The position numbers were made by a program, and so were the translations under genes. Source: Photorhabdus heterorhabditis (lineage in GTDB: Bacteria; Pseudomonadota; Gammaproteobacteria; Enterobacterales; Enterobacteriaceae). Taken from it: a DNA stretch of 64,000 nt. Under the pieces are notes generated by a model. It was not told where the DNA came from. It saw nothing but the letters and a program-made list of their open reading frames with translations, and did not search any database. Shown in pieces: positions 1 to 64,000 of this stretch; positions within the stretch are counted from its first letter, which is position 1; the number at the start of each line of letters is the position of its first letter. The stretch spans positions 62,001 through 126,000 of the forward strand of contig NZ_RCWA01000011.1 of NCBI RefSeq assembly GCF_018448905.1, read 5' to 3'.

Positions 1-30
1 TGTTAACTATGATTACATAGAATGTATTTA

Positions 31-157
31 TATACCCAATAGATTTCAAGATGGATCGCGACGGCCAGGGAGCGAATCCCCGGGAGCATAGATAACTCTG
101 TGACCGGGGTGAGTGAGTGCAGCCAACAAAGAGGCAACTTGAAAGATAACAGGTATA
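31..157 (+). repeat. ERIC repeat, subfamily A
   Basis: 127-bp imperfect palindrome starting TATACCCAATAGATTTCAAG and ending in GGTATA, matching the enterobacterial repetitive intergenic consensus. Copies in this window fall in two sequence types. Type A, as here, has GGATCGCGACGG on the left and GAGGCAACTTGAAAGATAAC on the right. Type B has TTGCAGCGCGGCGG and AAGCAGCAACTTGAAGGATG. The end of this copy lies 29 nt before the nupC start codon, so it is probably in the nupC 5' leader. Confidence 0.93.
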
Positions 158-186
158 AACTAGTTTTCTCATGTTTGGAGTATGAT

Positions 187-1371
187 ATGTCTCAGATCCT
201 GCATTTCCTTTTAGCTCTGGTTGTTATTGGTGGCCTTGCTATTCTGGCGAGTAGTAACCGTAAAGGGATTCGTCCTCGCTATATTATTCAGCTGCTTGTT
301 ATTGAGCTTGCTCTGGCGTGGTTTTTCCTGAATTCTGGTGTTGGTCAGGAATTTGTCATGGGATTTGCTGGCTTGTTTGAGCAATTGCTGAAATTTGCGG
401 GTGAAGGAACTGAATTTATTTTTGGCGGCATGATGGATGCAAAACTGGCATTTTTCTTTCTGAATGTATTGTGTCCGATTATCTTTATCTCCGCCCTGAT
501 TGGGATTTTACAGCATATCAATGTATTACCAATCGTCATCCGGGTTATTGGTACTCTGTTGTCTAAAGTTAACGGCATGGGTAAGTTGGAATCATTCAAT
601 GCGGTTAGTTCTTTGGTACTTGGTCAATCTGAAAATTTTATTGCCTATAAAGATGTGCTGGGCAAAATGTCTGAGCGCCGAATGTACACAATGGCCGCGA
701 CTGCGATGTCAACGGTTTCTATGTCGATAGTTGGTGCTTACATGACAATTCTGGAGCCTAAATATGTTGTGGCGGCACTGGTGCTTAATATGTTCAGTAC
801 TTTTATCATTCTGTCACTAATTAACCCGTATGATGTTGACAGTGAAGAAGATATTCAAATGAGTAATCTTCATGAAGGCCAAAGTTTCTTCGAAATGCTA
901 GGTGAATATATTTTGGCTGGTTTTAAAGTGGCACTGATTGTTGCTGCGATGTTGATTGGTTTCATTGCTCTGATTGCCGCTATTAACGCGCTGTTTAGCA
1001 TGATTTTTGATAAGGACTTCCAGGAAACATTGGGTTATGTGTTTTATCCATTCGCTTGGGTGATTGGTATCCCTGCGGATGAAGCGTTGAAGGTTGGCAG
1101 TATCATGGCAACCAAACTGGTTTCTAACGAATTTGTTGCGATGCATAGCTTGCAGTCAGTTGCTACAGAACTTTCTCCGCGTTCACTGGGCATTTTATCG
1201 GTATTTTTGGTTTCTTTTGCTAACTTCTCGTCAATTGGGATTGTTGCAGGTGCGATTAAGGGCTTGGATGAAAAACAGGGTAACGTAGTTTCTCGCTTTG
1301 GTCTGAAATTACTGTTTGGTTCAACTCTTGTTAGTTTTCTATCCGCAGCTATTGCAGGTTTGGTGCTGTAA
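187..1371 (+). CDS. nupC: Nucleoside permease NupC (CNT family)
   Basis: Inner-membrane concentrative transporter that imports nucleosides with protons. The 394-residue protein is close to the 400 residues of E. coli NupC and nearly identical in the core segments [20 protein letters not shown] and [19 protein letters not shown], with hydrophobic helices throughout. The start at 187 is chosen because GGAG lies at 177-180 and the protein then begins MSQILHF, as in the family. The longer frame from 100 would read through the upstream ERIC repeat. The neighbours (ypeB-like gene, two tRNA-Ala, gltX) match the E. coli order. No clear terminator follows. Confidence 0.96.
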
Positions 1372-1497
1372 AAATATAAAGTTTGATCGTGGGATATTGC
1401 GTCATGGATGATGCAACTTTTCTGTATTTCCTTTCGCATATTTCTTCTTTACTCCGTAAACTGATACTACCTTTTTTAATTGATATATATGCAAGTT

Positions 1498-1722
1498 ATG
1501 GAAAAAGAAAACCTGATAGAGATTGCTAATACCGTTATGCCATTTGGTAAATATAAAGGTCGGGTACTCATTGATTTACCAGAAGAATACTTATTGTGGT
1601 TCTCCCGTAAGGGTGAATTTCCACAAGGCAAATTAGGTGTACTGATGGAGATGACTTTGGCAATAAAAATGGAAGGGTTAGATTCGCTGGTAAAACCGTT
1701 GAAGAATAACCAGCCAAAGTAA
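1498..1722 (+). CDS. ypeB: DUF3820 family protein, YpeB-like
   Basis: Small cytoplasmic protein of about 74 residues, MEKENLIEIANTVMPFGKYK at the N-terminus, with the FGKYKG and LPEEYLLWF motifs of the DUF3820 family. Its biochemical role is not known. The start at 1498 follows the E. coli homologue; ATG 1489 and TTG 1480 are in frame upstream and no strong ribosome binding site separates them. It lies between nupC and the tRNA-Ala pair, as in E. coli. The family call is firm, the start is uncertain. Confidence 0.85.
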   Translation: MEKENLIEIANTVMPFGKYKGRVLIDLPEEYLLWFSRKGEFPQGKLGVLMEMTLAIKMEGLDSLVKPLKNNQPK

Positions 1723-1762
1723 GGGTTTATTAATATGAAGGTGATAAACAGTGATAAGCAAA

Positions 1763-1791
1763 AGGCCCTGAAAGCATAGCTTTCAGGGCCT
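1763..1791 (-). terminator. Terminator of the tRNA-Ala pair
   Basis: Perfect 13-bp stem (1763-1775 with 1779-1791, loop ATA). Read on the minus strand it follows the tRNA-Ala genes and ends in CCTTTTGCTT. It may also stop transcription arriving from the ypeB-like gene. Confidence 0.75.
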
Positions 1792-1799
1792 GATAATTT

Positions 1800-1875
<76 letters not shown>

Positions 1876-1931
1876 ACGCTTGTAACTTTTCCTAATTTTA
1901 GTACCAAATACTTTACTTTGGTGAAAGTATT

Positions 1932-2007
<76 letters not shown>

Positions 2008-2219
2008 AATCAAAATTAATGGAACGGGGCGCATAATATGAAACCCAGCAAATACTGTCAACGACTAACTTATCATTCTCAAAACAAACGTTGAAAAAGC
2101 CATCAGTTTTGTGATAAATCGACAAAATAAAGGTTAAGCAATGGGTTGCCGTGATATGGAAGGCGGATTAGAGAGTGAATAATGTGAGCAAACTAAACGA
2201 AAACCTTTTTTAAAAGCAG

Positions 2220-2249
2220 AAGGCATCACCATAGAGCCAGTGATGCCTT
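2220..2249 (-). terminator. gltX terminator
   Basis: 10-bp stem AAGGCATCAC (2220-2229) with GTGATGCCTT (2240-2249), just downstream of the gltX stop on the minus strand and followed by a T-rich stretch (CTGCTTTT). Confidence 0.7.
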
Positions 2250-2260
2250 TGTCGCATTAA

Positions 2261-3679
2261 TTACTGTTGGGTTTCACGCTGAGCAATGAACTCCAGAGCC
2301 TGATTAATACGAGACAGAGTACGAGTTTGTCCGATAGCATGAATAGTCACATCTAGACCTGGAGACTGTCCGGCACCAGTGGCAGCCACGCGCAGCGGCA
2401 TACCGACTTTACCCATACCAACTTCCAGTTCATCAGCTGTAGATTGAATGGCGTGATGAACATTTTCTGCTGTCCAGTCAGTCATTGAAGCCAGCTTCGA
2501 GTGAACAACTTCAAGAGGTTGACGGGCAACTGGACGCAAATGTTTCTTCGCTGCATCTGCATCAAACTCAGCAAAATCTTCATAAAAGTAGCGGCAGGAT
2601 TCAGCTATTTCTTTCAGAGTTTTACAGCGTTCACCTAATAATTTAATCAGATCAATCAACTGTGGGCCATTACGGGTATCAATGCCTTGCTGCTCAATAT
2701 GCCACGCCAGATGAACAGCAACTTCCTCTGGGGGTAGAGTATTAATATAATGATGGTTCAGCCATTGCAGTTTTTCTGTATTGAATGCACTAGCAGATTT
2801 ATTGATAGCATCAAGGCTAAAAAATTCAGTCATCTCTTCGAGACTAAAAATCTCTTGATCACCGTGCGACCAACCTAGACGAACCAGATAATTCAGCAGT
2901 GCTTCTGGTAGATAGCCATCATCGCGGTATTGCATAACACTCACCGCGCCATGGCGTTTGGACAGTTTTTTACCATCATCCCCCAGGATCATCGAAACAT
3001 GCGCGTATTCTGGAACTGGTGCATCCAGAGCTTTCAGAATATTAATTTGGCGTGGGGTATTATTGATATGGTCTTCCCCGCGAATTACATGGGTAATTTC
3101 CATATCCCAATCATCAATAACAACACAGAAATTATAAGTTGGTGAGCCATCGGTACGGCGGATAATCAGATCATCAAGTTCCTGATTACTGAATTCAATT
3201 GGACCACGGATACTATCGTTAAAAATAACCGAGCCTTCCTGTGGATTGCGGAAACGAACAACATGGGGTTGATCTGGGTTATGCTGACATTGACTATCAC
3301 GACAACGACCGTCATAGCGAGGCTTCTCGCCATTGGTCATCTGAGTTTCACGTAATTCATCCAGACGATCTTTAGAACAGTAGCAGTGATAAGCCGTTCC
3401 TTGTTCTAGCATTTGATCAATGACTTGGTTATAACGATCAAAACGCTTTGTCTGATAAAAAGGGCCTTCATCCCAATTCAGATTTAACCAGTTCATACCA
3501 TCCATAATGGCATCAATGGCTTCCTGAGTTGAGCGTTCAAGGTCAGTATCTTCGATACGTAAGACAAATTCGCCCTCATTATGGCGGCTGTATAACCAGG
3601 AATAAAGTGCGGTACGTGCACCACCAACATGGAGATAGCCAGTTGGGCTTGGTGCAAAACGGGTTTTAATTTTACGCAT
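2261..3679 (-). CDS. gltX: Glutamyl-tRNA synthetase
   Basis: Class I aminoacyl-tRNA synthetase that charges tRNA-Glu in the cytoplasm. At 472 residues it has the family length. The HIGH-type motif [11 protein letters not shown] is at residues 10-20 and the KMSKS-type motif KLSKR at 239-243. Cysteines and a histidine around residues 98-133 (CYC ... RCRDSQCQH) correspond to the zinc site of the E. coli enzyme. It is flanked by tRNA-Ala genes on one side and the divergent Val/Lys tRNA array on the other, the arrangement of E. coli. Confidence 0.98.
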
Positions 3680-3903
3680 TGAGGATTGCCTTAACTACGT
3701 TTCACTTTTCAATGAACGTTATTGGTAATTTAAAGTAACAAAATGGGGAGTTATTTTATCACTGCACTTTAATTCCTCAATGCTGTTGGCGGGATGTTGT
3801 TGAGAAAAGTCAGCATATCTGCTTAAACTGGACTCTAAGTGATGATAATTATCTCACATTTGTTTAATTTTGAGACGAACGATATTTTTACCTAGAAAAA
3901 GCG

Positions 3904-3931
3904 TTGACTCATCCTGAACTATCCCTATAAT
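3904..3931 (+). promoter_or_regulatory. Sigma-70 promoter of the Val/Lys tRNA array
   Basis: TTGACT at 3904-3909 and TATAAT at 3926-3931 with a 16-nt spacer, followed by a GC-rich discriminator (GCGACTCC), 17 nt before the first tRNA-Val. This is the usual form of a stable-RNA promoter. Confidence 0.85.
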
Positions 3932-3948
3932 GCGACTCCATCACGACG

Positions 3949-4024
3949 GGGCGATTAGCTCAGTTGGTAGAGCATCTCCCTTACAAGGAGGGGGTCATCA
4001 GTTCGAATCTGGTATCGCCCACCA
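3949..4024 (+). tRNA. tRNA-Val(TAC), copy 1
   Basis: 76 nt, starts GGGCGATTAGCTCAGTTGG and ends with encoded CCA. Anticodon stem CTCCC/GAGGG around TTACAAG, anticodon TAC. First gene of the array. Confidence 0.97.
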
Positions 4025-4054
4025 TCTCGTTGTGATAGAAATGATTTTATGATT

Positions 4055-4130
4055 GGGCGATTAGCTCAGTTGGTAGAGCATCTCCCTTACAAGGAGGGGG
4101 TCATCAGTTCGAATCTGGTATCGCCCACCA
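4055..4130 (+). tRNA. tRNA-Val(TAC), copy 2
   Basis: Identical to copy 1, 30 nt after it; same anticodon TAC and encoded CCA. Confidence 0.97.
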
Positions 4131-4175
4131 ATCATAAATTTAGTGATATAAAATGCAGTGATAGTCCTTTGAAGT

Positions 4176-4251
4176 GGGCGATTAGCTCAGTTGGTAGAGC
4201 ATCTCCCTTACAAGGAGGGGGTCATCAGTTCGAATCTGGTATCGCCCACCA
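4176..4251 (+). tRNA. tRNA-Val(TAC), copy 3
   Basis: Identical to copies 1 and 2, 45 nt after copy 2; corresponds to the third gene of the E. coli valUXY set. Confidence 0.97.
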
Positions 4252-4292
4252 CTTCATTAGATTGTTCCAGCAATATTGCATATTTTTGGCAT

Positions 4293-4368
4293 GGGTCGTT
4301 AGCTCAGTCGGTAGAGCAGTTGACTTTTAATCAATTGGTCGCAGGTTCGAATCCTGCACGACCCACCA
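4293..4368 (+). tRNA. tRNA-Lys(TTT), copy 1
   Basis: 76 nt, starts GGGTCGTTAGCTCAGTCGG, anticodon loop CTTTTAA with anticodon TTT, T-loop TTCGAAT, encoded CCA. All stems are intact. Confidence 0.97.
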
Positions 4369-4407
4369 TTCAAAAAAGCGCATTTCAATCGAAATACCAT
4401 CTTAGAT

Positions 4408-4483
4408 GGGTCGTTAGCTCAGTCGGTAGAGCAGTTGACTTTTAATCAATTGGTCGCAGGTTCGAATCCTGCACGACCCACCA
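4408..4483 (+). tRNA. tRNA-Lys(TTT), copy 2
   Basis: Identical to copy 1 and intact. The 39-nt spacer before it recurs after the second pseudo-tRNA, at 4833-4871. Confidence 0.97.
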
Positions 4484-4518
4484 TCTTAAAGTTTCATTCA
4501 AAAACAAATTTCCTGAAT

Positions 4519-4658
4519 AGGTCATTAGCGTAGTCGGTAGAGCAGTTGACTTTTAATCAATTGGTCGCAGGTTCGAGCCGAGCGAAGCGAGACAACAACG
4601 CGACAGCGTTGGCCCGAAGGGCGAGGCCGTAGGCCGAGTCATCCTGCACGACCCACCA
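4519..4658 (+). pseudogene. Degenerate tRNA-Lys with a 64-nt T-loop insert, copy 1
   Basis: A tRNA-Lys copy 140 nt long, that is 76 plus 64. The 5' end reads AGGTCAT instead of GGGTCGT, giving acceptor mismatches at pairs 1-72 and 6-67. The D-arm GCTC is changed to GCGT, which weakens its pairing. The anticodon TTT and the CCA are kept. The T-loop is split after TTCGA by the insert at 4577-4640 and resumes with ATCCTGC. It is unlikely to make a normal tRNA unless the insert is removed. Confidence 0.85.
4577..4640 (+). repeat. 64-nt multi-hairpin insert in tRNA T-loop, copy 1
   Basis: Can fold into four consecutive hairpins: mini-hairpin GC-GAA-GC; CAACGC-GACA-GCGTTG; GCCC-GAA-GGGC; GGCC-GTA-GGCC. 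Short GAG/GA linkers join some of them. It begins and ends with GCCGAG. A second copy at 4752-4815 differs at 11 positions, all in loops or as three compensatory base-pair changes. The element was not recognised as a known family. Confidence 0.85.
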
Positions 4659-4693
4659 TCTTAAAGTTTCATTCAAAAACAAATTTCCTGAAT

Positions 4694-4832
4694 AGGTCAT
4701 TAGCGTAGTCGGTAGAGCCGTTGACTTTTAATCAATGGGTCGCAGGTTCGAGCCGAGCGAAGCGAGACAACAGCGCATTCGCGCTGGCCTAAAAGGCGAG
4801 GGCGTAGCCCGAGTCATCCTGCACGACCCACC
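4694..4832 (+). pseudogene. Degenerate tRNA-Lys with a 64-nt T-loop insert, copy 2
   Basis: Tandem copy, 175 nt downstream of the previous pseudo-tRNA, with the same acceptor and D-arm defects. Outside the insert it differs from copy 1 by two substitutions (AGCAG to AGCCG, AATTGG to AATGGG) and loss of the final A of CCA. The insert occupies the same place in the T-loop. Confidence 0.83.
4752..4815 (+). repeat. 64-nt multi-hairpin insert in tRNA T-loop, copy 2
   Basis: Same length and end sequences as copy 1. The hairpins are GC-GAA-GC, CAGCGC-ATTC-GCGCTG, GCCT-AAA-AGGC and GGGC-GTA-GCCC. The paired changes relative to copy 1 are A-T to G-C (insert positions 22/33), C-G to T-A (39/43) and C-G to G-C (51/57). 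Confidence 0.85.
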
Positions 4833-4871
4833 TTCAAAAAAGCGCATTTCAATCGAAATACCATCTTAAAT

Positions 4872-4930
4872 GGGCCGTTAGCTCAGTTGGTAGAGCGGTT
4901 GATTTTTAATCAGTAGATCATATGTTCGAG
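4872..4930 (+). pseudogene. Truncated tRNA-Lys remnant
   Basis: Begins GGGCCGTTAGCTCAGTTGG and keeps the D-arm and a TTT anticodon arm. It then diverges (ATCATATGTTCGAGTTGG) and lacks the T-arm 3' half, the acceptor 3' strand and CCA. It is preceded by a copy of the spacer found between the two intact Lys genes. Confidence 0.75.
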
Positions 4931-5071
4931 TTGGAACAAACTAACTTCATATACTACGTGCATGCCTTGATTATGCGCGTTATTCGCGCTCAAACTATCT
5001 ATATACCAATAATTCCAGATGGGATAAGCTTTACATATATTGTTGTACTAGTTAATTATTGGGATATAAAA

Positions 5072-6037
5072 ATGAACCTCTACGGACTGGTGGCTGATAT
5101 TGGTGGCACGAATGCCAGATTGGCACTTTGTAATTTGAAAAATGGGGCTATTGAGCAGATTGAAACATATAGCGCAAGACAATACGCTGGATTAGAGTCT
5201 ATTATTAGCCACTATTTGGCCGAGCAAAATACAGTAGTAACTTGTGCTTGTATCGCTATTGCTTGCCCGATAAGTGGAGATTGGGTAGAAATGACTAATC
5301 ACCAATGGGCATTCTCTATTAGTGAGCTAAAACAGACGCTTGGGCTAGAAAAATTAGATGTTATTAATGACTTTACTGCCGTTTCTATGGCTATTCCCAT
5401 GTTGACAGAGGAATACAAAGTTCAGTTGGGTGGGGGAAAAGCAGTTGAAGATAAACCGGTTGCTGTTTACGGAGCTGGAACTGGCCTTGGAGTCGCTCAT
5501 CTGATAAAAGTAGACAAGCAATGGATAAGTTTGCCAGGTGAGGGTGGTCATGTGGATTTTGCAGCGAATAGTGAAGAGCAAGATGCAATATTGGCTGTTT
5601 TACGTCGCAAGCTAGGCCATGTTTCAGTCGAAAGAATCTTGTCTGGTAGTGGGCTGGTGAATCTCTATCAGGCTATTACTATTTTGAACCATAATCAGCC
5701 GGAAGATTTGGAACCAGAAACAGTGACACAGCGAGCATTAGATGAAAGTTGCCAATATTGCCATCGTGCTCTCTCGTTATTTTGTGAAATCATGGGGAGA
5801 TTTGGCGGAAATTTGGCGTTAAATCTGGGAACTTTTGGGGGTGTGTACATCGCTGGTGGTATAGTGCCACGATTTCTTGATTTCTTTAAGCAGTCAAATT
5901 TTTTGCATGGGTTTGAAGATAAAGGGCGCTTTAAAACATTAATACAACAGATTCCTGTTTATTTGATTACTCATCCGCAACCTGGATTGTTAGGCTCAGG
6001 CACATATTTACGGCAACAGTTATCGTTGGTTGATTAA
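5072..6037 (+). CDS. glk: Glucokinase
   Basis: Cytoplasmic ATP-dependent glucose kinase that feeds glucose 6-phosphate to glycolysis. The 321 residues equal E. coli Glk. The N-terminal phosphate-binding motif [14 protein letters not shown], the sugar-site segment [24 protein letters not shown] and PGEGGHVDF are all present. The start at 5072 gives the family N-terminus [11 protein letters not shown]; the frame is open upstream to 4922, but that part runs out of the truncated tRNA-Lys and is not conserved. The Shine-Dalgarno sequence is weak. It appears to be a single-gene unit with its own terminator. Confidence 0.96.
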
Positions 6038-6047
6038 ATTATAAAGA

Positions 6048-6100
6048 CAGATATATACATATTAGAGAAAATAATTGTATATATCTGGTTAAAATTTTTT
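6048..6100 (+). terminator. glk terminator
   Basis: Perfect 12-bp stem CAGATATATACA (6048-6059) with TGTATATATCTG (6076-6087), then GTTAAAATTTTTT. Confidence 0.75.
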
Positions 6101-6777
6101 AAAGTGTGACTTTATTAAATGTAAATTTATGAATTAAATAACTAGGTGGAAATGTTGATTGTTCTTTTATTGTTTTTTATTTACATGTCATTCTCATTGA
6201 ATGAATAATAATACTTTTAAAGGTAATAATAAAAATATTCCAATTTTACTCTCGATAATATATTTATTCCTTAGTTACTATAGAATTGTGAATGTATTTT
6301 AAAATAAATAATTTTATATTCAATTGTGCTTTATTTGATTGAAATTATTGAGAATTTTATTTGATTATGGGGGGGGGTGCGTTATTGAATGTTATTATTT
6401 TTATAATTAGTGTTTAATGGTGTTATTTAAATTTTGAAATGAAGTTAAATGATTTTTCAAATAAATATGATAATTAACTTTTAGGTTTGATATAAATTTT
6501 AAAGCGTATAATTAAAGAGATGTTAATTTTTTGAATTAATAATAATATAATTTTTTGAAAAAACCAATGAAATTAAATGACTTTAAATTCATTTAAAATG
6601 TTTATAATTTTGATAAGTTAAATGAAGTTTTATATTCGATTTTTTATATAATGAATATTTAATTTGTTATATAAAGATGTTAATTTACATATGAAAGTAA
6701 TATTGTTTTATTTTTATATTATCGTAATATTTTCTTACATCTCAAAATATTGCATATGTGCTTATTGGTTCTGTTAA
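6101..6777. other. AT-rich intergenic region without a recognised gene
   Basis: About 680 bp of very AT-rich DNA between glk and tRNA-Arg. No open frame with a ribosome binding site and no recognisable protein was seen. One run of nine G (6369-6377) stands out. The stretch could hold a small RNA or be a decayed insertion; nothing in it decides this. Confidence 0.6.
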
Positions 6778-6852
6778 TGGCGTCCCCTGCAGGAATCGAA
6801 CCTGCAATTAGCCCTTAGGAGGGGCTTGTTATATCCATTTAACTAAGGGGAC
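6778..6852 (-). tRNA. argW: tRNA-Arg(CCT)
   Basis: 75 nt on the minus strand, starts GTCCCCTTAGTTAAATGG and ends with encoded CCA, anticodon CCT. Equivalent to E. coli argW, a common phage integration site, but no integrase gene is next to it here. It precedes mlaA. Confidence 0.96.
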
Positions 6853-6861
6853 AACCGCTGC

Positions 6862-6867
6862 ATTATA
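6862..6867 (-). promoter_or_regulatory. -10 element of tRNA-Arg
   Basis: TATAAT on the minus strand, 9 nt before the first base of the tRNA. A matching -35 box is not clear. Confidence 0.55.
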
Positions 6868-7044
6868 ACTGCTTTTTCTTCCTAAGATAAGATGTTATGA
6901 ACTGTTTGCTTGTTTAATGACCACTCAAATTGAGTACCATTCAAGTTGAATTGTCAGTAATATTTATATTTATTGATGATCATCGGCAGGTAGTGCGACA
7001 AGATTGGTTTGCCGGATCTAAGAGATGGTTACTTGGAGAATTGT

Positions 7045-7797
7045 ATGAAGTATCGTTTGGGCGTAATCGCTCTTACAGCCACATTACTTGTGGGATGTGC
7101 CGGTTCATCTAATAGCGTTGAACAGGGGCGTTCAGACCCTCTGGAAGGTTTTAACCGTACAATGTTCAACTTTAATTATAATGTCCTTGATCCCTATATC
7201 TTACGTCCGGTAGCTGTAACGTGGCGCGACTATGTACCGATGCCTGCACGAAATGGTTTGGGCAATTTTCTCAGTAATCTCGAAGAACCAGCCAGTATGG
7301 TAAACAGTTTCTTGCGTGGTGACCCGTATCAGGGAATGAAACATTTTAATCGTTTTTTCCTGAATACCATTTGGGGTATAGGTGGCTTGATTGATGTTGC
7401 AACTATGGCAAATCCTAAGTTGGCAAAAGAAGAACCAAAACGTTTTGGTAGTACTTTGGGCTATTATGATGTGGGATATGGTCCTTATGCTGTATTACCG
7501 GGCTATGGCAGTTTTACTCTGCGTGATGAAGGGGGAGACTGGGCTGATATGACTTATCCAATGTTAAGTTATTTGACCATTTGGATGTCTGCGGGTAAGT
7601 GGGTATTTGAAGGTATTGAAACTCGTGCTCGTTTACTGGATTCTGATGGTTTGTTGAAGAATTCATCAGATCCTTATCTGATGATGCGTGAGGCTTACTT
7701 CCAGAGCCATGATTTTATGGCAAGCGGTGGTAAGTTGGAAGCTACAAAAAATCCAAATGCTGAAGCATTACAGGGTGATTTGGACAGTATTGATTGA
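7045..7797 (+). CDS. mlaA: Outer-membrane lipoprotein MlaA (VacJ)
   Basis: Lipoprotein of the Mla pathway, which removes misplaced phospholipids from the outer leaflet of the outer membrane and passes them to MlaC. It has 250 residues. The signal sequence ends in the lipobox LLVGC (residues 14-18). The mature part carries the family segments SDPLEGFNRTMFNFN, NLEEPASMVNSFLRGDPYQG and RFGSTLGYYDVGYGPY. The start at 7045 is supported by GGAG at 7035-7038 and places the signal peptide at the N-terminus. It is transcribed toward fadL and shares a terminator with it, as in E. coli. Confidence 0.97.
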   Translation: MKYRLGVIALTATLLVGCAGSSNSVEQGRSDPLEGFNRTMFNFNYNVLDPYILRPVAVTWRDYVPMPARNGLGNFLSNLEEPASMVNSFLRGDPYQGMKHFNRFFLNTIWGIGGLIDVATMANPKLAKEEPKRFGSTLGYYDVGYGPYAVLPGYGSFTLRDEGGDWADMTYPMLSYLTIWMSAGKWVFEGIETRARLLDSDGLLKNSSDPYLMMREAYFQSHDFMASGGKLEATKNPNAEALQGDLDSID

Positions 7798-7826
7798 TCG
7801 TTATTGTCTGATTTTACTTCATAAAT

Positions 7827-7857
7827 AAAAAGGATAGCCGTAGAGCTATCCTTTTTT
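7827..7857. terminator. Bidirectional terminator between mlaA and fadL
   Basis: 12-bp stem AAAAAGGATAGC (7827-7838) with GCTATCCTTTTT (7845-7856), six-base loop. It has A and T runs on both sides, so it can serve both converging genes. Confidence 0.85.
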
Positions 7858-7872
7858 GAGAACTACATTTGA

Positions 7873-9210
7873 TTAGAATGCGTAGTTGAAGTTTACACCA
7901 TATAACCAGGCAGAACCTTTTGCATCAAATTCATATGTGTAAGGCAGTTTTTCAGACAATTTCTCTTTAACTGTGACTTTTTGTCCATGCATATAAGAAA
8001 CACCTACGTCCAGAGACATGTCTTTATTAAATGCGTAGGTTGCGCCAGCACTTAGCCAGAAACGGTCTTGATCCGGAATAGAGATAGAACGGTTCTCAGC
8101 AGGAATCGGGCTGTCATCAAAGGCGATACCAGTACGGAATGTCCAGTTGTCATCGTGATAGTAAGTTGTACCTAAAGCAATACGGTAGGCATCTTTGAAG
8201 CCTTCATGTTTACTAAACAGAACTGAGCCATCTTTATTTTTGGTCCCTTTTAGTTCATTGAACTCACTCCAGCCTGTATATGCCAGGCTATAGTGGATAG
8301 CCCATTTAGGTGCTACGCGGTTGTAACCAGAAACTTCCCAGATGTCCGGCAAATTGAGGTCTAATTTACCGCCAATAGTTTGACCACCGGTGGCAGGGAA
8401 GGATATTCCTGCGTTCTGAAGTATTGCCCCTAGCTGGACGGGAATGTCATTTTTATAGTCACCGTTTTTAAATTTGACTTTAACTTTAGAACGGTAAGTC
8501 AGGCTGTAGCGGTTATTTGCATCCACTTCATACATGATGCCCGCGTTCCAGCCATAACCCCAATCTTTACCTTCCAGATTAGAAACTTCATCTGTTGGTT
8601 TGATAAGACCTTTTAGTTGAGGGGCTTTCATAGCCAGAATGTCTGACAGAGCGCCCGCATGACGGACGACTGTTGCATCAGCATAAATAGCGTTAAGTCC
8701 TAAACCAAAGCTGAAGTTATCGTTTAGTCGATAAGCTCCGCTCAGGTTGAAGTTCAATGTTGTTAGGTCAGTTTTACCACCGATAGGGCCTGCGTCGTAG
8801 TTATTGCTAAAATCAGTAGCCAGACCAAAGTTAGTGGTGACTGAAGTACCAACAAACCATTGATCATCAATAGGCATAATAAAATGTAGGTTAGGTATCC
8901 AGGCTACTGGCGCAATATTTTTAGCGTTGGTACTTTTACCCGTCACTGGGGATTTACCTGTAATATCAACATCTGGGTTGATATAGACGGCACCGATAGA
9001 AAAGGATGGGCGATCAAACAGAGTCATTGCTGCTGGGTTACGGCTTCCTACCGTTGCGTTATCAGCAACAACGCCTTCCCCGGAAAAAGCTCGGCCCAAA
9101 GCCGAAGTAGAAAATTCATTTAACTGGAAACCAGCGGCACCCGCGTTGGATGAGATTAGAGCCACTGCAACCGCTAATGCTGAACGGGTGAACAGGTTTT
9201 TCTGGTTCAT
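7873..9210 (-). CDS. fadL: Long-chain fatty acid outer-membrane porin FadL
   Basis: Beta-barrel that lets long-chain fatty acids through the outer membrane. It has 445 residues; a signal peptide ([16 protein letters not shown]) is followed by the mature N-terminus [20 protein letters not shown] and the protein ends in an aromatic C-terminus, FNYAF, typical of outer-membrane barrels. ATG 9210 is preferred because a purine-rich AAGAGGG lies about 10 nt upstream on the minus strand; TTG 9216 is in frame but too close. FadR-like sequences lie upstream at 9295-9335. It works with FadI/FadJ encoded nearby. Confidence 0.96.
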
Positions 9211-9294
9211 GACCAAAACCCTCTTGTTTATTATTTAACTATGCCACTTAACTTAGCAAGGAGCGCAGGATTGTAGAGTCGGTTTGTCTTCATG

Positions 9295-9311
9295 ACAAAT
9301 CAGACCAGTGG
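9295..9311 (-). promoter_or_regulatory. Predicted FadR operator of fadL
   Basis: On the minus strand this reads CCACTGGTCTGATTTGT, a close match to the FadR pattern CTGGTCnGAnnTGTT, about 90 bp before the fadL start. A weaker GGTCTGACAT half-match lies at 9321-9330. The site is inferred from its sequence and from the known FadR control of fadL. Confidence 0.65.
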
Positions 9312-9563
9312 TGAAGTATAGGTCTGACATCTGTTGGTGTTGCAAGAGTGTTTTTAAAATATGTCCAAATTGATATCAAAAACGCGACTCAGTTAACAAA
9401 AAAATGATTTTAGGTATTAATAAAAACGTTTGGAAATAAATTTTTGAAATCAGATTTCAATAGGATAAATATACTTATAAAGAGTAAGTGCTTAGTTTTC
9501 CTATGATGAGAGGAGTAAAATATTAAGATGAGTGATTAATATTTGGAGAATGGAGTATGACGA

Positions 9564-9845
9564 ATGAAATGTAGTGCAGAAGAGACGGTTGCTTGCTGCT
9601 GCGTAGATGTAGGTACGGTGATAGATAATACTGACTGCATCGTGTCTTACCAACATGTTTTTGCTGATAAGCAGGAAGTAGAAACAATGCTTAACACTTT
9701 GATTAAAAAAGCAAAGTCTATTGAATCAGAACCTTGTGTTATTAATCATAAAATTGAGCCAGTTGATAAGGGGATTCAACTAATTACTGATTTCGTTTTC
9801 TGTTGCCAGGCAGAAGCGCTGATTTTCCAGTTGGGATTGCGTTAA
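9564..9845 (+). CDS. yfcZ: YfcZ/YiiS family protein
   Basis: 93-residue cytoplasmic protein of the DUF406 (YfcZ/YiiS) family. Its function is not established. It matches E. coli YfcZ along its length: KCSAEET, a CCC cluster at residues 11-13, SYQHVFADKQE, VESEPC-like SIESEPC and the C-terminus EALIFQLGLR. The start at 9564 follows GGAG at 9552-9555. It lies between fadL and fadI, as in E. coli. Confidence 0.93.
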   Translation: MKCSAEETVACCCVDVGTVIDNTDCIVSYQHVFADKQEVETMLNTLIKKAKSIESEPCVINHKIEPVDKGIQLITDFVFCCQAEALIFQLGLR

Positions 9846-10055
9846 TCCAAGGGCTGGCTTTCTCCGCTGTCTTAAGTAGATAGTGGAGGTATTTCACTGA
9901 GTCCCTCCTTCTCGTTATTTATTTTTTTACTGTTTGCGAACATGCTCGAAGAGGCATTGAGATCATTTAGACATTAAATAAATTAAAGTTGCGCTTGCTC
10001 TCATTTTTAATTTATTCAGGTTTGCTATTTATAGACATTACGCTAACAATGATCT

Positions 10056-10073
10056 ATCAGGTCAGACCTGTCT
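10056..10073 (+). promoter_or_regulatory. Predicted FadR operator of fadIJ
   Basis: ATCAGGTCAGACCTGTCT is a nearly symmetric match to the FadR site, about 190 bp before fadI. An ERIC element lies between this site and the gene, so the mRNA leader probably contains the repeat. Confidence 0.65.
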
Positions 10074-10108
10074 AGGTTGGTTAAAAAATTTTTTCAGTTA
10101 TTTGATGT

Positions 10109-10233
10109 ATACCCAATAGATTTCAAATTGCAGCGCGGCGGCAAATGAATGCATCCCCAGGAGCATAGATAACGATGTGACTGGGGTAAGTGAAAGCAGC
10201 CAACAAAGCAGTAATTTGAAGGATGAAGGGTAT
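10109..10233 (+). repeat. ERIC repeat, subfamily B
   Basis: Type B copy, TATACCCAATAGATTTCAAA to AAGGGTAT, ending 28 nt before the fadI start codon. Confidence 0.92.
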
Positions 10234-10261
10234 GGTTAATAATAATCTTTCAGGAGCCGTT

Positions 10262-11572
10262 ATGAGTCGTCCTTTAACAAAAGTGACACAGCAAGGTGAT
10301 CGTATCGCAATTGTCAGCGGGCTACGCATTCCATTTGCTAAACAGGCAACATCGTATCACGGCATACCGGCTGTGGATTTGGGTAAATCAGTGGTCAATG
10401 AACTGGTAACCAGAAGTGGTTTACTCCCTGAAAAGATTGACCAACTGGTGTTTGGACAAGTAGTACAAATGCCTGAAGCGCCAAATATTGCGCGTGAAAT
10501 CGTTCTTGGTACTGGGTTAAGTGTGAATACAGATGCTTACAGCGTATCTCGTGCGTGTGCGACCAGTTTTCAGGCGATTGCTAATGTGGCGGAAAGCATT
10601 ATGGCAGGTACGGTGAATATCGGGATTGCGGGTGGTGCGGATTCGTCTTCTGTATTACCGATTGGTGTAACTAAATCTCTGGCCCGTACTCTTGTTGATA
10701 TGAATAAAGCGAAAACTTTGCCGCAGCGTTTTAAATTACTTAGCCGCCTCAAATTTCGTGATTTATTGCCCGTATCTCCGGCAGTAGCAGAATATTCGAC
10801 AGGTCTGCGTATGGGAGATACCGCAGAACAAATGGCGAAAACCTACCGTATCAGTCGGGAAGATCAGGATGCGTTGGCACACCGTTCCCACATTCTTGCA
10901 GCAAAAGCTTGGGAACAGGGTTTGTTGGCTGATGAAGTCATGACGGCCCATTTCCCTCCATATTGTGAAGCATTGCTTGAAGATAATAATATTCGTAAAA
11001 ATTCCGTATTAACTTCTTATGCGAAGTTGCGCCCGGCATTTGACCGCAAGTATGGCACTGTTACCGCGGCAAATAGTACACCGCTGACAGATGGCGCAGC
11101 AGCAGTCATTTTGATGCGTGAGTCTGTGGCTAAAGAGTTGGGAATAAAACCGCTTGGTTACCTGCGTAGCTATGCGTTCTCAGCTATTGATGTCTGGCAA
11201 GATATGCTATTGGGGCCATCGTATGCGACACCGATAGCGCTCGATCGTGCCGGTATTACACTAAAAGATCTAACTTTAATTGATATGCATGAAGCTTTTG
11301 CTGCTCAGACATTGGCAAACTTGAAAATGTTTGCCAGTGATGAATTTGCCCGTAATAAGTTAGGGCGCGCTCAAGCAATTGGTGAAGTTGATATGGATAA
11401 ATTTAATGTCTTGGGTGGTTCAATTGCTTATGGGCACCCGTTCGCAGCAACAGGAGCTCGCATGGTGACGCAGGTATTGAATGAGTTGCGGCGCCGTGGT
11501 GGGGGGCTTGGGTTGACAACTGCTTGTGCTGCTGGTGGGCTGGGCACAGCTATGGTATTGGAGGTGGAATAA
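10262..11572 (+). CDS. fadI: 3-ketoacyl-CoA thiolase FadI
   Basis: Thiolase subunit of the anaerobic-type beta-oxidation complex; cleaves 3-ketoacyl-CoA with CoA to acetyl-CoA and a shortened acyl-CoA. It has 436 residues, the same as E. coli FadI. The nucleophile is Cys99 in SRACATSFQ; the [23 protein letters not shown] and C-terminal CAAGGLG motifs hold the other catalytic residues. The start at 10262 follows AGGAG at 10251-10255. The stop overlaps the fadJ start (TAATG), so the two are translationally coupled. A FadR-like site and an ERIC element lie upstream. Confidence 0.97.
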
Positions 11573-13755
11573 TGACTCAGTCTCAGCATGATGCTGCAAC
11601 CATCACTACGGATACAAAACAGGCGGCTTCTGTTTTCAATTTTGATGTCAGGTCGGATAAAATCGGTGTTATCACTATTGATGTGACCGGAGAAAAAGTA
11701 AATACGCTGAAAGCAGAATTTGTTGATCAATTTCTGAATGTTTTCAAACAAGCTCAGCAGTCTTCTGGCCTTAAAGGATTAATATTGATTTCCGGTAAAC
11801 CGGATACTTTTATTGCCGGTGCTGACATTTCCATGATTGCCGGGTGTAAAACCAAAGAAGAAGCACAAGATCTGGCTGAAAAGGGTCAGAAATTATTTTC
11901 TCAAATAGCCAATTATCCTTTGCCTGTTGTAGCGGCAATTCATGGTGCTTGTTTGGGGGGCGGTTTGGAATTGGCGCTGGCGTGTCATTGGCGTATATGT
12001 TCACTGGATGATAAAACCCGTCTTGGATTACCTGAAGTTCAGCTTGGGTTATTACCTGGTTCAGGTGGTACTCAGCGATTACCGAGACTTATTGGTGTCA
12101 GCTCGGCGCTGGATATGATTCTGACAGGTAGGCAATTAAGAGCGAAACAGGCATTACGACTGGGAGTCGTGGATGATGCTGTGCCATTAGATATTTTGCT
12201 GGAAGTTGCTGTTGAAAAAATCAAAAAAGGCATTCCTGTGCGTAAGTCTTTACCGTGGCAACAGCGGTTATTGGTAGGGCCTGTAGGAAGATACTTTTTG
12301 TTTAATATCGTTCGTAAAAAAACACTGGCGAAAACTCGTGGGCACTATCCTGCACCTGAACGAATTATTGAGGTTGTCAAAGAAGGTCTTGAAAAAGGCA
12401 TGAACCAAGGTTTACGGGCCGAAGCTATGGCATTTGGTGAACTAGCAATGACACGGGAATCAGCTGCTTTACGCAATCTGTTTTTTGCTGCGACGTCATT
12501 AAAAAATGAGACAGGGTCATCAGAGAAACCAGCGAAAATCAAACGTGTTGGCGTATTAGGTGGTGGTTTGATGGGAGGGGGAATTGCGAATGTAACTGCT
12601 ACCCGAGGCAAATTACCCGCGCGCATCAAAGATATTAATGAAAAGGGTATTAGTCAGGCACTGAAGTACACTTGGGATTTGTTGTCCAAACGAGTGAAGC
12701 AAACGCGATTACGTCCGATAGAACGAGCTAAGCAAATGATGCTTATTTCAGGAGCGACGGATTATCGTGGTTTCGAACAGGTGGATATTGTTGTTGAGGC
12801 GGTATTTGAAGATTTATCACTGAAACAACAGATGGTGGCAGAAATTGAAGCGAATGCCAGACCAGAAACGGTATTTGCATCTAATACATCTTCGCTTCCT
12901 ATCCATCAAATTGCTGAAAAAGCTCAACGACCAGAGCAGGTTATTGGTCTGCATTATTTCAGCCCGGTAGATAAAATGCCTCTGGTGGAAGTTATTCCGC
13001 ATCAAGGAACCAGTGAGAAAACGATTGCTACAGCAGTTGCTTTGGCTAAGAAGCAGGGTAAAACCGCTATTGTGGTAGGTGATAAAGCCGGATTTTATGT
13101 AAACCGTATCCTTGTTCCTTATATCAGTGAGGCATCAAATTGTCTGGTAGCAGGAGAGCCAATTGATCATATAGATAAGGCACTGGTTAATTTTGGTTTT
13201 CCAGTAGGGCCAATTAATTTATTAGATGAAGTGGGAATTGATGTTGGTACCAAAATTATGCCGATTTTGGTAGAGCAATTAGGGGCACGCTTTGCGGCAC
13301 CTGAATCTCTTAATGCTGTACTGAAAGATGGTCGCAAAGGTAGGAAAAATGGTCGTGGTTTCTATTTATATACATCAGAATCCAGAAAATTTTGGCGGAT
13401 GGGTAAGAAAGGTAAAAAAGTTGATAGCTCAGTTTATACCTTGATGAATATAAAGCCTGAATCTCGTATGCTTTCTTCAGAAATTGCTCAGCGTTGTGTG
13501 ATGCTAATGCTTAATGAAGCCGTTCGTTGTTTGGATGAAGGGATTATCAGAAGTCCGCGTGATGGCGATATTGGCGCGGTATTTGGTATAGGTTTTCCAC
13601 CATTCTTTGGTGGCCCCTTCCGCTATATTGATAGCCTTGGTTGTGCCAGAGTGGTGGAAATTCTACGTAGGTTGGAGAGTCAGTTTGGAGATAGATTCAC
13701 ACCTTGTGAGCGTTTGGTGAAAATGGCTGAACAGAATAAAAATTTCTATCCATAG
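11572..13755 (+). CDS. fadJ: Fatty acid oxidation complex alpha subunit FadJ
   Basis: Multifunctional enzyme with an N-terminal enoyl-CoA hydratase/isomerase half and a C-terminal L-3-hydroxyacyl-CoA dehydrogenase half; partners with FadI. It has 727 residues (E. coli about 714). Crotonase motifs [10 protein letters not shown] and [17 protein letters not shown] are in the first 150 residues. The NAD-binding [13 protein letters not shown] is near residue 330, followed by [24 protein letters not shown] and the C-terminal [11 protein letters not shown]-like segment. GGAGGTGGA just upstream supports the start. It ends the operon at a strong hairpin. Confidence 0.96.
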
Positions 13756-13783
13756 TGATCTACATTGTATTTGTGAAGAAATT

Positions 13784-13814
13784 GATGCCGATACCTTGTT
13801 GGGGTATCGGCATC
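13784..13814 (+). terminator. fadIJ terminator
   Basis: 12-bp stem GATGCCGATACC (13784-13795) with GGTATCGGCATC (13803-13814), followed by ATCTTT. From here to sixA there is no gene; the second half of the spacer is an ERIC element. Confidence 0.75.
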
Positions 13815-14062
13815 ATCTTTAGGATTTTTGAATAAAAAAATCCTTTTTGAATTTAAGCAATATCAACTGAAATTGTTGCTTAATTATTTTTATCTTTGTT
13901 TTAGCAAGTAACACCGGCTGATTGTGACAATTCGGCTCAAGGCGGGAAGCAGTTACAGCAGAATGCCCGTTCACCATAGACTGAAATGTTTTTGTGATAA
14001 CAAATTTTGTTGTATAACTCAGGTTGCGATTACTGATATTTATTATTAGCAGAATAACTATA

Positions 14063-14189
14063 TATACCCAATAGATTTCAATTTGCAGCGCGGCGGTAAA
14101 TGAACGCATCCCCAGGAGCATAGATAACGATGTGACTGGGGTAAGTGAAAGCAGCCAACAAAGCAGCAACTTGAAGGATGAAGGGTATA
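14063..14189 (+). repeat. ERIC repeat, subfamily B
   Basis: Type B copy from TATACCCAATAGATTTCAAT to AAGGGTATA. It ends 21 nt before the sixA start codon. Confidence 0.92.
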
Positions 14190-14210
14190 AACTCATTCAT
14201 ACGGTGGATT

Positions 14211-14693
14211 ATGCAAGTTTTTATTATGCGTCATGGTGAAGCAGCTTTAGATGCAATCAGCGATTCAGCCCGACAACTCACTCCTCGTGGTTGTAATGAA
14301 TCACAAGAAATGGCTCATTGGTTGGCACAGAAAGAGCCTAAGATTGATCTGGTATTAGTGAGTCCTTATATCCGTGCTGAACAGACGTTACAGGTTGTTC
14401 GTAAATCTTTATCATTACCGGTTGGTGAAGAAGTGTTGCCTGGGTTATCGCCATCAGGTGATGCTGCTATGGTCAGTAGTTATCTACAGGTTATTGCTGA
14501 ACAAGGGCATAATGCTGTTTTGGTTGTCTCTCATTTACCGTTAGTTGGTTATTTGGTTGCTGAGCTCTGCCCAGCAGAGACCCCGCCGATGTTCGCAACA
14601 TCTGCAATTACATGTGTGGATTTAAACAGCCAGACGGGTAAAGGCACACTTGTCTGGCAGGTTAGCCCATCACAATTAGCAGCAAGGGCCTGA
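14211..14693 (+). CDS. sixA: Phosphohistidine phosphatase SixA
   Basis: Cytoplasmic histidine phosphatase; E. coli SixA dephosphorylates phosphohistidine, with targets including ArcB and the nitrogen phosphotransferase protein NPr. 160 residues, family length 161. The RHG motif is at residues 7-9 (FIMRHGEAALDA), with the second catalytic histidine in SHLPLVGYLVAELCP. The start at 14211 gives the conserved MQVFIMRHG; an upstream in-frame ATG at 14178 lies inside the ERIC repeat. It lies between fadJ and smrB, as in E. coli. Confidence 0.95.
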   Translation: MQVFIMRHGEAALDAISDSARQLTPRGCNESQEMAHWLAQKEPKIDLVLVSPYIRAEQTLQVVRKSLSLPVGEEVLPGLSPSGDAAMVSSYLQVIAEQGHNAVLVVSHLPLVGYLVAELCPAETPPMFATSAITCVDLNSQTGKGTLVWQVSPSQLAARA

Positions 14694-14697
14694 TAAT

Positions 14698-15243
14698 TCA
14701 GCGACGTATAGGTTCATCGAGTTCGACAAGTATTAATAATGCGGCGTTACCTCCCCATTCCTTGGGTGCTTGATGGAAGGCCATAATATCTGGGTGTTGG
14801 GCTAGCCACAGTGGAGTTTGTTGTTTGAGAATGTGTTTCCCATGACCGTGCATGACGCAGGCACAATAGACATGTTCACGGCGGCAAGCAGCGATTAGTG
14901 CACCAATTTCCTGTTTGGCTTGCATTTGAGTTAACCCGTGTAAATCAAGAAACAGTTCTGGCGAATAATCACCTCGGCGTAGTTTTTTTAGTTCATAATG
15001 GCTTACATTTTCCCGTATGTAACGGGTAGGGCCTTCTGTATTGAGATTGGGCTGGAATTCATCAGAAAAATAGTAACTGGCATCAATTTGCTCTTGCTGT
15101 ACTCGCTCAGGGGCAATATGGCTGGCTTTTTTTCTTATGGGAGGATGTAAGACAGTATCTTGGTTCATGCGTTTGATACCTGCTACCGACTCTTTAAACA
15201 AGTTAATCTCTTCCTCATTCAGGGAATGTTTATTTTTCATCAT
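14698..15243 (-). CDS. smrB: Ribosome-rescue endonuclease SmrB
   Basis: Smr-domain nuclease; E. coli SmrB cleaves mRNA at collided ribosomes. 181 residues, close to 183 in E. coli. The Smr domain occupies the C-terminal half: [20 protein letters not shown] and the [13 protein letters not shown] motif. The N-terminal part has the family [12 protein letters not shown] segment. It begins MMKNKH, so the start may be 15243 or 15240. It converges on sixA with a 4-nt gap. In E. coli its divergent neighbour is prmB; here the hut cluster lies between them. Confidence 0.95.
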
Positions 15244-15420
15244 TGCTCAATTAATCAAACTATTTTGTGACAAGTGTACGGTATCTTTTTAACTGTTTAA
15301 CCTGATTATGTCTAATAGAACCTAGTTTTGCCTGATTTATTGACTGAAAATGCGGAGTAAGAAGCTATGTTCAGGTAGTCAACGAAATAATTTGACAATT
15401 ACTGCTGGTTAGAAAATAAA

Positions 15421-15430
15421 TGTATATACA
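15421..15430. promoter_or_regulatory. Predicted HutC operator of hutIG
   Basis: Palindrome TGTATATACA within the 15-nt string ATGTATATACAACTA, which recurs exactly in front of hutU. HutC operators of other bacteria have a TGTA...TACA core. Located about 50 bp before hutI. Confidence 0.65.
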
Positions 15431-15477
15431 ACTAATGGACTGAGCTATCAGATACAGACAAATACAGGATTCTAACC

Positions 15478-16716
15478 ATGGCAATAGAACTGCGTGATAC
15501 TGATGTCGTTTGGCGTAACGCAAGACTGGCAACAATGGACCCTTCTATCAATGCAGCTTACGGATTATTAAAAGAACATGATCTTCTGGTACGTGATGAC
15601 AAAATTTTAGCTATTTTGCCCACAGCAACATTACAGACGGGTAGCTGTCAGGTAATTGATGTCCAACAACGCCTGATTACCCCCGGTTTAATCGATTGTC
15701 ACACTCATTTAGTTTTTGGTGGTAACCGGGCTTATGAATGGGAGCAGCGTTTAAATGGTATGTCCTATGCTGAACTCAGTGCGCAGGGAGGGGGTATCAA
15801 TGCGACAGTTTCAGCAACCCGAACCAGTTCTCTTGAACAACTTGGACACTCTGCCCAGCAGCGTTTGGCTGCATTTATGGCTGAAGGCGTAACCACTATT
15901 GAGATTAAATCGGGTTATGGATTAGATCTGGAAAATGAAGAAAAATTGCTACAGGTTGCACAAAACCTGGAGAAATATAATCCGATAGAAATCAGTGCGA
16001 CATTGCTCGCTGCTCATACTTGCCCGCCTGAATATAAACACAGTCCTGATGCCTATATAGATCTGATTTGTGAAATTATCCTGCCGCAACTCTGGCGAAA
16101 AAAGTTGTTTGACGCAGTAGACGTTTTTTGTGAAAGCGTAGGGTTTAATTTGGAGCAAACCGAGCGGCTTTTTCAGGAAGCGCAGCGCTGGGGCATTCCA
16201 GTAAAAGGACACGTGGAGCAATTGTCCAATTTGGGAGGGAGTGAGCTGGTCGCTCGTTATCACGGTCTTTCAGTTGATCATATTGAATATCTGGATCAGA
16301 CAGGAGTGGAAGCTCTCAGCCACAGTGGTACGGTTGCTGTTTTGCTTCCCGGTGCTTTCTATTTTTTGCAGGAAACGCAGCGCCCGCCTGTCGATTTATT
16401 ACGACAATTTAATGTACCAATAGCTGTATCTACGGATTTTAATCCTGGAACCAGCCCATTTGCCTCTCTGCGTATGGTGATGAATATGGCTTGTGTACAA
16501 TTTGGGCTGACTCCTGAAGAGGTATGGTTAGGTGTTACTCGACATGCTGCTCGTGCATTGGGTAGAGGAAATAGTCACGGACAGCTCCGCGCGGGTGCTT
16601 ATGCTGATTTTGTTGTTTGGGATGTGGAAAATCCTGTCGATATTTTCTATGAGTTAGGTCATAACCCGCTGAATACCAGGGTATTTCGTGGTGCTATTAC
16701 TCATTCCAATATATAG
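15478..16716 (+). CDS. hutI: Imidazolonepropionase HutI
   Basis: Third enzyme of histidine breakdown; hydrolyses 4-imidazolone-5-propionate to N-formimino-L-glutamate in the cytoplasm. 412 residues, usual for the family. It is an amidohydrolase-fold metal enzyme: the metal-binding [10 protein letters not shown] is near residue 73, followed by [33 protein letters not shown] and the aspartate in [10 protein letters not shown]. The start is after AGGATT. hutG follows 17 bp downstream, so the two form an operon that ends at a hairpin after hutG. Confidence 0.97.
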
Positions 16717-16733
16717 CAGATAAGGAGCAGTAA

Positions 16734-17690
16734 ATGAATTTATGGCATGCTACTTCGCCTACTATTTGGCAAGGGCGAAATGATTTGGCAGAAGCGGATA
16801 ATGCACTGCGGATTTTTCAAACGATCAAACAATCTCCCTATTTTACACCGGAAGAATTTTCTCACCATATTGCACTACTGGGGTTTGAATGTGATGAAGG
16901 TGTAAAACGCAATCAGGGTAGGCCGGGGGCCAATCAAGGCCCTGATTATTTGCGGCAGTCATTGGCAAATATGGCCAGTCATAAAGGGCATGACAGATTG
17001 GTGGACTTGGGGAGCATTCGTGCGAATCCTAATCAATTGAGTGAAGCACAACAAGCCTTGGCTGATGCAATTATTCAATGTCAACATCAGCATGTGCGCA
17101 CTCTGGTGCTGGGTGGTGGACATGAAACAGCTTTTGCTCATGGCGTCGGAATTTATGATGCTTTTCCACATCAACGTGTTGGTATTATTAACTTTGATGC
17201 TCATCTCGATTTACGGCGGTCGTCGCAACCTACTTCCGGTACGCCATTTCGTCAGCTCGCCGAGTATTGTCAGCAACACCACCGACCGTTTCACTATACT
17301 TGCATTGGCGCCAGTTTGGCATCTAATACCCAAGCATTGGTGGATGAAGCAAGCCACTTGAATGTTAAGATCATCTGGGATAATCAGTGTCGTGAAACCG
17401 AACTGGACAAAGTACAACAGCAAATACAAGATACGCTTCAGCAAGTTGATTTGATTTACATGACGATTGATCTGGATGTATTACCTGCTTATCAGATGCC
17501 TGCGGTTTCTGCTCCGGCAGCACTGGGGTTACCATTGGAGCGCCTTCTACAATTGATTCAGCCAATCTGTCAGAGTGGGAAATTACAGGCGGCTGATCTG
17601 GTTGAACTCAATCCAATATTTGATATTCAAGGGGTAGGTGGGAAAGCAGCAGCACGTCTTGCCTGGCAATTAGTGCATTGGTGGTATTGA
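16734..17690 (+). CDS. hutG: Formimidoylglutamase HutG
   Basis: Arginase-family enzyme that hydrolyses N-formimino-L-glutamate to glutamate and formamide, the last step of the short hut pathway. 318 residues. The binuclear manganese motifs are present: GGGHETAFAHG, NFDAHLDLR and MTIDLDVLPAYQMP. A ribosome binding site AAGGAG precedes the ATG. No hutF-type deiminase gene is in the cluster, consistent with the formamide-releasing route. Confidence 0.96.
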   Translation: MNLWHATSPTIWQGRNDLAEADNALRIFQTIKQSPYFTPEEFSHHIALLGFECDEGVKRNQGRPGANQGPDYLRQSLANMASHKGHDRLVDLGSIRANPNQLSEAQQALADAIIQCQHQHVRTLVLGGGHETAFAHGVGIYDAFPHQRVGIINFDAHLDLRRSSQPTSGTPFRQLAEYCQQHHRPFHYTCIGASLASNTQALVDEASHLNVKIIWDNQCRETELDKVQQQIQDTLQQVDLIYMTIDLDVLPAYQMPAVSAPAALGLPLERLLQLIQPICQSGKLQAADLVELNPIFDIQGVGGKAAARLAWQLVHWWY

Positions 17691-17696
17691 TTGTCT

Positions 17697-17728
17697 AAAA
17701 TAACAGTACTATTGTGCTGTTATTTTTT
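17697..17728 (+). terminator. hutIG terminator
   Basis: 10-bp stem AAAATAACAG (17697-17706) with CTGTTATTTT (17717-17726), ending in a run of T. Confidence 0.75.
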
Positions 17729-17797
17729 GGTAAAGATAGCCTGATAAAATTAGTGTAATTAATCACTTAACATTTTTATAGCGACAAGGAATTTATT

Positions 17798-18529
17798 GTG
17801 ACGACACATTTATCAGGATCATTTGCCAAACCTGTACCTTTATATGCCAGAGTAAAACAATCCATCATCGAAAAAATCTATACCGGTGAATGGAAATCTA
17901 ATGATCGTGTTCCATCAGAAGCTGAGTTGGTTAAGCAATTTAACTGTAGCCGTATGACCGCTAACCGTGCGTTGCGTGAATTGACTGCTGAAGGGCTATT
18001 AGTACGGCTGCAAGGGATAGGATCTTTTGTCGCAGAGCCAAAAGGGCAATCCGCACTGTTCGAAATCCACAGTATTGCTGATGAGATCTCATCCCGTTCT
18101 CATCAGCACCGCTGTAAAATATTAAAGTTATCAGAACTGAACGCTAACGTAAAACAAGCTGCCGAATTGGATATTATCGCCGGTACGCCGATTTATCAGT
18201 CAGTTATTGTCCATTATGAAAACGATATTCCGGTTCAGATAGAAGATCGTTACGTCAATGCTCAAGCGGTTCCTGGCTATTTGCAGCAAGACTTCACTAA
18301 ACTGACTCCGCACGATTATTTGTCAATGATTGCACCGCTAACGGAAGGTGAACATATTGTAGAGGCTATTACTGGCGATCCCCGGTCCTGTAAATTGTTG
18401 CAGATTGAGTCGGGGGCTCCTTGTTTATTAATTAGTCGCCGAACTTGGTCAACTCATTACACCGTTTCCAGTGCCAGGCTGCTATTTCCTGGTAATCGCT
18501 ATAAATTGAAAGGACGTTTCAGTTCATAG
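17798..18529 (+). CDS. hutC: Histidine utilisation repressor HutC
   Basis: GntR-family repressor (HutC subfamily) that is released by urocanate. 243 residues. The N-terminal winged helix-turn-helix includes DRVPSEAELVKQFNCSRMTA and ANRALRELTAEGLLVRLQG; the C-terminal UTRA-type ligand domain starts near residue 90. GTG 17798 follows the purine stretch GACAAGGAA. It lies between the two catabolic units; the matching palindromes in front of hutI and hutU are its likely operators. Confidence 0.93.
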   Translation: MTTHLSGSFAKPVPLYARVKQSIIEKIYTGEWKSNDRVPSEAELVKQFNCSRMTANRALRELTAEGLLVRLQGIGSFVAEPKGQSALFEIHSIADEISSRSHQHRCKILKLSELNANVKQAAELDIIAGTPIYQSVIVHYENDIPVQIEDRYVNAQAVPGYLQQDFTKLTPHDYLSMIAPLTEGEHIVEAITGDPRSCKLLQIESGAPCLLISRRTWSTHYTVSSARLLFPGNRYKLKGRFSS

Positions 18530-18530
18530 C

Positions 18531-18657
18531 TATACCCGTTATCTTTCAAGTTGCCTCTTTGTTGGCTGCACTCACTCACCCCGGTCACATAGTTCGCTAT
18601 GCTCCCGGGGATTCGCTCCCTTGCCGTCGCGATCCATCTTGAAATCCATTGGGTATA
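18531..18657 (-). repeat. ERIC repeat, subfamily A
   Basis: Type A copy in reverse orientation, immediately after the hutC stop codon. Its palindrome could act on the 3' end of the hutC transcript. The remaining 350 bp before hutU are AT-rich and hold the regulatory sites listed next. Confidence 0.93.
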
Positions 18658-18805
18658 TAACCACATTCATATGATGACTTATGCCCTTAATTGTTTACAT
18701 GGAGCATCAGTTTGTGACGACTCAGAATTTGCCTGTGTACTGGTGACAAACCAAACAAAATCTTTCCTGCCTTAAATTATATTTTTGTAAAATTAATGTA
18801 AATAA

Positions 18806-18825
18806 TTTGTGATTATAAACACAAA
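18806..18825. promoter_or_regulatory. Possible CRP site upstream of hutU
   Basis: TTTGTGATTATAAACACAAA resembles the CRP consensus (TGTGA, six bases, TCACA) with one mismatch in the second half. hut operons of enterics are commonly activated by cAMP-CRP. Prediction from sequence only. Confidence 0.45.
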
Positions 18826-18953
18826 AATAAGAAAAATATTACTTTTTGATAATAAAAAAGAAATAATATTAACAAATTGATTTATAAGAAAATAATAACA
18901 ATAAACCCATAAATATATCATTTTAGCTAACAGTTTGGTCTATTGAATATACA

Positions 18954-18963
18954 TGTATATACA
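18954..18963. promoter_or_regulatory. Predicted HutC operator of hutUH
   Basis: Palindrome TGTATATACA with the same flank ATGTATATACAACTA as the hutI site, about 50 bp before hutU. Confidence 0.65.
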
Positions 18964-19008
18964 ACTATACATTTAACAAATATACAAAGACAAACAAGGA
19001 GCCAAACT

Positions 19009-20688
19009 GTGACCTCCCAGAAAAGTAAATTTCGTAATGTTGAGATCCGGGCACCCAGAGGAACGCAATTAACCGCTAAAAGTTGGTTAACCGAAGCTCC
19101 TCTGCGTATGTTAATGAATAATCTTGATCCGGAAGTGGCTGAGAATTCGCATGAATTGGTGGTGTATGGCGGTATTGGTCGAGCTGCCAGAAATTGGGAG
19201 TGCTATGACAAGATTGTTGAAACACTGAAAAAACTGGAAGACGATGAAACGTTGCTAATTCAGTCAGGTAAACCGGTTGGGGTATTTAAAACTCATAAGA
19301 ATGCACCTCGGGTACTGATTGCAAACTCGAATTTGGTACCGCACTGGGCTACTTGGGAACACTTCAACGAGCTGGATGCGAAAGGGCTGGCTATGTACGG
19401 TCAGATGACGGCGGGTAGCTGGATCTACATTGGCAGTCAGGGGATTGTGCAAGGCACTTATGAAACGTTCGTGGAAGCTGGCCGACAGCATTATAACGGT
19501 AATTTACAAGGACGTTGGGTACTAACCGCTGGTTTAGGTGGTATGGGCGGGGCACAACCACTGGCTGCAACATTAGCCGGAGCCTGTTCGTTGAATATTG
19601 AATGTCAACAAAGCCGGATCGATTTCCGCTTGCGTACTCGTTATGTTGATGAACAAGCGAAAGATCTGGATGATGCGCTGGCTAGGATCGAAAAATACAC
19701 TCTGGAAGGGAAAGCCGTCTCTATCGCATTGTGCGGTAATGTTGCTGAAATCTTGCCAGAAGTAGTTCGTCGTGGTGTACGCCCGGATTTGGTCACAGAC
19801 CAGACAAGTTCACATGATCCTCTCAACGGCTATCTGCCTAAAAACTGGAGTTGGGAAGAATATCGCCAACGTGCTATTTCAGCACCAGCAGAAGTTATCG
19901 AAGCAGCAAAATCTTCAATGGCAGAACATGTTAAGGCGATGTTGACTTTCCAGCAATGGGGTATTCCTGTTTTTGATTACGGCAACAATATTCGCCAAAT
20001 GGCGTATGAGGTCGGCGTAGAAAATGCTTTCGATTTTCCTGGCTTTGTTCCCGCTTATATTCGCCCGTTATTCTGTCGTGGTATTGGTCCCTTCCGTTGG
20101 GTAGCACTTTCTGGCGATTCACAGGATATCTACAAAACTGACGCCAAAGTTAAAGAATTGCTCCCTGATGACAAACATTTGCATCGCTGGCTGGATATGG
20201 CAAGGGAACGCATTAGCTTTCAGGGATTGCCCGCTCGTATTTGCTGGGTTGGTTTAGGGGAACGAGCCAAGCTGGGGTTAGCTTTTAATGAAATGGTACG
20301 CAGTGGTGAACTTTCTGCGCCTATTGTCATTGGGCGCGACCATCTGGATTCCGGTTCTGTCTCCAGCCCGAATCGCGAAACCGAATCTATGTGTGATGGC
20401 TCTGATGCAGTTTCAGATTGGCCGCTGTTGAATGCTTTGCTTAACACTGCTAGCGGTGCTACCTGGGTTTCTCTGCATCATGGCGGTGGTGTTGGTATGG
20501 GTTTCTCACAACATGCCGGTATGGTGATTGTTTGTGATGGAACTGATGAAGCCGCTGAGCGTATAGCCAGGGTACTACACAACGATCCAGCTACCGGAGT
20601 TATGCGTCATGCTGATGCAGGTTATGAAATCGCTATCCATTGTGCCAAAGAGCAAGGATTAGATTTGCCGATGCTCAATACAAAATAA
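19009..20688 (+). CDS. hutU: Urocanate hydratase HutU
   Basis: NAD-dependent urocanase, converts urocanate to imidazolone propionate. 559 residues, normal length. Conserved blocks: [57 protein letters not shown], the [12 protein letters not shown] active-site region and [18 protein letters not shown] 19009 is chosen because AAGGAG lies 8 nt upstream and the protein then matches the family N-terminus. hutH starts 8 bp after its stop. Confidence 0.97.
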
Positions 20689-20696
20689 GGAACATT

Positions 20697-22241
20697 ATGA
20701 AACAGTTAACTATTTACCCAGGCAAATTGACCCTTGATGAATTACGTCAGGTTTATCTACAACCGGTAAAAATAACGCTGGATAGCCAGACTTTTCCTGC
20801 TATTGAACGCAGCGTGGAATGTGTTAACGCTATTATTGCTGAAAATCGCACTGCTTACGGAATTAATACCGGATTCGGACTATTAGCCAGTACACGGATT
20901 GAAGAAGATAATTTAGAAAAATTACAACGTTCGCTTGTCGTATCTCATGCCGCTGGGATAGGTGAAGCGTTGGACGATAATATGACCCGGTTGATCATGG
21001 TATTGAAGATTAACAGTCTTTCCCGTGGTTACTCTGGTATTCGTCTTGAAGTTATTCAGGCATTAATTGCGTTAGTTAATGCGGAAATTTATCCTCATAT
21101 TCCCTGTAAAGGATCGGTGGGGGCTTCTGGTGATTTGGCACCGTTGGCACATATGAGCTTGTTATTACTTGGGGAAGGGCAGGCTCATTATCAGGGCGAG
21201 TGGTTGCCAGCTAAAGAAGCTCTGGCAAAAGCCAATTTACAACCCATTACATTGGCAGCTAAAGAAGGCTTGGCATTGCTCAATGGTACTCAAGTATCTA
21301 CTGCTTTTGCTTTACGTGGATTATTTGAGGCAGAAGATCTGTTAGTGGCAGCAATAGTTTGCGGTTCTTTATCTGTCGAAGCGGCGTTGGGTTCTCGCAA
21401 ACCATTTGATGCGCGTGTACATGCGGTTCGGGGGCAACAGGGGCAGATTGATGTTGCTACATTGTATCGTTATGTATTAGAAAAAAGCAGTGAACTATCA
21501 GATTCTCATATAAATTGCCCCAAGGTACAGGACCCTTATTCATTACGTTGTCAGCCACAGGTCATGGGAGCTTGTCTGACTCAATTGCGCCATGCTGCCG
21601 ATGTTATCCTGATTGAAGCGAATGCCGTATCTGATAACCCATTAGTATTTGCTGAACAAGGTGAAGTGATTTCCGGTGGTAACTTCCATGCTGAACCTGT
21701 TGCAATGGCGTCTGATAATCTGGCGCTGGTATTGGCAGAAATAGGTGCATTATCAGAACGGCGGATTGCGTTGTTGATGGATTCGCATATGTCACAGCTT
21801 CCTCCTTTTCTGGTTGATAACGGTGGTGTGAATTCGGGCTTTATGATTGCTCAGGTGACAGCGGCGGCGCTTGCGAGTGAAAATAAAGCGTTGGCACATC
21901 CTGCCAGTGTTGACAGTTTACCGACTTCGGCCAATCAGGAAGATCATGTCTCAATGGCCCCGGCTGCTGGGCGTCGTTTATGGGAGATGGCAGAAAATAC
22001 TAGGGGTATTCTGGCAATTGAATGGCTATCTGCCTGTCAGGGAATCGACTTTCGGAATGGTTTGAAAAGTAGCCCAGTTCTGGAAAAAGCGCGCTGTATT
22101 CTGCGGGAAAAGGTAGATTATTACGATCAAGATCGTTTTTTTGCGCCGGATATTGCTGCTGCTGTACAACTATTGGCTGAGCAACACCTTTCCTCACTAC
22201 TTCCTTCTGGACAGATATTACAGACTAAAAATAATCGTTAA
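20697..22241 (+). CDS. hutH: Histidine ammonia-lyase HutH
   Basis: First enzyme of histidine degradation, removes ammonia to give urocanate. 514 residues. The Ala143-Ser144-Gly145 triad in [17 protein letters not shown] forms the MIO electrophile. Other family segments are YGINTGFG near residue 54 and [19 protein letters not shown] precedes ATG 20697. It is co-transcribed with hutU; a GC-rich hairpin and an ERIC element follow. Confidence 0.98.
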
Positions 22242-22251
22242 ATAAACCGAT

Positions 22252-22270
22252 GGCCGGCTTCTGTCCGGCC
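22252..22270 (+). terminator. Possible hutUH terminator
   Basis: Stem GGCCGG (22252-22257) with CCGGCC (22265-22270), followed by TAATTGTTGCATTT; the T-tract is weak. Confidence 0.5.
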
Positions 22271-22292
22271 TAATTGTTGCATTTATATTTCA

Positions 22293-22419
22293 TATACCCA
22301 ATAGATTTCAAATTGCAGTGCGGTGGCCAGTGAACGCATCCCCAGGAGCATAGATAACGATGTGGCTGGGGTAAGTGAAAGTAGCCAACAAAGCAGCAAC
22401 TTGAAGGATGAAGGGTATA
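22293..22419 (+). repeat. ERIC repeat, subfamily B
   Basis: Type B copy ending 32 nt before the permease start codon at 22452. Confidence 0.92.
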
Positions 22420-22451
22420 AAACCCAATAATAAAAGATAAGAGGGTAAATC

Positions 22452-23840
22452 ATGCAAGCCTCATTACAACTAGAACGAGGACTCAACGCCCGTCATATTC
22501 GGTTCATGGCGTTGGGTTCTGCAATTGGCACGGGTCTTTTCTATGGTTCTGCTGAAGCAATAAAAATTGCAGGTCCGGCGGTATTGTTAGCTTATTTAGT
22601 GGGAGGTGCTGCGGTTTTTATGGTCATGCGCGCTCTGGGAGAGATGGCGGTCCATAAACCGGATGCCGGTTCTTTTGCCAGCTACGCTCATCAATACTTG
22701 GGTCCGTTATCGGGATTTATTACTGGCTGGACTTATACTTTCGAAATGATCATAGTTTGTCTGGCGGATGTAACGGCTTTCGGTATTTATATGGGGCTGT
22801 GGTATCCAGAAGTACCGCGTTGGATATGGGTACTCAGTATTATTTTCATTATTGGCGCGCTTAATCTTTGTAAAGTCAAAGTATTTGGCGAAATGGAATT
22901 CTGGTTGTCGATTCTGAAAGTAGCAGCGATCAGCGCAATGATTATTGCCGGAGCAGGTATTATTTTATTTGGTTTTAGTGGCCATTTTCAGGCAACCGGA
23001 GTACAGAATCTGTGGCAACACGGCGGATTTATGCCTAACGGATTTGGTGGCGTTATTGAGTCTTTAGCCGTCGTTATGTTTGCTTTCGGTGGTATTGAAA
23101 TCATCGGTATCACATCTAGTGAAGCTAAAAATCCGGCGAAAATGATCCCGCAAGCGATTAACTCTATCCCGCTGCGTATTCTACTGTTCTATGTACTGAC
23201 TATTTTTGTATTGATGGCAATTTACCCCTGGAGCAGCATCGGTCAGGAAGGCAGTCCATTTGTTGCAATATTTCAGGGATTGGGAATTAGTTCGGCGGCG
23301 AATATTCTAAATATTATCGTTATTACCGCTGCGATTTCGGCTATCAACAGTGATATTTTTGGTGCAGGTCGTATGATGTACGGCATGGCTGAGAAAGGGT
23401 TAGCGCATAAAAAATTTATGAGTCTAAGCCGTAATGGTGTGCCTTGGGTGACTATCATGATTATGACGCTGGCGCTGTTGTGTGCTGTCGTACTTAATTA
23501 CTTGCTCCCTGAACGGGTGTTCGTAATCATTGCTTCGATTGCCACTTTTGCTACGGTATGGGTCTGGTTAATGATTTTGCTCTCTCAATTTGCTATGCGT
23601 AGAAAGATGTCACCAGAAGAAGCACAAAAATTACAATTTCCAGTACCGATGTGGCCTGTTGCACCGATACTGACTATTGTGTTTATGATATTTATTATTG
23701 CTATTCTCAGTTATTTCCCAGATACACGAATCGCATTCTATGTGGGTGGAATATGGATACTCTTGTTAACCGCCATCTATTATTTATGGATACGGCACAA
23801 TGTAACCGCCGTTACCCCTCGTTCTGCTAAGAAAATATGA
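22452..23840 (+). CDS. hutT: Histidine-type amino acid permease (HutT/ProY-like)
   Basis: Inner-membrane APC-superfamily transporter with about twelve helices, 462 residues. The N-terminal helix has [20 protein letters not shown], a hallmark of the family; [12 protein letters not shown] and [19 protein letters not shown] follow. It resembles E. coli ProY, but its place directly after hutUH makes histidine (or urocanate) the more likely substrate. AGAGGG precedes the ATG at a short distance. The substrate is an inference from context. Confidence 0.85.
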
Positions 23841-23842
23841 TA

Positions 23843-23924
23843 TATACCCTTCATCCTTCAAGTTGCTGCTTTGTTGGCTGTGTTCACTTGCCGCCGCGTT
23901 GCAAATTGAAATCTATTGGGTATA
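23843..23924 (-). repeat. ERIC repeat, short form with internal deletion
   Basis: 82-bp type B copy in reverse orientation. It lacks the central part of the palindrome. The full-length elements have AAGTGAACGCA-like direct repeats at the two edges of the missing part. An equivalent short copy lies at 45149-45230. Confidence 0.85.
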
Positions 23925-24103
23925 AATTATGTAGAAATCGTCTTATTTACCATTCATAAGACGATTTCCGCAGAATGAGTCAAAAATCTGTAATAAAACA
24001 CCTGTACTAAAATTCTCTGTCATTAGTCTGACAGGAAAGCTGATTTGTCTCAATGATCGTGGCAAACTAACGGGTCAATGAGTTTACAGGGTTGGAGGGG
24101 CTT

Positions 24104-25036
24104 TTGGACAAGATTTTTATCGATGAGGCAGTGGCCGAATTATATACCATTAAGGATATGTTGCGCTGGTCTGTCAGCCGGTTTAATGCGGCGAATATTT
24201 ATTACGGACACGGTACAGATAATCCATGGGATGAAGCGCTGCAACTGGTTCTTCCATCACTGTTTCTGCCGCTGGATATTCCACAGGAAATGCTGACAGC
24301 GCGATTAACATCAACTGAGCGTCATCGTATTGTCGAGCGGGTTATTCGCCGTATTAATGAGCGTATTCCGGTTGCTTATTTGACTCATCGGGCATGGTTC
24401 TGTGGTCATGAATTTTATGTTGATGAGCGGGTTCTGGTGCCGCGTTCACCGATTGGTGAATTGATTAATAATGAGTTTGCAGGATTGATCCCTGACGAAC
24501 CCGCAAATATTCTTGATCTCTGCACTGGTAGCGGTTGTATTGCCATTGCTTGTGCCTATGCTTTCCCGGAAGCGGAAGTCGATGCAGTGGACATTTCCGC
24601 AGATGTGTTGGCTGTAACTGAACAGAATATTCAGAATCACAACCTTGAACACCGGGTCATTCCTATTCGTTCTGATCTATTCCGTGATATGCCACCTGTC
24701 AAATATAACCTTATCGTCACTAATCCGCCTTATGTTGATGCTGAAGATATGAGCGATTTACCGCAAGAGTTCCGCTGTGAGCCTGAGTTAGGTCTGGCGG
24801 CGGGTTCCGATGGTTTGAAACTCGCACGCCGTATTTTGGCAACTGCCCCAGATTTTCTGACAGAGCAGGGGGTACTGATTTGTGAAGTTGGTAACAGTAT
24901 GGTGCATTTGATAGAACAATATCCTGATGTGCCATTTACCTGGTTGGAGTTTGAATACGGTGGTGACGGTGTATTTATGATGACGCGCGAGCAACTCGTC
25001 GAACATCATGAGCATTTTCGTTTATTCAAAGACTGA
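24104..25036 (+). CDS. prmB: Ribosomal protein uL3 glutamine methyltransferase PrmB
   Basis: Methylates a glutamine of ribosomal protein L3, using S-adenosylmethionine. 310 residues from TTG 24104, equal to E. coli PrmB. The SAM-binding motif [20 protein letters not shown] is mid-protein and the glutamine-methyltransferase motif is [18 protein letters not shown] 24104 is chosen because GGAGGGG (24094-24100) lies at the right distance; TTG 24092 would overlap that site. Followed by aroC, as in E. coli. Confidence 0.94.
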
Positions 25037-25104
25037 TAGTTGGATGAGTTGTTATTGCTGTTTACCGGGTTAAATAAAAGAACAATTAACAGGAAGGAAT
25101 TGGG

Positions 25105-26190
25105 ATGGCTGGAAATAGTATCGGGCAATTTTTCCGGGTCACCACTTTTGGCGAATCCCACGGTTTGGCGTTGGGGTGTATTGTCGATGGTGTACCGCCG
25201 GGTATTGCAATCACAGAAGCCGATTTACAAGTTGATTTAGACAGGCGTCGCCCGGGAACTTCCCGTTATACAACGCAGCGCCGTGAGCCGGACCAGGTGC
25301 GTATTCTTTCGGGGGTATTTGAAGGGATAACAACCGGTACCAGTATCGGTTTACTCATTGAAAATACTGACCAGCGTTCTCAGGATTACAGTGTTATTAA
25401 AGATGTATTTCGTCCGGGGCATGCCGATTATACTTATGAACAAAAATATGGTGTTCGTGATTATCGCGGTGGTGGCCGTTCTTCTGCCCGCGAAACCGCA
25501 ATGCGTGTTGCAGCAGGTGCAATAGCGAAAAAATATTTACTGGATAAATATGGCATTCGTGTCCGTGCTTACCTGAGTCAAATGGGAAATGTCCATTGTG
25601 CATTGAAAGATTGGGGACAGGTGGAACAAAACCCATTCTTCAGCCCTGATGAAACCAAACTTGAACAACTTGATGCCTTGATGCGTGAATTGAAAAAAGC
25701 CGGTGATTCCATTGGTGCGAAAGTGACGGTTGTGGCAGAAAATGTTCCGGCTGGACTGGGAGAACCTGTTTTCGACCGTCTTGATGCAGATATTGCTCAT
25801 GCGCTGATGAGTATTAATGCAGTAAAAGGTGTTGAAATTGGTGATGGTTTCGGTGTGATTAGTTTACGTGGCAGCGAAAACAGGGATGAAATTACCGCTC
25901 AGGGGTTCACTAGTAATCATGCGGGTGGAATTCTTGGTGGAATCAGCAGTAGTCAGCCAATTGTTGCTCGTATTGCGCTGAAGCCAACTTCCAGCATCAT
26001 GGTGCCGGGCAAAACGATTAACCGCCAGGGTGAAGAAGTGGAAATGGTGACTCGTGGCCGCCATGATCCTTGTGTTGGCATCCGTGCAGTACCGATTGCA
26101 GAAGCAATGATGGCTATTGTTCTGATGGATCATTTATTACGTCAGAGAGCGCAGTGTGCTGATGTCGAATCCAGACTTCCTGGTTGGTGA
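25105..26190 (+). CDS. aroC: Chorismate synthase
   Basis: Last step of the shikimate pathway; converts EPSP to chorismate with reduced FMN. 361 residues, the E. coli length. Signatures: [11 protein letters not shown] at residues 9-19, [20 protein letters not shown], and [17 protein letters not shown] near the C-terminus. AGGAAGGAAT precedes the ATG. In E. coli mepA follows; here yfcA comes next after 84 bp, without mepA. Confidence 0.98.
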
Positions 26191-26274
26191 GCGGAGGATG
26201 AAGCTAGCCTTATCCCGGATGGTTGAAATGGGTAGCTTAATGTTGATAAGCAATTTCTCTTGATGGGATAAAGT

Positions 26275-27075
26275 ATGGATTGGTTATTATCAGGGGCAGA
26301 AGTTTATGGTCTGCTCTTTCTGGTTGCGGTGATTGCTGGATTTATTGACTCGATTTCTGGTGGTGGTGGTTTGCTAACCATTCCTGCATTGCTTTCAGTG
26401 GGTGTCTCTCCGGTTCAGGCATTGGCGACAAATAAGTTACAGGCAGTGGGAGGTTCTTTCTCTGCTAGTCTCTATTTTGTCCGTTATGGTGCGGTTGATC
26501 TCAAGTCTCAGCGCTTTGCCATACTGATGACGCTGTTTGGCTCAATGGCTGGTGCAATTATTGTCCAGTTTATGAAACCAGATTTCCTCAGTCAGCTATT
26601 ACCGGTTCTGGTCATTATTATTGGTCTGTATTTTCTTTTGACTCCGGCAATTGGCAAGGAAGATCGCCATCGTCGCTTAACTCCAGTGGCATTTGCCTGT
26701 CTTGTCGGGGGTGGATTGGGTTTATATGATGGCGTATTTGGCCCCGGTGTTGGCTCATTTTATGCGTTAGCTTACGTTGCCCTGTGCGGCTATAACCTGG
26801 CGAAATCTACAGCTCATGCCAAGGTATTGAACTTTGCTTCTAACATGGGTTCACTGGTGCTTTTTATCCTTGGTGGTCAGGTTTTATGGGTATTGGGTCT
26901 GGTGATGCTGGCAGGGCAGGTGATTGGTGCACGGTTGGGCGCAAGTTTGGTTTTGACACATGGTCAAAAGCTTATTCGTCCGATGATTGTAACTATCTCT
27001 TTTTTGATGAGTATTAAATTACTGAATGATAATCACGGCGATACAATCCGTACTTGGTTGGCATTTTATTTTTGA
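26275..27075 (+). CDS. yfcA: TSUP (TauE/SafE) family membrane protein YfcA
   Basis: Inner-membrane protein of 266 residues with about eight helices, a member of the sulfite/anion exporter TauE/SafE group. The N-terminal GFIDSISGGGGLLTIPALL and the second-repeat GGGLGLYDGVFGPGVGSFYA glycine motifs are characteristic. The substrate is unknown. It is followed at 22 bp by epmC, in the E. coli order yfcA-epmC-yfcL. Confidence 0.92.
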   Translation: MDWLLSGAEVYGLLFLVAVIAGFIDSISGGGGLLTIPALLSVGVSPVQALATNKLQAVGGSFSASLYFVRYGAVDLKSQRFAILMTLFGSMAGAIIVQFMKPDFLSQLLPVLVIIIGLYFLLTPAIGKEDRHRRLTPVAFACLVGGGLGLYDGVFGPGVGSFYALAYVALCGYNLAKSTAHAKVLNFASNMGSLVLFILGGQVLWVLGLVMLAGQVIGARLGASLVLTHGQKLIRPMIVTISFLMSIKLLNDNHGDTIRTWLAFYF

Positions 27076-27097
27076 TTCAGGATTTTGTTTTTAATTC

Positions 27098-27649
27098 ATG
27101 ACAACGCATAACTATCAACAACTTATTGATATTTTTAATCGCTGTTTTGGCGAAGAATACAACACATGTTTAGTCAAAGGTGACGACGAACCTATTTATC
27201 TGCCAGCGGATGAAGAGACTCCCTATAACCGAATTGTATTTGCTCATGGCTTCTATGCCAGTGCTTTGCATGAGATTGCTCATTGGTGCATTGCGGGTAG
27301 AGAGCGCAGGAAATTAGTGGATTTTGGCTATTGGTATTGCCCGGATGGGCGTGATGCACAGACACAAAGTGAATTTGAGAAAGTAGAAATTAAACCGCAA
27401 GCACTTGACTGGTTGTTTTGTACCGCCGCAGGTTTTCCGTTCAATGTCAGTTGTGACAATCTAGAAGGGAATTTTGAGCCTGACAGATTGACTTTTCAAC
27501 GTAAAGTTCATGCTCAGATTATGGACTACTTAGCAGAAGGGATACCGGCAAGAGCGGAGTGCTTTATTCAGGGACTGCAATCGTTCTACAATACGTCCCC
27601 ATTGAAAGCGGAACATTTTCCTTACCCGGAAGATGTATTCGCAGAATGA
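27098..27649 (+). CDS. epmC: Elongation factor P hydroxylase EpmC
   Basis: Hydroxylates the beta-lysylated lysine of elongation factor P (former YfcM). 183 residues. The HEIAHW motif near residue 63 provides metal ligands; NRCFGEEYNTCLVKGDDEP and FGYWYCPDGRDAQTQSEFE are family blocks. A weak ribosome binding site suggests coupling to yfcA. Confidence 0.93.
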   Translation: MTTHNYQQLIDIFNRCFGEEYNTCLVKGDDEPIYLPADEETPYNRIVFAHGFYASALHEIAHWCIAGRERRKLVDFGYWYCPDGRDAQTQSEFEKVEIKPQALDWLFCTAAGFPFNVSCDNLEGNFEPDRLTFQRKVHAQIMDYLAEGIPARAECFIQGLQSFYNTSPLKAEHFPYPEDVFAE

Positions 27650-27670
27650 AACTGAATTTGAGGAAAAATA

Positions 27671-27949
27671 ATGCTCGCTGAGTTTGAAACGCGTATTTTA
27701 TCGCAAATCGATGACATGGTAGATCACGCCAGTGATGATGAGTTATTTGCTGGTGGTTATCTCCGCGGGCATCTTACTTTAGCGGTGGCAGAGCTGGAGG
27801 AGGAAGGTGCTCATACGGCTGAACAGCTTCATGATCGTGTTGAAAAAAGTATCCAAAACGCGATTAAAGCAGGAGAACTGACCCCACCGGATCAGGTTCT
27901 GGTTCTCCATACTTGGCAGCGCTTGTTAGACAATGCTAAAACTCAATAA
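27671..27949 (+). CDS. yfcL: YfcL family protein
   Basis: 92-residue, acidic, helical cytoplasmic protein matching the YfcL family ([38 protein letters not shown]). Function unknown. GAGGAAAAATA precedes the ATG. It is the last gene of the yfcA-epmC-yfcL unit; an ERIC element starts 3 bp after its stop. Confidence 0.88.
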
Positions 27950-27952
27950 TTT

Positions 27953-28077
27953 TATACCCGTTATCTTTCAAGTTGCCTCTTTGTTGGCTGCATTCGCTCT
28001 CCTTGGTCACAGAGTTATCTATGCTCCCGGGGATTCGCTCCCTTGCCGTCGCGCGGCATCTTGAAATTCATAGGTAT
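27953..28077 (-). repeat. ERIC repeat, subfamily A
   Basis: Type A copy in reverse orientation directly after yfcL. It separates yfcL from the toxin-antitoxin cassette. Confidence 0.92.
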
Positions 28078-28103
28078 ATTAAGGGGCAGAAAACGAACTG
28101 TGC

Positions 28104-28146
28104 TACCAAAATTCATATGAATATCTAACGTTTGGCAGTGCAGTTC
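28104..28146. repeat. 43-bp direct repeat, left copy
   Basis: 41 of 43 bases equal the copy at 28864-28906, which covers the last codons and stop of mnmC. On the minus strand this left copy still encodes Asn-Cys-Thr-Ala-Lys-Arg-stop, that is the mnmC C-terminus with one change. Together the repeats bracket the toxin-antitoxin pair with a 760-bp period. Confidence 0.85.
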
Positions 28147-28183
28147 GTCAGAATCAGAGGCTCAATAGCGATTTTTATTCTTT

Positions 28184-28510
28184 CTATGTTTTGCTTTTCG
28201 TTACTTTTATCCCGTTTGATGGTGGCCATTGTTGTGAGGTATGTAGTACCCGTAGGATAACCACCGTGTGGGTTGTTTCGGTGTATACTACTATATAGTT
28301 AGATCGAACAACCATCTCCTGCGTACCGGGAATGCGGCCTGCTCGGTAAAGTTGTGGGCGTTCTGGTAGTGTTGCCACCTTATTCTCTATCGCGTTTTTT
28401 AACTGTTGAGCCGCATGGAGATTATCGTCAGATATGTAATCAATAATTGTCAACAAGTCAGCTCTGGCTGTTTCCCTCCATTCAAGAGTTAGTACGAAGT
28501 TTCCTTTCAA
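28184..28510 (-). CDS. RelE/ParE family toxin
   Basis: Type II toxin of the RelE/ParE superfamily, about 108 residues. Seen: LEWRETARADLLTIIDYISD, LPERPQLYRAGRIPGTQEMV and a C-terminal VVILRVLHTSQQWP. It overlaps the upstream antitoxin gene by 29 bp. The frame opens with TTG 28510, and no better start is visible, so the N-terminus is uncertain. ParE relatives block gyrase and RelE relatives cut mRNA; the sequence alone does not tell which applies. Confidence 0.85.
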   Translation of the reverse strand: MKGNFVLTLEWRETARADLLTIIDYISDDNLHAAQQLKNAIENKVATLPERPQLYRAGRIPGTQEMVVRSNYIVVYTETTHTVVILRVLHTSQQWPPSNGIKVTKSKT

Positions 28511-28781
28511 TTAATTCTTGGGCTTCATCCATTACTTGCTGATGTGGGACAGGTTGGCGTGTATCGTCGAGTGCTTCTTGCACTTTAGCGAAAAACCAAG
28601 CATCGTAAGTTTCCGTATCAGCGGTGAAACCAGCGGGTAACGCACCATCTTTGGCGACACGGGTTAGCAGGATGCGTACAGCATCCGATATGGTTAGACC
28701 TAAATTAGCGAGCGTTTTTGTTGCATCGGCCTTGAGTTTATCGTCTACACGAACGTGCAGCATTGATGTTTGAGCAGCCAT
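28482..28781 (-). CDS. RelB/DinJ family antitoxin
   Basis: 99-residue antitoxin. The N-terminal ribbon-helix-helix region (MLHVRVDDKLKADATKTLAN, then LGLTISDAVRILLTRVAKDG) should bind DNA for autoregulation; the C-terminal half should wrap the toxin. GGAGG lies just before the start on the minus strand. It precedes and overlaps the toxin gene, the standard order for this class. Confidence 0.87.
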   Translation of the reverse strand: MAAQTSMLHVRVDDKLKADATKTLANLGLTISDAVRILLTRVAKDGALPAGFTADTETYDAWFFAKVQEALDDTRQPVPHQQVMDEAQELIERKLRTNS

Positions 28782-28863
28782 TTTTTTATCCTCCGCTTAT
28801 CAGATTTCATTATGTATCTCATTTGAGAGCTATGTGCAAGAGCTAAGATATATTAAATTACAT

Positions 28864-28906
28864 TACCAAAATTAATATGAATATCTAACGTTTGGCAGCG
28901 CAGTTC
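28864..28906. repeat. 43-bp direct repeat, right copy
   Basis: Overlaps the last 22 bases of mnmC and continues 21 bases beyond its stop. Differs from the left copy at two positions. Confidence 0.85.
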
Positions 28907-30951
28907 CTTAATGGTTTTTCAATTTTCACTTTACGGCCTTTCAGCAGCTTTCTGATCCAAAAACGGTTTGGATGAAGGGCCGCCAGTGTTTCATTATCCA
29001 GTGGCAATGGTTCATCAAAGATTTGTCCTGCAAGGATTTCTGCAACTAATGGTGCCGAGCATAATCCACGGGAACCTAATGCTCCGATAATAAATAGATT
29101 GGAATAACTGGGAGCATTTGAGATCGATTTCCCAGTGCGGATTTGTTCTGGTAGATTTTGATAATCTGCCATTATTTCATTGAAATTCGGCGCATTTCCT
29201 ACCATCGGCATATGGTCACGAATAACGCAACGAATACCTTGACGAGATTTTCCAGCAGAAATATCAACCTGATTTACCCATTCGGCATCAGGTAAACATT
29301 TCAGTAATCGATCACGGTTCTCTCGTTGTTCCGTTTCTGAATATTCGTTATCGAGCTGATGGCGCTGATAACTAGCACCGATACAGTGGTATTGATTGGC
29401 TGGATTAGCCGGTGTCATATAACCATCATAGCAAAGCACATTTTTTAATTTACTCAATTCTGTCGTTGTCGGAATATCGCTGACTTGACCGCGAACGGCA
29501 GTTACCGGTAGTTTCTCGGTTTGTTCAAATTGGGGGAGATGGTGACCATTGGCAATAACTACCACTTTATGATGCCTGTTTAAGGGTTGCCCTTGATACA
29601 TTAGATGTAGTTGCCAACTGTCTTTGTTGCGGTTAAGAGCGGTAATTTCATGATTGAAAAGACAAATCATCCCTTGTTGTTGTGCTAATTCTGTTGCGGC
29701 TCTGGTCAATTCAGCCGGACATAGCCATCCACCCTGTGGATAATGAATACCGTGGTAATTAACATCCAGCCCGCATTTTTCACTCAATTGGTGACAATTC
29801 ATGCCAATAGCGAGTTCATTCGGCCATTCTGTTGCCAAAATTTTCTCAATTTTTCTGCTACTTTTTTCGTCATAAGCAAGCTGGCTGACACCACACCATT
29901 GATGGTCAAAATTGATCCCCTGTGCTGATAGCAACTCATACTGGCGGCGAGCAAAAGTAAATGCTGAGGTAAAGAATTTTTCGAGTCCGTCATTACTGCC
30001 GTTTAATAACGGGTAAAGTGCTCCTTGACGATTACCAGATGCACCTTGTGCTGGAAATTCATCCTGACAATAAAGCGTAACACGTGCTCCACGACGAAGT
30101 AGCGCAAGAGCGGTGAAAACACTGGCAATGCCTCCGCCGATAATGGCGATATCATCTGTACGGCTTGCGGCTGGACGGGCAAACCACGGTGCAGGCAATG
30201 ATTGACATTTTTGGGTTGCCAGGGTTCCAGTCAGCATTTCCCTTTTGCGACCAAATCCTTTGACTTTACTGACATCAAAACCAGCTTGTAGTAAACCACG
30301 ACGGACAACGCCAGCAGAGGTAAAGGTTGCAAAGGTTCCGTTTGGCCGGGCAAATCTCGCCATAGCAGCAAATAGCTGTTCGTTCCACATTTGTGGGTTT
30401 TTGGCAGGGGCAAAACCATCTAAAAACCAAGCGTCTACCTTCCCGTAAAGGCTGGAGTCCATGGTTGGTAACAGATCATTGATATCACCAAACCATAAAT
30501 CTAGTGTGACTGTCCCACTTGCCATAATTAATCGGTGGCAGCCTGCTAGTGGTTGAGGCCATTGTTGGCAGAGTTGCTGAGAAAAAATGCCAAGTTCAGG
30601 CCAGCGTTGATGAGCTTGCCATAAGTCACTGGTTTTCAGTGGGTATTTCTCAAAACTGATAAAATGCAGGTGCTGCAGTGGGGCGTCAGGGTGCTGTTGC
30701 TGAAATGCATCAAATGATTGCCAGAGTGTCAGAAAATTCAACCCAGTCCCGAAGCCGGTTTCTGCTATTACACAGTTAGAACGAGGATGAGTACAGAATC
30801 GTTGGGGAAATTGGTTGCCATTAAGAAATACATAACGGGTTTCCTCCAGTCCATCCTGATTTGAAAAGTAAACGTCATCAAATTGTGTTGAAATCGGGGT
30901 ACCCTGATCATTCCAGCTTAGGGTTGCGGTACAGATGGCAGAATTTTTCAC
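28885..30951 (-). CDS. mnmC: Bifunctional tRNA mnm5s2U biosynthesis protein MnmC
   Basis: Finishes the 5-methylaminomethyl-2-thiouridine modification at the wobble base of several tRNAs. 688 residues (E. coli 668). The N-terminal methyltransferase half has [20 protein letters not shown] and [15 protein letters not shown]; the C-terminal FAD-dependent oxidoreductase half has the dinucleotide motif [10 protein letters not shown] and [10 protein letters not shown]. The last codons coincide with one of the 43-bp repeats around the toxin-antitoxin cassette. In E. coli its divergent neighbour is fabB; here 3.2 kb of extra DNA intervenes. Confidence 0.96.
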
Positions 30952-31118
30952 GGTAATGCCTGCAATGTTAATGATAATAACGCGATTTTAGCGAGGTTAA
31001 GCTTGATGCACCACCGGACAGAAAAAAAGATTGGAAATATGGTGATTTGATTAGCAGTCAGCACCTGTGTTTGGGTAGGCGCTGAATATTATCGGGTATC
31101 ATACCAATAACTTGCTGT

Positions 31119-31730
31119 TCAGTTCTTGGCTAGATGACCGGCAGCCAGACATAAAAGTCCCCCGGCAATCCCTTCAACCCAGCGACGATGACAGTCACTG
31201 AACGAGCCTTTTTGCCCCATACCGGCTATAACGATACCGATTAATCCATAAACCAGAGCGCAGGTGCTGATGAAAATTGCGGAAAGAATTATGGATTGGA
31301 GCGTATGGTTGCCATCAGCGATGATGAAGTTTGGCAGGATAGCGAAATAGACCAATAACCCTTTGGGATTCAGGAAACTGGTTAGGAAGCCTTTGGTCAG
31401 CAAGGTTTTGGCTGGTGAGGATGAGAAGATGATTTTGTTGGGGCGTATTGCTGAACGAAACATCTGAACCGCTAAATAGGCCAGGTAGACAACGCCGGCC
31501 CAGCGCATCACCTCGAACAGAATTGGTGAGGTTGCCACAATAGCGGTCACACCCAAAGCACCAAGAATGCCATGTAGACAATAGCCGGAGATGACCCCTG
31601 CATTGGCACGTAGAGCGGCTCTTTTTCCTGCGGATAGACCTTGAGATGCCACGAACATAATATCGGGTCCAGGAGTACAAATTAACGGTAATACAGTAGC
31701 GGCGAAGACTAAAAAATTTTCTAACTGCAT
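31119..31730 (-). CDS. LysE/RhtB family amino acid exporter
   Basis: Inner-membrane exporter of 203 residues with about six helices. The N-terminal LICTPGPDIMFVASQGLSAG motif and the FLNPKGLLVYFAILPNFI segment are typical of LysE/RhtB transporters. It is divergent from an Lrp-type regulator 202 bp away, a common pairing in which the regulator controls the exporter. The exported amino acid cannot be told from the sequence. Confidence 0.9.
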   Translation of the reverse strand: MQLENFLVFAATVLPLICTPGPDIMFVASQGLSAGKRAALRANAGVISGYCLHGILGALGVTAIVATSPILFEVMRWAGVVYLAYLAVQMFRSAIRPNKIIFSSSPAKTLLTKGFLTSFLNPKGLLVYFAILPNFIIADGNHTLQSIILSAIFISTCALVYGLIGIVIAGMGQKGSFSDCHRRWVEGIAGGLLCLAAGHLAKN

Positions 31731-31871
31731 GATTTTGCCTCCATATAATTAAGAACATCTGAAGTACTGGATTAGTACTAATAAGTTGGGCAGGCTAGAC
31801 GCTATAATTAATCTACAGAAATATATGAGTTGGTATTTTAAGCTAATTTTTATGATATTTTGTGTCTAATT

Positions 31872-31925
31872 TTTCACTATTAATAGTCATAGTGAAATTT
31901 GTATAATATATTTTTCACTATAGTG
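31872..31925. promoter_or_regulatory. Inverted repeats between exporter and Lrp regulator
   Basis: TTTCACTAT (31872-31880) and ATAGTGAAA (31889-31897) form an inverted repeat with an 8-nt spacer, and CACTATAGTG (31916-31925) is a perfect palindrome of the same motif 8 bp before the regulator start. They are likely operators for the adjacent Lrp-type protein. Confidence 0.6.
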
Positions 31926-31932
31926 GAATTGA

Positions 31933-32397
31933 ATGCCAATGAAATTAGATAATATTGATAGACGTATTCTTCGTGCTTTGCAACGTGACGGCCGGCTCCA
32001 GAATGTCGAATTAGCTAAGGAGGTTGGTTTATCGCCATCTCCTTGCTTGCGGCGCGTACGGTTATTGGAAGAGGCGGGGGTCATCAAGCGCTATGTTGCA
32101 GTGCTTGATGGCTTGAAGATTGGAGCTGGTCTTTCATTGTTTGCCCGGATTTGGCTCAAGGCTCAGGATGCAGAGACGATTCAGCATTTTACTGATGCTA
32201 TCCAAGAAATGCCTGAAATTGTGGAATGCCACTTAATGGCGGGAGAATGTGATGCGCTTCTGAGAATTGTTACCGAGGATCTCCATTCTTACCGCCGTTT
32301 CCATGCTGAACACCTAACTCGGATTGACAGTATTCAAAGCGTTAAGACCGAAGTACCGATGGAAACGGCTAAACTTACGCATATGCTGCCAATATGA
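31933..32397 (+). CDS. Lrp/AsnC family transcriptional regulator
   Basis: 154 residues. N-terminal helix-turn-helix (LDNIDRRILRALQRDGRLQN, VELAKEVGLSPSPCLRRVRL) and C-terminal RAM ligand domain (MPEIVECHLMAGECDALLRI). The CACTAT palindrome ends 7 bp before the ATG, so it probably represses itself and controls the divergent exporter. Confidence 0.9.
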   Translation: MPMKLDNIDRRILRALQRDGRLQNVELAKEVGLSPSPCLRRVRLLEEAGVIKRYVAVLDGLKIGAGLSLFARIWLKAQDAETIQHFTDAIQEMPEIVECHLMAGECDALLRIVTEDLHSYRRFHAEHLTRIDSIQSVKTEVPMETAKLTHMLPI

Positions 32398-32448
32398 GTT
32401 GCAAGTCCATCCTCTATGCATGTACAGGCAAGGTATTGACAAGGGATA

Positions 32449-32575
32449 TATACCCTATGGATTTCAAGATGGATCGCGACGGCAAGGGAGTGAATCTCCG
32501 GGAGCATAGATAACTATGTGACCGGGGTGAGCGAGTGCAGCCAACAAAGAGGCAACTTGAAAGATGACGGGTATA
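32449..32575 (+). repeat. ERIC repeat, subfamily A
   Basis: Type A copy starting TATACCCTATGGATTTCAAG and ending GGGTATA. Confidence 0.92.
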
Positions 32576-32901
32576 GTTGTGCTGGGCGGCATCCATTGTG
32601 ATGAGGGGGATTATTTCAGGGAAAGATATAATCTTTTATTCTATAAATTATTTACTTTCATACTAATATACTAACGCTATCTCTATCTCATAAAAAATAT
32701 GAAGCACTTCCTCTCAGTATTTTTTCGTGAGATATTCCATCTAATAAGCTCCATTTAGCAGTAATCATCTGAATGCTATTGAAAAATAAATAAAGACTCA
32801 CATCACATATTGCACTTCATCATTAACAAGTTTCTTTAGTAATAGTAACGGGGAAATTTAATTATAAGTAAAAAAACCTATTAACGAAGTGAGCTTTATA
32901 T
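32576..32901. other. AT-rich spacer, no recognised gene
   Basis: No supported gene in about 325 bp. A short frame after the ERIC element reads VVLGGIHCDEGDYFRERYNL, which was not recognised; it lacks a ribosome binding site. Confidence 0.5.
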
Positions 32902-33447
32902 TTATGAAGAAATATAAAGCTCACACAATTTTTTAAATTCTTTTGATAGTTTTTTCGTCAAATGTAAAGAAATTGTATCAATAATTAACATTACCTTGAA
33001 TCTGGCTGCTTTTTCGTCACCTCCATTGTGTTTGACTTCTTTAATATAAAATGAGCATAACTTACAAAATTCAGCCACTCTTTTTTCAAGAATATTTGCG
33101 TTTCTATCGATAAAATCATAATGGCGGTAATTATTAGCTCGCTTTAAGTTATCTGAATTTTGCATAGGCACTTGGGTAAGTGTTTTCTTTGAGATTAATT
33201 CAGAAACATCCTTATTATATTTTTTGCATATGAGTTCTAATAACCGCTTAATTCTGCTGAATATAATTATAATTAGTCCATAAAGTATGATGAATGCTCC
33301 AATTAAGATGTGATTCTGTTGTGATGCAATTAATAAATCGTTATTAATTTTCCCTCCATATTGTGATGAAACGCTTATATCCATATTAAAAGCCACTAAT
33401 ATCCATATAATACCAATGCTTAATAGAAAATAACCGAGTCCTCTCAT
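32902..33447 (-). CDS. Hypothetical membrane protein
   Basis: 181 residues, not recognised. Two hydrophobic segments at about residues 4-19 and 46-64 suggest an N-terminal membrane hairpin, followed by a lysine-rich cytoplasmic part with DRNANILEKRVAEFCKLCSF and FKVMLIIDTISLHLTKKLSK. The base composition is AT-rich compared with the flanking housekeeping genes, as expected for acquired DNA. No neighbour gives a hint of function. Confidence 0.6.
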   Translation of the reverse strand: MRGLGYFLLSIGIIWILVAFNMDISVSSQYGGKINNDLLIASQQNHILIGAFIILYGLIIIIFSRIKRLLELICKKYNKDVSELISKKTLTQVPMQNSDNLKRANNYRHYDFIDRNANILEKRVAEFCKLCSFYIKEVKHNGGDEKAARFKVMLIIDTISLHLTKKLSKEFKKLCELYISS

Positions 33448-33521
33448 TATTAATCCTCATTAAAATTAGTGGGTGGAATTATCCTAATTTAGCTAAGTCT
33501 TACAATGAACCTGCTGTTTGC

Positions 33522-33824
33522 ATGTTATATAACATAATTACCACTATTCTGTATGTAAGTGAACGCTTTATTTATTGGATAAAGTCAGAAAATTTTTTAT
33601 TTCAAAACGTATGCCACTTGATTTTGGGTAATTCGTATGATTATGTCAATACAAAAATAAAAGATCTGATTGCTTTCATAAAAACCTTGTTCATGGTTAT
33701 AGTCGTTGTTGTTAAGCTTGTTTTTGAATCAGAAAAAAACATGAAAATAACAGGCATAGTAGTAGCGAATACCTTCATTGTTGTCTGTAATCTGATTTTT
33801 TCTTTTTTAAAGAAGTGGTATTAA
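33522..33824 (+). CDS. Possible small membrane protein
   Basis: 100-residue open frame with two hydrophobic stretches (KTLFMVIVVVVKLVFES and a C-terminal VVANTFIVVCNLIFSFLKK). No good ribosome binding site and no recognised family. It may be a chance frame in AT-rich DNA. Confidence 0.3.
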   Translation: MLYNIITTILYVSERFIYWIKSENFLFQNVCHLILGNSYDYVNTKIKDLIAFIKTLFMVIVVVVKLVFESEKNMKITGIVVANTFIVVCNLIFSFLKKWY

Positions 33825-34118
33825 CAATAAAATGAAAACAGAACAATAAACAGTAATATGGTCTTGTTAAGTAGATATAAAGTACCTATCTTTAATTAAA
33901 TCAACTTACCGATTACTATTTATATGAATTGATAAAGTTAGGGATTGTATTGATGTTGTTATCTTTTCCCCAGTATTACGGTTTACCAGAATGATTTCTA
34001 TCTGAAATTTATTTTTATCTGTTGCTGTTTGAATATGTTTAATGCAAGTTAGTTGTTGTTTTAACCAGAAAATACATTGGGATTTAGGGATAGATGAATT
34101 TTTCTTCGTAATTTTATC

Positions 34119-34151
34119 CTGATCGGACTTGTTCGGCGTACAAGTGTACGC
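34119..34151. promoter_or_regulatory. FadR and FabR sites of fabB
   Basis: CTGATCGGACTTGTT (34119-34133) matches the FadR activation site, and GCGTACAAGTGTACGC (34136-34151) is the near-perfect FabR palindrome. The two lie side by side as in the E. coli fabB promoter, about 65-95 bp before the start. The minus-strand frame over this stretch is not a gene. Confidence 0.8.
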
Positions 34152-34214
34152 TAAAGTGCCGTTATAAAAATTCAGCAGATAGCAGATAAACATTTTAACG
34201 AGGTGAGGTATTTA

Positions 34215-35429
34215 ATGAAGCGTGCAGTGATCACTGGCTTAGGTATTGTTTCCAGCATTGGTAATAACCAGGAAGAAGTACTGGCATCTCTGAAAGAAGG
34301 CCGCTCCGGGATAACTTTTTCCGAAAAATTCAAAGAGATAGGAATGAGAAGTCACGTCTGGGGTAATGTAAAACTGGATACGACGGGGTTAATTGACCGC
34401 AAAATTCAGCGTTTCATGAGCGACGCTTCTGTTTACGCTTATCTGGCGATGGATGAAGCCATTAAAGATTCTGGCCTAACTGATGGTCAGGTTTCCAATA
34501 TTCGTAGCGGGCTGGTTGTGGGATCTGGTGGTGGTTCCCCGTATAACCAGGTTATGGGGGCTGATGGTATGCGTGCCCGTGGCTTGCGAGGTGTGGGGCC
34601 TTATATGGTGACTCGTTCAATGGCTTCCGGTGTGTCAGCTTGCCTTGCAACTCCGTTTAAAATCAAAGGAGTAAACTACTCTATCAGTTCTGCATGTTCT
34701 ACTTCTGCTCATTGTATTGGTCACGCAGTTGAACTTATTCAGTTAGGGAAGCAGGATATTGTTTTTGCTGGTGGCGGTGAAGAACTGTGCTGGGAAATGA
34801 GCTGTGAATTTGATGCAATGGGTGCTCTTTCCACGAAATACAACGAAACTCCTGAAAAAGCCTCCCGTACTTATGATAAAAACCGTGATGGTTTTGTTAT
34901 CGCTGGCGGTGGCGGTATCGTTGTTGTTGAAGAATTGGAGCATGCTCTGGCACGCGGCGCACACATATACGCTGAAATTGTTGGTTATGGTGCAACATCT
35001 GATGGTGCGGATATGGTTGCCCCATCTGGAGAAGGCGCTGTTCGTTGTATGAATATGGCACTGCAAGGTGTGAATGGTACTATTGATTATGTGAACACGC
35101 ATGGTACTTCTACGCCTGTTGGTGATTTGAAAGAGCTAGAGGCGATTAGGGAAGTGTTTGGTGATACGACACCTGCAATTTCTGCAACAAAAGCGATGAC
35201 CGGCCACTCATTGGGCGCGGCTGGTGTACATGAAGCGATTTATAGCCTGTTGATGTTGGAGCATGGTTTTATCGCACCTAGCATTAACATTGAGGATATC
35301 GATGATAAAGCAGTGGGTATGAATATCATTACTAAACCTACTGAACAGAAGCTGAATACTGTGATGTCTAATAGCTTTGGCTTCGGTGGTACTAATGCTT
35401 CCCTGGTTATGAGCAAGTATTTGGAGTAA
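34215..35429 (+). CDS. fabB: 3-oxoacyl-ACP synthase I (FabB)
   Basis: Elongating condensing enzyme needed for unsaturated fatty acid synthesis. 404 residues (E. coli 406). Nucleophile Cys161 in [14 protein letters not shown]; catalytic histidines in [11 protein letters not shown] and [17 protein letters not shown] 34215 is chosen because GAGGT lies 5 nt upstream; GTG 34203 would precede that site. FadR and FabR sites upstream tie it to fatty-acid control of the fad genes in this window. Confidence 0.97.
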
Positions 35430-35473
35430 GCCCTTTTTATCATTAGGTTATTCAGGACAGTGTTTAGACAAAA

Positions 35474-35672
35474 GTGGTAGTTTTTGGCGCACTGTCCGTA
35501 TCACTATTATTCTGCCGTCTGATTCTACTCATTATGTGCTCAGAAGAGATGAGTTCAGAATTCACAGAAGAAGGACATTACTTCGGTCTGGTAGATGTCA
35601 GAAGGTTATCATAGTTGAGTTCAACACAAGTAAAAAAGTGTGGAGCTTTAATGATGAAGAATTGGAAGTTGT
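35474..35672 (+). pseudogene. Possible frameshifted small gene
   Basis: From GTG 35474 a frame reads a hydrophobic N-terminus (VVFGALSVSLLFCRLILLIM), then SSEFTEEGHYFGLVDVRRLS and a stop at 35612. The next frame continues KVIIVEFNTSKKVWSFNDEE. The two parts join sensibly with one shift at about 35600. Family unknown; the remnant is tentative. Confidence 0.3.
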
Positions 35673-35675
35673 ACA

Positions 35676-36119
35676 ATGCTGCGCTTATTCTCTTATATTC
35701 TGTTGTTTTTTTCTTTTAATTTATACGCTGAAACCGAATTTTGCATTCAAACAGGTGGCTATATTGAGATGAATATGCGGGATAAAATGATAAATGATTT
35801 GAACATTAAGTCTCAGGATATTGATTTAAAAAGAACAAAAATTGAATTGCTTTCTGATGTTGAAGTAAATAATATCCTCGCCTTGGAACTTGCCAGAAAA
35901 GAGGTGGAAAAAGATAAATTAAGAGATAGTCCAACTAGATCCAAGTATGAAGACCATTATAAAAATTATAAAGAATATAACCCGCATAATCTAATCGTAA
36001 AATTTACCTATTTCGATGAAAAAGGCAAGGCAAATGTTTTTATTGCATCGACAATTATCAATGATATCGAATGCTCGGTGTCATTTAGTAGTTATTTAAC
36101 AGTTAGTCGAGAGTTCTAA
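35676..36119 (+). CDS. Hypothetical secreted protein
   Basis: 147 residues, not recognised. A clear signal peptide (MLRLFSYILLFFSFNLYA, cleavage before ETEF) predicts export to the periplasm. The mature part is charged and contains two cysteines (FCIQTGG near the N-terminus, DIECSVSF near the C-terminus) that could form a disulfide. It follows fabB after 246 bp and precedes the convergent tct operon. AT-rich and probably accessory. Confidence 0.6.
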   Translation: MLRLFSYILLFFSFNLYAETEFCIQTGGYIEMNMRDKMINDLNIKSQDIDLKRTKIELLSDVEVNNILALELARKEVEKDKLRDSPTRSKYEDHYKNYKEYNPHNLIVKFTYFDEKGKANVFIASTIINDIECSVSFSSYLTVSREF

Positions 36120-36279
36120 GTGCCAACCATCAATATGCTGCTTTAAAGGTTTTTTATCGGTCTTGACTATTATTGTATTTTTTTGAGGATAATTATGGAT
36201 TAAGGTCCAGTTTGTTGGGTTTTGATTTTTCGTAAAACATGACATTAATGTGAAAGTCTATTCCTGAACTTGTCAATAG

Positions 36280-36319
36280 AAAAAGCCCATAATATTTTTA
36301 TGATAATTATGGGCTTTTA
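36280..36319 (-). terminator. tctCBA terminator
   Basis: 13-bp stem AAAAGCCCATAAT (36281-36293) with ATTATGGGCTTTT (36306-36318), downstream of tctA on the minus strand, ending in a T-run. Confidence 0.8.
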
Positions 36320-36347
36320 TTTACTAAGCTTTGGTTTTAATCGTCGT

Positions 36348-37844
36348 CTATTGAATACGGCGCTTACGGATGATTCGTAATATTGGCGGAATAATTAGAA
36401 CCAGTACGGCCAATACCAGGAGACATTGAGCAATGGCACTGTTCCACAGAATGCCAAATTCGCCATTACTGATGGAAAGTGCACGGCGTAAATTTTGTTC
36501 CAGCATTCCTCCTAATACGAAACCAAGGATTAATGGCGACATTGGGAAATTCATTTTTCTCAGAATATAGCCAAAAACGCCTAACCCTATCATCAACAGA
36601 AGATCGAAAGTTGTGCTGTGTACGGCATATACACCAACGGCTGAAACGGTAGCAATAGCTGGAACAAGAAACCATAACGGAATGGTTAACATCCGTGTAA
36701 ACATACCTATCATTGGGATATTCATAACTAGCAGAATAATATTAGCAATCAGTAATGCAGCAATTAATCCCCAAACAATATCCGGTTGCTCAGTAAACAT
36801 TCCCGGCCCTGGGGTAATGTTGTAGAGCGTTAATGCCCCCATCATAACGGCAGTGGTGCCGGAACCTGGGACTCCTAATGTTAGCATTGGAATAAAGGAG
36901 CCGCAGGCCGAAGCGTTATTAGCAGCTTCTGGTGCTGCAACGCCACGAATATCACCTTTACCAAATGAATCACTATTCCCACTGATCCTCTTTTCTGTCA
37001 TATAGGTAATTGCGCTGGCAATGGTTGCTCCTGCACCGGGCAAAATACCGACAAAGAAACCGATAAAAGATGATCTGATAGTTGGCATGGCGCATTCAAC
37101 CGCTTCCTTGCGGTTAAACAGCAAACGGCCTGTTTTGCGAATAATGGTTTTGCCGGTTGATGTGTTTTCCAGCATCAGCAGAATTTCGCTGACGGAAAAC
37201 AGACCTATCACCACAACGATAAATTGAATGCCATCTGACAGATGAACATTGTCGAAAGTAAAACGGTAAACCCCGGTGTTGGCGTCTACTCCGACAGTTG
37301 CCAGACCTAATCCTATCAGTGCCGCCAGCAGTGATTTCAGAGGATTCTGACTCATCATGCTACCCAGACAGGCAATAGCAAAAACCATTAGCGCAAAATA
37401 TTCAGCAGGACCGAATGCCAGTGACCATTGCGCCAGTAATGGTGCAAACAAAATAATGCCGCAAATTGCCAGCAAAGAACCACAGAAAGAACTGACCGCA
37501 GAAATAGACAATGCTACACCTGCACGACCTTGTTTAGACATTGGATAACCATCCAGTGCGGTCATAATGGCAGCGGCATCACCGGGAACATTGAGTAGAA
37601 TCGATGATATACGTCCACCATACTCACAACCAATATAAACAGTTGCTAATAATATCAGGGCAGATTCAGCAGGCAGCTTTAAAGCAAAAGCGAGTGGTAG
37701 CAGAATAGCTACACCATTAATTGGCCCAAGCCCCGGTAACAATCCAACAATCGTTCCAATAAAACAACCAATCAACGCAATAATCAGGTTTTGTGGCACC
37801 ATGGCGACTTCAAAACCCTGACTGAGATACATCCAGGTTTCCAT
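36348..37844 (-). CDS. tctA: Tripartite tricarboxylate transporter, large subunit TctA
   Basis: Large membrane subunit of a tripartite tricarboxylate transporter, 498 residues with about twelve helices. Conserved glycine-rich segments [20 protein letters not shown] and [15 protein letters not shown] are present, along with [18 protein letters not shown] 37844 has GGAG just upstream and overlaps the end of tctB by 10 bp or less of frame-shifted sequence, which suggests coupling. It acts with TctB and the periplasmic TctC; in Salmonella the system takes up citrate. Confidence 0.93.
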
Positions 37845-37854
37845 AAATTCTCCG

Positions 37855-38286
37855 TCAGTTAAGCCAGTTGCCAAGAGGCAGGGTTACATCAAGTAAGTGA
37901 TCAAAGGCGAAATAGAGCGTGATGCCAAGGAACACCCCGGAAATGATTGCAGCAGGCAGTGGAGCGTTAAATAACAGCGCTACACTGCATGTCAGCAGAG
38001 CGGTAGCCAAGGGAAAGCCCAACCACTCAAACGTCCAGCCATAAATAACTAAAGAGACAATCATTAACATCAGGCGATAGATAATGGGGGTATTAGGCCA
38101 GTTGCTCTGCTCTGGTTTTCTGAAAAGCAGCAGTAAGGCACAGATAGCCATTAAAGACAGAATGGCGATAGGAAAAGGTCTGGGTCCCAGTGGTTCATAA
38201 GTGTATTCGCTCTGAATTCCCCAACCGATAACTAGCCCAATGGCACAGAGTATCAACCAGATAGTAGCAAAAATACGATCGCTCAT
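37855..38286 (-). CDS. tctB: Tripartite tricarboxylate transporter, small subunit TctB
   Basis: 143-residue membrane protein with four predicted helices, the usual small subunit. It starts MSDRIFATIWLILCAIGLVI and shows the FAIAILS-like PFPIAILSLMAICALLLL segment. It lies between tctC and tctA, 18 bp after tctC. Confidence 0.9.
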   Translation of the reverse strand: MSDRIFATIWLILCAIGLVIGWGIQSEYTYEPLGPRPFPIAILSLMAICALLLLFRKPEQSNWPNTPIIYRLMLMIVSLVIYGWTFEWLGFPLATALLTCSVALLFNAPLPAAIISGVFLGITLYFAFDHLLDVTLPLGNWLN

Positions 38287-38304
38287 GATGATAGTCGCCT
38301 CTAT

Positions 38305-39285
38305 TTATTTAGCTAATCCGAAAGCTCTGGCTTGTTCACGATACTGTTCAACCTGTTTTTTCACATAGTTGTCCAGTTCTTTGCCGGTCATATTGAACTC
38401 AAACAATCCACGGAGATCGCGTTGTTTTTTGAAATCATCTGTTTGTTGTAGTTTGTTAAAAGTATCAACCCACCATTGGTATTCTTCATCAGAAACTTTT
38501 GGCCCCATATAGAAACCGCGGATAATCGGCCATACCAGATCATAACCCTGCTCTTTGGCTGTAGGGATGTTGGCTAAATTACCGTCCAAGCGTTTATCCG
38601 CGTAAACAGCCAGAACACGGATCTTGTCTCCATTCAGGTAAGGCACCATCTCACTCAGATCACCGGAAACAGCTTGAATATGATTACCCAGTAGAGCAGT
38701 GACTGGTTCACCACCGCCCTCAAAAGCAACATAACGCATTTTGTGAGGATCAACACCAACCTCTTTTGCCAGTAGTGCTGTTTTCATCCAGTCCTGACTG
38801 CCGATAGAGGCGCCAGCGCCAAACACAATGCTGTTTGGATTTTTCTTGAAAGCATGCATCAAGTCATTCAAGGTGTTATAAGGAGAATCAGCTCGGACTG
38901 CAATCATTCCGTAATCAGTCCCAACACTTGCCAGCCAGCGAACATTATCAACGTTATAACGACCAAATTTTCCCTGAGATAGATTGAGCAGAGAGCCACC
39001 GGAAAAGGCAACAATGGTTCCCGCTTCAGCAGGTCGCTGCGCAACAATGGCGTTATAAGCGACGGCGCCAACACCACCTGGCATGAAAGTGACGCGCATA
39101 GGTTTACTAATCTCTTTGGTTTCCAGTAATGAAACCTGCACCAGCTTGCAGGTCAGGTCAAAACCACCACCGGGTTTTGCTGGAGCAATACATTCAGTCC
39201 TGCTAGGTGCACTGGCAGCAAAAGCATTGCTTGTACTAAATAGTAAAATGGTTGCTGCTAATGTTTTGATTGTTATAGTTTTCAT
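38305..39285 (-). CDS. tctC: Tricarboxylate-binding protein TctC
   Basis: Periplasmic solute-binding protein (Bug/TctC family), 326 residues. Signal peptide TIKTLAATILLFSTSNAFAA; mature part with ECIAPAKPGGGFDLTCKL, FMPGGVGAVAYNAIVA and VFGAGASIGSQDW, the ligand-site loops of the family. First gene of the tctCBA operon. Its usual divergent regulators tctD/tctE are found 2.8 kb away, with accessory DNA in between. Confidence 0.93.
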   Translation of the reverse strand: MKTITIKTLAATILLFSTSNAFAASAPSRTECIAPAKPGGGFDLTCKLVQVSLLETKEISKPMRVTFMPGGVGAVAYNAIVAQRPAEAGTIVAFSGGSLLNLSQGKFGRYNVDNVRWLASVGTDYGMIAVRADSPYNTLNDLMHAFKKNPNSIVFGAGASIGSQDWMKTALLAKEVGVDPHKMRYVAFEGGGEPVTALLGNHIQAVSGDLSEMVPYLNGDKIRVLAVYADKRLDGNLANIPTAKEQGYDLVWPIIRGFYMGPKVSDEEYQWWVDTFNKLQQTDDFKKQRDLRGLFEFNMTGKELDNYVKKQVEQYREQARAFGLAK

Positions 39286-39589
39286 TTATTTTTTCTCATA
39301 GATACCCGTGTAAGAAACAACCACTATAAACAGACTTGGTTGACTTAATTGATAATAACAAAACCTTTCATTTACCTTTCATTAACAAAAAAAGTTGCTG
39401 ATATGTGATTTCAATCTCTTAATTTGCGTAGCGTTTCGCATTAATGAGTTAACAAATGGCTACAGGCTTTCTTTTTGGTTTTGGTTTGTTGTAAGTTTTT
39501 AGTGGTTAAATGTTGTAGGTAGAGAATCTTATATTTTGCCAAGGAAATATGATGCGGATGACAACTATTTATTTATGCGATATGTTCAA

Positions 39590-39718
39590 TATACCCAATA
39601 GATTTCAAGCCGCAGGGCGGCGGCAAGTGAACGCATCCCCGGGAGCATAGATGACTATGTGACACTGGGGTAAGTGAACGCAGCCAACAAAGCAGCAGCT
39701 TGAAAGATGAAGGGTATA
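39590..39718 (+). repeat. ERIC repeat, subfamily B
   Basis: Type B copy, TATACCCAATAGATTTCAAG to AAGGGTATA, in the 495-bp spacer between tctC and the lipoprotein gene. The remainder of that spacer is AT-rich with no gene. Confidence 0.92.
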
Positions 39719-39780
39719 GACAATTTATTGAATATAATTAAATTAATTTTACCCTGATGAAGTTTAAATTTGAGGAAATG

Positions 39781-40422
39781 ATGAGAAAATTGATTCTTTG
39801 TAGCGTTATGGCTTTTGCTTTAACAGGATGTAAAACAGAACTAAGCACTTCAGTATCTGTTAGCGATCTTTTATCTGAACAGGTAAAGGTAGTGACATCT
39901 GATTTATTGGTTGAAGTCAGTGCTTGTGGTGATTATCAAGATTCTAGGCAGCCCTCAAAATCTCTGTTAGAGGCTCAGGCAAAAGTACCGGATATTTTTA
40001 CCAGTGCGGAATATGTAGAATGTTTCAGAAAAGATATGGATTCATTTGCTCATTTTAAAATCCCTGTAAGTGTAGGGAACTCAAATGATAATGGTTCTAC
40101 TAAGGGAATTCACCTTTACGGTAATAATGCAGATATTTTGGCGATCAGCATACCCAAAGAGATGAAGAAAAAAATTAACAAGGCAGATAGTTCTATTGCA
40201 GCAAAAACTAAAATCTCAATTAACGTTAAGAACGATACAGATAAGATTTTGAACATGACCGGTTTATCCGTGTTCCTTAATGATAAAAATCCGATGGTGA
40301 TATCGAATTTCGGTTTGAAAGCTGGGAGTGAAATAAAATTAACTTTGTCCAATGTGTCTGTTGCATCTGCATTAGATGAACGTTTTGATTTCACACCTGT
40401 ACTAATGGCAATGCCTGAGTAA
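39781..40422 (+). CDS. Lipoprotein, phage-type family
   Basis: 213 residues with a lipoprotein signal (MRKLILCSVMAFALTGCK, lipobox ALTGC). The mature part has SVSVSDLLSEQVKVVTSDLL and a paired-cysteine region (VSACGDYQDSRQPSKSLLEA, then EYVECFRKDMDSFAHFKIPV). From memory this resembles lipoproteins found with phages and phage-like regions in enterics, but no other phage gene is nearby. GAGG upstream fits ATG 39781; ATG 39778 is also possible. Function unknown. Confidence 0.7.
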   Translation: MRKLILCSVMAFALTGCKTELSTSVSVSDLLSEQVKVVTSDLLVEVSACGDYQDSRQPSKSLLEAQAKVPDIFTSAEYVECFRKDMDSFAHFKIPVSVGNSNDNGSTKGIHLYGNNADILAISIPKEMKKKINKADSSIAAKTKISINVKNDTDKILNMTGLSVFLNDKNPMVISNFGLKAGSEIKLTLSNVSVASALDERFDFTPVLMAMPE

Positions 40423-40508
40423 ATAGAAAGGTGATTTTTTTGCTACTGCTAGGTTTATTGTAAATAAAACATCATAAAGCAGAAAAATAAATAGTAATCT
40501 AAAAGATA

Positions 40509-40631
40509 TATACCCAATGGATTTCAAGATGGATCGAGACGGCAAGGGAGCGAATCCCCGGGAGCATAGCAAACTATGTGACCGGGGTGAGTGCAGCCAA
40601 CAAAGAGGCAACTTGAAAGATAACGGGTATA
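40509..40631 (+). repeat. ERIC repeat, subfamily A, first of a tandem pair
   Basis: Type A copy (GGATCGAGACGG) that lacks one GTGAGTGAGTGC repeat unit on the right arm. Its terminal TATA is shared with the start of the next element. Confidence 0.9.
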
Positions 40632-40755
40632 TACCCAATAGATTTCAATTTGCAGCGCGGCGGCAAGTGAACGCATCCCCGGGAGCATAGAGAACTATGT
40701 GACTGGGGTAAGTGAACGCAGCCAACAAAGCAGCAATTTGAAAGATGAAGGGTAT
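40630..40755 (+). repeat. ERIC repeat, subfamily B, second of a tandem pair
   Basis: Type B copy beginning in the last TA of the preceding type A copy, same orientation. Confidence 0.9.
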
Positions 40756-40825
40756 AGTTGATAAATAAGATAAAATCATTAGTGAATCACAGATATTAAA
40801 CGTAACTGATTAAGGGAGAAGGAAT

Positions 40826-40910
40826 ATGAATTAAGAAAACCCTCTTATTAACGGTACTGTTTTTTCTGTTTTTGGTATCGCTGCGGACTACTGGAAAGTC
40901 TCTTCTATAA
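40826..40910 (+). pseudogene. Frameshifted signal-peptide remnant
   Basis: A good ribosome binding site (GGGAGAAGGAAT) leads into ATGAAT followed at once by TAA. If one T (40831 or 40832) is removed the frame reads M-N-KKTLLLTVLFFLFLVSLR and ends at TAA 40910. This looks like the start of a lost secreted-protein gene; the rest is missing. Confidence 0.4.
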
Positions 40911-40949
40911 CTAGAGCTTACTTTGAATAAATTTTATAGAGGGTGAAAG

Positions 40950-41597
40950 ATGTTAAAGAAAATTGCTGTTACTTTGTTGTTGGTGTCCGCCAGCGCCCAT
41001 TCCGCGAGTTTTGATTGCACCAAAGCTACCAGTGAAGCTGAGATGCTAATCTGTGCGACTCCTGAGCTATCCCAGTCTGACGATAACCTATATGTTGATT
41101 ACCTTAGAGCTAAGCAGGCTACTGATAACAGCGTTGACTTCAAAGCGCTGACGAAGCAAAACTGGAAACTTCGCGAGAAATGCACCACTGTTAAATGTCT
41201 TCAGGACTGGTATCAGAGATCATTTGAAATGTACAGGCAGATCGCCGCTAATACTATAGAAAACTGCTATAAAGAAAGACAAAAAATCATTCTAGCTGGA
41301 ACTTTGCTGAGGATTACTTATCCCGGTCCACCGAATTACGAAAGCGTGGAAAATGGGGATACCCCTGAACCTTATTGGGTGTTACAGCCGGATAATCCGA
41401 TTAAGTGTGCGAAGGGAGCGCCAGACTGGGGTGATCGTAACTTTATGCAACTGGTAGTTCCGTCTGACTTTTATGATGAGTACAGAAGTCTGCTTGGTCA
41501 CCGCGTGAGTGTAACCGGGAAAATTATGTATGCAGTTAGTGGTCATCACCATACACCACTGATGATTGATAGCCAACGCATTGACGCAGTTAACTAA
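40950..41597 (+). CDS. LprI-like/DUF4431 domain periplasmic protein
   Basis: 215 residues with signal peptide MLKKIAVTLLLVSASAHS. The N-terminal part (SFDCTKATSEAEMLICATPE) resembles LprI/DUF1311 lysozyme-inhibitor-like domains with paired cysteines; the C-terminal part (ILAGTLLRITYPGPPNYESV, then EPYWVLQPDNP) matches the DUF4431 type. The role is unknown; a periplasmic inhibitor or immunity function would fit the N-terminal domain but is inference. A tnpB remnant begins immediately after its stop. Confidence 0.7.
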   Translation: MLKKIAVTLLLVSASAHSASFDCTKATSEAEMLICATPELSQSDDNLYVDYLRAKQATDNSVDFKALTKQNWKLREKCTTVKCLQDWYQRSFEMYRQIAANTIENCYKERQKIILAGTLLRITYPGPPNYESVENGDTPEPYWVLQPDNPIKCAKGAPDWGDRNFMQLVVPSDFYDEYRSLLGHRVSVTGKIMYAVSGHHHTPLMIDSQRIDAVN

Positions 41598-41756
41598 ATT
41601 CACAAAGTCACGACGACAATCAGCAAAAATTGCACCATGATTGTCATTGAAGACTTAAAGGTTGCCAACATGCCAAAGTCAGAAATGTGCTGGCTGTGGG
41701 CATACATCGAAGGAAAACCGTCTGTTACAAAGTCAGTTGGCGTGTCAGAAATATGG
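41598..41756 (+). pseudogene. IS200/IS605-type tnpB remnant, left part
   Basis: The frame from 41598 reads HKVTTTISKNC then IVIEDLKVANMPKS, which corresponds to the conserved HK(L)TT...ViEDLkv.nMsKS block of TnpB/OrfB proteins. It then breaks. In another frame at 41681 it reads RNVLAVG, resembling the RNILAAGH motif near the TnpB C-terminus. The catalytic context is lost, so the remnant is inactive. Confidence 0.65.
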
Positions 41757-41886
41757 ATAAATCCCCAATGGATTTCAAGATGTATCGCGACGGCAAGGGA
41801 GCAAATCCCCGGGAGCATAGATAACGATGTGACTGGGGTAAGTGAACGCAGCCAACAAAGCAGCAGCTTGAAAGATGAAGGGTATA
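41757..41886 (+). repeat. Chimeric ERIC repeat (A left, B right)
   Basis: The left half is type A (GTATCGCGACGGCAAGGGAG, one change) and the right half is type B (GATGTGACTGGGGTAAGTGA to AAGGGTATA). The opening TATACCC is degraded to ATAAATCCCC. The switch is near the central ATAGATAA. Confidence 0.8.
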
Positions 41887-41953
41887 GATAATTCTGTGAC
41901 CGGGGTGAGTGAGTGCAGCCAACAAAGAGGCAACTTGAAATATAGCAGGTATA
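41887..41953 (+). repeat. Right half of an ERIC repeat, subfamily A
   Basis: Begins GATAATTCTGTGACCGGGGT and ends GCAGGTATA. It completes the type A left half of the preceding element, as if a type B half had been placed inside a type A copy. Confidence 0.8.
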
Positions 41954-42051
41954 CAGCGAATGCCAATATCAACAGCTTTCGTAACATTTTGGCGGCGTGG
42001 CACACCGTGCTTGCCTGTGGAGGAAGGGGGCAGTCAGGCCGTCCGTTCAGG
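41950..42051 (+). pseudogene. IS200/IS605-type tnpB remnant, C-terminal part
   Basis: Reads YTANANINSFRNILAAWH then TVLACGGRGQSGRP, a close match to the C-terminal end of TnpB proteins (GYTANADiNAArNILAaGHtvLACGG). The zinc-finger cysteines that normally precede TANAD are missing; the ERIC repeats abut this point, their terminal TATA coinciding with the tyrosine codon. Confidence 0.75.
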
Positions 42052-42107
42052 ATAATATGGAATTGTATTCTTGGTTATGCTTATAAAATCATGGAGATAT
42101 CTCTAAA

Positions 42108-42776
42108 ATGCGTCTCTTATTAGTAGAAGATCACCCTGAATTATTGCATTGGCTGCAAAAAGCACTAAGCAGTGCGGGGTTTGCTGTAGATGTAGCGAGT
42201 GATGGCATAGTGGCTGATCAATTATTGCAGACAGAAAACTATGCATTGTTGATTTTAGATGTTGCTTTGCCAAGGCTGGATGGTCTTTCACTATTGGTTC
42301 GTTTGCGTAAGCGAGGGCAAAATTTGCCGGTATTATTATTAACGGCTAAAGCCGATGTTTCTGACCGGGTAAAAGGGCTCAATTCTGGCGCTGATGATTA
42401 TCTGACTAAGCCTTTTGATTTACAGGAATTGGAAGCACGTATCCGGGCGTTACTTAGGCGTAGTACAGGTATTCCACAGGAGATTCTGGCATTTGGTTCC
42501 CTTGTTTATCAGGATGAAGGTTATTTTATGCTAAATGATGAACCATTAGCATTAACTCCACGTGAGCTTTCAGTTCTGACAACATTATTCCATCGTCGGG
42601 GAAGACCTGTTTCTAAGCAACAGCTCTTTGAACAAGTATTTGCACTGTCAGATGAAGCGAATCCACAAAGTATCGAACTTTATGTACATCGGGTTCGGAA
42701 GAAATTATCAGGTAGTAATGTAGGGATTAGCACGCTACGGGGGTTAGGTTATCGTCTAGAGTGCCAGAACGAATGA
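42108..42776 (+). CDS. tctD: Response regulator TctD
   Basis: OmpR-family regulator, 222 residues. The receiver domain has the phosphorylated Asp51 in LLILDVALPRLDG and the KPFDLQELEARI segment; the C-terminal winged helix has LTPRELSVLTTLF and IELYVHRVRKKL. It is the best match to TctD of the tctDE system that controls tctCBA. The tctE start overlaps its stop (ATGA). The partner sensor is interrupted. Confidence 0.88.
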   Translation: MRLLLVEDHPELLHWLQKALSSAGFAVDVASDGIVADQLLQTENYALLILDVALPRLDGLSLLVRLRKRGQNLPVLLLTAKADVSDRVKGLNSGADDYLTKPFDLQELEARIRALLRRSTGIPQEILAFGSLVYQDEGYFMLNDEPLALTPRELSVLTTLFHRRGRPVSKQQLFEQVFALSDEANPQSIELYVHRVRKKLSGSNVGISTLRGLGYRLECQNE

Positions 42777-44194
42777 GATTACTCAAAATACCAAAGTCAT
42801 TGTTTCATCAGTTGCTTTTGTTTTTCGGTGTTCCACTGTTTTTATTAGGTGGTCTATCTGTCTATACCCATTATTTTAGTGCGAAAAATGCGGCGACATT
42901 GGCCTATGATCGCACGTTATTGGCATCTGCCCGCACAGTGGCAGAGCGGCTGACAGTTGAGAATAACCGATTAATTGTTGATGTACCTTATGTAGTCTTG
43001 GATAGCTTTGAGCGAAATATGAATGATCGACTTTTCTATCAGGTGTTATCCCCTCAGGGAAAAACAATTTCTGGTTATGATGATTTACCATTGATACCTG
43101 AACATGCGCTTCGATCTAATTTATACACGGCTTTGGTTTATTTTTATGATGCTGAATATCATGGTCAACCTATCCGGGTCGCTGCATTTTATCAGCCGAT
43201 CAATGAAGGTGGAATCATGGGTATGGCGTTAATATTGGTCGCTGAAACAGTGGCTTCACGTCATTATCTTGCACAACAATTATTAATATCATCGTTGATG
43301 AGCCAAGGAACGGTTGTTGGGCTAACTTTGATTCTGGCTTATTTTTTGTTGAAACAATTACTTAAACCACTATATAGACTTTCCGGTGTTATGGTTCGTC
43401 GTTCCGCTAATGATCTGACTCCGTTACCGGACATGCTACCGTGGTCGGAACTTTCCCCGTTATTACATGCGATTAATCGCTATATAGAACGGCTGAAATT
43501 GATGGTTAGCCGGTAAGAGAGATTCAGTGCGGATGCTTCTCATCAACTCAGAACACCATTAACGGTATTAAAAACTCAGGTTGCGGTAGCACTTGCCAGT
43601 AAAGATCCTGAACAGTGGAAAGAAAGTTTACAGGCCATCGATAGCACATTGGATAGTACGATTTCTCTGACAGACCGTTTATTGCAGCTTTCTCGTTTGA
43701 AAGCGCATGAAAAAGAGGCCGTTCAGGATTATAAACCAGTCAATTTAGTTGAATTGTTGCAACAGGCGTGTTTTTCGCGTTTGCGACAGGCTGAAAGTAA
43801 GAATATTGATTTAGGTTATGAAGGGGAAAATACTCAATGGATAAAGGGAGAACCTGTACTACTGACAGAAATGTGCGCAAATCTGTTGGACAATGCGATT
43901 AAATATACTCCGGAAGGAGGAATGGTCACTGCCAGAGTTATTATTAGTCCTTGTAAGACGTATTGCTATTTGGAAGTAGATGACAGTGGACCAGGAATTG
44001 CTGAAGAAGAAGTCAGTTTGTCACTTATGGCTTTTAATCGTCTTGATAATGCCGCAGGACATGAAGGCGCAGGATTAGGATTGGCTCTGGTAAAAGATAT
44101 TAGTATTTATCATGGCACTCATCCCCAATTACTACCCAGCAAAACACTGGGCGGTTTACTGGTAAGAATTCCTTTCAGGTTTTCTGATGATTAA
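42773..44194 (+). pseudogene. tctE: Sensor kinase TctE interrupted by a stop codon
   Basis: The reading frame is that of a full TctE-type histidine kinase, about 470 codons, but TAA at 43514-43516 interrupts it. The first part has two membrane helices around a periplasmic domain. After the stop the same frame continues ERFSADASHQLRTPLTVLKT, the H-box, with the histidine codon at 43541, and then NLLDNAIKYTPEGG and the ATPase domain to 44194. Family members have Gln or Arg at this site, so a CAA to TAA change is likely. No start codon precedes the H-box in the second part. Without readthrough the kinase is inactive. Confidence 0.85.
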
Positions 44195-45089
44195 TTTCCT
44201 GAGATTTTGCTGTCTTAGGTCTAATAAGCGGAGTACGAAGTTGTTGTGCCAGCACAACACCTAGCAAGGTTATGCCACCGCCGATCAGGTGATAGCTGTG
44301 CATTTTTTCATGCAGAACCAGAATAGCGATAATAGCTGTGAATACTGGGGCCAGATTCATAAATATGGAAGTAGTATTAGCGCCAAGTTTTATGACACCT
44401 TGTATCCATAAATAAGGTGCGAGGATTGAGGCTGGAATACCTGCAAATAAGACTAACGGAATATTGTTAGCATTTAATTGAATATCTTTTGTCAACAGGA
44501 AATTTGGTAGTAATAACAGGACCGCGAAAGCAATTTGCACATATAGGGATTGCCAGTTTGGTAACGGAATAGACCAATGTTTAGTTAATACGCCATATAG
44601 AGCATAGGAGACAGAAGCAAGAAACATCATCAGTTCACCACGGCCTAAACCGTGTTGCAGTAATGATAAGGGATCACCGGTACTGACCAGCCAAACTAAA
44701 CCAAACAGAGATAAAACAGTACCGAAAGCAATACCAACGGTGGGGATAACACGTAAAACAAATATACTGATAACGACAGTTAAAAGAGGAATAAGTGAGT
44801 TAAGAATTCCCATAAATGTTGCGCTGACACTATGCGCAGCGTAATAAGCCAAGCTTTGATAGAGCACCATACCCAGTGCACCAAGAATTAATAGCTTCCA
44901 CCAATATTGGCGGATAGTTTTCCATTGGCGAATAACAGGTAGTGCAACAAAAGGAGTTAATGTGAGAAAGGCTAGGAGCCAGCGGTAAAAAGAGATTGCA
45001 GCGGGATCAATAGCAGTGGTAGCAGCTTTACTCACCACGGCATTGATCGACCAGATTAGGACGGCTAGAAACGGGAAAAACATATTCAT
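44175..45089 (-). CDS. EamA/DMT family transporter
   Basis: Inner-membrane protein of about 304 residues with ten predicted helices in two EamA repeats, a drug/metabolite transporter. Seen: AVLIWSINAVVSKAATTAID at the N-terminus and FAGIPASILAPYLWIQGVIK in the second repeat. The start at 45089 gives MNMFFP; ATG 45104 is in frame upstream. It converges with tctE, overlapping its end by 20 bp. The substrate is unknown. Confidence 0.87.
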   Translation of the reverse strand: MNMFFPFLAVLIWSINAVVSKAATTAIDPAAISFYRWLLAFLTLTPFVALPVIRQWKTIRQYWWKLLILGALGMVLYQSLAYYAAHSVSATFMGILNSLIPLLTVVISIFVLRVIPTVGIAFGTVLSLFGLVWLVSTGDPLSLLQHGLGRGELMMFLASVSYALYGVLTKHWSIPLPNWQSLYVQIAFAVLLLLPNFLLTKDIQLNANNIPLVLFAGIPASILAPYLWIQGVIKLGANTTSIFMNLAPVFTAIIAILVLHEKMHSYHLIGGGITLLGVVLAQQLRTPLIRPKTAKSQEINHQKT

Positions 45090-45148
45090 ATAGATGAGTC
45101 GCATTGAGAGAAAAATGGGAGCTTAGTTTAACAGTGTTTGATTTATTA

Positions 45149-45230
45149 TATACCCAATAGATTTCAAGTTGCAGTGCGGCGGCAAGTGAACGCAGCCAAC
45201 AAAGCAGCAACTTGAAGGATGAAAGGTATA
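45149..45230 (+). repeat. ERIC repeat, short form with internal deletion
   Basis: 82-bp type B copy with the same deletion as the one at 23843-23924: GGCAAGTGAACGCAGCCAAC joins the left and right arms directly. Confidence 0.87.
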
Positions 45231-45359
45231 TCTATAAATATCATACAAAACATAAATATAAATTATAATAAATGAAATTCTTATCTATACTATAGAGGAG
45301 CTATTTGAAAAATTGTTGTTTACCAACATAACTAACTTTTTACATTTAAGGAGTTAAAT

Positions 45360-45644
45360 ATGCCAGCAGCTCAAGCTTACGCTCCACCTGGTTTTTGGGG
45401 GCCTTGGATCGATTTACAAGGATGGTTCGGCAACAGCCACAGTGTTAGATATTCTTTTGATACAGAATCACAGGCTCCATCTACTTTTTCCGTGGAAATA
45501 CGATATGTAGATGAACCAGCACTAAAAACCATACAAACTATAGGTCCTGGTAATTATCTGGTCCGTAGTAACGGAGGGATAGGAGTAGATAGAATAAGGT
45601 GTAAAAGTCATTCTATAGGGCAAAACATTAGAATTACTTGGTAA
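45360..45644 (+). CDS. Hypothetical small protein
   Basis: 94 residues, not recognised. AAGGAG 7 nt before the ATG is a strong ribosome binding site, which supports a real gene. No signal peptide; the protein is rich in aromatic and beta-forming residues (GFWGPWIDLQGWFGNSHSV, FSVEIRYVDEPALKTIQTIG) and probably a compact beta fold. It lies in accessory DNA before a lipoprotein gene. Confidence 0.65.
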   Translation: MPAAQAYAPPGFWGPWIDLQGWFGNSHSVRYSFDTESQAPSTFSVEIRYVDEPALKTIQTIGPGNYLVRSNGGIGVDRIRCKSHSIGQNIRITW

Positions 45645-45736
45645 TTTATTTTAATGTAATGCTAATTACAGCCTTACTTGAGTTTTAAGTAGGGCTTATA
45701 TTATGTGAAATTGTTCAATATTGTAGGATCGAAATT

Positions 45737-46132
45737 ATGAGAAGTTTATTGGTTATTATGTTACTTCTATCTGTCATAACAGGGTGCTCCAGTAATCCAG
45801 ATAAACAAGTACAAATAGAACAAGGGCTGAAATTTGCATTTTCATCCGGTGATAAATTTATTTTAACTCAAGCCTGTACAGCTCAAATCGATTATTTAGG
45901 GGCAGATGAAAGTGGCAATAACCAATTAGCAATAGTGGTGAAAAAAGATAAACCCTGTTTTCCCCACCTTGATACTTTAATCAATAAAAATGTCGGCTCC
46001 CAAGTGACAATATCGTTTAAAGGTATACCTATTATCTCGAATACTATCCAAACTGCCTTAGGTCCTTCATTCAGAATGTCGATAAAAGATACAGAGCAAG
46101 CTATGAATATTGTGAATGCGTTAAAAAATTAA
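45737..46132 (+). CDS. Putative lipoprotein with SecDF-P1-like domain
   Basis: 131 residues. Lipoprotein signal ending in VITGC (residue 17). The mature part ends VTISFKGIPIISNTIQTALG, then FRMSIKDTEQAMNIVNAL, which resembles the head subdomain of the SecDF periplasmic domain that also occurs in stand-alone proteins. This likeness is from memory. Function unknown. Confidence 0.65.
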   Translation: MRSLLVIMLLLSVITGCSSNPDKQVQIEQGLKFAFSSGDKFILTQACTAQIDYLGADESGNNQLAIVVKKDKPCFPHLDTLINKNVGSQVTISFKGIPIISNTIQTALGPSFRMSIKDTEQAMNIVNALKN

Positions 46133-46231
46133 ATAGTCATCAATTTTTCATTAAGAAAATCAACAGCATCATAGGACATGGCTTAAAACCTTTATACGTA
46201 GATTCTGGTTACTTGTGGTTTATCCATTATC

Positions 46232-46360
46232 TCTTTGCTAGAGCTGGTAAAAACCGTCAATGAAGTCGCTTTTGATGTCGGTTACAGCTCATCTTTTGCT
46301 TTTATTGCGATTTTTCAGCAACCGGCAGGTACTACACTGGATAGTTTCAGAAAAAGTTAA
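46232..46360 (+). pseudogene. AraC-family regulator remnant
   Basis: The frame reads LVKTVNEVAFDVGYSSSFAF, IAIFQQPAGTTLDSFRKS and stops at 46360. This is the C-terminal helix-turn-helix of an AraC-type regulator without the rest of the protein; one helix is altered (QQPAGTT where GvTP is usual). It precedes pdxB. Confidence 0.7.
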
Positions 46361-46449
46361 TAATAAAAGAAACTGTCATTATGGGTTTTGTTATGATTAA
46401 GTGGCAAAATAGCAGGCTATGCCCGTTTTATGCCACAGGATGGAATTAA

Positions 46450-47577
46450 GTGAAGATTCTGGTTGATGAAAATATGCCTTATGCTGAGCAACTGTTTCAG
46501 CAATTGGGGGATGTGCAGGCTATTCCGGGGCGTCCGGTGCCGGAAGATGTACTGGATCATGCTGATGCATTTATGGTCCGCTCAGTGACTAAAGTTGATG
46601 AAAAATTGTTGAAAGGTAGCACGATAAAATTCATCGGTACGGCAACGGCGGGTACTGACCATGTAGATCAGCGGTGGTTATCTCAGGCAGGAATCGGGTT
46701 TTCTGCGGCACCGGGATGCAATGCTATTGCTGTGGTTGAATATGTCTTCTCAGCGTTAATGTTGCTGGCAGAACGTGACAATTTTGAACTCAAAGATAAA
46801 GTTGTAGGGATTGTCGGTGTTGGTAATGTTGGTAGCAGGCTGGCAGAACGGTTATCCGTCCTTGGCATCCAGATACTCTTATGTGATCCACCAAGAGCTG
46901 ACAGAGGGGACGTGGGTGAATTTTGGCCACTAGAAAAACTAGTCAAAGAGGCTGATATTCTTACATTCCACACGCCACTCAATAAATCAGGTCCGTATAA
47001 AACACATCATTTGGTGAGTACTGAATTGTTGTCAGCTTTACCGGATAACCGCATATTGATTAATGCCAGCCGTGGCGAAGTTGTTGATAATCAGGCACTG
47101 CTTGCTGAGCTGGAATCTGGTAAAAAACTCAGTGTTGTTTTAGATGTTTGGGAACCGGAACCTGATTTATCTCTGCCATTACTGGAGTTAGTTGATATTG
47201 GTACACCGCATATCGCGGGATACACGCTTGAAGGTAAGGCTCGTGGTACCACTCAGGTATATGAGGCTTACTGCGAATTTCTCGGTCAATCCGATAAAGT
47301 TGCCTTATCTGATTTGTTGCCTGAGCCAGATTTCAGTCGTATTACCCTACAGGGAAGGGTGACTCAAAGCACACTGAAACGGTTGATACATTTAGTGTAT
47401 GATGTGCGCCGTGATGATGCCCCGTTACGGCAAGTTGCTGGTCAGAAAGGTCAATTTGATCATCTGCGCAAAAACTATTTGGAACGTCGGGAATGGTCAT
47501 CTTTGACTGTGTGTTGTGATAATAAAGAGAGTGCCGAGTTGTTAGCTGCTCTTGGTTTTAGTACAGAGCTGATTTAA
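46450..47577 (+). CDS. pdxB: Erythronate-4-phosphate dehydrogenase
   Basis: Second step of the DXP-dependent pyridoxal phosphate pathway; oxidises 4-phosphoerythronate with NAD. 375 residues starting at GTG 46450 ([16 protein letters not shown]). D-2-hydroxyacid dehydrogenase motifs: [16 protein letters not shown] for NAD and [14 protein letters not shown], with catalytic His in [15 protein letters not shown]. First gene of the conserved pdxB-usg-truA-dedA-accD-folC-dedD-cvpA-purF-ubiX string. Confidence 0.96.
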
Positions 47578-47633
47578 TCCGTGTAGAAATATGTCTACAT
47601 GCCAGAAAGAAAAATAAGGTGGAGAAAACCAAC

Positions 47634-48644
47634 ATGTCAGAAGGTTGGAATATTGCTCTGTTGGGTGCGACAGGTGCAGTAGGTGAAGCGATACTGGCGT
47701 TATTACAGGAACGTCAGTTTCCTGTTGGTGAATTGTATCCTCTTGCCAGTGAACGCAGTGCTGGTGAAAATTTGCGTTTTAATGGTAAAAATTTAATTGT
47801 CCGTGATGCCGCTGATTTTGATTGGTCGCAGGTACAGCTCGCTTTTTTTGTGGCTGGAATGGAAGCTACGGCACAATATGCTGAAAAAGCGGCGGAAGAA
47901 GGCTGTTTGGTCATTGATAGCAGTGGATTATTTGCTATGGAACCGGATGTGCCTTTGGTTGTTCCAGGTGTTAACCCTCATGCTTTGGCGGATTATCGCA
48001 ATCGTAATATTATTGCTTTGGCAGATAGTATGACCAGTCAGGTACTGACAGCGATAAAACCGCTGGTTGATGCGGCTGGAATTGCACGTTTGCATTTGAC
48101 CAATCTGTTCTCTGTTTCTATTCACGGTAAAGCGGCAGTTAATGAATTAGCTGGACAGAGTGCCCGTTTACTAAATGGTATTCCACCAGAGCCGGGCCGC
48201 TTCAGCAAACAATTGGCGTTTAATCTTTTGCCGTTGCTGACGGATGCTGAAGGCTCAGTGAGTGAAGAGCGCCGTCTTGTAGATCAGGTGCGCAAGGTTT
48301 TACAGGATGAAGGATTACCGATTTCAGTCAGTTGTGTCCAATCTTCTGTTTTTTATGGCAATGTTCAGGTAGTCCATTTGGAAACATTACGTCCGGTTGG
48401 TGTGGAAGAAGCCCGCGAGGAACTGGAACGGATAGTTGATATTAATGTCTCAGATGAAGGTGATTATCCAACACCGGTGACAGAAGCGTCTGGTAATGAT
48501 TTGTTGAGTATTGGTTGCTTGCGCAATGATTACGGAATGCCAGAAGTATTGCAGTTCTGGTCTGTAGCCGACAATATCCGTTTTGGTGGCGCGTTGATGG
48601 CTATCGAGACAGCCGAAAAACTGATGCAGGAGCAATTTTACTGA
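47634..48644 (+). CDS. usg: Usg protein, aspartate-semialdehyde dehydrogenase homologue
   Basis: 336 residues; homologous to aspartate-semialdehyde dehydrogenase but probably without that activity. The N-terminal NADP fold ([18 protein letters not shown]) is intact, but the position of the catalytic cysteine reads [15 protein letters not shown] with no Cys, as in E. coli Usg. The start at 47634 follows AAGGTGGAG. The stop overlaps the truA start. Its function is unknown. Confidence 0.93.
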
Positions 48645-49477
48645 TGTTTGGTACAGAACAAACAGAATCTGTGCCAGGTTCAAAAATGAAAATTGCGTTG
48701 GGAGTTGAGTACGATGGCAGCCAGTATTATGGCTGGCAGCGCCAGCAGGAAGTGAAAAGTGTTCAGGAGTGCCTTGAGCAGGCATTATCAAAAGTCGCCA
48801 ATGAACCTATATCAGTATTTTGTGCCGGTCGAACTGATGCTGGAGTACATGCAACAGGACAGGTCGTTCATTTTGAAACGTCTGCCCAGCGCAAGGATGC
48901 AGCATGGACTATGGGCGTGAACGCACATTTACCACCGGATATTGCTGTTCGTTGGGTGAAAATAGTGGATGAGGATTTTCATGCCCGTTTCAGTGCTACA
49001 GCCCGGCGGTATCGTTACATTATTTTTAATCATCGTTATCGTCCGGCAGTGTTGGCTAGTGGAGTGACACACTTTCACTATCCACTGGATGAAAAACGGA
49101 TGCATCAGGCAGCGCAGTGTTTGTTGGGTGAAAATGATTTTACCTCTTTCCGTGCCGTTCAGTGCCAATCCAAAACTCCTTGGCGTAATGTGATGCATAT
49201 TAATGTCAGCCGTCATGGGCATTACGTGGTAATGGATATTAAAGCCAATGCTTTTGTACACCATATGGTACGTAATATTGCTGGGAGTTTGATGGAGATT
49301 GGTTGTGGTAATCAGGATATTAACTGGATGGCCCAGTTGCTTGTTTTAAAAGACCGGACGAAAGCGGCTGCGACGGCAAAATCGGCAGGATTATATTTAG
49401 TTGCCGTTGATTATCCGCAGTTTGACTTGCCGGAATCTGTTATAGGGCCTCTGTTTCTGGCAGATGATTTGATTTAA
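48644..49477 (+). CDS. truA: tRNA pseudouridine(38-40) synthase TruA
   Basis: Forms pseudouridine at positions 38-40 of the tRNA anticodon arm. 277 residues from ATG 48644, which overlaps the usg stop (TGATG); a second ATG at 48686 is in frame. Catalytic Asp in [18 protein letters not shown]; also [16 protein letters not shown] and [16 protein letters not shown]. Confidence 0.96.
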
Positions 49478-49523
49478 CGTTTTTAGTTGCCGACATGGAT
49501 GTTTTGGTATAACGGAGAATATT

Positions 49524-50213
49524 ATGGAATTTTTTACTCATTTATTTGATTTTACTAAGTTTATCATTGATTTTATTCTCCATATTGATATTCATTTGGC
49601 TGAACTTGTCGCACAATATGGTAACTGGGTGTATGGCATTCTGTTCTTGATTTTGTTTTGTGAAACAGGATTAGTTGTCACTCCGTTCCTGCCGGGAGAT
49701 TCACTTTTATTTGTTGCGGGTGCTTTAGCTGCTTTAGATTCAAACGATCTAAATGTGCACGTCATGGTAGCGTTGATGATTACTGCGGCCATTATTGGTG
49801 ATGCGGTGAATTATGCTATTGGCCGCATTTTTGGTGAGAGGTTGTTTACAAATCCGGATTCAAAAATTTTCCGCCGTAGTTATCTAGAAAAAGCGCATGA
49901 GTTTTATGAAAAACATGGTGGGAAAGCAATTATTTTAGCGCGATTTGTACCGATCATCAGAACATTTGTGCCATTCGTTGCTGGCATGGGTAAAATGTCT
50001 TATCGTCATTTTGCTGCTTACAACGTGATTGGCGCACTGGTTTGGGTGCTTTTATTCACCTATTCTGGTTATATATTCGGTGATATGCCAGTGGTACAAC
50101 AGAATTTGAAACTGTTGATTGTCGCTATCATCTTTATCTCAATCCTGCCGGGTGTAATTGAAGTTTGGCGTCATCGTCGTGCGGTGGCAAAACAGAAAGC
50201 GAATAACTCGTAA
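49524..50213 (+). CDS. dedA: DedA family membrane protein
   Basis: Inner-membrane protein of 229 residues; DedA proteins support membrane homeostasis and several act in undecaprenyl-phosphate or phospholipid movement. Motifs: [18 protein letters not shown] and [24 protein letters not shown]-type ribosome binding site (ACGGAGAATATT). Located between truA and accD, as in E. coli. Confidence 0.94.
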
Positions 50214-50314
50214 CAGGTTTGAGCAGTTTTTTATCCACACTGTAATAGCATTGTGGTTTAATGGCACACAATAACAAAACTGGCATAAGCCAGATTCAGA
50301 CGGAAAGATCATTA

Positions 50315-51259
50315 ATGAGCTGGATTGAAAAAATTCTTAATAAAAGCAACATTACCCAAACCCGTAAGGCAAATATTCCTGAAGGGGTTTGGACTAAATG
50401 TGATAGTTGCAGTCAGGTGCTCTACCGTGCTGAGTTAGAGCGCAATCTTGAGGTTTGTCCTAAATGTGATCATCACATGCGTATTTCAGCACGTACCCGG
50501 TTGGAGACTTTTCTTGATGAAGGAACAACAACTGAATTAGGTGGCGAATTAGAACCGAAAGACATTTTAAAATTCCGTGATTCTAAGAAGTATAAAGACC
50601 GCATATCAGCAGCACAGAAACAAACGCAAGAGAAAGATGCTCTGGTCGTGATGAAAGGTACCTTGGATGGTATGCCAGTTGTTGCAGCTGCCTTTGAATT
50701 TGCATTTATGGGCGGTTCAATGGCTTCTGTTGTTGGTGCCCGTTTTGTCCGCGCAGTAGAACAGGCGTTGGAAGATGATTGTCCTCTGGTTTGTTTCTCT
50801 TCCAGTGGCGGCGCTCGTATGCAAGAAGCGTTGATGTCACTGATGCAGATGGCAAAAACCAGTGCTGCTCTGGCAAAATTGCAGGAACGTGGTTTGCCTT
50901 ACATTTCTGTGATGACCGATCCGACAATGGGAGGGGTTTCAGCGAGTTTGGCAATGTTGGGGGATATTAATATTGCTGAACCAAAAGCATTAATTGGTTT
51001 TGCGGGGCCTCGTGTTATTGAGCAGACAGTACGTGAGAAATTGCCGCCAGGTTTCCAGCGCAGCGAGTTTTTGTTGGAAAAAGGCGCAATTGACATGATT
51101 GTTCGTCGTCCTGAAATGCGTAATACTCTTGCCAGTTTGCTTTCTAAACTGACTCATCAGCCGCAACCAGGCGCTCAGCCGATTGTTGCTGAATTTGTGG
51201 CAGAACCCGCTGATGTTGATGCGGATATTCAAATAAGTACTAATAAAGAAGATGTCTGA
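50315..51259 (+). CDS. accD: Acetyl-CoA carboxylase carboxyltransferase beta subunit
   Basis: Beta subunit of the carboxyltransferase that makes malonyl-CoA, with AccA. 314 residues. The N-terminal zinc ribbon [20 protein letters not shown] with CPKCDHH is present, then the crotonase-like core [20 protein letters not shown] and [16 protein letters not shown]. The start at 50315 gives the family N-terminus MSWIEKIL; upstream 50261 is open but not conserved. Overlaps folC by 8 bp. Confidence 0.96.
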
Positions 51260-52550
51260 CACTTTGCAAATTCCTCAAGCCACGTCGTCATTGACGGCGT
51301 GGCTTTCCTATCTTGGAAGCCTGCATACTAAAGCCATTGATATGGGGCTTGAGCGTGTGGGGAAACTTGCCCGAATCCTGGAACTGGTGAATCCTGCACC
51401 TAAGATAATCACAGTATCTGGCACTAACGGTAAAGGTACCACTTGTTGCACTATCGAATCTGTTCTGCTAGCGGCTGGATTGCGAGTGGGTGTTTACAGT
51501 TCTCCTCATCTTGTATGTTATACCGAAAGGGTACGTATTCAGGGTAAGGAGTTGCCTGAACAGGCATTTTGCCGTGTATTTGCAGATATCGAATCCCGCC
51601 GTGGTGAGATTTCACTGACTTATTTTGAATATGGCACATTAGCAGCCTTGCAATTGTTTAAAGAAGCTTGTCTGGATGTTGTCATTTTAGAGGTGGGTTT
51701 AGGTGGCCGGTTAGATGCGACAAATATTGTGGATGCTGATATTGCAGCTATTACCAGCATTGCACTTGATCATACTGATTGGTTAGGAGCAGACCGTGAG
51801 CATATTGGCTATGAGAAAGCGGGTATTTTCCGTAAAGATCATTTTGCCGTGGTTGGTGAACCGGATATGCCATCTTCTATTGCGGAAGTCGCTGGTGAAT
51901 TAGGCGCTAAGCTATTTTGTTGTGGTACTGACTGGCGATTTTCCAAACAGGAGAAAAGTTGGTGCTGGCAATCTGATGATATGCTACTGAGTAATCTGCC
52001 TTTGCCGAATGTGCCTTTGATGAATGCAGCAACTGCGCTGGGAGTGATTTGTTGTCTATTGCGACAGGATGATAAAGTCAGTCAGGCTATTAATGAGCGG
52101 GCAATTCATCAAGGGCTGCAAAATGCACAGTTGCCAGGGCGTTTCCAAATAGTTCGTGAACATCCATTGTTAATTTTGGATGTGGCACATAACCCACATG
52201 CTGCGGCTTATTTGGTACAGAAACTGGCTCTTTTGCCCCGTCAACCAGATAGTAAAATTCTTGGTGTAGTGGGTATGCTTGGTGATAAAGATATCGCCGG
52301 CACACTGGCTTGCCTATCACAGCAAATTGATGAGTGGTATTGCGCTCCTTTGACTGAATTGCGTGGTGCGGATGCACAGACACTGGCTCTGCATCTTAAA
52401 CAACCGCAGGTATTCACTGATGTGGAAAGTGCTTGGTATCAGGCAATGGCAGATGCTGATGAACAGGATATCGTTGTAGTTTGTGGTTCATTCCACACGG
52501 TCGCGCATGTCATGGAGGCTCTGGATAGGGAGAAGGGAAGTGGCAAGTAA
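51252..52550 (+). CDS. folC: Dihydrofolate/folylpolyglutamate synthase FolC
   Basis: Bifunctional enzyme adding glutamate to dihydropteroate and to folates. 432 residues. P-loop [32 protein letters not shown] and [13 protein letters not shown] are Mur-ligase-type motifs; C-terminal [13 protein letters not shown]. It overlaps both neighbours (accD before, dedD after), so the three are probably translated together. Confidence 0.96.
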
Positions 52551-53229
52551 ATTTCAGAATCGTTTGGTCGGTACAATTGTATTGGTAGCACTAGGGGTCA
52601 TAGTGCTACCTGTGTTGTTGGACGGCAATAAGAAATACAACGAAGATAAGTTTGCATCAATTCCCTTGGTTCCTAAGCCTGGGGATGAGCAGGAGATTGA
52701 ATCTATTTCTCCCCTTAATTCAACAATATTATCCGTCCCTCTGGAGGATGAGACAGAGGTATTGCTGCCAGAAACGTTAGAACAACCGGAAATACCGCTG
52801 GTAACGGTTCCGCCACCGCCAGCGCCGATAACACCTCCGGCTGTTCAGCCAGAAGTGAAACCTAAACTACAGAGTAAGCCTGAGCAAAAAACAGATCCTA
52901 AACCGCTAGTGTCACCGGAGCCTAAAGCCAAATTAGAGGTTAAACCAGAGTCAAAAATTGAAGCGAAGCCAGTTGAAAAAGCACCGCAGGGACAAGCTTA
53001 TATCGTACAACTTGGTGCTTTGAAAAATGCAGGAAAGGTAGATGAAATAGTCGCTAGACTGCGTCTGTCTGGCTATCAAGTCTATACTGTTCCTTCGTCT
53101 CCAGTTCAGGGGCAGTTGACCAGAATATATGTTGGTCCAAATGTTTCCAGGCAACAACTCGAATCGGCGTTATCAGACTTGAAAAGTCTGACCGGGTTAC
53201 AAGGGCAGGTAAGAGGTTATAAGCCGTAA
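52540..53229 (+). CDS. dedD: SPOR-domain cell-division protein DedD
   Basis: 229 residues. One N-terminal membrane helix (LVGTIVLVALGVIVLPVLLD), a long Pro/Lys/Glu-rich periplasmic linker (PEVKPKLQSKPEQKTDPKP) and a C-terminal SPOR domain (YIVQLGALKNAGKVDEIVAR) that binds denuded septal peptidoglycan. GTG 52540 is chosen for the match to the E. coli N-terminus [11 protein letters not shown] and the upstream AGAAGGGAA. It overlaps folC by 11 bp. Confidence 0.94.
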   Translation: MASKFQNRLVGTIVLVALGVIVLPVLLDGNKKYNEDKFASIPLVPKPGDEQEIESISPLNSTILSVPLEDETEVLLPETLEQPEIPLVTVPPPPAPITPPAVQPEVKPKLQSKPEQKTDPKPLVSPEPKAKLEVKPESKIEAKPVEKAPQGQAYIVQLGALKNAGKVDEIVARLRLSGYQVYTVPSSPVQGQLTRIYVGPNVSRQQLESALSDLKSLTGLQGQVRGYKP

Positions 53230-53298
53230 TAAGGCTGTCATTGCTTATGTGATGAGTGGGTAACCATCATGAAATCAAGCAGTAAATATTAGGTGACT

Positions 53299-53338
53299 GC
53301 GGCGATGATGATTTCTCCATATCGCCGCTAATTATTTT
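53299..53338 (+). terminator. Possible terminator after dedD
   Basis: 8-bp stem GCGGCGAT (53299-53306) with ATCGCCGC (53321-53328), then TAATTATTTT; the loop is 14 nt. Confidence 0.55.
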
Positions 53339-53359
53339 CAGTGGAACAGGAAATCTGCT

Positions 53360-53375
53360 ACGCAAACGTTTTCGT
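53360..53375. promoter_or_regulatory. PurR operator of cvpA-purF
   Basis: ACGCAAACGTTTTCGT, a near-consensus PurR box, in the same place as the E. coli purF operator. A likely -10 box TAGAAT follows at 53383-53388. Confidence 0.85.
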
Positions 53376-53431
53376 TTTCTGTTAGAATGCGCCCGAAACG
53401 GATGCCGGGGTGCCTATTTGGGATTTAAAAC

Positions 53432-53938
53432 ATGGTCTGGATTGATTACGTTATTATTGCCATTATTGGCTTCTCGGCATTGGTTAGCCTGATTCGTGGG
53501 TTTATTCGAGAAGCTTTGTCACTGGTCACTTGGGGATGTGCTTTCTTTGTAGCAAGTCACTTCTACATTTACTTAGCGGCTTATTTTACCCGTTTTGAAG
53601 ATGAGTTGGTGCGTAACGGAATTGCTATTACGGTTTTGTTTGTTGCTACTTTGATTGTCGGTTCTGTGGTGAACTATGTGATAGGTTCTCTTGTGCAACG
53701 GACTGGATTGTCAGGTACTGATCGGGTGCTGGGGATCTGCTTTGGGGCGTTGCGTGGTGTGCTGATTGTCGCGGCTATTCTATTTTTTCTGGATACATTC
53801 ACACCATTTGCTCAAAGTGAGGATTGGAAACAATCACAATTGATCCCACAGTTCAGTCATATTATCAGGTGGTTCTTTGACTACCTGCAAAATGCGTCAA
53901 GTTTCCTGCCGGAGAAATATACCTCTCCGCTTGGCTGA
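53432..53938 (+). CDS. cvpA: CvpA membrane protein
   Basis: 168-residue inner-membrane protein with four predicted helices; required for colicin V production in E. coli, with a wider role not settled. Begins [20 protein letters not shown] and has [20 protein letters not shown]. The gene is the first of the PurR-controlled cvpA-purF-ubiX unit. Its stop meets the purF region at 53938. Confidence 0.95.
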
Positions 53939-53952
53939 TGAGGAAAAACTAC

Positions 53953-55470
53953 ATGTGCGGTATTGTTGGTATCGTTGGTTTTACACCGGTTAACCAGTCG
54001 ATTTATGATGCGCTGACGGTGCTTCAGCACCGTGGGCAAGATGCTGCTGGCATTGCAACTATTGATGGTAACAATGGGTTCCGTTTACGCAAAGCTAATG
54101 GTTTAGTGAGAGATGTGTTTGAAGCTCGGCATATGCTGCGTTTACAGGGAACAATTGGGATTGGTCATGTACGCTATCCGACAGCTGGCAGCTCTAGTGC
54201 ATCGGAAGCTCAGCCATTTTATGTCAATTCTCCATTTGGTATCACATTGACACACAATGGTAATTTGACTAATGCTCATGAGTTAAAGAAAAAACTGTTT
54301 GAAAATGCCCGTCGCCATGTGAATACCACGTCAGACTCTGAAATTTTGCTCAATGTTTTTGCTAATGAATTGGGGCATTTTCAGCATTACCCATTGGAGC
54401 CTGATAATATTTTCGCTGCGGTAGCGGCATTGCATAAGCAAGTGAGTGGCGCTTATGCCTGTATTGCGATGATTATTGGACATGGATTGGTTGCTTTCCG
54501 CGATCCGCATGGTATTCGTCCATTGGTTTTAGGCAAGCGTACTTTGGATGATGGCCGCAATGAATATATGATTGCTTCTGAAAGTGTTGCATTGGATACG
54601 CTAGGTTTTGAATTCTTGCGGGATGTTGCATCAGGTGAAGCGGTTTATATTACAGAGAAAGGTCAGTTATTTACCCGTCAATGTGCTGAAAACCCTTCTT
54701 TAACTCCATGTTTGTTTGAATTTGTCTATTTAGCTCGGCCAGACTCTTTTATTGATAAGATTTCGGTTTATAATGCCCGTGTGCGCATGGGACAGAAGCT
54801 GGGGGCAAAAATTGCCCGTGAATGGGAAGATTTGCATATTGATGTGGTTGTCCCAATTCCTGAAACTTCTTGTGATATCGCTCTGGAAATTGCCCGTATA
54901 CTGGGTAAACCCTATCGGCAGGGATTTGTGAAAAACCGTTATGTTGGTCGTACATTTATCATGCCTGGGCAACAGGAGCGTCGGAAGTCAGTCCGTCGTA
55001 AACTGAATGCCAATCGTGCAGAATTCCGTGATAAAAATGTCTTATTGGTGGATGATTCTATCGTTCGTGGTACAACGTCGGAACAGATTGTTGAAATGGC
55101 TCGTGAAGCAGGAGCGAAGAAGGTTTATCTTGCTTCGGCAGCGCCGGAAGTGCGTTTTCCAAATGTTTATGGCATTGATATGCCGAGTGCAAATGAACTG
55201 ATCGCTCATGGGCGTGAGGTTGATGAAATTCGTCAGTTTATTGGTGCTGATGCGTTGATATTCCAGGATTTAACTGATTTGGTTGCGGCTGTTCGTGAAG
55301 AAAATCCGGATATTGAAGAGTTTGAATGTTCAGTTTTCAATGGTATTTATGTCACCAAAGATATTGACCAGACTTACCTTTATTATCTGGAAAATCTGCG
55401 TAAAGACGATGAAAAGGAACTGAATAATCAGAATGAAATTGAAAACCTGGATATCTATAATGAAGGTTGA
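53953..55470 (+). CDS. purF: Amidophosphoribosyltransferase
   Basis: First committed step of purine synthesis; transfers glutamine amide nitrogen to PRPP. 505 residues, as in E. coli. The start at 53953 leaves MCGIVGIVG, so that Cys2 becomes the N-terminal nucleophile after Met removal; the frame from 53938 would hide it. The glutaminase domain has [13 protein letters not shown] and [11 protein letters not shown]; the phosphoribosyltransferase PRPP motif is [19 protein letters not shown]. Confidence 0.97.
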
Positions 55471-55516
55471 TTACCTTTGGATTTAAATAGCAGCCCGGTG
55501 TCAGCATGAGGAAAAA

Positions 55517-56101
55517 ATGAAAAGATTGATAGTGGGGCTTACGGGAGCAAGTGGAGCTATTTATGGCGTCAGGCTACTGCAAGTTTTACAACCAGTTGAA
55601 AATGTAGAAACACATCTGGTCATTAGTCAGTCCGCTCGTCAAACGCTGGCGCTTGAAACAAATTATGGTTTACGGGATGTTCAGGCGCTGGCTGATGTTG
55701 TGTATGACAATAGAGACATAGCCGCTGCTATTTCTTCAGGTTCGTTCAAAACGTTGGGCATGGTCATTTTACCATGCTCAATGAAAACTCTTTCAGGCAT
55801 TGTCCACAGTTATACTGATGGATTAGTGACCAGAGCAGCAGATGTTGTATTGAAAGAAGGTCGTAAGTTGGTGCTCGGTGTGAGAGAAACGCCATTGCAT
55901 TTAGGGCATCTCCGGCTGATGACTCAGGCCGCAGAAATTGGCGCTGTAATTATGCCGCCAGTTCCTGCGTTTTATCATCAGCCTAAACAAATTCAGGATA
56001 TTATTGATCAGACGGTTAATCGAGTACTCGATCAGTTTGATATTGAGTTACCTCATGATCTATTCACCCGTTGGCAGGGGGCTAAAGGTGTTGAGATTTA
56101 A
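55517..56101 (+). CDS. ubiX: Flavin prenyltransferase UbiX
   Basis: Makes prenylated FMN, the cofactor of the UbiD decarboxylase in ubiquinone synthesis. 194 residues. Motifs: [40 protein letters not shown] and [21 protein letters not shown] precedes the ATG. It ends overlapping the convergent yfcH gene by 20 bp. Confidence 0.95.
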
Positions 56102-57002
56102 TATTAAGTAGATTTTCAAAAGCTTCTTTTAGCTGAAAATAGCGGAAGCCAAATCCCGCCTGCTCTAATTTATGTGGTATTGCCTGTTGTCCGCTCAGTG
56201 TTAATACCGCAGCCTCTCCCATCAGTAATTTCAGCACGAAAGCAGGTATCCGGATAATTGCAGGGCGTTTCAGCACTTCCGCCAGTGTTGCGGCAAACTG
56301 ATCATTATGTACTGGGTAAGGGGCAGTCATATTAAAAGGGCCGCTTAATTCGGGAGTCATCAGCAGGTAATAGATGCCATTCACCATATCATCAATATGA
56401 ATCCAAGGGAGATACTGTTTTCCGCTACCCATAGGGCCGCCAAGCCCAAGACGAAAAAGGGGTAACATTTTTTTCAGTACTCCACCATTTTTTGCCAGTA
56501 CAACGCCAGTACGCAAAAGACAAACACGGGTTTTATCACTAGCAGCCTGTAATGCAAGTTGTTCCCAGCGTTTACAGAGTTGATGAGTAAATTCATCATT
56601 GGGTGGATCATTTTCTGTAACAACGGCTTGATTTTGATCTCCGTAATAGCCTACGGCAGAGCCGGAAATAAATACCTCTGGTGGTGTTTGACTGGCATTA
56701 ATTAGCTGGCTGATATGTTCTGTTAATTCCCAGCGACTTTGGCACAGTTTCTCTTTTTGAGTTGGAGTCCAGGGCTTGTTTGCTATGGGTTCACCAGCAA
56801 GATTAATAACAGCATCAAAATCGTTGAGATCTGTTTTATCTTTCAGACTGGTCCAACATTCAGCCTGTTTACAGAACAGAGAATAAACTTTCTGAGGTGA
56901 ACGGCTCAGAATGGTAATGGAATGAGATAGGGAAAGAAGCTGGTAAACCAAGCGGCTACCAATTAGCCCTGTTCCTCCGGTGATTAAAATACGCATAGCC
57001 AC
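56082..57002 (-). CDS. yfcH: TIGR01777-type NAD-dependent epimerase YfcH
   Basis: 306-residue atypical short-chain dehydrogenase/epimerase. N-terminal nucleotide-binding motif [20 protein letters not shown]; the active-site [12 protein letters not shown]-terminal DUF1731-type segment [20 protein letters not shown]. The substrate is unknown. Only the first residues (MAMR) leave the exact start open between 57002 and 56996. Confidence 0.92.
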
Positions 57003-57123
57003 TCCTGTAACCTAAAGTTGATATAAAAAACTATAGCAGGGATGTAAGGGCTGATGGTTAAAGATACGGCTATCTGTTAACGTGATCAAGTTTTGCGGGG
57101 AAATAATTACCCCGCAAACAGAA

Positions 57124-57744
57124 TTAGGCTTTGTTGTATGCTGTCTGAGTGGCGGGACGTTGACTGATAATATCAAACCATTTTTTGACTGCTGGATAAT
57201 CATCCAGATCAATATTTTGATATTCATGGGAACGCGCCCACGGATAAGTTGCGATATCAGCAATGCTGTATTCCTGACCACCCAGATAGGGGTTTTTTTC
57301 CAATTGGGCATTCAGAACCTTATACAGGCGTTTTGTTTCTTCCTGATAACGGTTAATCGCGTAAGGCACTTTTTCAGGTGCGAAACGATTAAAATGGTGA
57401 TTTTGCCCCAACATTGGGCCGAAACCGCCAACTTGCCAGAACAGCCATTGTAGGCTTTGAATGCGTTCATGCATATCTTTGCTAAGCAATCTCCCCGTTT
57501 TTTCAGCAAGATAAATAAGGATGGCGCCGGATTCAAAAATGGTAACAGGCTTGCTGCCATCGGCTGGCTGCTGATCAATAATAGCCGGAATCTTGTTATT
57601 AGGAGAAATTGCAAGAAATTCAGGTTTGAATTGATCCCCCGCACTAATATCAATCCGATGGAGATTATAGGGAAGGCCGGCTTCTTCAAGGAAGAGTGTG
57701 ATTTTGTGACCATTTGGCGTTGGTGCATAGTACAGATCGATCAT
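57124..57744 (-). CDS. yfcG: Glutathione S-transferase-like disulfide oxidoreductase YfcG
   Basis: 206 residues; E. coli YfcG (215) is a GST-fold enzyme with disulfide-bond reductase activity. N-terminal thioredoxin-like domain MIDLYYAPTPNGHKITLFLE with ISPNNKIPAI and FESGAILIYLAEKTG; helical C-terminal domain with QWLFWQVGGFGPMLGQNHHF. The start at 57744 gives the conserved N-terminus; the frame is open to 57801. Located beside yfcH, as in E. coli. Confidence 0.93.
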   Translation of the reverse strand: MIDLYYAPTPNGHKITLFLEEAGLPYNLHRIDISAGDQFKPEFLAISPNNKIPAIIDQQPADGSKPVTIFESGAILIYLAEKTGRLLSKDMHERIQSLQWLFWQVGGFGPMLGQNHHFNRFAPEKVPYAINRYQEETKRLYKVLNAQLEKNPYLGGQEYSIADIATYPWARSHEYQNIDLDDYPAVKKWFDIISQRPATQTAYNKA

Positions 57745-57805
57745 AGAGCCTCCGATAGAACGTAAAATTGTATTACACATTATCATTAGGTTATGCAGCA
57801 TGTAA

Positions 57806-57947
57806 TATACCTGTTATCTTTCAAGTTGCCTCTTTGTTGGCTGCATTCACTCACCCCGGTCACAGAGTTCTCTATGACATAGTTATCTATGCTCCCGGGG
57901 ATTCGCTTCCTCGCCGTCGCGATGCATCTTGAAATCTATTGAGTATA
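57806..57947 (-). repeat. ERIC repeat, subfamily A, with enlarged centre
   Basis: 142 bp, 15 longer than usual. In the centre the CATAGATAACTATGT-type segment is present twice in slightly different form. Reverse orientation. Confidence 0.88.
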
Positions 57948-58408
57948 AGTAATTGATGTGATATTTGCATGAATAATATATTTGTATGTTATCATTAACC
58001 TCTTTATCGTTCCTTTTGTTGATCTAAAATAGAATCTTTTATTATTTAATCCATCAAAAATAAAATTTAACGGCTTGTTGCGAAAGTTAGATGAATGAAT
58101 GTTTTTATATGTTATTCAATGTGTTGTTTTATGGTGTTGATAATTTTTTATCCGATTGGTTAATGATGGTTTTTTTATTTTTTCAGATTATAAATTTATG
58201 AGGTAAAGTAATTCAATAACTTGGATTATTCCTAATTTTTCATTCTTTTGTTCTTGGATTTTTCATAATTATATTCGTTTTGCATTTGTTGAATTTTATT
58301 GCAATTGCATGCTTGAGTGAATTAATTTTATCTTTCACTATTATTAGTGTCAGTTTGATAATAAGCGTTGAATTAATATTTAAAAATAAAAAAAGGAAAA
58401 CAACAATT
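57948..58408. other. AT-rich region before the lipase gene
   Basis: No supported gene. The lipase frame is open back to TTG 58280 and would add a hydrophobic stretch, but that part has no ribosome binding site. The AT-richness suggests acquired DNA. Confidence 0.5.
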
Positions 58409-60295
58409 ATGAGCAAATTATGCCTGCGAGACGCTATTGATAGTGAAGAGATAATAGAACATTGGGTGGAATTCCAATTAGTTGATGAACAAGGTAATCC
58501 GTTAGTTAATATGCCTTATCGTCTGATAAGTCAGGGAGTTCCAAGTAATGAACGTAAAGGTGTGACTAATGATCAAGGATTGCTCAGGGAAGAAAATCTG
58601 CCACTTTACCCAGTAATATTGTATATCAGTGCTCAGCCATTGGCTGATGAAATGGAACAGAGACCATTACGAGAGAAGCGTGATATCAGAGCATCGGTAG
58701 TTAAACCGAAAGCGGAAGTAGAAGGCCACCAATATCGTTATGTGACGATTGGTCAAATAAGTGATGGCTTGCCTGTGATCGATAAATGGAAAGAAAATAA
58801 ACCGCCGCATTACCATTTCCCTAACCCAGTACCGGAAGGTTTTTGCGTTTATGCGATTAGTTGCCGATATGTTCTGGAAGTGTGCCCGTTTCGGGCTTGG
58901 GCGTTATTATTACATCACCAGACAGATTACACTTTGGTGAATGCTTATAATTTAGCGTTAATGGGGGTGCTGGCATATTCTGATGATAATGCTAGTGTAG
59001 CAGGTTCTATCACTCATTTTTTTAACCGGCAGATGTTGGATATATCCCAATTGCCCAATAAAGTAGAAAAAATAGCGCGTTCTCCTATTGCTTATGATGT
59101 GCCATTTCGTGAACGTTATACTGATGTTGTATTTATTGACTCAAAAGCGAGTGTGAGCTTATTCGGAGATACTGAGTTATTTTATGCAGCTAATCAACAA
59201 GATATTATTGTTAGTTGGCGAGGGACAGCCAGTATCAATGATGCTATCACTGATATTATGTACCAGCCCGTGCCATTGGGGTGTGGTGAAGGTGGTGTAT
59301 GCAGTGGTTTTATCGAGAATGGCAAAGTTCATAGGGGTTTTTGGGAGGCATTTAGTCTTATTAGCAAGTTAAAATCTGCTGATTCTGATAATAAAAGTGT
59401 ATTTGATGAAATCAGTGACTTGGCTAAAAACCGAAATTTATTTATTTGTGGGCATAGCTTGGGAGGTGCATTGGGATTATTGCATAGCGCACAACTGAAA
59501 AAATATCATCCTTGTTTGTATAGTTATGGAATGCCGCGAACATTAACCCGTAGTGCGGTAGAGGAACTGGAAGGTATCACGCATTACCGTCATGTGAATG
59601 AAAATGACCTGGTTCCATCCGCGCCTCCGGAAAAAGACCTTGATAACTGGCTTTATAACTATTGGGGGCCGCTGGGCTATCTATTTAGTACTATTGAATT
59701 ATTGGGCTTGACAAAAGGTAATGAAGTTTTCTTGCATCATGGAAAAATAGTTCACTTTTATAAAGCCAATCTGATTATTGAACGGGTGGAAGAGAGAGAT
59801 TCAAGTCACTATATACGGCTCAAAGCCACATTACCGGTTGAAGTAAAATTGTATTTAATTCCGGCGCTGAACCATGAAACAGAAAGTGATATGAAGGCAG
59901 CATTAGAGATTCAGAAAGAATTTTTTAAACATATCAGTGATACTGATAGGAATAAATGGTTTCCACGTAATGAAAACCCGACTTTAAAAGATGCCTTGAG
60001 TGTGCCTGATCACCGTATGCTTAAGTATATTCATTACATTGGCGACCGAATTGCAGAGTTGGCTGAACCGAAGAAATATCATTTTTACCGGGATAAAATG
60101 CGGTTATTTGAAAGAACAATGAAAGAGCGGGATGATATTGTTCCTGATATTCGGCAACGTAATATGTTGTTCTTACATATGGATGATAAATTAAATCAGG
60201 CTCTTATTGATACTAGAAAAAATAAATGGGGGAGTTTGGCTTTAAAACGTTATACGGATAATTTTGTACTAATTGGTGAAGATTGGATGTCGTAA
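58409..60295 (+). CDS. Class 3 lipase domain protein, likely type VI effector
   Basis: 628 residues. The N-terminal domain (about 15-75) reads HWVEFQLVDEQGNPLVNMPY, a transthyretin-like fold common at the start of type VI secretion cargo. The lipase domain (about 175-450) has VSWRGTASINDAITDI, the nucleophile elbow ICGHSLGGALGLL with Ser350, Asp400 in NENDLVPSAPP and His443/444 before KIVHFY. No signal peptide follows from the start chosen; AGGA lies 11 nt upstream. No VgrG, PAAR or obvious immunity gene is adjacent. The lipase assignment is firm; the secretion route and targets are inference. Confidence 0.8.
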   Translation: MSKLCLRDAIDSEEIIEHWVEFQLVDEQGNPLVNMPYRLISQGVPSNERKGVTNDQGLLREENLPLYPVILYISAQPLADEMEQRPLREKRDIRASVVKPKAEVEGHQYRYVTIGQISDGLPVIDKWKENKPPHYHFPNPVPEGFCVYAISCRYVLEVCPFRAWALLLHHQTDYTLVNAYNLALMGVLAYSDDNASVAGSITHFFNRQMLDISQLPNKVEKIARSPIAYDVPFRERYTDVVFIDSKASVSLFGDTELFYAANQQDIIVSWRGTASINDAITDIMYQPVPLGCGEGGVCSGFIENGKVHRGFWEAFSLISKLKSADSDNKSVFDEISDLAKNRNLFICGHSLGGALGLLHSAQLKKYHPCLYSYGMPRTLTRSAVEELEGITHYRHVNENDLVPSAPPEKDLDNWLYNYWGPLGYLFSTIELLGLTKGNEVFLHHGKIVHFYKANLIIERVEERDSSHYIRLKATLPVEVKLYLIPALNHETESDMKAALEIQKEFFKHISDTDRNKWFPRNENPTLKDALSVPDHRMLKYIHYIGDRIAELAEPKKYHFYRDKMRLFERTMKERDDIVPDIRQRNMLFLHMDDKLNQALIDTRKNKWGSLALKRYTDNFVLIGEDWMS

Positions 60296-60405
60296 ATAAT
60301 AAGAAAACAATGTAGTGTAAATATGAGATCTTATAAAGTGCAAGAGTAAAATAGCTCCGTAAGAATATTTCAGTTACTGGATGAAACCAATATGTTGAAG
60401 GTGAC

Positions 60406-60537
60406 TATACCCAATAGACTTCAAGATGGATCGCGACGGTAAGGGAGCGAATCCCCGGGAGCATAGATAACATAGATAACTATGTGACCGGGGTGAGTGC
60501 AGCCAACAAAGAGGCAATTTGAAAGATAACGGGTATA
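60406..60537 (+). repeat. ERIC repeat, subfamily A, with enlarged centre
   Basis: Type A copy with a central tandem expansion (ATAGATAACATAGATAACTA) and a shortened right arm (GTGAGTGC only once). In the spacer between the lipase and yfcD, which holds no gene. Confidence 0.88.
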
Positions 60538-60692
60538 GTTCCTCAGATGTTCTATTTCAGGTTAAGTTAAAAGGTTGCATGAATCGTCCGAAACGAATAC
60601 CGTCTTGTAGTCCTATCAATTTGGTTATTTTGGGTAGATTAATCATTCTATAGATTTGCGATTTCTTGCTAATAAAAAAAGGTTTTTTGCAG

Positions 60693-61238
60693 ATGGAACA
60701 AGAGAATACAGTGGGTATTGAGTGGATCGATATCGTTAATGGAAATAATGAAGTCATTGCCCAGGCTACACGTCAACAGATGCGAGCCCAACGTTTACGG
60801 CACCGTGCCACTTATATCGTCGTTCATAATGGCATGGGGAAAATTTTGGTTCAGCATCGTACAGAAACTAAAGATTTTTACCCGGGAAAACTGGATGCGA
60901 CCGCAGGTGGTGTTGTGCTGATGGGGGAAAATATGTTGGATTCAGCCCGGCGAGAGGCAGAAGAAGAGCTGGGGATTGCAGGCGTTCCTTTTGCCGAGCA
61001 TGGTAGTTTTTATTATGAAGAAGAGAATTGCCGTGTTTATGGCGCATTATTCAGTTGTATCAGCCATGGCCCGTTTGCTTTACAGGCAGCAGAAATTGAT
61101 GATGTATGTTGGTTGACACCGGAGGAGATCACGATTCGTTGTGATGAATTTACATCTGATTCGTTAAAAGCACTTTCTCTGTGGCTAACTCGTAATAATG
61201 ATTTCGATGGAATTACTATTAGTAAAAAAATTGATTGA
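60693..61238 (+). CDS. yfcD: Nudix hydrolase YfcD
   Basis: 181-residue Nudix enzyme, close to E. coli YfcD (180), related to isopentenyl-diphosphate isomerase-type Nudix proteins; substrate unknown. The Nudix box is [20 protein letters not shown] followed by ELGI. N-terminal [20 protein letters not shown] matches the family. The start at 60693 gives MEQENTVG after an AAAGG; ATG or alternative starts upstream are not conserved. Confidence 0.93.
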
Positions 61239-61472
61239 TTTAGTTATCTGTTTTAGTTGAATAACCAAGCTCCCAAACGGTGGAGCTTACTGCTTCTGTT
61301 CTTAAATTCCTTTCTTACTCACGGCAGTGAATACTCCTCCTTTTGAATAAGCATTTGTCAGCACATAAGTGTTATAAAGTAACAACAATATTTATTATTG
61401 GTGCTATAGTGACTAGTCATTATATATCCTATATATTGAATATATCCATATGCTGTTATGAGAAGATATACT

Positions 61473-62271
61473 ATGGCAACCAGAATATATTCATCCGCTG
61501 AGGTGAAGAAATCGGTGGAAATCGAGACATGAACTGATCGATCGTAAGATTGATAAAGATGCTGAATATTTAGTTATCAAATTGGATAGCAACATAGCTG
61601 GTAACACTGAATATGGTAAAGCTTTATATGTTGCAGTAAACGCCGCAGTTGCAACGGTGAATTCTATTGCTATTTGTGATGATCATAATTCAACATTATG
61701 TTTTGTGAGTTCAAAAACAGATGATATTTCCCCTGTACTTAAGACCAGTAAGAGAGTGAAGCAGAAAAAAGTAGAACCAGAGATTAACCCCAAAAAGGAA
61801 GTATCCAATAAGATAACAGAAGATAATTCTGTTAGGCGGCTGTCATCTGAACATAAGCAGGATCGTGATGCTCGCTTCTTAGCACGTCGAAAAGCGTTAA
61901 AGGAATTGATTCTGTCAGATTCAACTTGGTTAACCTCAACGGCTATTTCAGATGGGTATGGATTTAAATCTAGTAATAAGAGTGCGGGGCCAAACAGATG
62001 GAAAAACAGTAATAAGATTTTTGCGATTACGGTTGATGGTAAAGATTATTTTCCTCAATATGCCTTGAATGAAGATTTTAAGCCCCTTGATATTGTTAAG
62101 AAAATAATCACATTATTTGGTGATAAAAAGACCTCTTGGGGATTGGCTGTTTGGTTTGGTTCAAATAATAGTTGGTTAGGTAATAAAAAACCCAAAGAAG
62201 TCCTGAAAACAATGCCAGAGCAAGTACTTATTGCAGCTAAAGGTGAATTGGAAAAGGGTGTTCATGGTTAA
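61473..62271 (+). pseudogene. Xre/MbcA/ParS-type antitoxin gene with a frameshift
   Basis: From ATG 61473 the frame reads MATRIYSSAEVKKS and soon stops at 61532. One extra G near 61515 explains this: removing it continues WKSRHELIDRKIDKDAEYLV and onward to the stop at 62271. The C-terminal region (PLDIVKKIITLFGDKKTSWG, then LAVWFGSNNSWLGNKKP) resembles the toxin-binding domain of Xre/MbcA/ParS antitoxins. A RES-like frame overlaps its end. A downstream start at 61582 (TTG) could still give a 229-residue protein. Confidence 0.6.
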
Positions 62272-62482
62272 GAGGAAAGATCAGGAATTACAAAAAACTC
62301 CAGAACTTCCAGAAAGATTGAATATAAGTAATTATTGTGTCTGGAAAGCAGGAAAGCGTATTTATCGTCTTCATCATGAGGCATTTTCTGCTACTCAGTT
62401 TAATCCCGGTTATGGCTCGGGCCGGTTTAGTCCGATAAAAGCAACGGGGGCATTGTATGGTGCCGATAAATATAGGCAGTGA
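62264..62482 (+). pseudogene. Truncated RES-domain toxin
   Basis: 72 residues: after LPERLNISNYCVWKAGKRIY comes RLHHEAFSATQFNPGYGSGRFSPI in two blocks (split here for length: RLHHEAFSATQFNPG, YGSGRFSPI), which match the first part of RES-domain toxins. The frame stops after GALYGADKYRQ, so most of the catalytic domain is missing. It overlaps the antitoxin stop by 8 bp, the usual coupling. The rest of the domain was not found downstream. Confidence 0.6.
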
Positions 62483-62743
62483 TGATCTTGATGATTAGTT
62501 ATTTCGTTGTATTGGTATTAATTGTCAGATTTAATCTACCTTTTCGTATTGAATAAAATGACCTGATGTATAGGCGGTTTAATTTGGTAATAAAACTTCA
62601 GGGTATTCTGCTTGTTATTCTTAGTTGTGGGAAATTAAAATTAGCGTGAGAGTAGAATTCCCGGGCAAGATGTTCTGTCCCGGGCAATTTAATTATTTAA
62701 ACAATGTTGTATTTTATCGTTATATTGAGGCGCCTTATTGATG
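62483..62743. other. Intergenic region before lsrG
   Basis: No gene seen. CCCGGG occurs twice (62660-62665 and 62679-62684) and the two copies can pair as a weak hairpin downstream of lsrG on the minus strand; a terminator role is possible but the T-tract is poor. Confidence 0.4.
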
Positions 62744-63037
62744 TTATTCCGGCATTACACCAATAAATGTCGTTTTCTTCCTTGGTTCAGACATCAGAGA
62801 ATCAAGCTCTTCAACACATTTCAGATAATGAGATGTTTTCTTGTGTTCATTAGCCGCTTTTTCATCAACATAGGCTTCATAAATATAGAAACGGGTTGGA
62901 ATATTTTCATCCCGTAGTACATCAAAACGAAGATTGCCTTCTTCCTCAATTGAACCCAGATGATTTAAGCGGAAAATTTCAAGAAATTTATCTAATTTGT
63001 CTTGTTTAATATTAATTTCAACTAAAGTTACGTGCAT
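62744..63037 (-). CDS. lsrG: AI-2 processing isomerase LsrG
   Basis: 97-residue ABM-type monooxygenase-like protein; acts on phosphorylated autoinducer 2 (P-DPD isomerase). Family blocks: [40 protein letters not shown], and [20 protein letters not shown]. It follows lsrF after 11 bp in the same operon. Confidence 0.94.
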
Positions 63038-63048
63038 CTTAATCCCCC

Positions 63049-63924
63049 TTATTCTTTTTCACTTAAAAACAACTCATAAGCTTTGCTGGCACTTTCATTC
63101 TGATGTACTACGGCTTGAACGGCTTTTAACATGGCAACCGGTGCTTCGGATTGGAAAATGTTACGACCCATATCAACACCGGCGGCGCCTTGATCAATTG
63201 CCTGATAACACATCTCCAGCGCCTCTTTTTCTGGGAGTTTTTTACCACCAGCAATCACAATAGGAACTGGGCATCCGCTAGCAATACGTTCAAAGCCAGT
63301 ATCGACATAGTAAGTTTTGATAATTTGCGCGCCCATTTCGGCAGCAATACGAGTCGCCAGAGAAAAATAACGTTGATCCCGAACCATATCTTTACCAACA
63401 CCGGTTACCGCCATAGTTGGCATACCGTAACGCATTCCTTGATCGACTAACTTAATAATATTCTTGATTGATTGATGTTCATGCTCAGAGCCGATATATA
63501 CCTGAGCCGCTACCGCACAAACATTCAGACGCAAGGCATCTTCCATCGTAACCGCGACCGCTTCATTGGACAGTTCCGTCAGGATAGAATTGGCACCAGA
63601 AGCGCGCAAGACTACAGGTTTATTAGTTGCCGGTGGAACCTGACTACGCAGAATACCGCGCGTACACATTAATACATCGGTATGAGGAAATAGGGGGGCA
63701 ATATTAATATCAATGCGTTCAAGACCAGTTGTTGGTCCTTGGAAATAACCGTGGTCGAAAGCCAACATAACAGTTCGGTTGGTTTTGGGATTGAAAATCC
63801 GTGATAGTCGTGATTGCATTCCCCAATCAAGTGCGCCACAGCCTTTCAGTTCAAACAGACTATTCTTCTGTGGAACATCAACACCAAAATCTTTACCGTC
63901 TTTAATATCGTCTAAATCTGCCAT
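63049..63924 (-). CDS. lsrF: AI-2 thiolase-aldolase LsrF
   Basis: 291 residues, the E. coli length. Last step of AI-2 catabolism; an aldolase-fold enzyme that transfers an acetyl group from P-HPD to CoA. Seen: [20 protein letters not shown], the Schiff-base-type lysine segment [20 protein letters not shown] and [17 protein letters not shown]. The start at 63924 ([15 protein letters not shown]) is preceded on the minus strand by AGGAGAAG. The rest of the lsr operon lies beyond the right edge. Confidence 0.95.
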
Positions 63925-64000
63925 TTTTCTTCTCCTAACTAGCTTACACTGGGCCAGCAACCACGAATGGCGGAGATTGCCGGACAATAGAATTAGAAAT

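Follow-up and report, generated by a model that had tools for sequence, protein, structure and literature searches.

The window examined here, a stretch of 64,000 nucleotides from the insect-associated bacterium Photorhabdus heterorhabditis (NZ_RCWA01000011.1, positions 62,001 to 126,000), carries on its forward strand a tRNA cluster that resembles one operon: a promoter-like site is followed by three tRNA-Val genes, two intact tRNA-Lys genes, and two interrupted tRNA-Lys genes. The σ70-like promoter (3904–3931) agrees with the consensus at 11 of 12 bases, a consensus match only, from a scan that returned three sites in the region against 2.6 expected. By tRNA gene prediction, the three intact tRNA-Val(TAC) genes occupy 3949–4251 and the intact tRNA-Lys(TTT) genes 4293–4368 and 4408–4483.

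The interrupted tRNA-Lys genes, referred to below as chimeras, span 4519–4658 and 4694–4833 and admit a single parse, TTCGA/insert/ATCC, which places the interruption between tRNA positions 58 and 59. In the first copy, a tRNA-Lys 5′ body with mismatches in the acceptor and D-stem (4519–4576) runs to TTCGA at position 58 and is followed by a 64-nt insert (4577–4640; four hairpins at 4577–4593, 4596–4611, 4612–4622, and 4625–4635) and a tRNA-Lys 3′ end (4641–4658) that is identical to the intact gene at 18 of 18 positions. The second copy consists of a 5′ body (4694–4751), a 64-nt insert (4752–4815), and a 3′ end with 17/18 identity to the intact gene (4816–4833); the 35-nt spacer that precedes it (4659–4693) is the same as the 35 nt preceding the first copy. 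The first-pass annotation had described both tRNA-Lys genes as split after the TTCGA of the T-loop, and its insert coordinates were exact to the base. Downstream, a decayed tRNA-Lys 5′ body (4872–4929) stops at TTCGA; several other Photorhabdus, some having arrays and some not, show related decayed bodies at the orthologous position. The body in the window may mark where an array was lost or where one ends.

The 11 differences counted earlier between the two inserts were reproduced (positions 22, 26–29, 33, 39, 40, 43, 51, and 57). From copy 1 to copy 2 there are three compensated pair changes (22/33 A-T to G-C, 39/43 C-G to T-A, and 51/57 C-G to G-C); the remaining five differences are loop sites, and hairpins 2–4 of copy 2 contain no broken pair. 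The 58-nt 5′ flanks differ at two sites, and at the 3′ end of copy 2 the last base differs (or one base has been lost). When 11 random substitutions were simulated in copy 1, at least three compensated pairs arose in 36 of 200,000 runs, and no pair was broken in 1,530 of 200,000.

Across 35 distinct 64-nt Photorhabdus inserts, all three sites covary: pair 22/33 is GC in 29, AT in five, and other in one; pair 51/57 is CG in 29 and GC in six; and pair 39/43 is CG in 32, TA in one, and other in two. The covarying positions hold up in more copies to this extent, yet a few copies are broken and the pair-type count is not above that of shuffles; the 19 pairs taken together are paired in 92.6% vs. 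90.4% in shuffled inserts. Because the copy 2 variants at 22/33 and 51/57 recur in other Photorhabdus arrays, they may be long-standing alleles passed from copy to copy and need not have arisen after the two window copies diverged; the variant at 39/43 occurs in copy 2 alone. This pattern suggests exchange of core variants between copies.

The inserts as tRNA-linked repeats

Both inserts match the Rfam family RtT (RF00391), with scores of 91 bits for copy 1 and 60.4 bits for copy 2 against a gathering cut-off of 45, and an Rfam scan of the window returned nothing besides tRNA and RtT. RtT is the rttR RNA of the E. coli tyrTV operon. tRNA-linked repeats (TLRs) have been known since 1978, and E. 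coli K-12 has 22 of them at ten loci, each ending in 18–19 bp identical to the upstream gene (Stenum et al., 2021; PMC8144298). The window inserts are securely identified as RtT/TLR cores, a known kind in variant form: the 3′ bases of both copies match the upstream gene as given above, and both lie in a putative tRNA operon, directly after three tRNA-Val and two tRNA-Lys genes. The inverted left arm that is observed in many ordinary TLRs, and that is not part of their published definition, is absent from the window, where tRNA 5′ body stands instead.

With E. coli rttR, the window units share the four-hairpin core, the host-type 3′ end (ATCC...CCA), and a length of ~175–178 bp after a tRNA gene; unlike them, the E. 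coli units carry an inverted tRNA 3′ end at the left, where the window carries tRNA-Lys 5′ body. The likeness to TLRs, including rrA, rrB, and rrF, lies in the 3′ 18–19 bp identical to the upstream gene and in the tRNA or rRNA operon setting, whereas rrA, rrB, and rrF follow 5S RNA. These three bind Hfq and CsrA, and the remaining 19 E. coli TLRs have CsrA binding scores below 0.01; TLRs of tRNA operons are described as having no known function, and an early claim of a role for RtT in the stringent response as retracted (PMC8144298). In Actinobacillus, two RtT-family RNAs adjoin tRNA genes (2016 study, PMC4986893).

Sequences of the rttR or RtT-like type have been linked to REP/BIME elements (PMC12306157; PMC2965389). 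Unlike REP/BIME elements, the core is limited in the host genome to tRNA loci. A dispersed palindromic element of this type was considered and rejected: a covariance model built from the insert alone found nothing convincing beyond three tRNA loci, which hold 11 of its 13 matches (E up to 10), the other two having E-values of 6.2 and 8.4. The RtT model likewise gave 11 matches in the host genome, ten of them above the cut-off, all at three tRNA loci; further copies, as the first-pass annotation foresaw, were found by this model in the host and in other Photorhabdus. The second host locus has two intact tRNA-Lys genes and six interrupted copies, the last of them truncated, beside a gene that we take to be cpoB/ybgF. 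The tyrosine locus has two interrupted tRNA-Tyr genes, one intact tRNA-Tyr gene, and one truncated TLR of the inverted-arm form.

Within the family, 86 of 149 genomes have an RtT match (E ≤ 0.01), and so do all 13 Photorhabdus genomes. Searched across the order, the insert-only model had a match at E ≤ 0.001 in 72 of 295 genomes (18 from the same family), many of them weak. Strong matches outside the family come after tRNA-Pro and tRNA-Ser, and shorter relatives within the family come after tRNA-Arg. Among loci from the order search (middle viewed for 16), six of 17 have no tRNA gene, so weak matches may not all be TLRs. Run on 142 retrieved loci, the insert-only model gave 289 matches (172 + 117), of which 211 share at least 12 3′ nucleotides with a same-strand intact tRNA in the locus (Tyr 87, Lys 87, Pro 26, Ser 11); as the loci were chosen by RtT score, these host shares are not population frequencies. 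Such identity shows that the neighbouring tRNA supplies its 3′ end as the right end of the core. A BLAST search with the insert from the window recovered only 19 of 5,426 genomes of E. coli, each with an annotation as RtT, a number indicating that the insert is too divergent for BLAST counts.

Two loci after tRNA-Pro (L239 and L240) have the TLR between two copies of one terminator-like hairpin with a T run, and there the tRNA 3′ end and the terminator look duplicated together; in E. coli, rrB lies similarly between T1 and T2. A shorter relative near the middle of another locus (L259), where it follows a tRNA-Arg array, seems to have neither hairpin 1 nor the T-arm hairpin but keeps the outer inverted repeat GGGAGGAT...ATCCTCCC.

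Structure of the core

Alignment A1, made of 36 diverse inserts without reference to structure, supports four hairpins and the T-stem: 90.3% of cells are paired vs. 79.9% in shuffled alignments, 16 of 24 pairs change on both sides vs. 9.1 in shuffles, and the covariation score is 0.286 vs. 0.109 when shuffled and at most 0.083 for slid structures. The central proposal of the first-pass annotation, that the structure is kept while its sequence changes, is borne out by covariation in these inserts and in the 35 from Photorhabdus. Pairs that frequently fail in A1 (n = 36) are T-stem pair 1 (in 25), hairpin 1 pair 2 (in 14), and two pairs of hairpin 4 (in 12 and 13).

A tandem G.A motif in RtT has been noted earlier (PMC7657543; PMC8250186). 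Tandem G.A pairs are present in hairpin 1 of 33–34 of the 36 inserts and are Watson-Crick in one (L137); those at the foot of hairpin 4 are Watson-Crick in another (L154). In L166, hairpin 1 read directly is a full Watson-Crick hairpin, although the alignment places it otherwise. The mismatch flanking hairpin 2 swaps among A.G (23), G.A (10), and A.A (3). The first hairpin does contain GCGAAGC, which had been singled out as an unusually stable DNA mini-hairpin; yet its second pair is C.A in 35 of 35 Photorhabdus inserts, and it has the tandem G.A pairs besides.

Energy folding of the window inserts as RNA is unremarkable (z = −1.25 and −1.50), and z-scores overall (−1.25 to −2.23) are not decisive. 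In place of hairpin 4, RNAalifold on A1 favours a longer T-stem in which TTCG pairs with CGAR; since either pairing involves conserved bases, the longer T-stem is a possible alternative fold. In about one third of members, hairpins 1 and 4 have a common module, GA-GC-GNA-GC-GA (A1 columns 14–15/25–26; A2 columns 62–63/73–74), as if one had been copied from the other.

Left arms, tRNA bodies, and 3′ ends

In most non-chimeric TLRs among the matches listed, the core is preceded by the inverted host tRNA 3′ end and then by a short hairpin ending in GGTTCGA or nearly so; by eye, each of the four model matches in E. coli K-12 tyrTV has such an inverted left arm. The relation was scored on 159 distinct rows of the 289 matches, after exclusion of chimeras, repeats, rows whose 3′ end was not classified, and rows with a short left side. 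Complementarity of the arm to its own host's 3′ end at 8 or more of 9 positions was found in 81 of 96 rows for Tyr, 15 of 21 for Lys, 11 of 29 for Pro, and 7 of 13 for Ser, against 5–7% of shuffled arms; the result is weak for Pro, and for Ser the own host is the best in only one of 13, an equally good fit to some other host being the rule. On the left of some TLRs (e.g., L222 and L226) there is no inverted arm and no tRNA body either. Removal of the core in silico leaves a recognisable tRNA in 78 of the 289 matches, 77 of them from Photorhabdus, a test that decayed bodies escape. T-loop chimeras find no mention in the sections of PMC8144298 covered here, and none is reported in the open-access (PMC) literature searched; the fusion of a TLR core to a nearly full tRNA 5′ body looks new.

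tRNA-Lys chimera loci are present in 11 of 13 Photorhabdus genomes (exceptions G138 and G159), with 1 to 15 chimeras per locus (20 loci, 80 matches), and exact intact tRNA-Lys genes number two to four per genome in all 13. Relatives do have empty sites: at four of the 11 (of 13) Photorhabdus loci orthologous to the window site that could be compared (G138, G159, G158, and G151), there is no insert, just the decayed tRNA-Lys 5′ body, and the corresponding stretch of the other two (G153 and G157) has neither an intact tRNA-Lys gene nor the junction motif. A pattern scan of named genomes that required both a tRNA-Lys anticodon arm and the beginning of the core found 23 stretches, 14 from Photorhabdus and nine from elsewhere (two Xenorhabdus, two Chimaeribacter, two Pectobacterium, one Brenneria, one Symbiopectobacterium, and one MAG); both Pectobacterium stretches have part of the tRNA body only. 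Providencia and Arsenophonus carry the inverted-arm form after tRNA-Lys. In the 8-kb Symbiopectobacterium stretch (L289), where ARAGORN detects no tRNA gene, the tRNA-Lys body continues into a TLR core that is truncated.

Decay was counted from all 80 Photorhabdus matches with a tRNA-Lys body by taking the 70 whose 3′ end matched at 13 or more of its 18 bases; the other ten comprise nine without a 3′ end, running into other sequence, and one with a one-base deletion. The 44 distinct chimeras have 51 substitutions on the 5′ acceptor strand and three on the 3′ strand; per locus (copies within a locus are not independent), a majority of copies is changed on the 5′ side in 15 of 18 and on the 3′ side in 0 of 18. 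Outside Photorhabdus, where five of the nine scanned loci were used (bodies matching at least 44 of 58), ten of 12 distinct chimeras have 5′ acceptor changes, and the 3′ end is unchanged in 11 and absent in one; this end was found by a lenient pattern, by which the zero of changed 3′ ends is somewhat favoured. All seven acceptor pairs are kept in 16 of 42 distinct chimeras (G.T counted; rows pre-selected by 3′ end). With the acceptor stem opened from the 5′ side, many copies should not mature as tRNA-Lys.

Origin and possible role of the chimeras

We consider it probable that in each interrupted gene a tRNA-Lys gene and a TLR (Rfam RtT) have been joined into a chimera, with an origin by recombination and a mode of action through a processed RNA as parts of the same account. 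Judged from the sequences, recombination is the likely origin: an intact tRNA-Lys gene would have recombined with a nearby TLR inside the shared AGGTTCGA, the inverted arm being swapped for tRNA 5′ body, and unequal crossing-over of the ~175-bp unit would then have built tandem arrays, which trade core alleles and can disappear again. Chimeras in other genera, the partial bodies of Pectobacterium, and the inverted-arm forms of Providencia and Arsenophonus fit a fusion within this shared sequence, which possibly occurred more than once. Direct insertion of the core into the T-loop could also make chimeras, the shared sequence being just 8–9 nt.

As to function, the arrays would be co-transcribed with the tRNA operon, and selection would keep the T-stem, the ATCC...CCA end, and the hairpin core; the 3′ end is probably cut as in a tRNA precursor, with release of a structured RNA, and the tRNA body would be a passenger whose acceptor stem opens from the 5′ side. 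Taken together, the kept 3′ strand, the decayed 5′ strand, and the intact genes elsewhere are read as a sign that a signal for 3′ processing is retained and a structured RNA released; the 3′ end could also be preserved through gene conversion by intact genes, with no need for selection. In E. coli, the RNAs of TLRs that follow 5S rRNA undergo processing (PMC8144298), and by analogy a processed RNA insert, one of the two readings offered by the first-pass annotation, is possible.

Alternatively, the arrays may be neutral debris, tandem repeats spread by unequal crossing-over and having no function at the RNA level, a view that concerns function only and is compatible with the proposed origin. 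It would account for the wide range of copy number between loci, the empty sites, and the decay of tRNA bodies, and the retracted stringent-response claim (PMC8144298) is in keeping with it; family-wide covariation, the keeping of the 3′ strand while the 5′ strand decays, and left arms that match their own host all speak against it, and we regard it as possible but rather unlikely. Another reading makes the chimeras a selected RNA class, in which a tRNA body with a four-hairpin extension of the elbow has in several genera repeatedly had its acceptor stem opened from the 5′ side; such an RNA would retain its T-arm and CCA end for 3′ processing while avoiding 5′ maturation and charging, and the products would be lysine-tRNA-like decoys tracking transcription of the tRNA operon. 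This we hold to be unlikely.

It appears distinctly improbable that the core is itself a mobile element whose repeated, direct insertion targets the 58/59 junction of tRNA T-loops. Lys and Tyr chimeras do have one insertion point in common (which the pattern of one supporting scan itself required), and chimeras are found in several genera, but the same T-arm sequence lies left of the core in ordinary TLRs, which explains the fixed insertion point, and the host genome has no convincing copies off tRNA loci. Similar DNA occurs in 17 plasmid records, some of 55–144 kb (four near 55 kb); however, all 17 are typed non-mobilizable and eight are at least 488 kb, three of them over 4.7 Mb. A longer query found 135 plasmid records, just two of them over 80% of the query; many are presumably tRNA genes. 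The phage collection gave two records, of which one is a Salmonella genome record and the other carries no annotation. The maintained structure, further copies, and insert-free sites of the earlier interpretation stand, but its free mobile hairpin family gives way to the known RtT/TLR family, the ten convincing host matches of which sit at three tRNA loci.

A bacterial tRNA intron, excised so that the halves join into tRNA-Lys, is hardly credible: T-loop position 58/59 is a place that might tolerate extra sequence, archaeal and algal tRNA introns lie near position 59/60, and clean excision in silico restores an intact sequence in some copies, but the intact tRNA-Lys genes of all 13 Photorhabdus genomes make splicing unnecessary and leave the host independent of it, many chimera bodies, unlike those of such introns, have decayed and show changes in the 5′ acceptor strand, a TLR of the inverted-arm form offers no tRNA body for splicing, and we know of no splicing system for such inserts.

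For annotation, these loci pose a practical problem: the tRNA finder skips both chimeras in the window and, of the six interrupted copies at the C25 locus, reports just three, whose 3′ ends it places wrongly. The alignments yield a fuller structure of the core, with four hairpins and tandem G.A pairs. As fusions of a tRNA-Lys gene with a TLR, the chimeras suggest how TLRs and host tRNA genes exchange parts, and they provide a natural test of which parts are kept (the core, the T-stem, and the 3′ strand) and which part is free to change (the 5′ acceptor strand).
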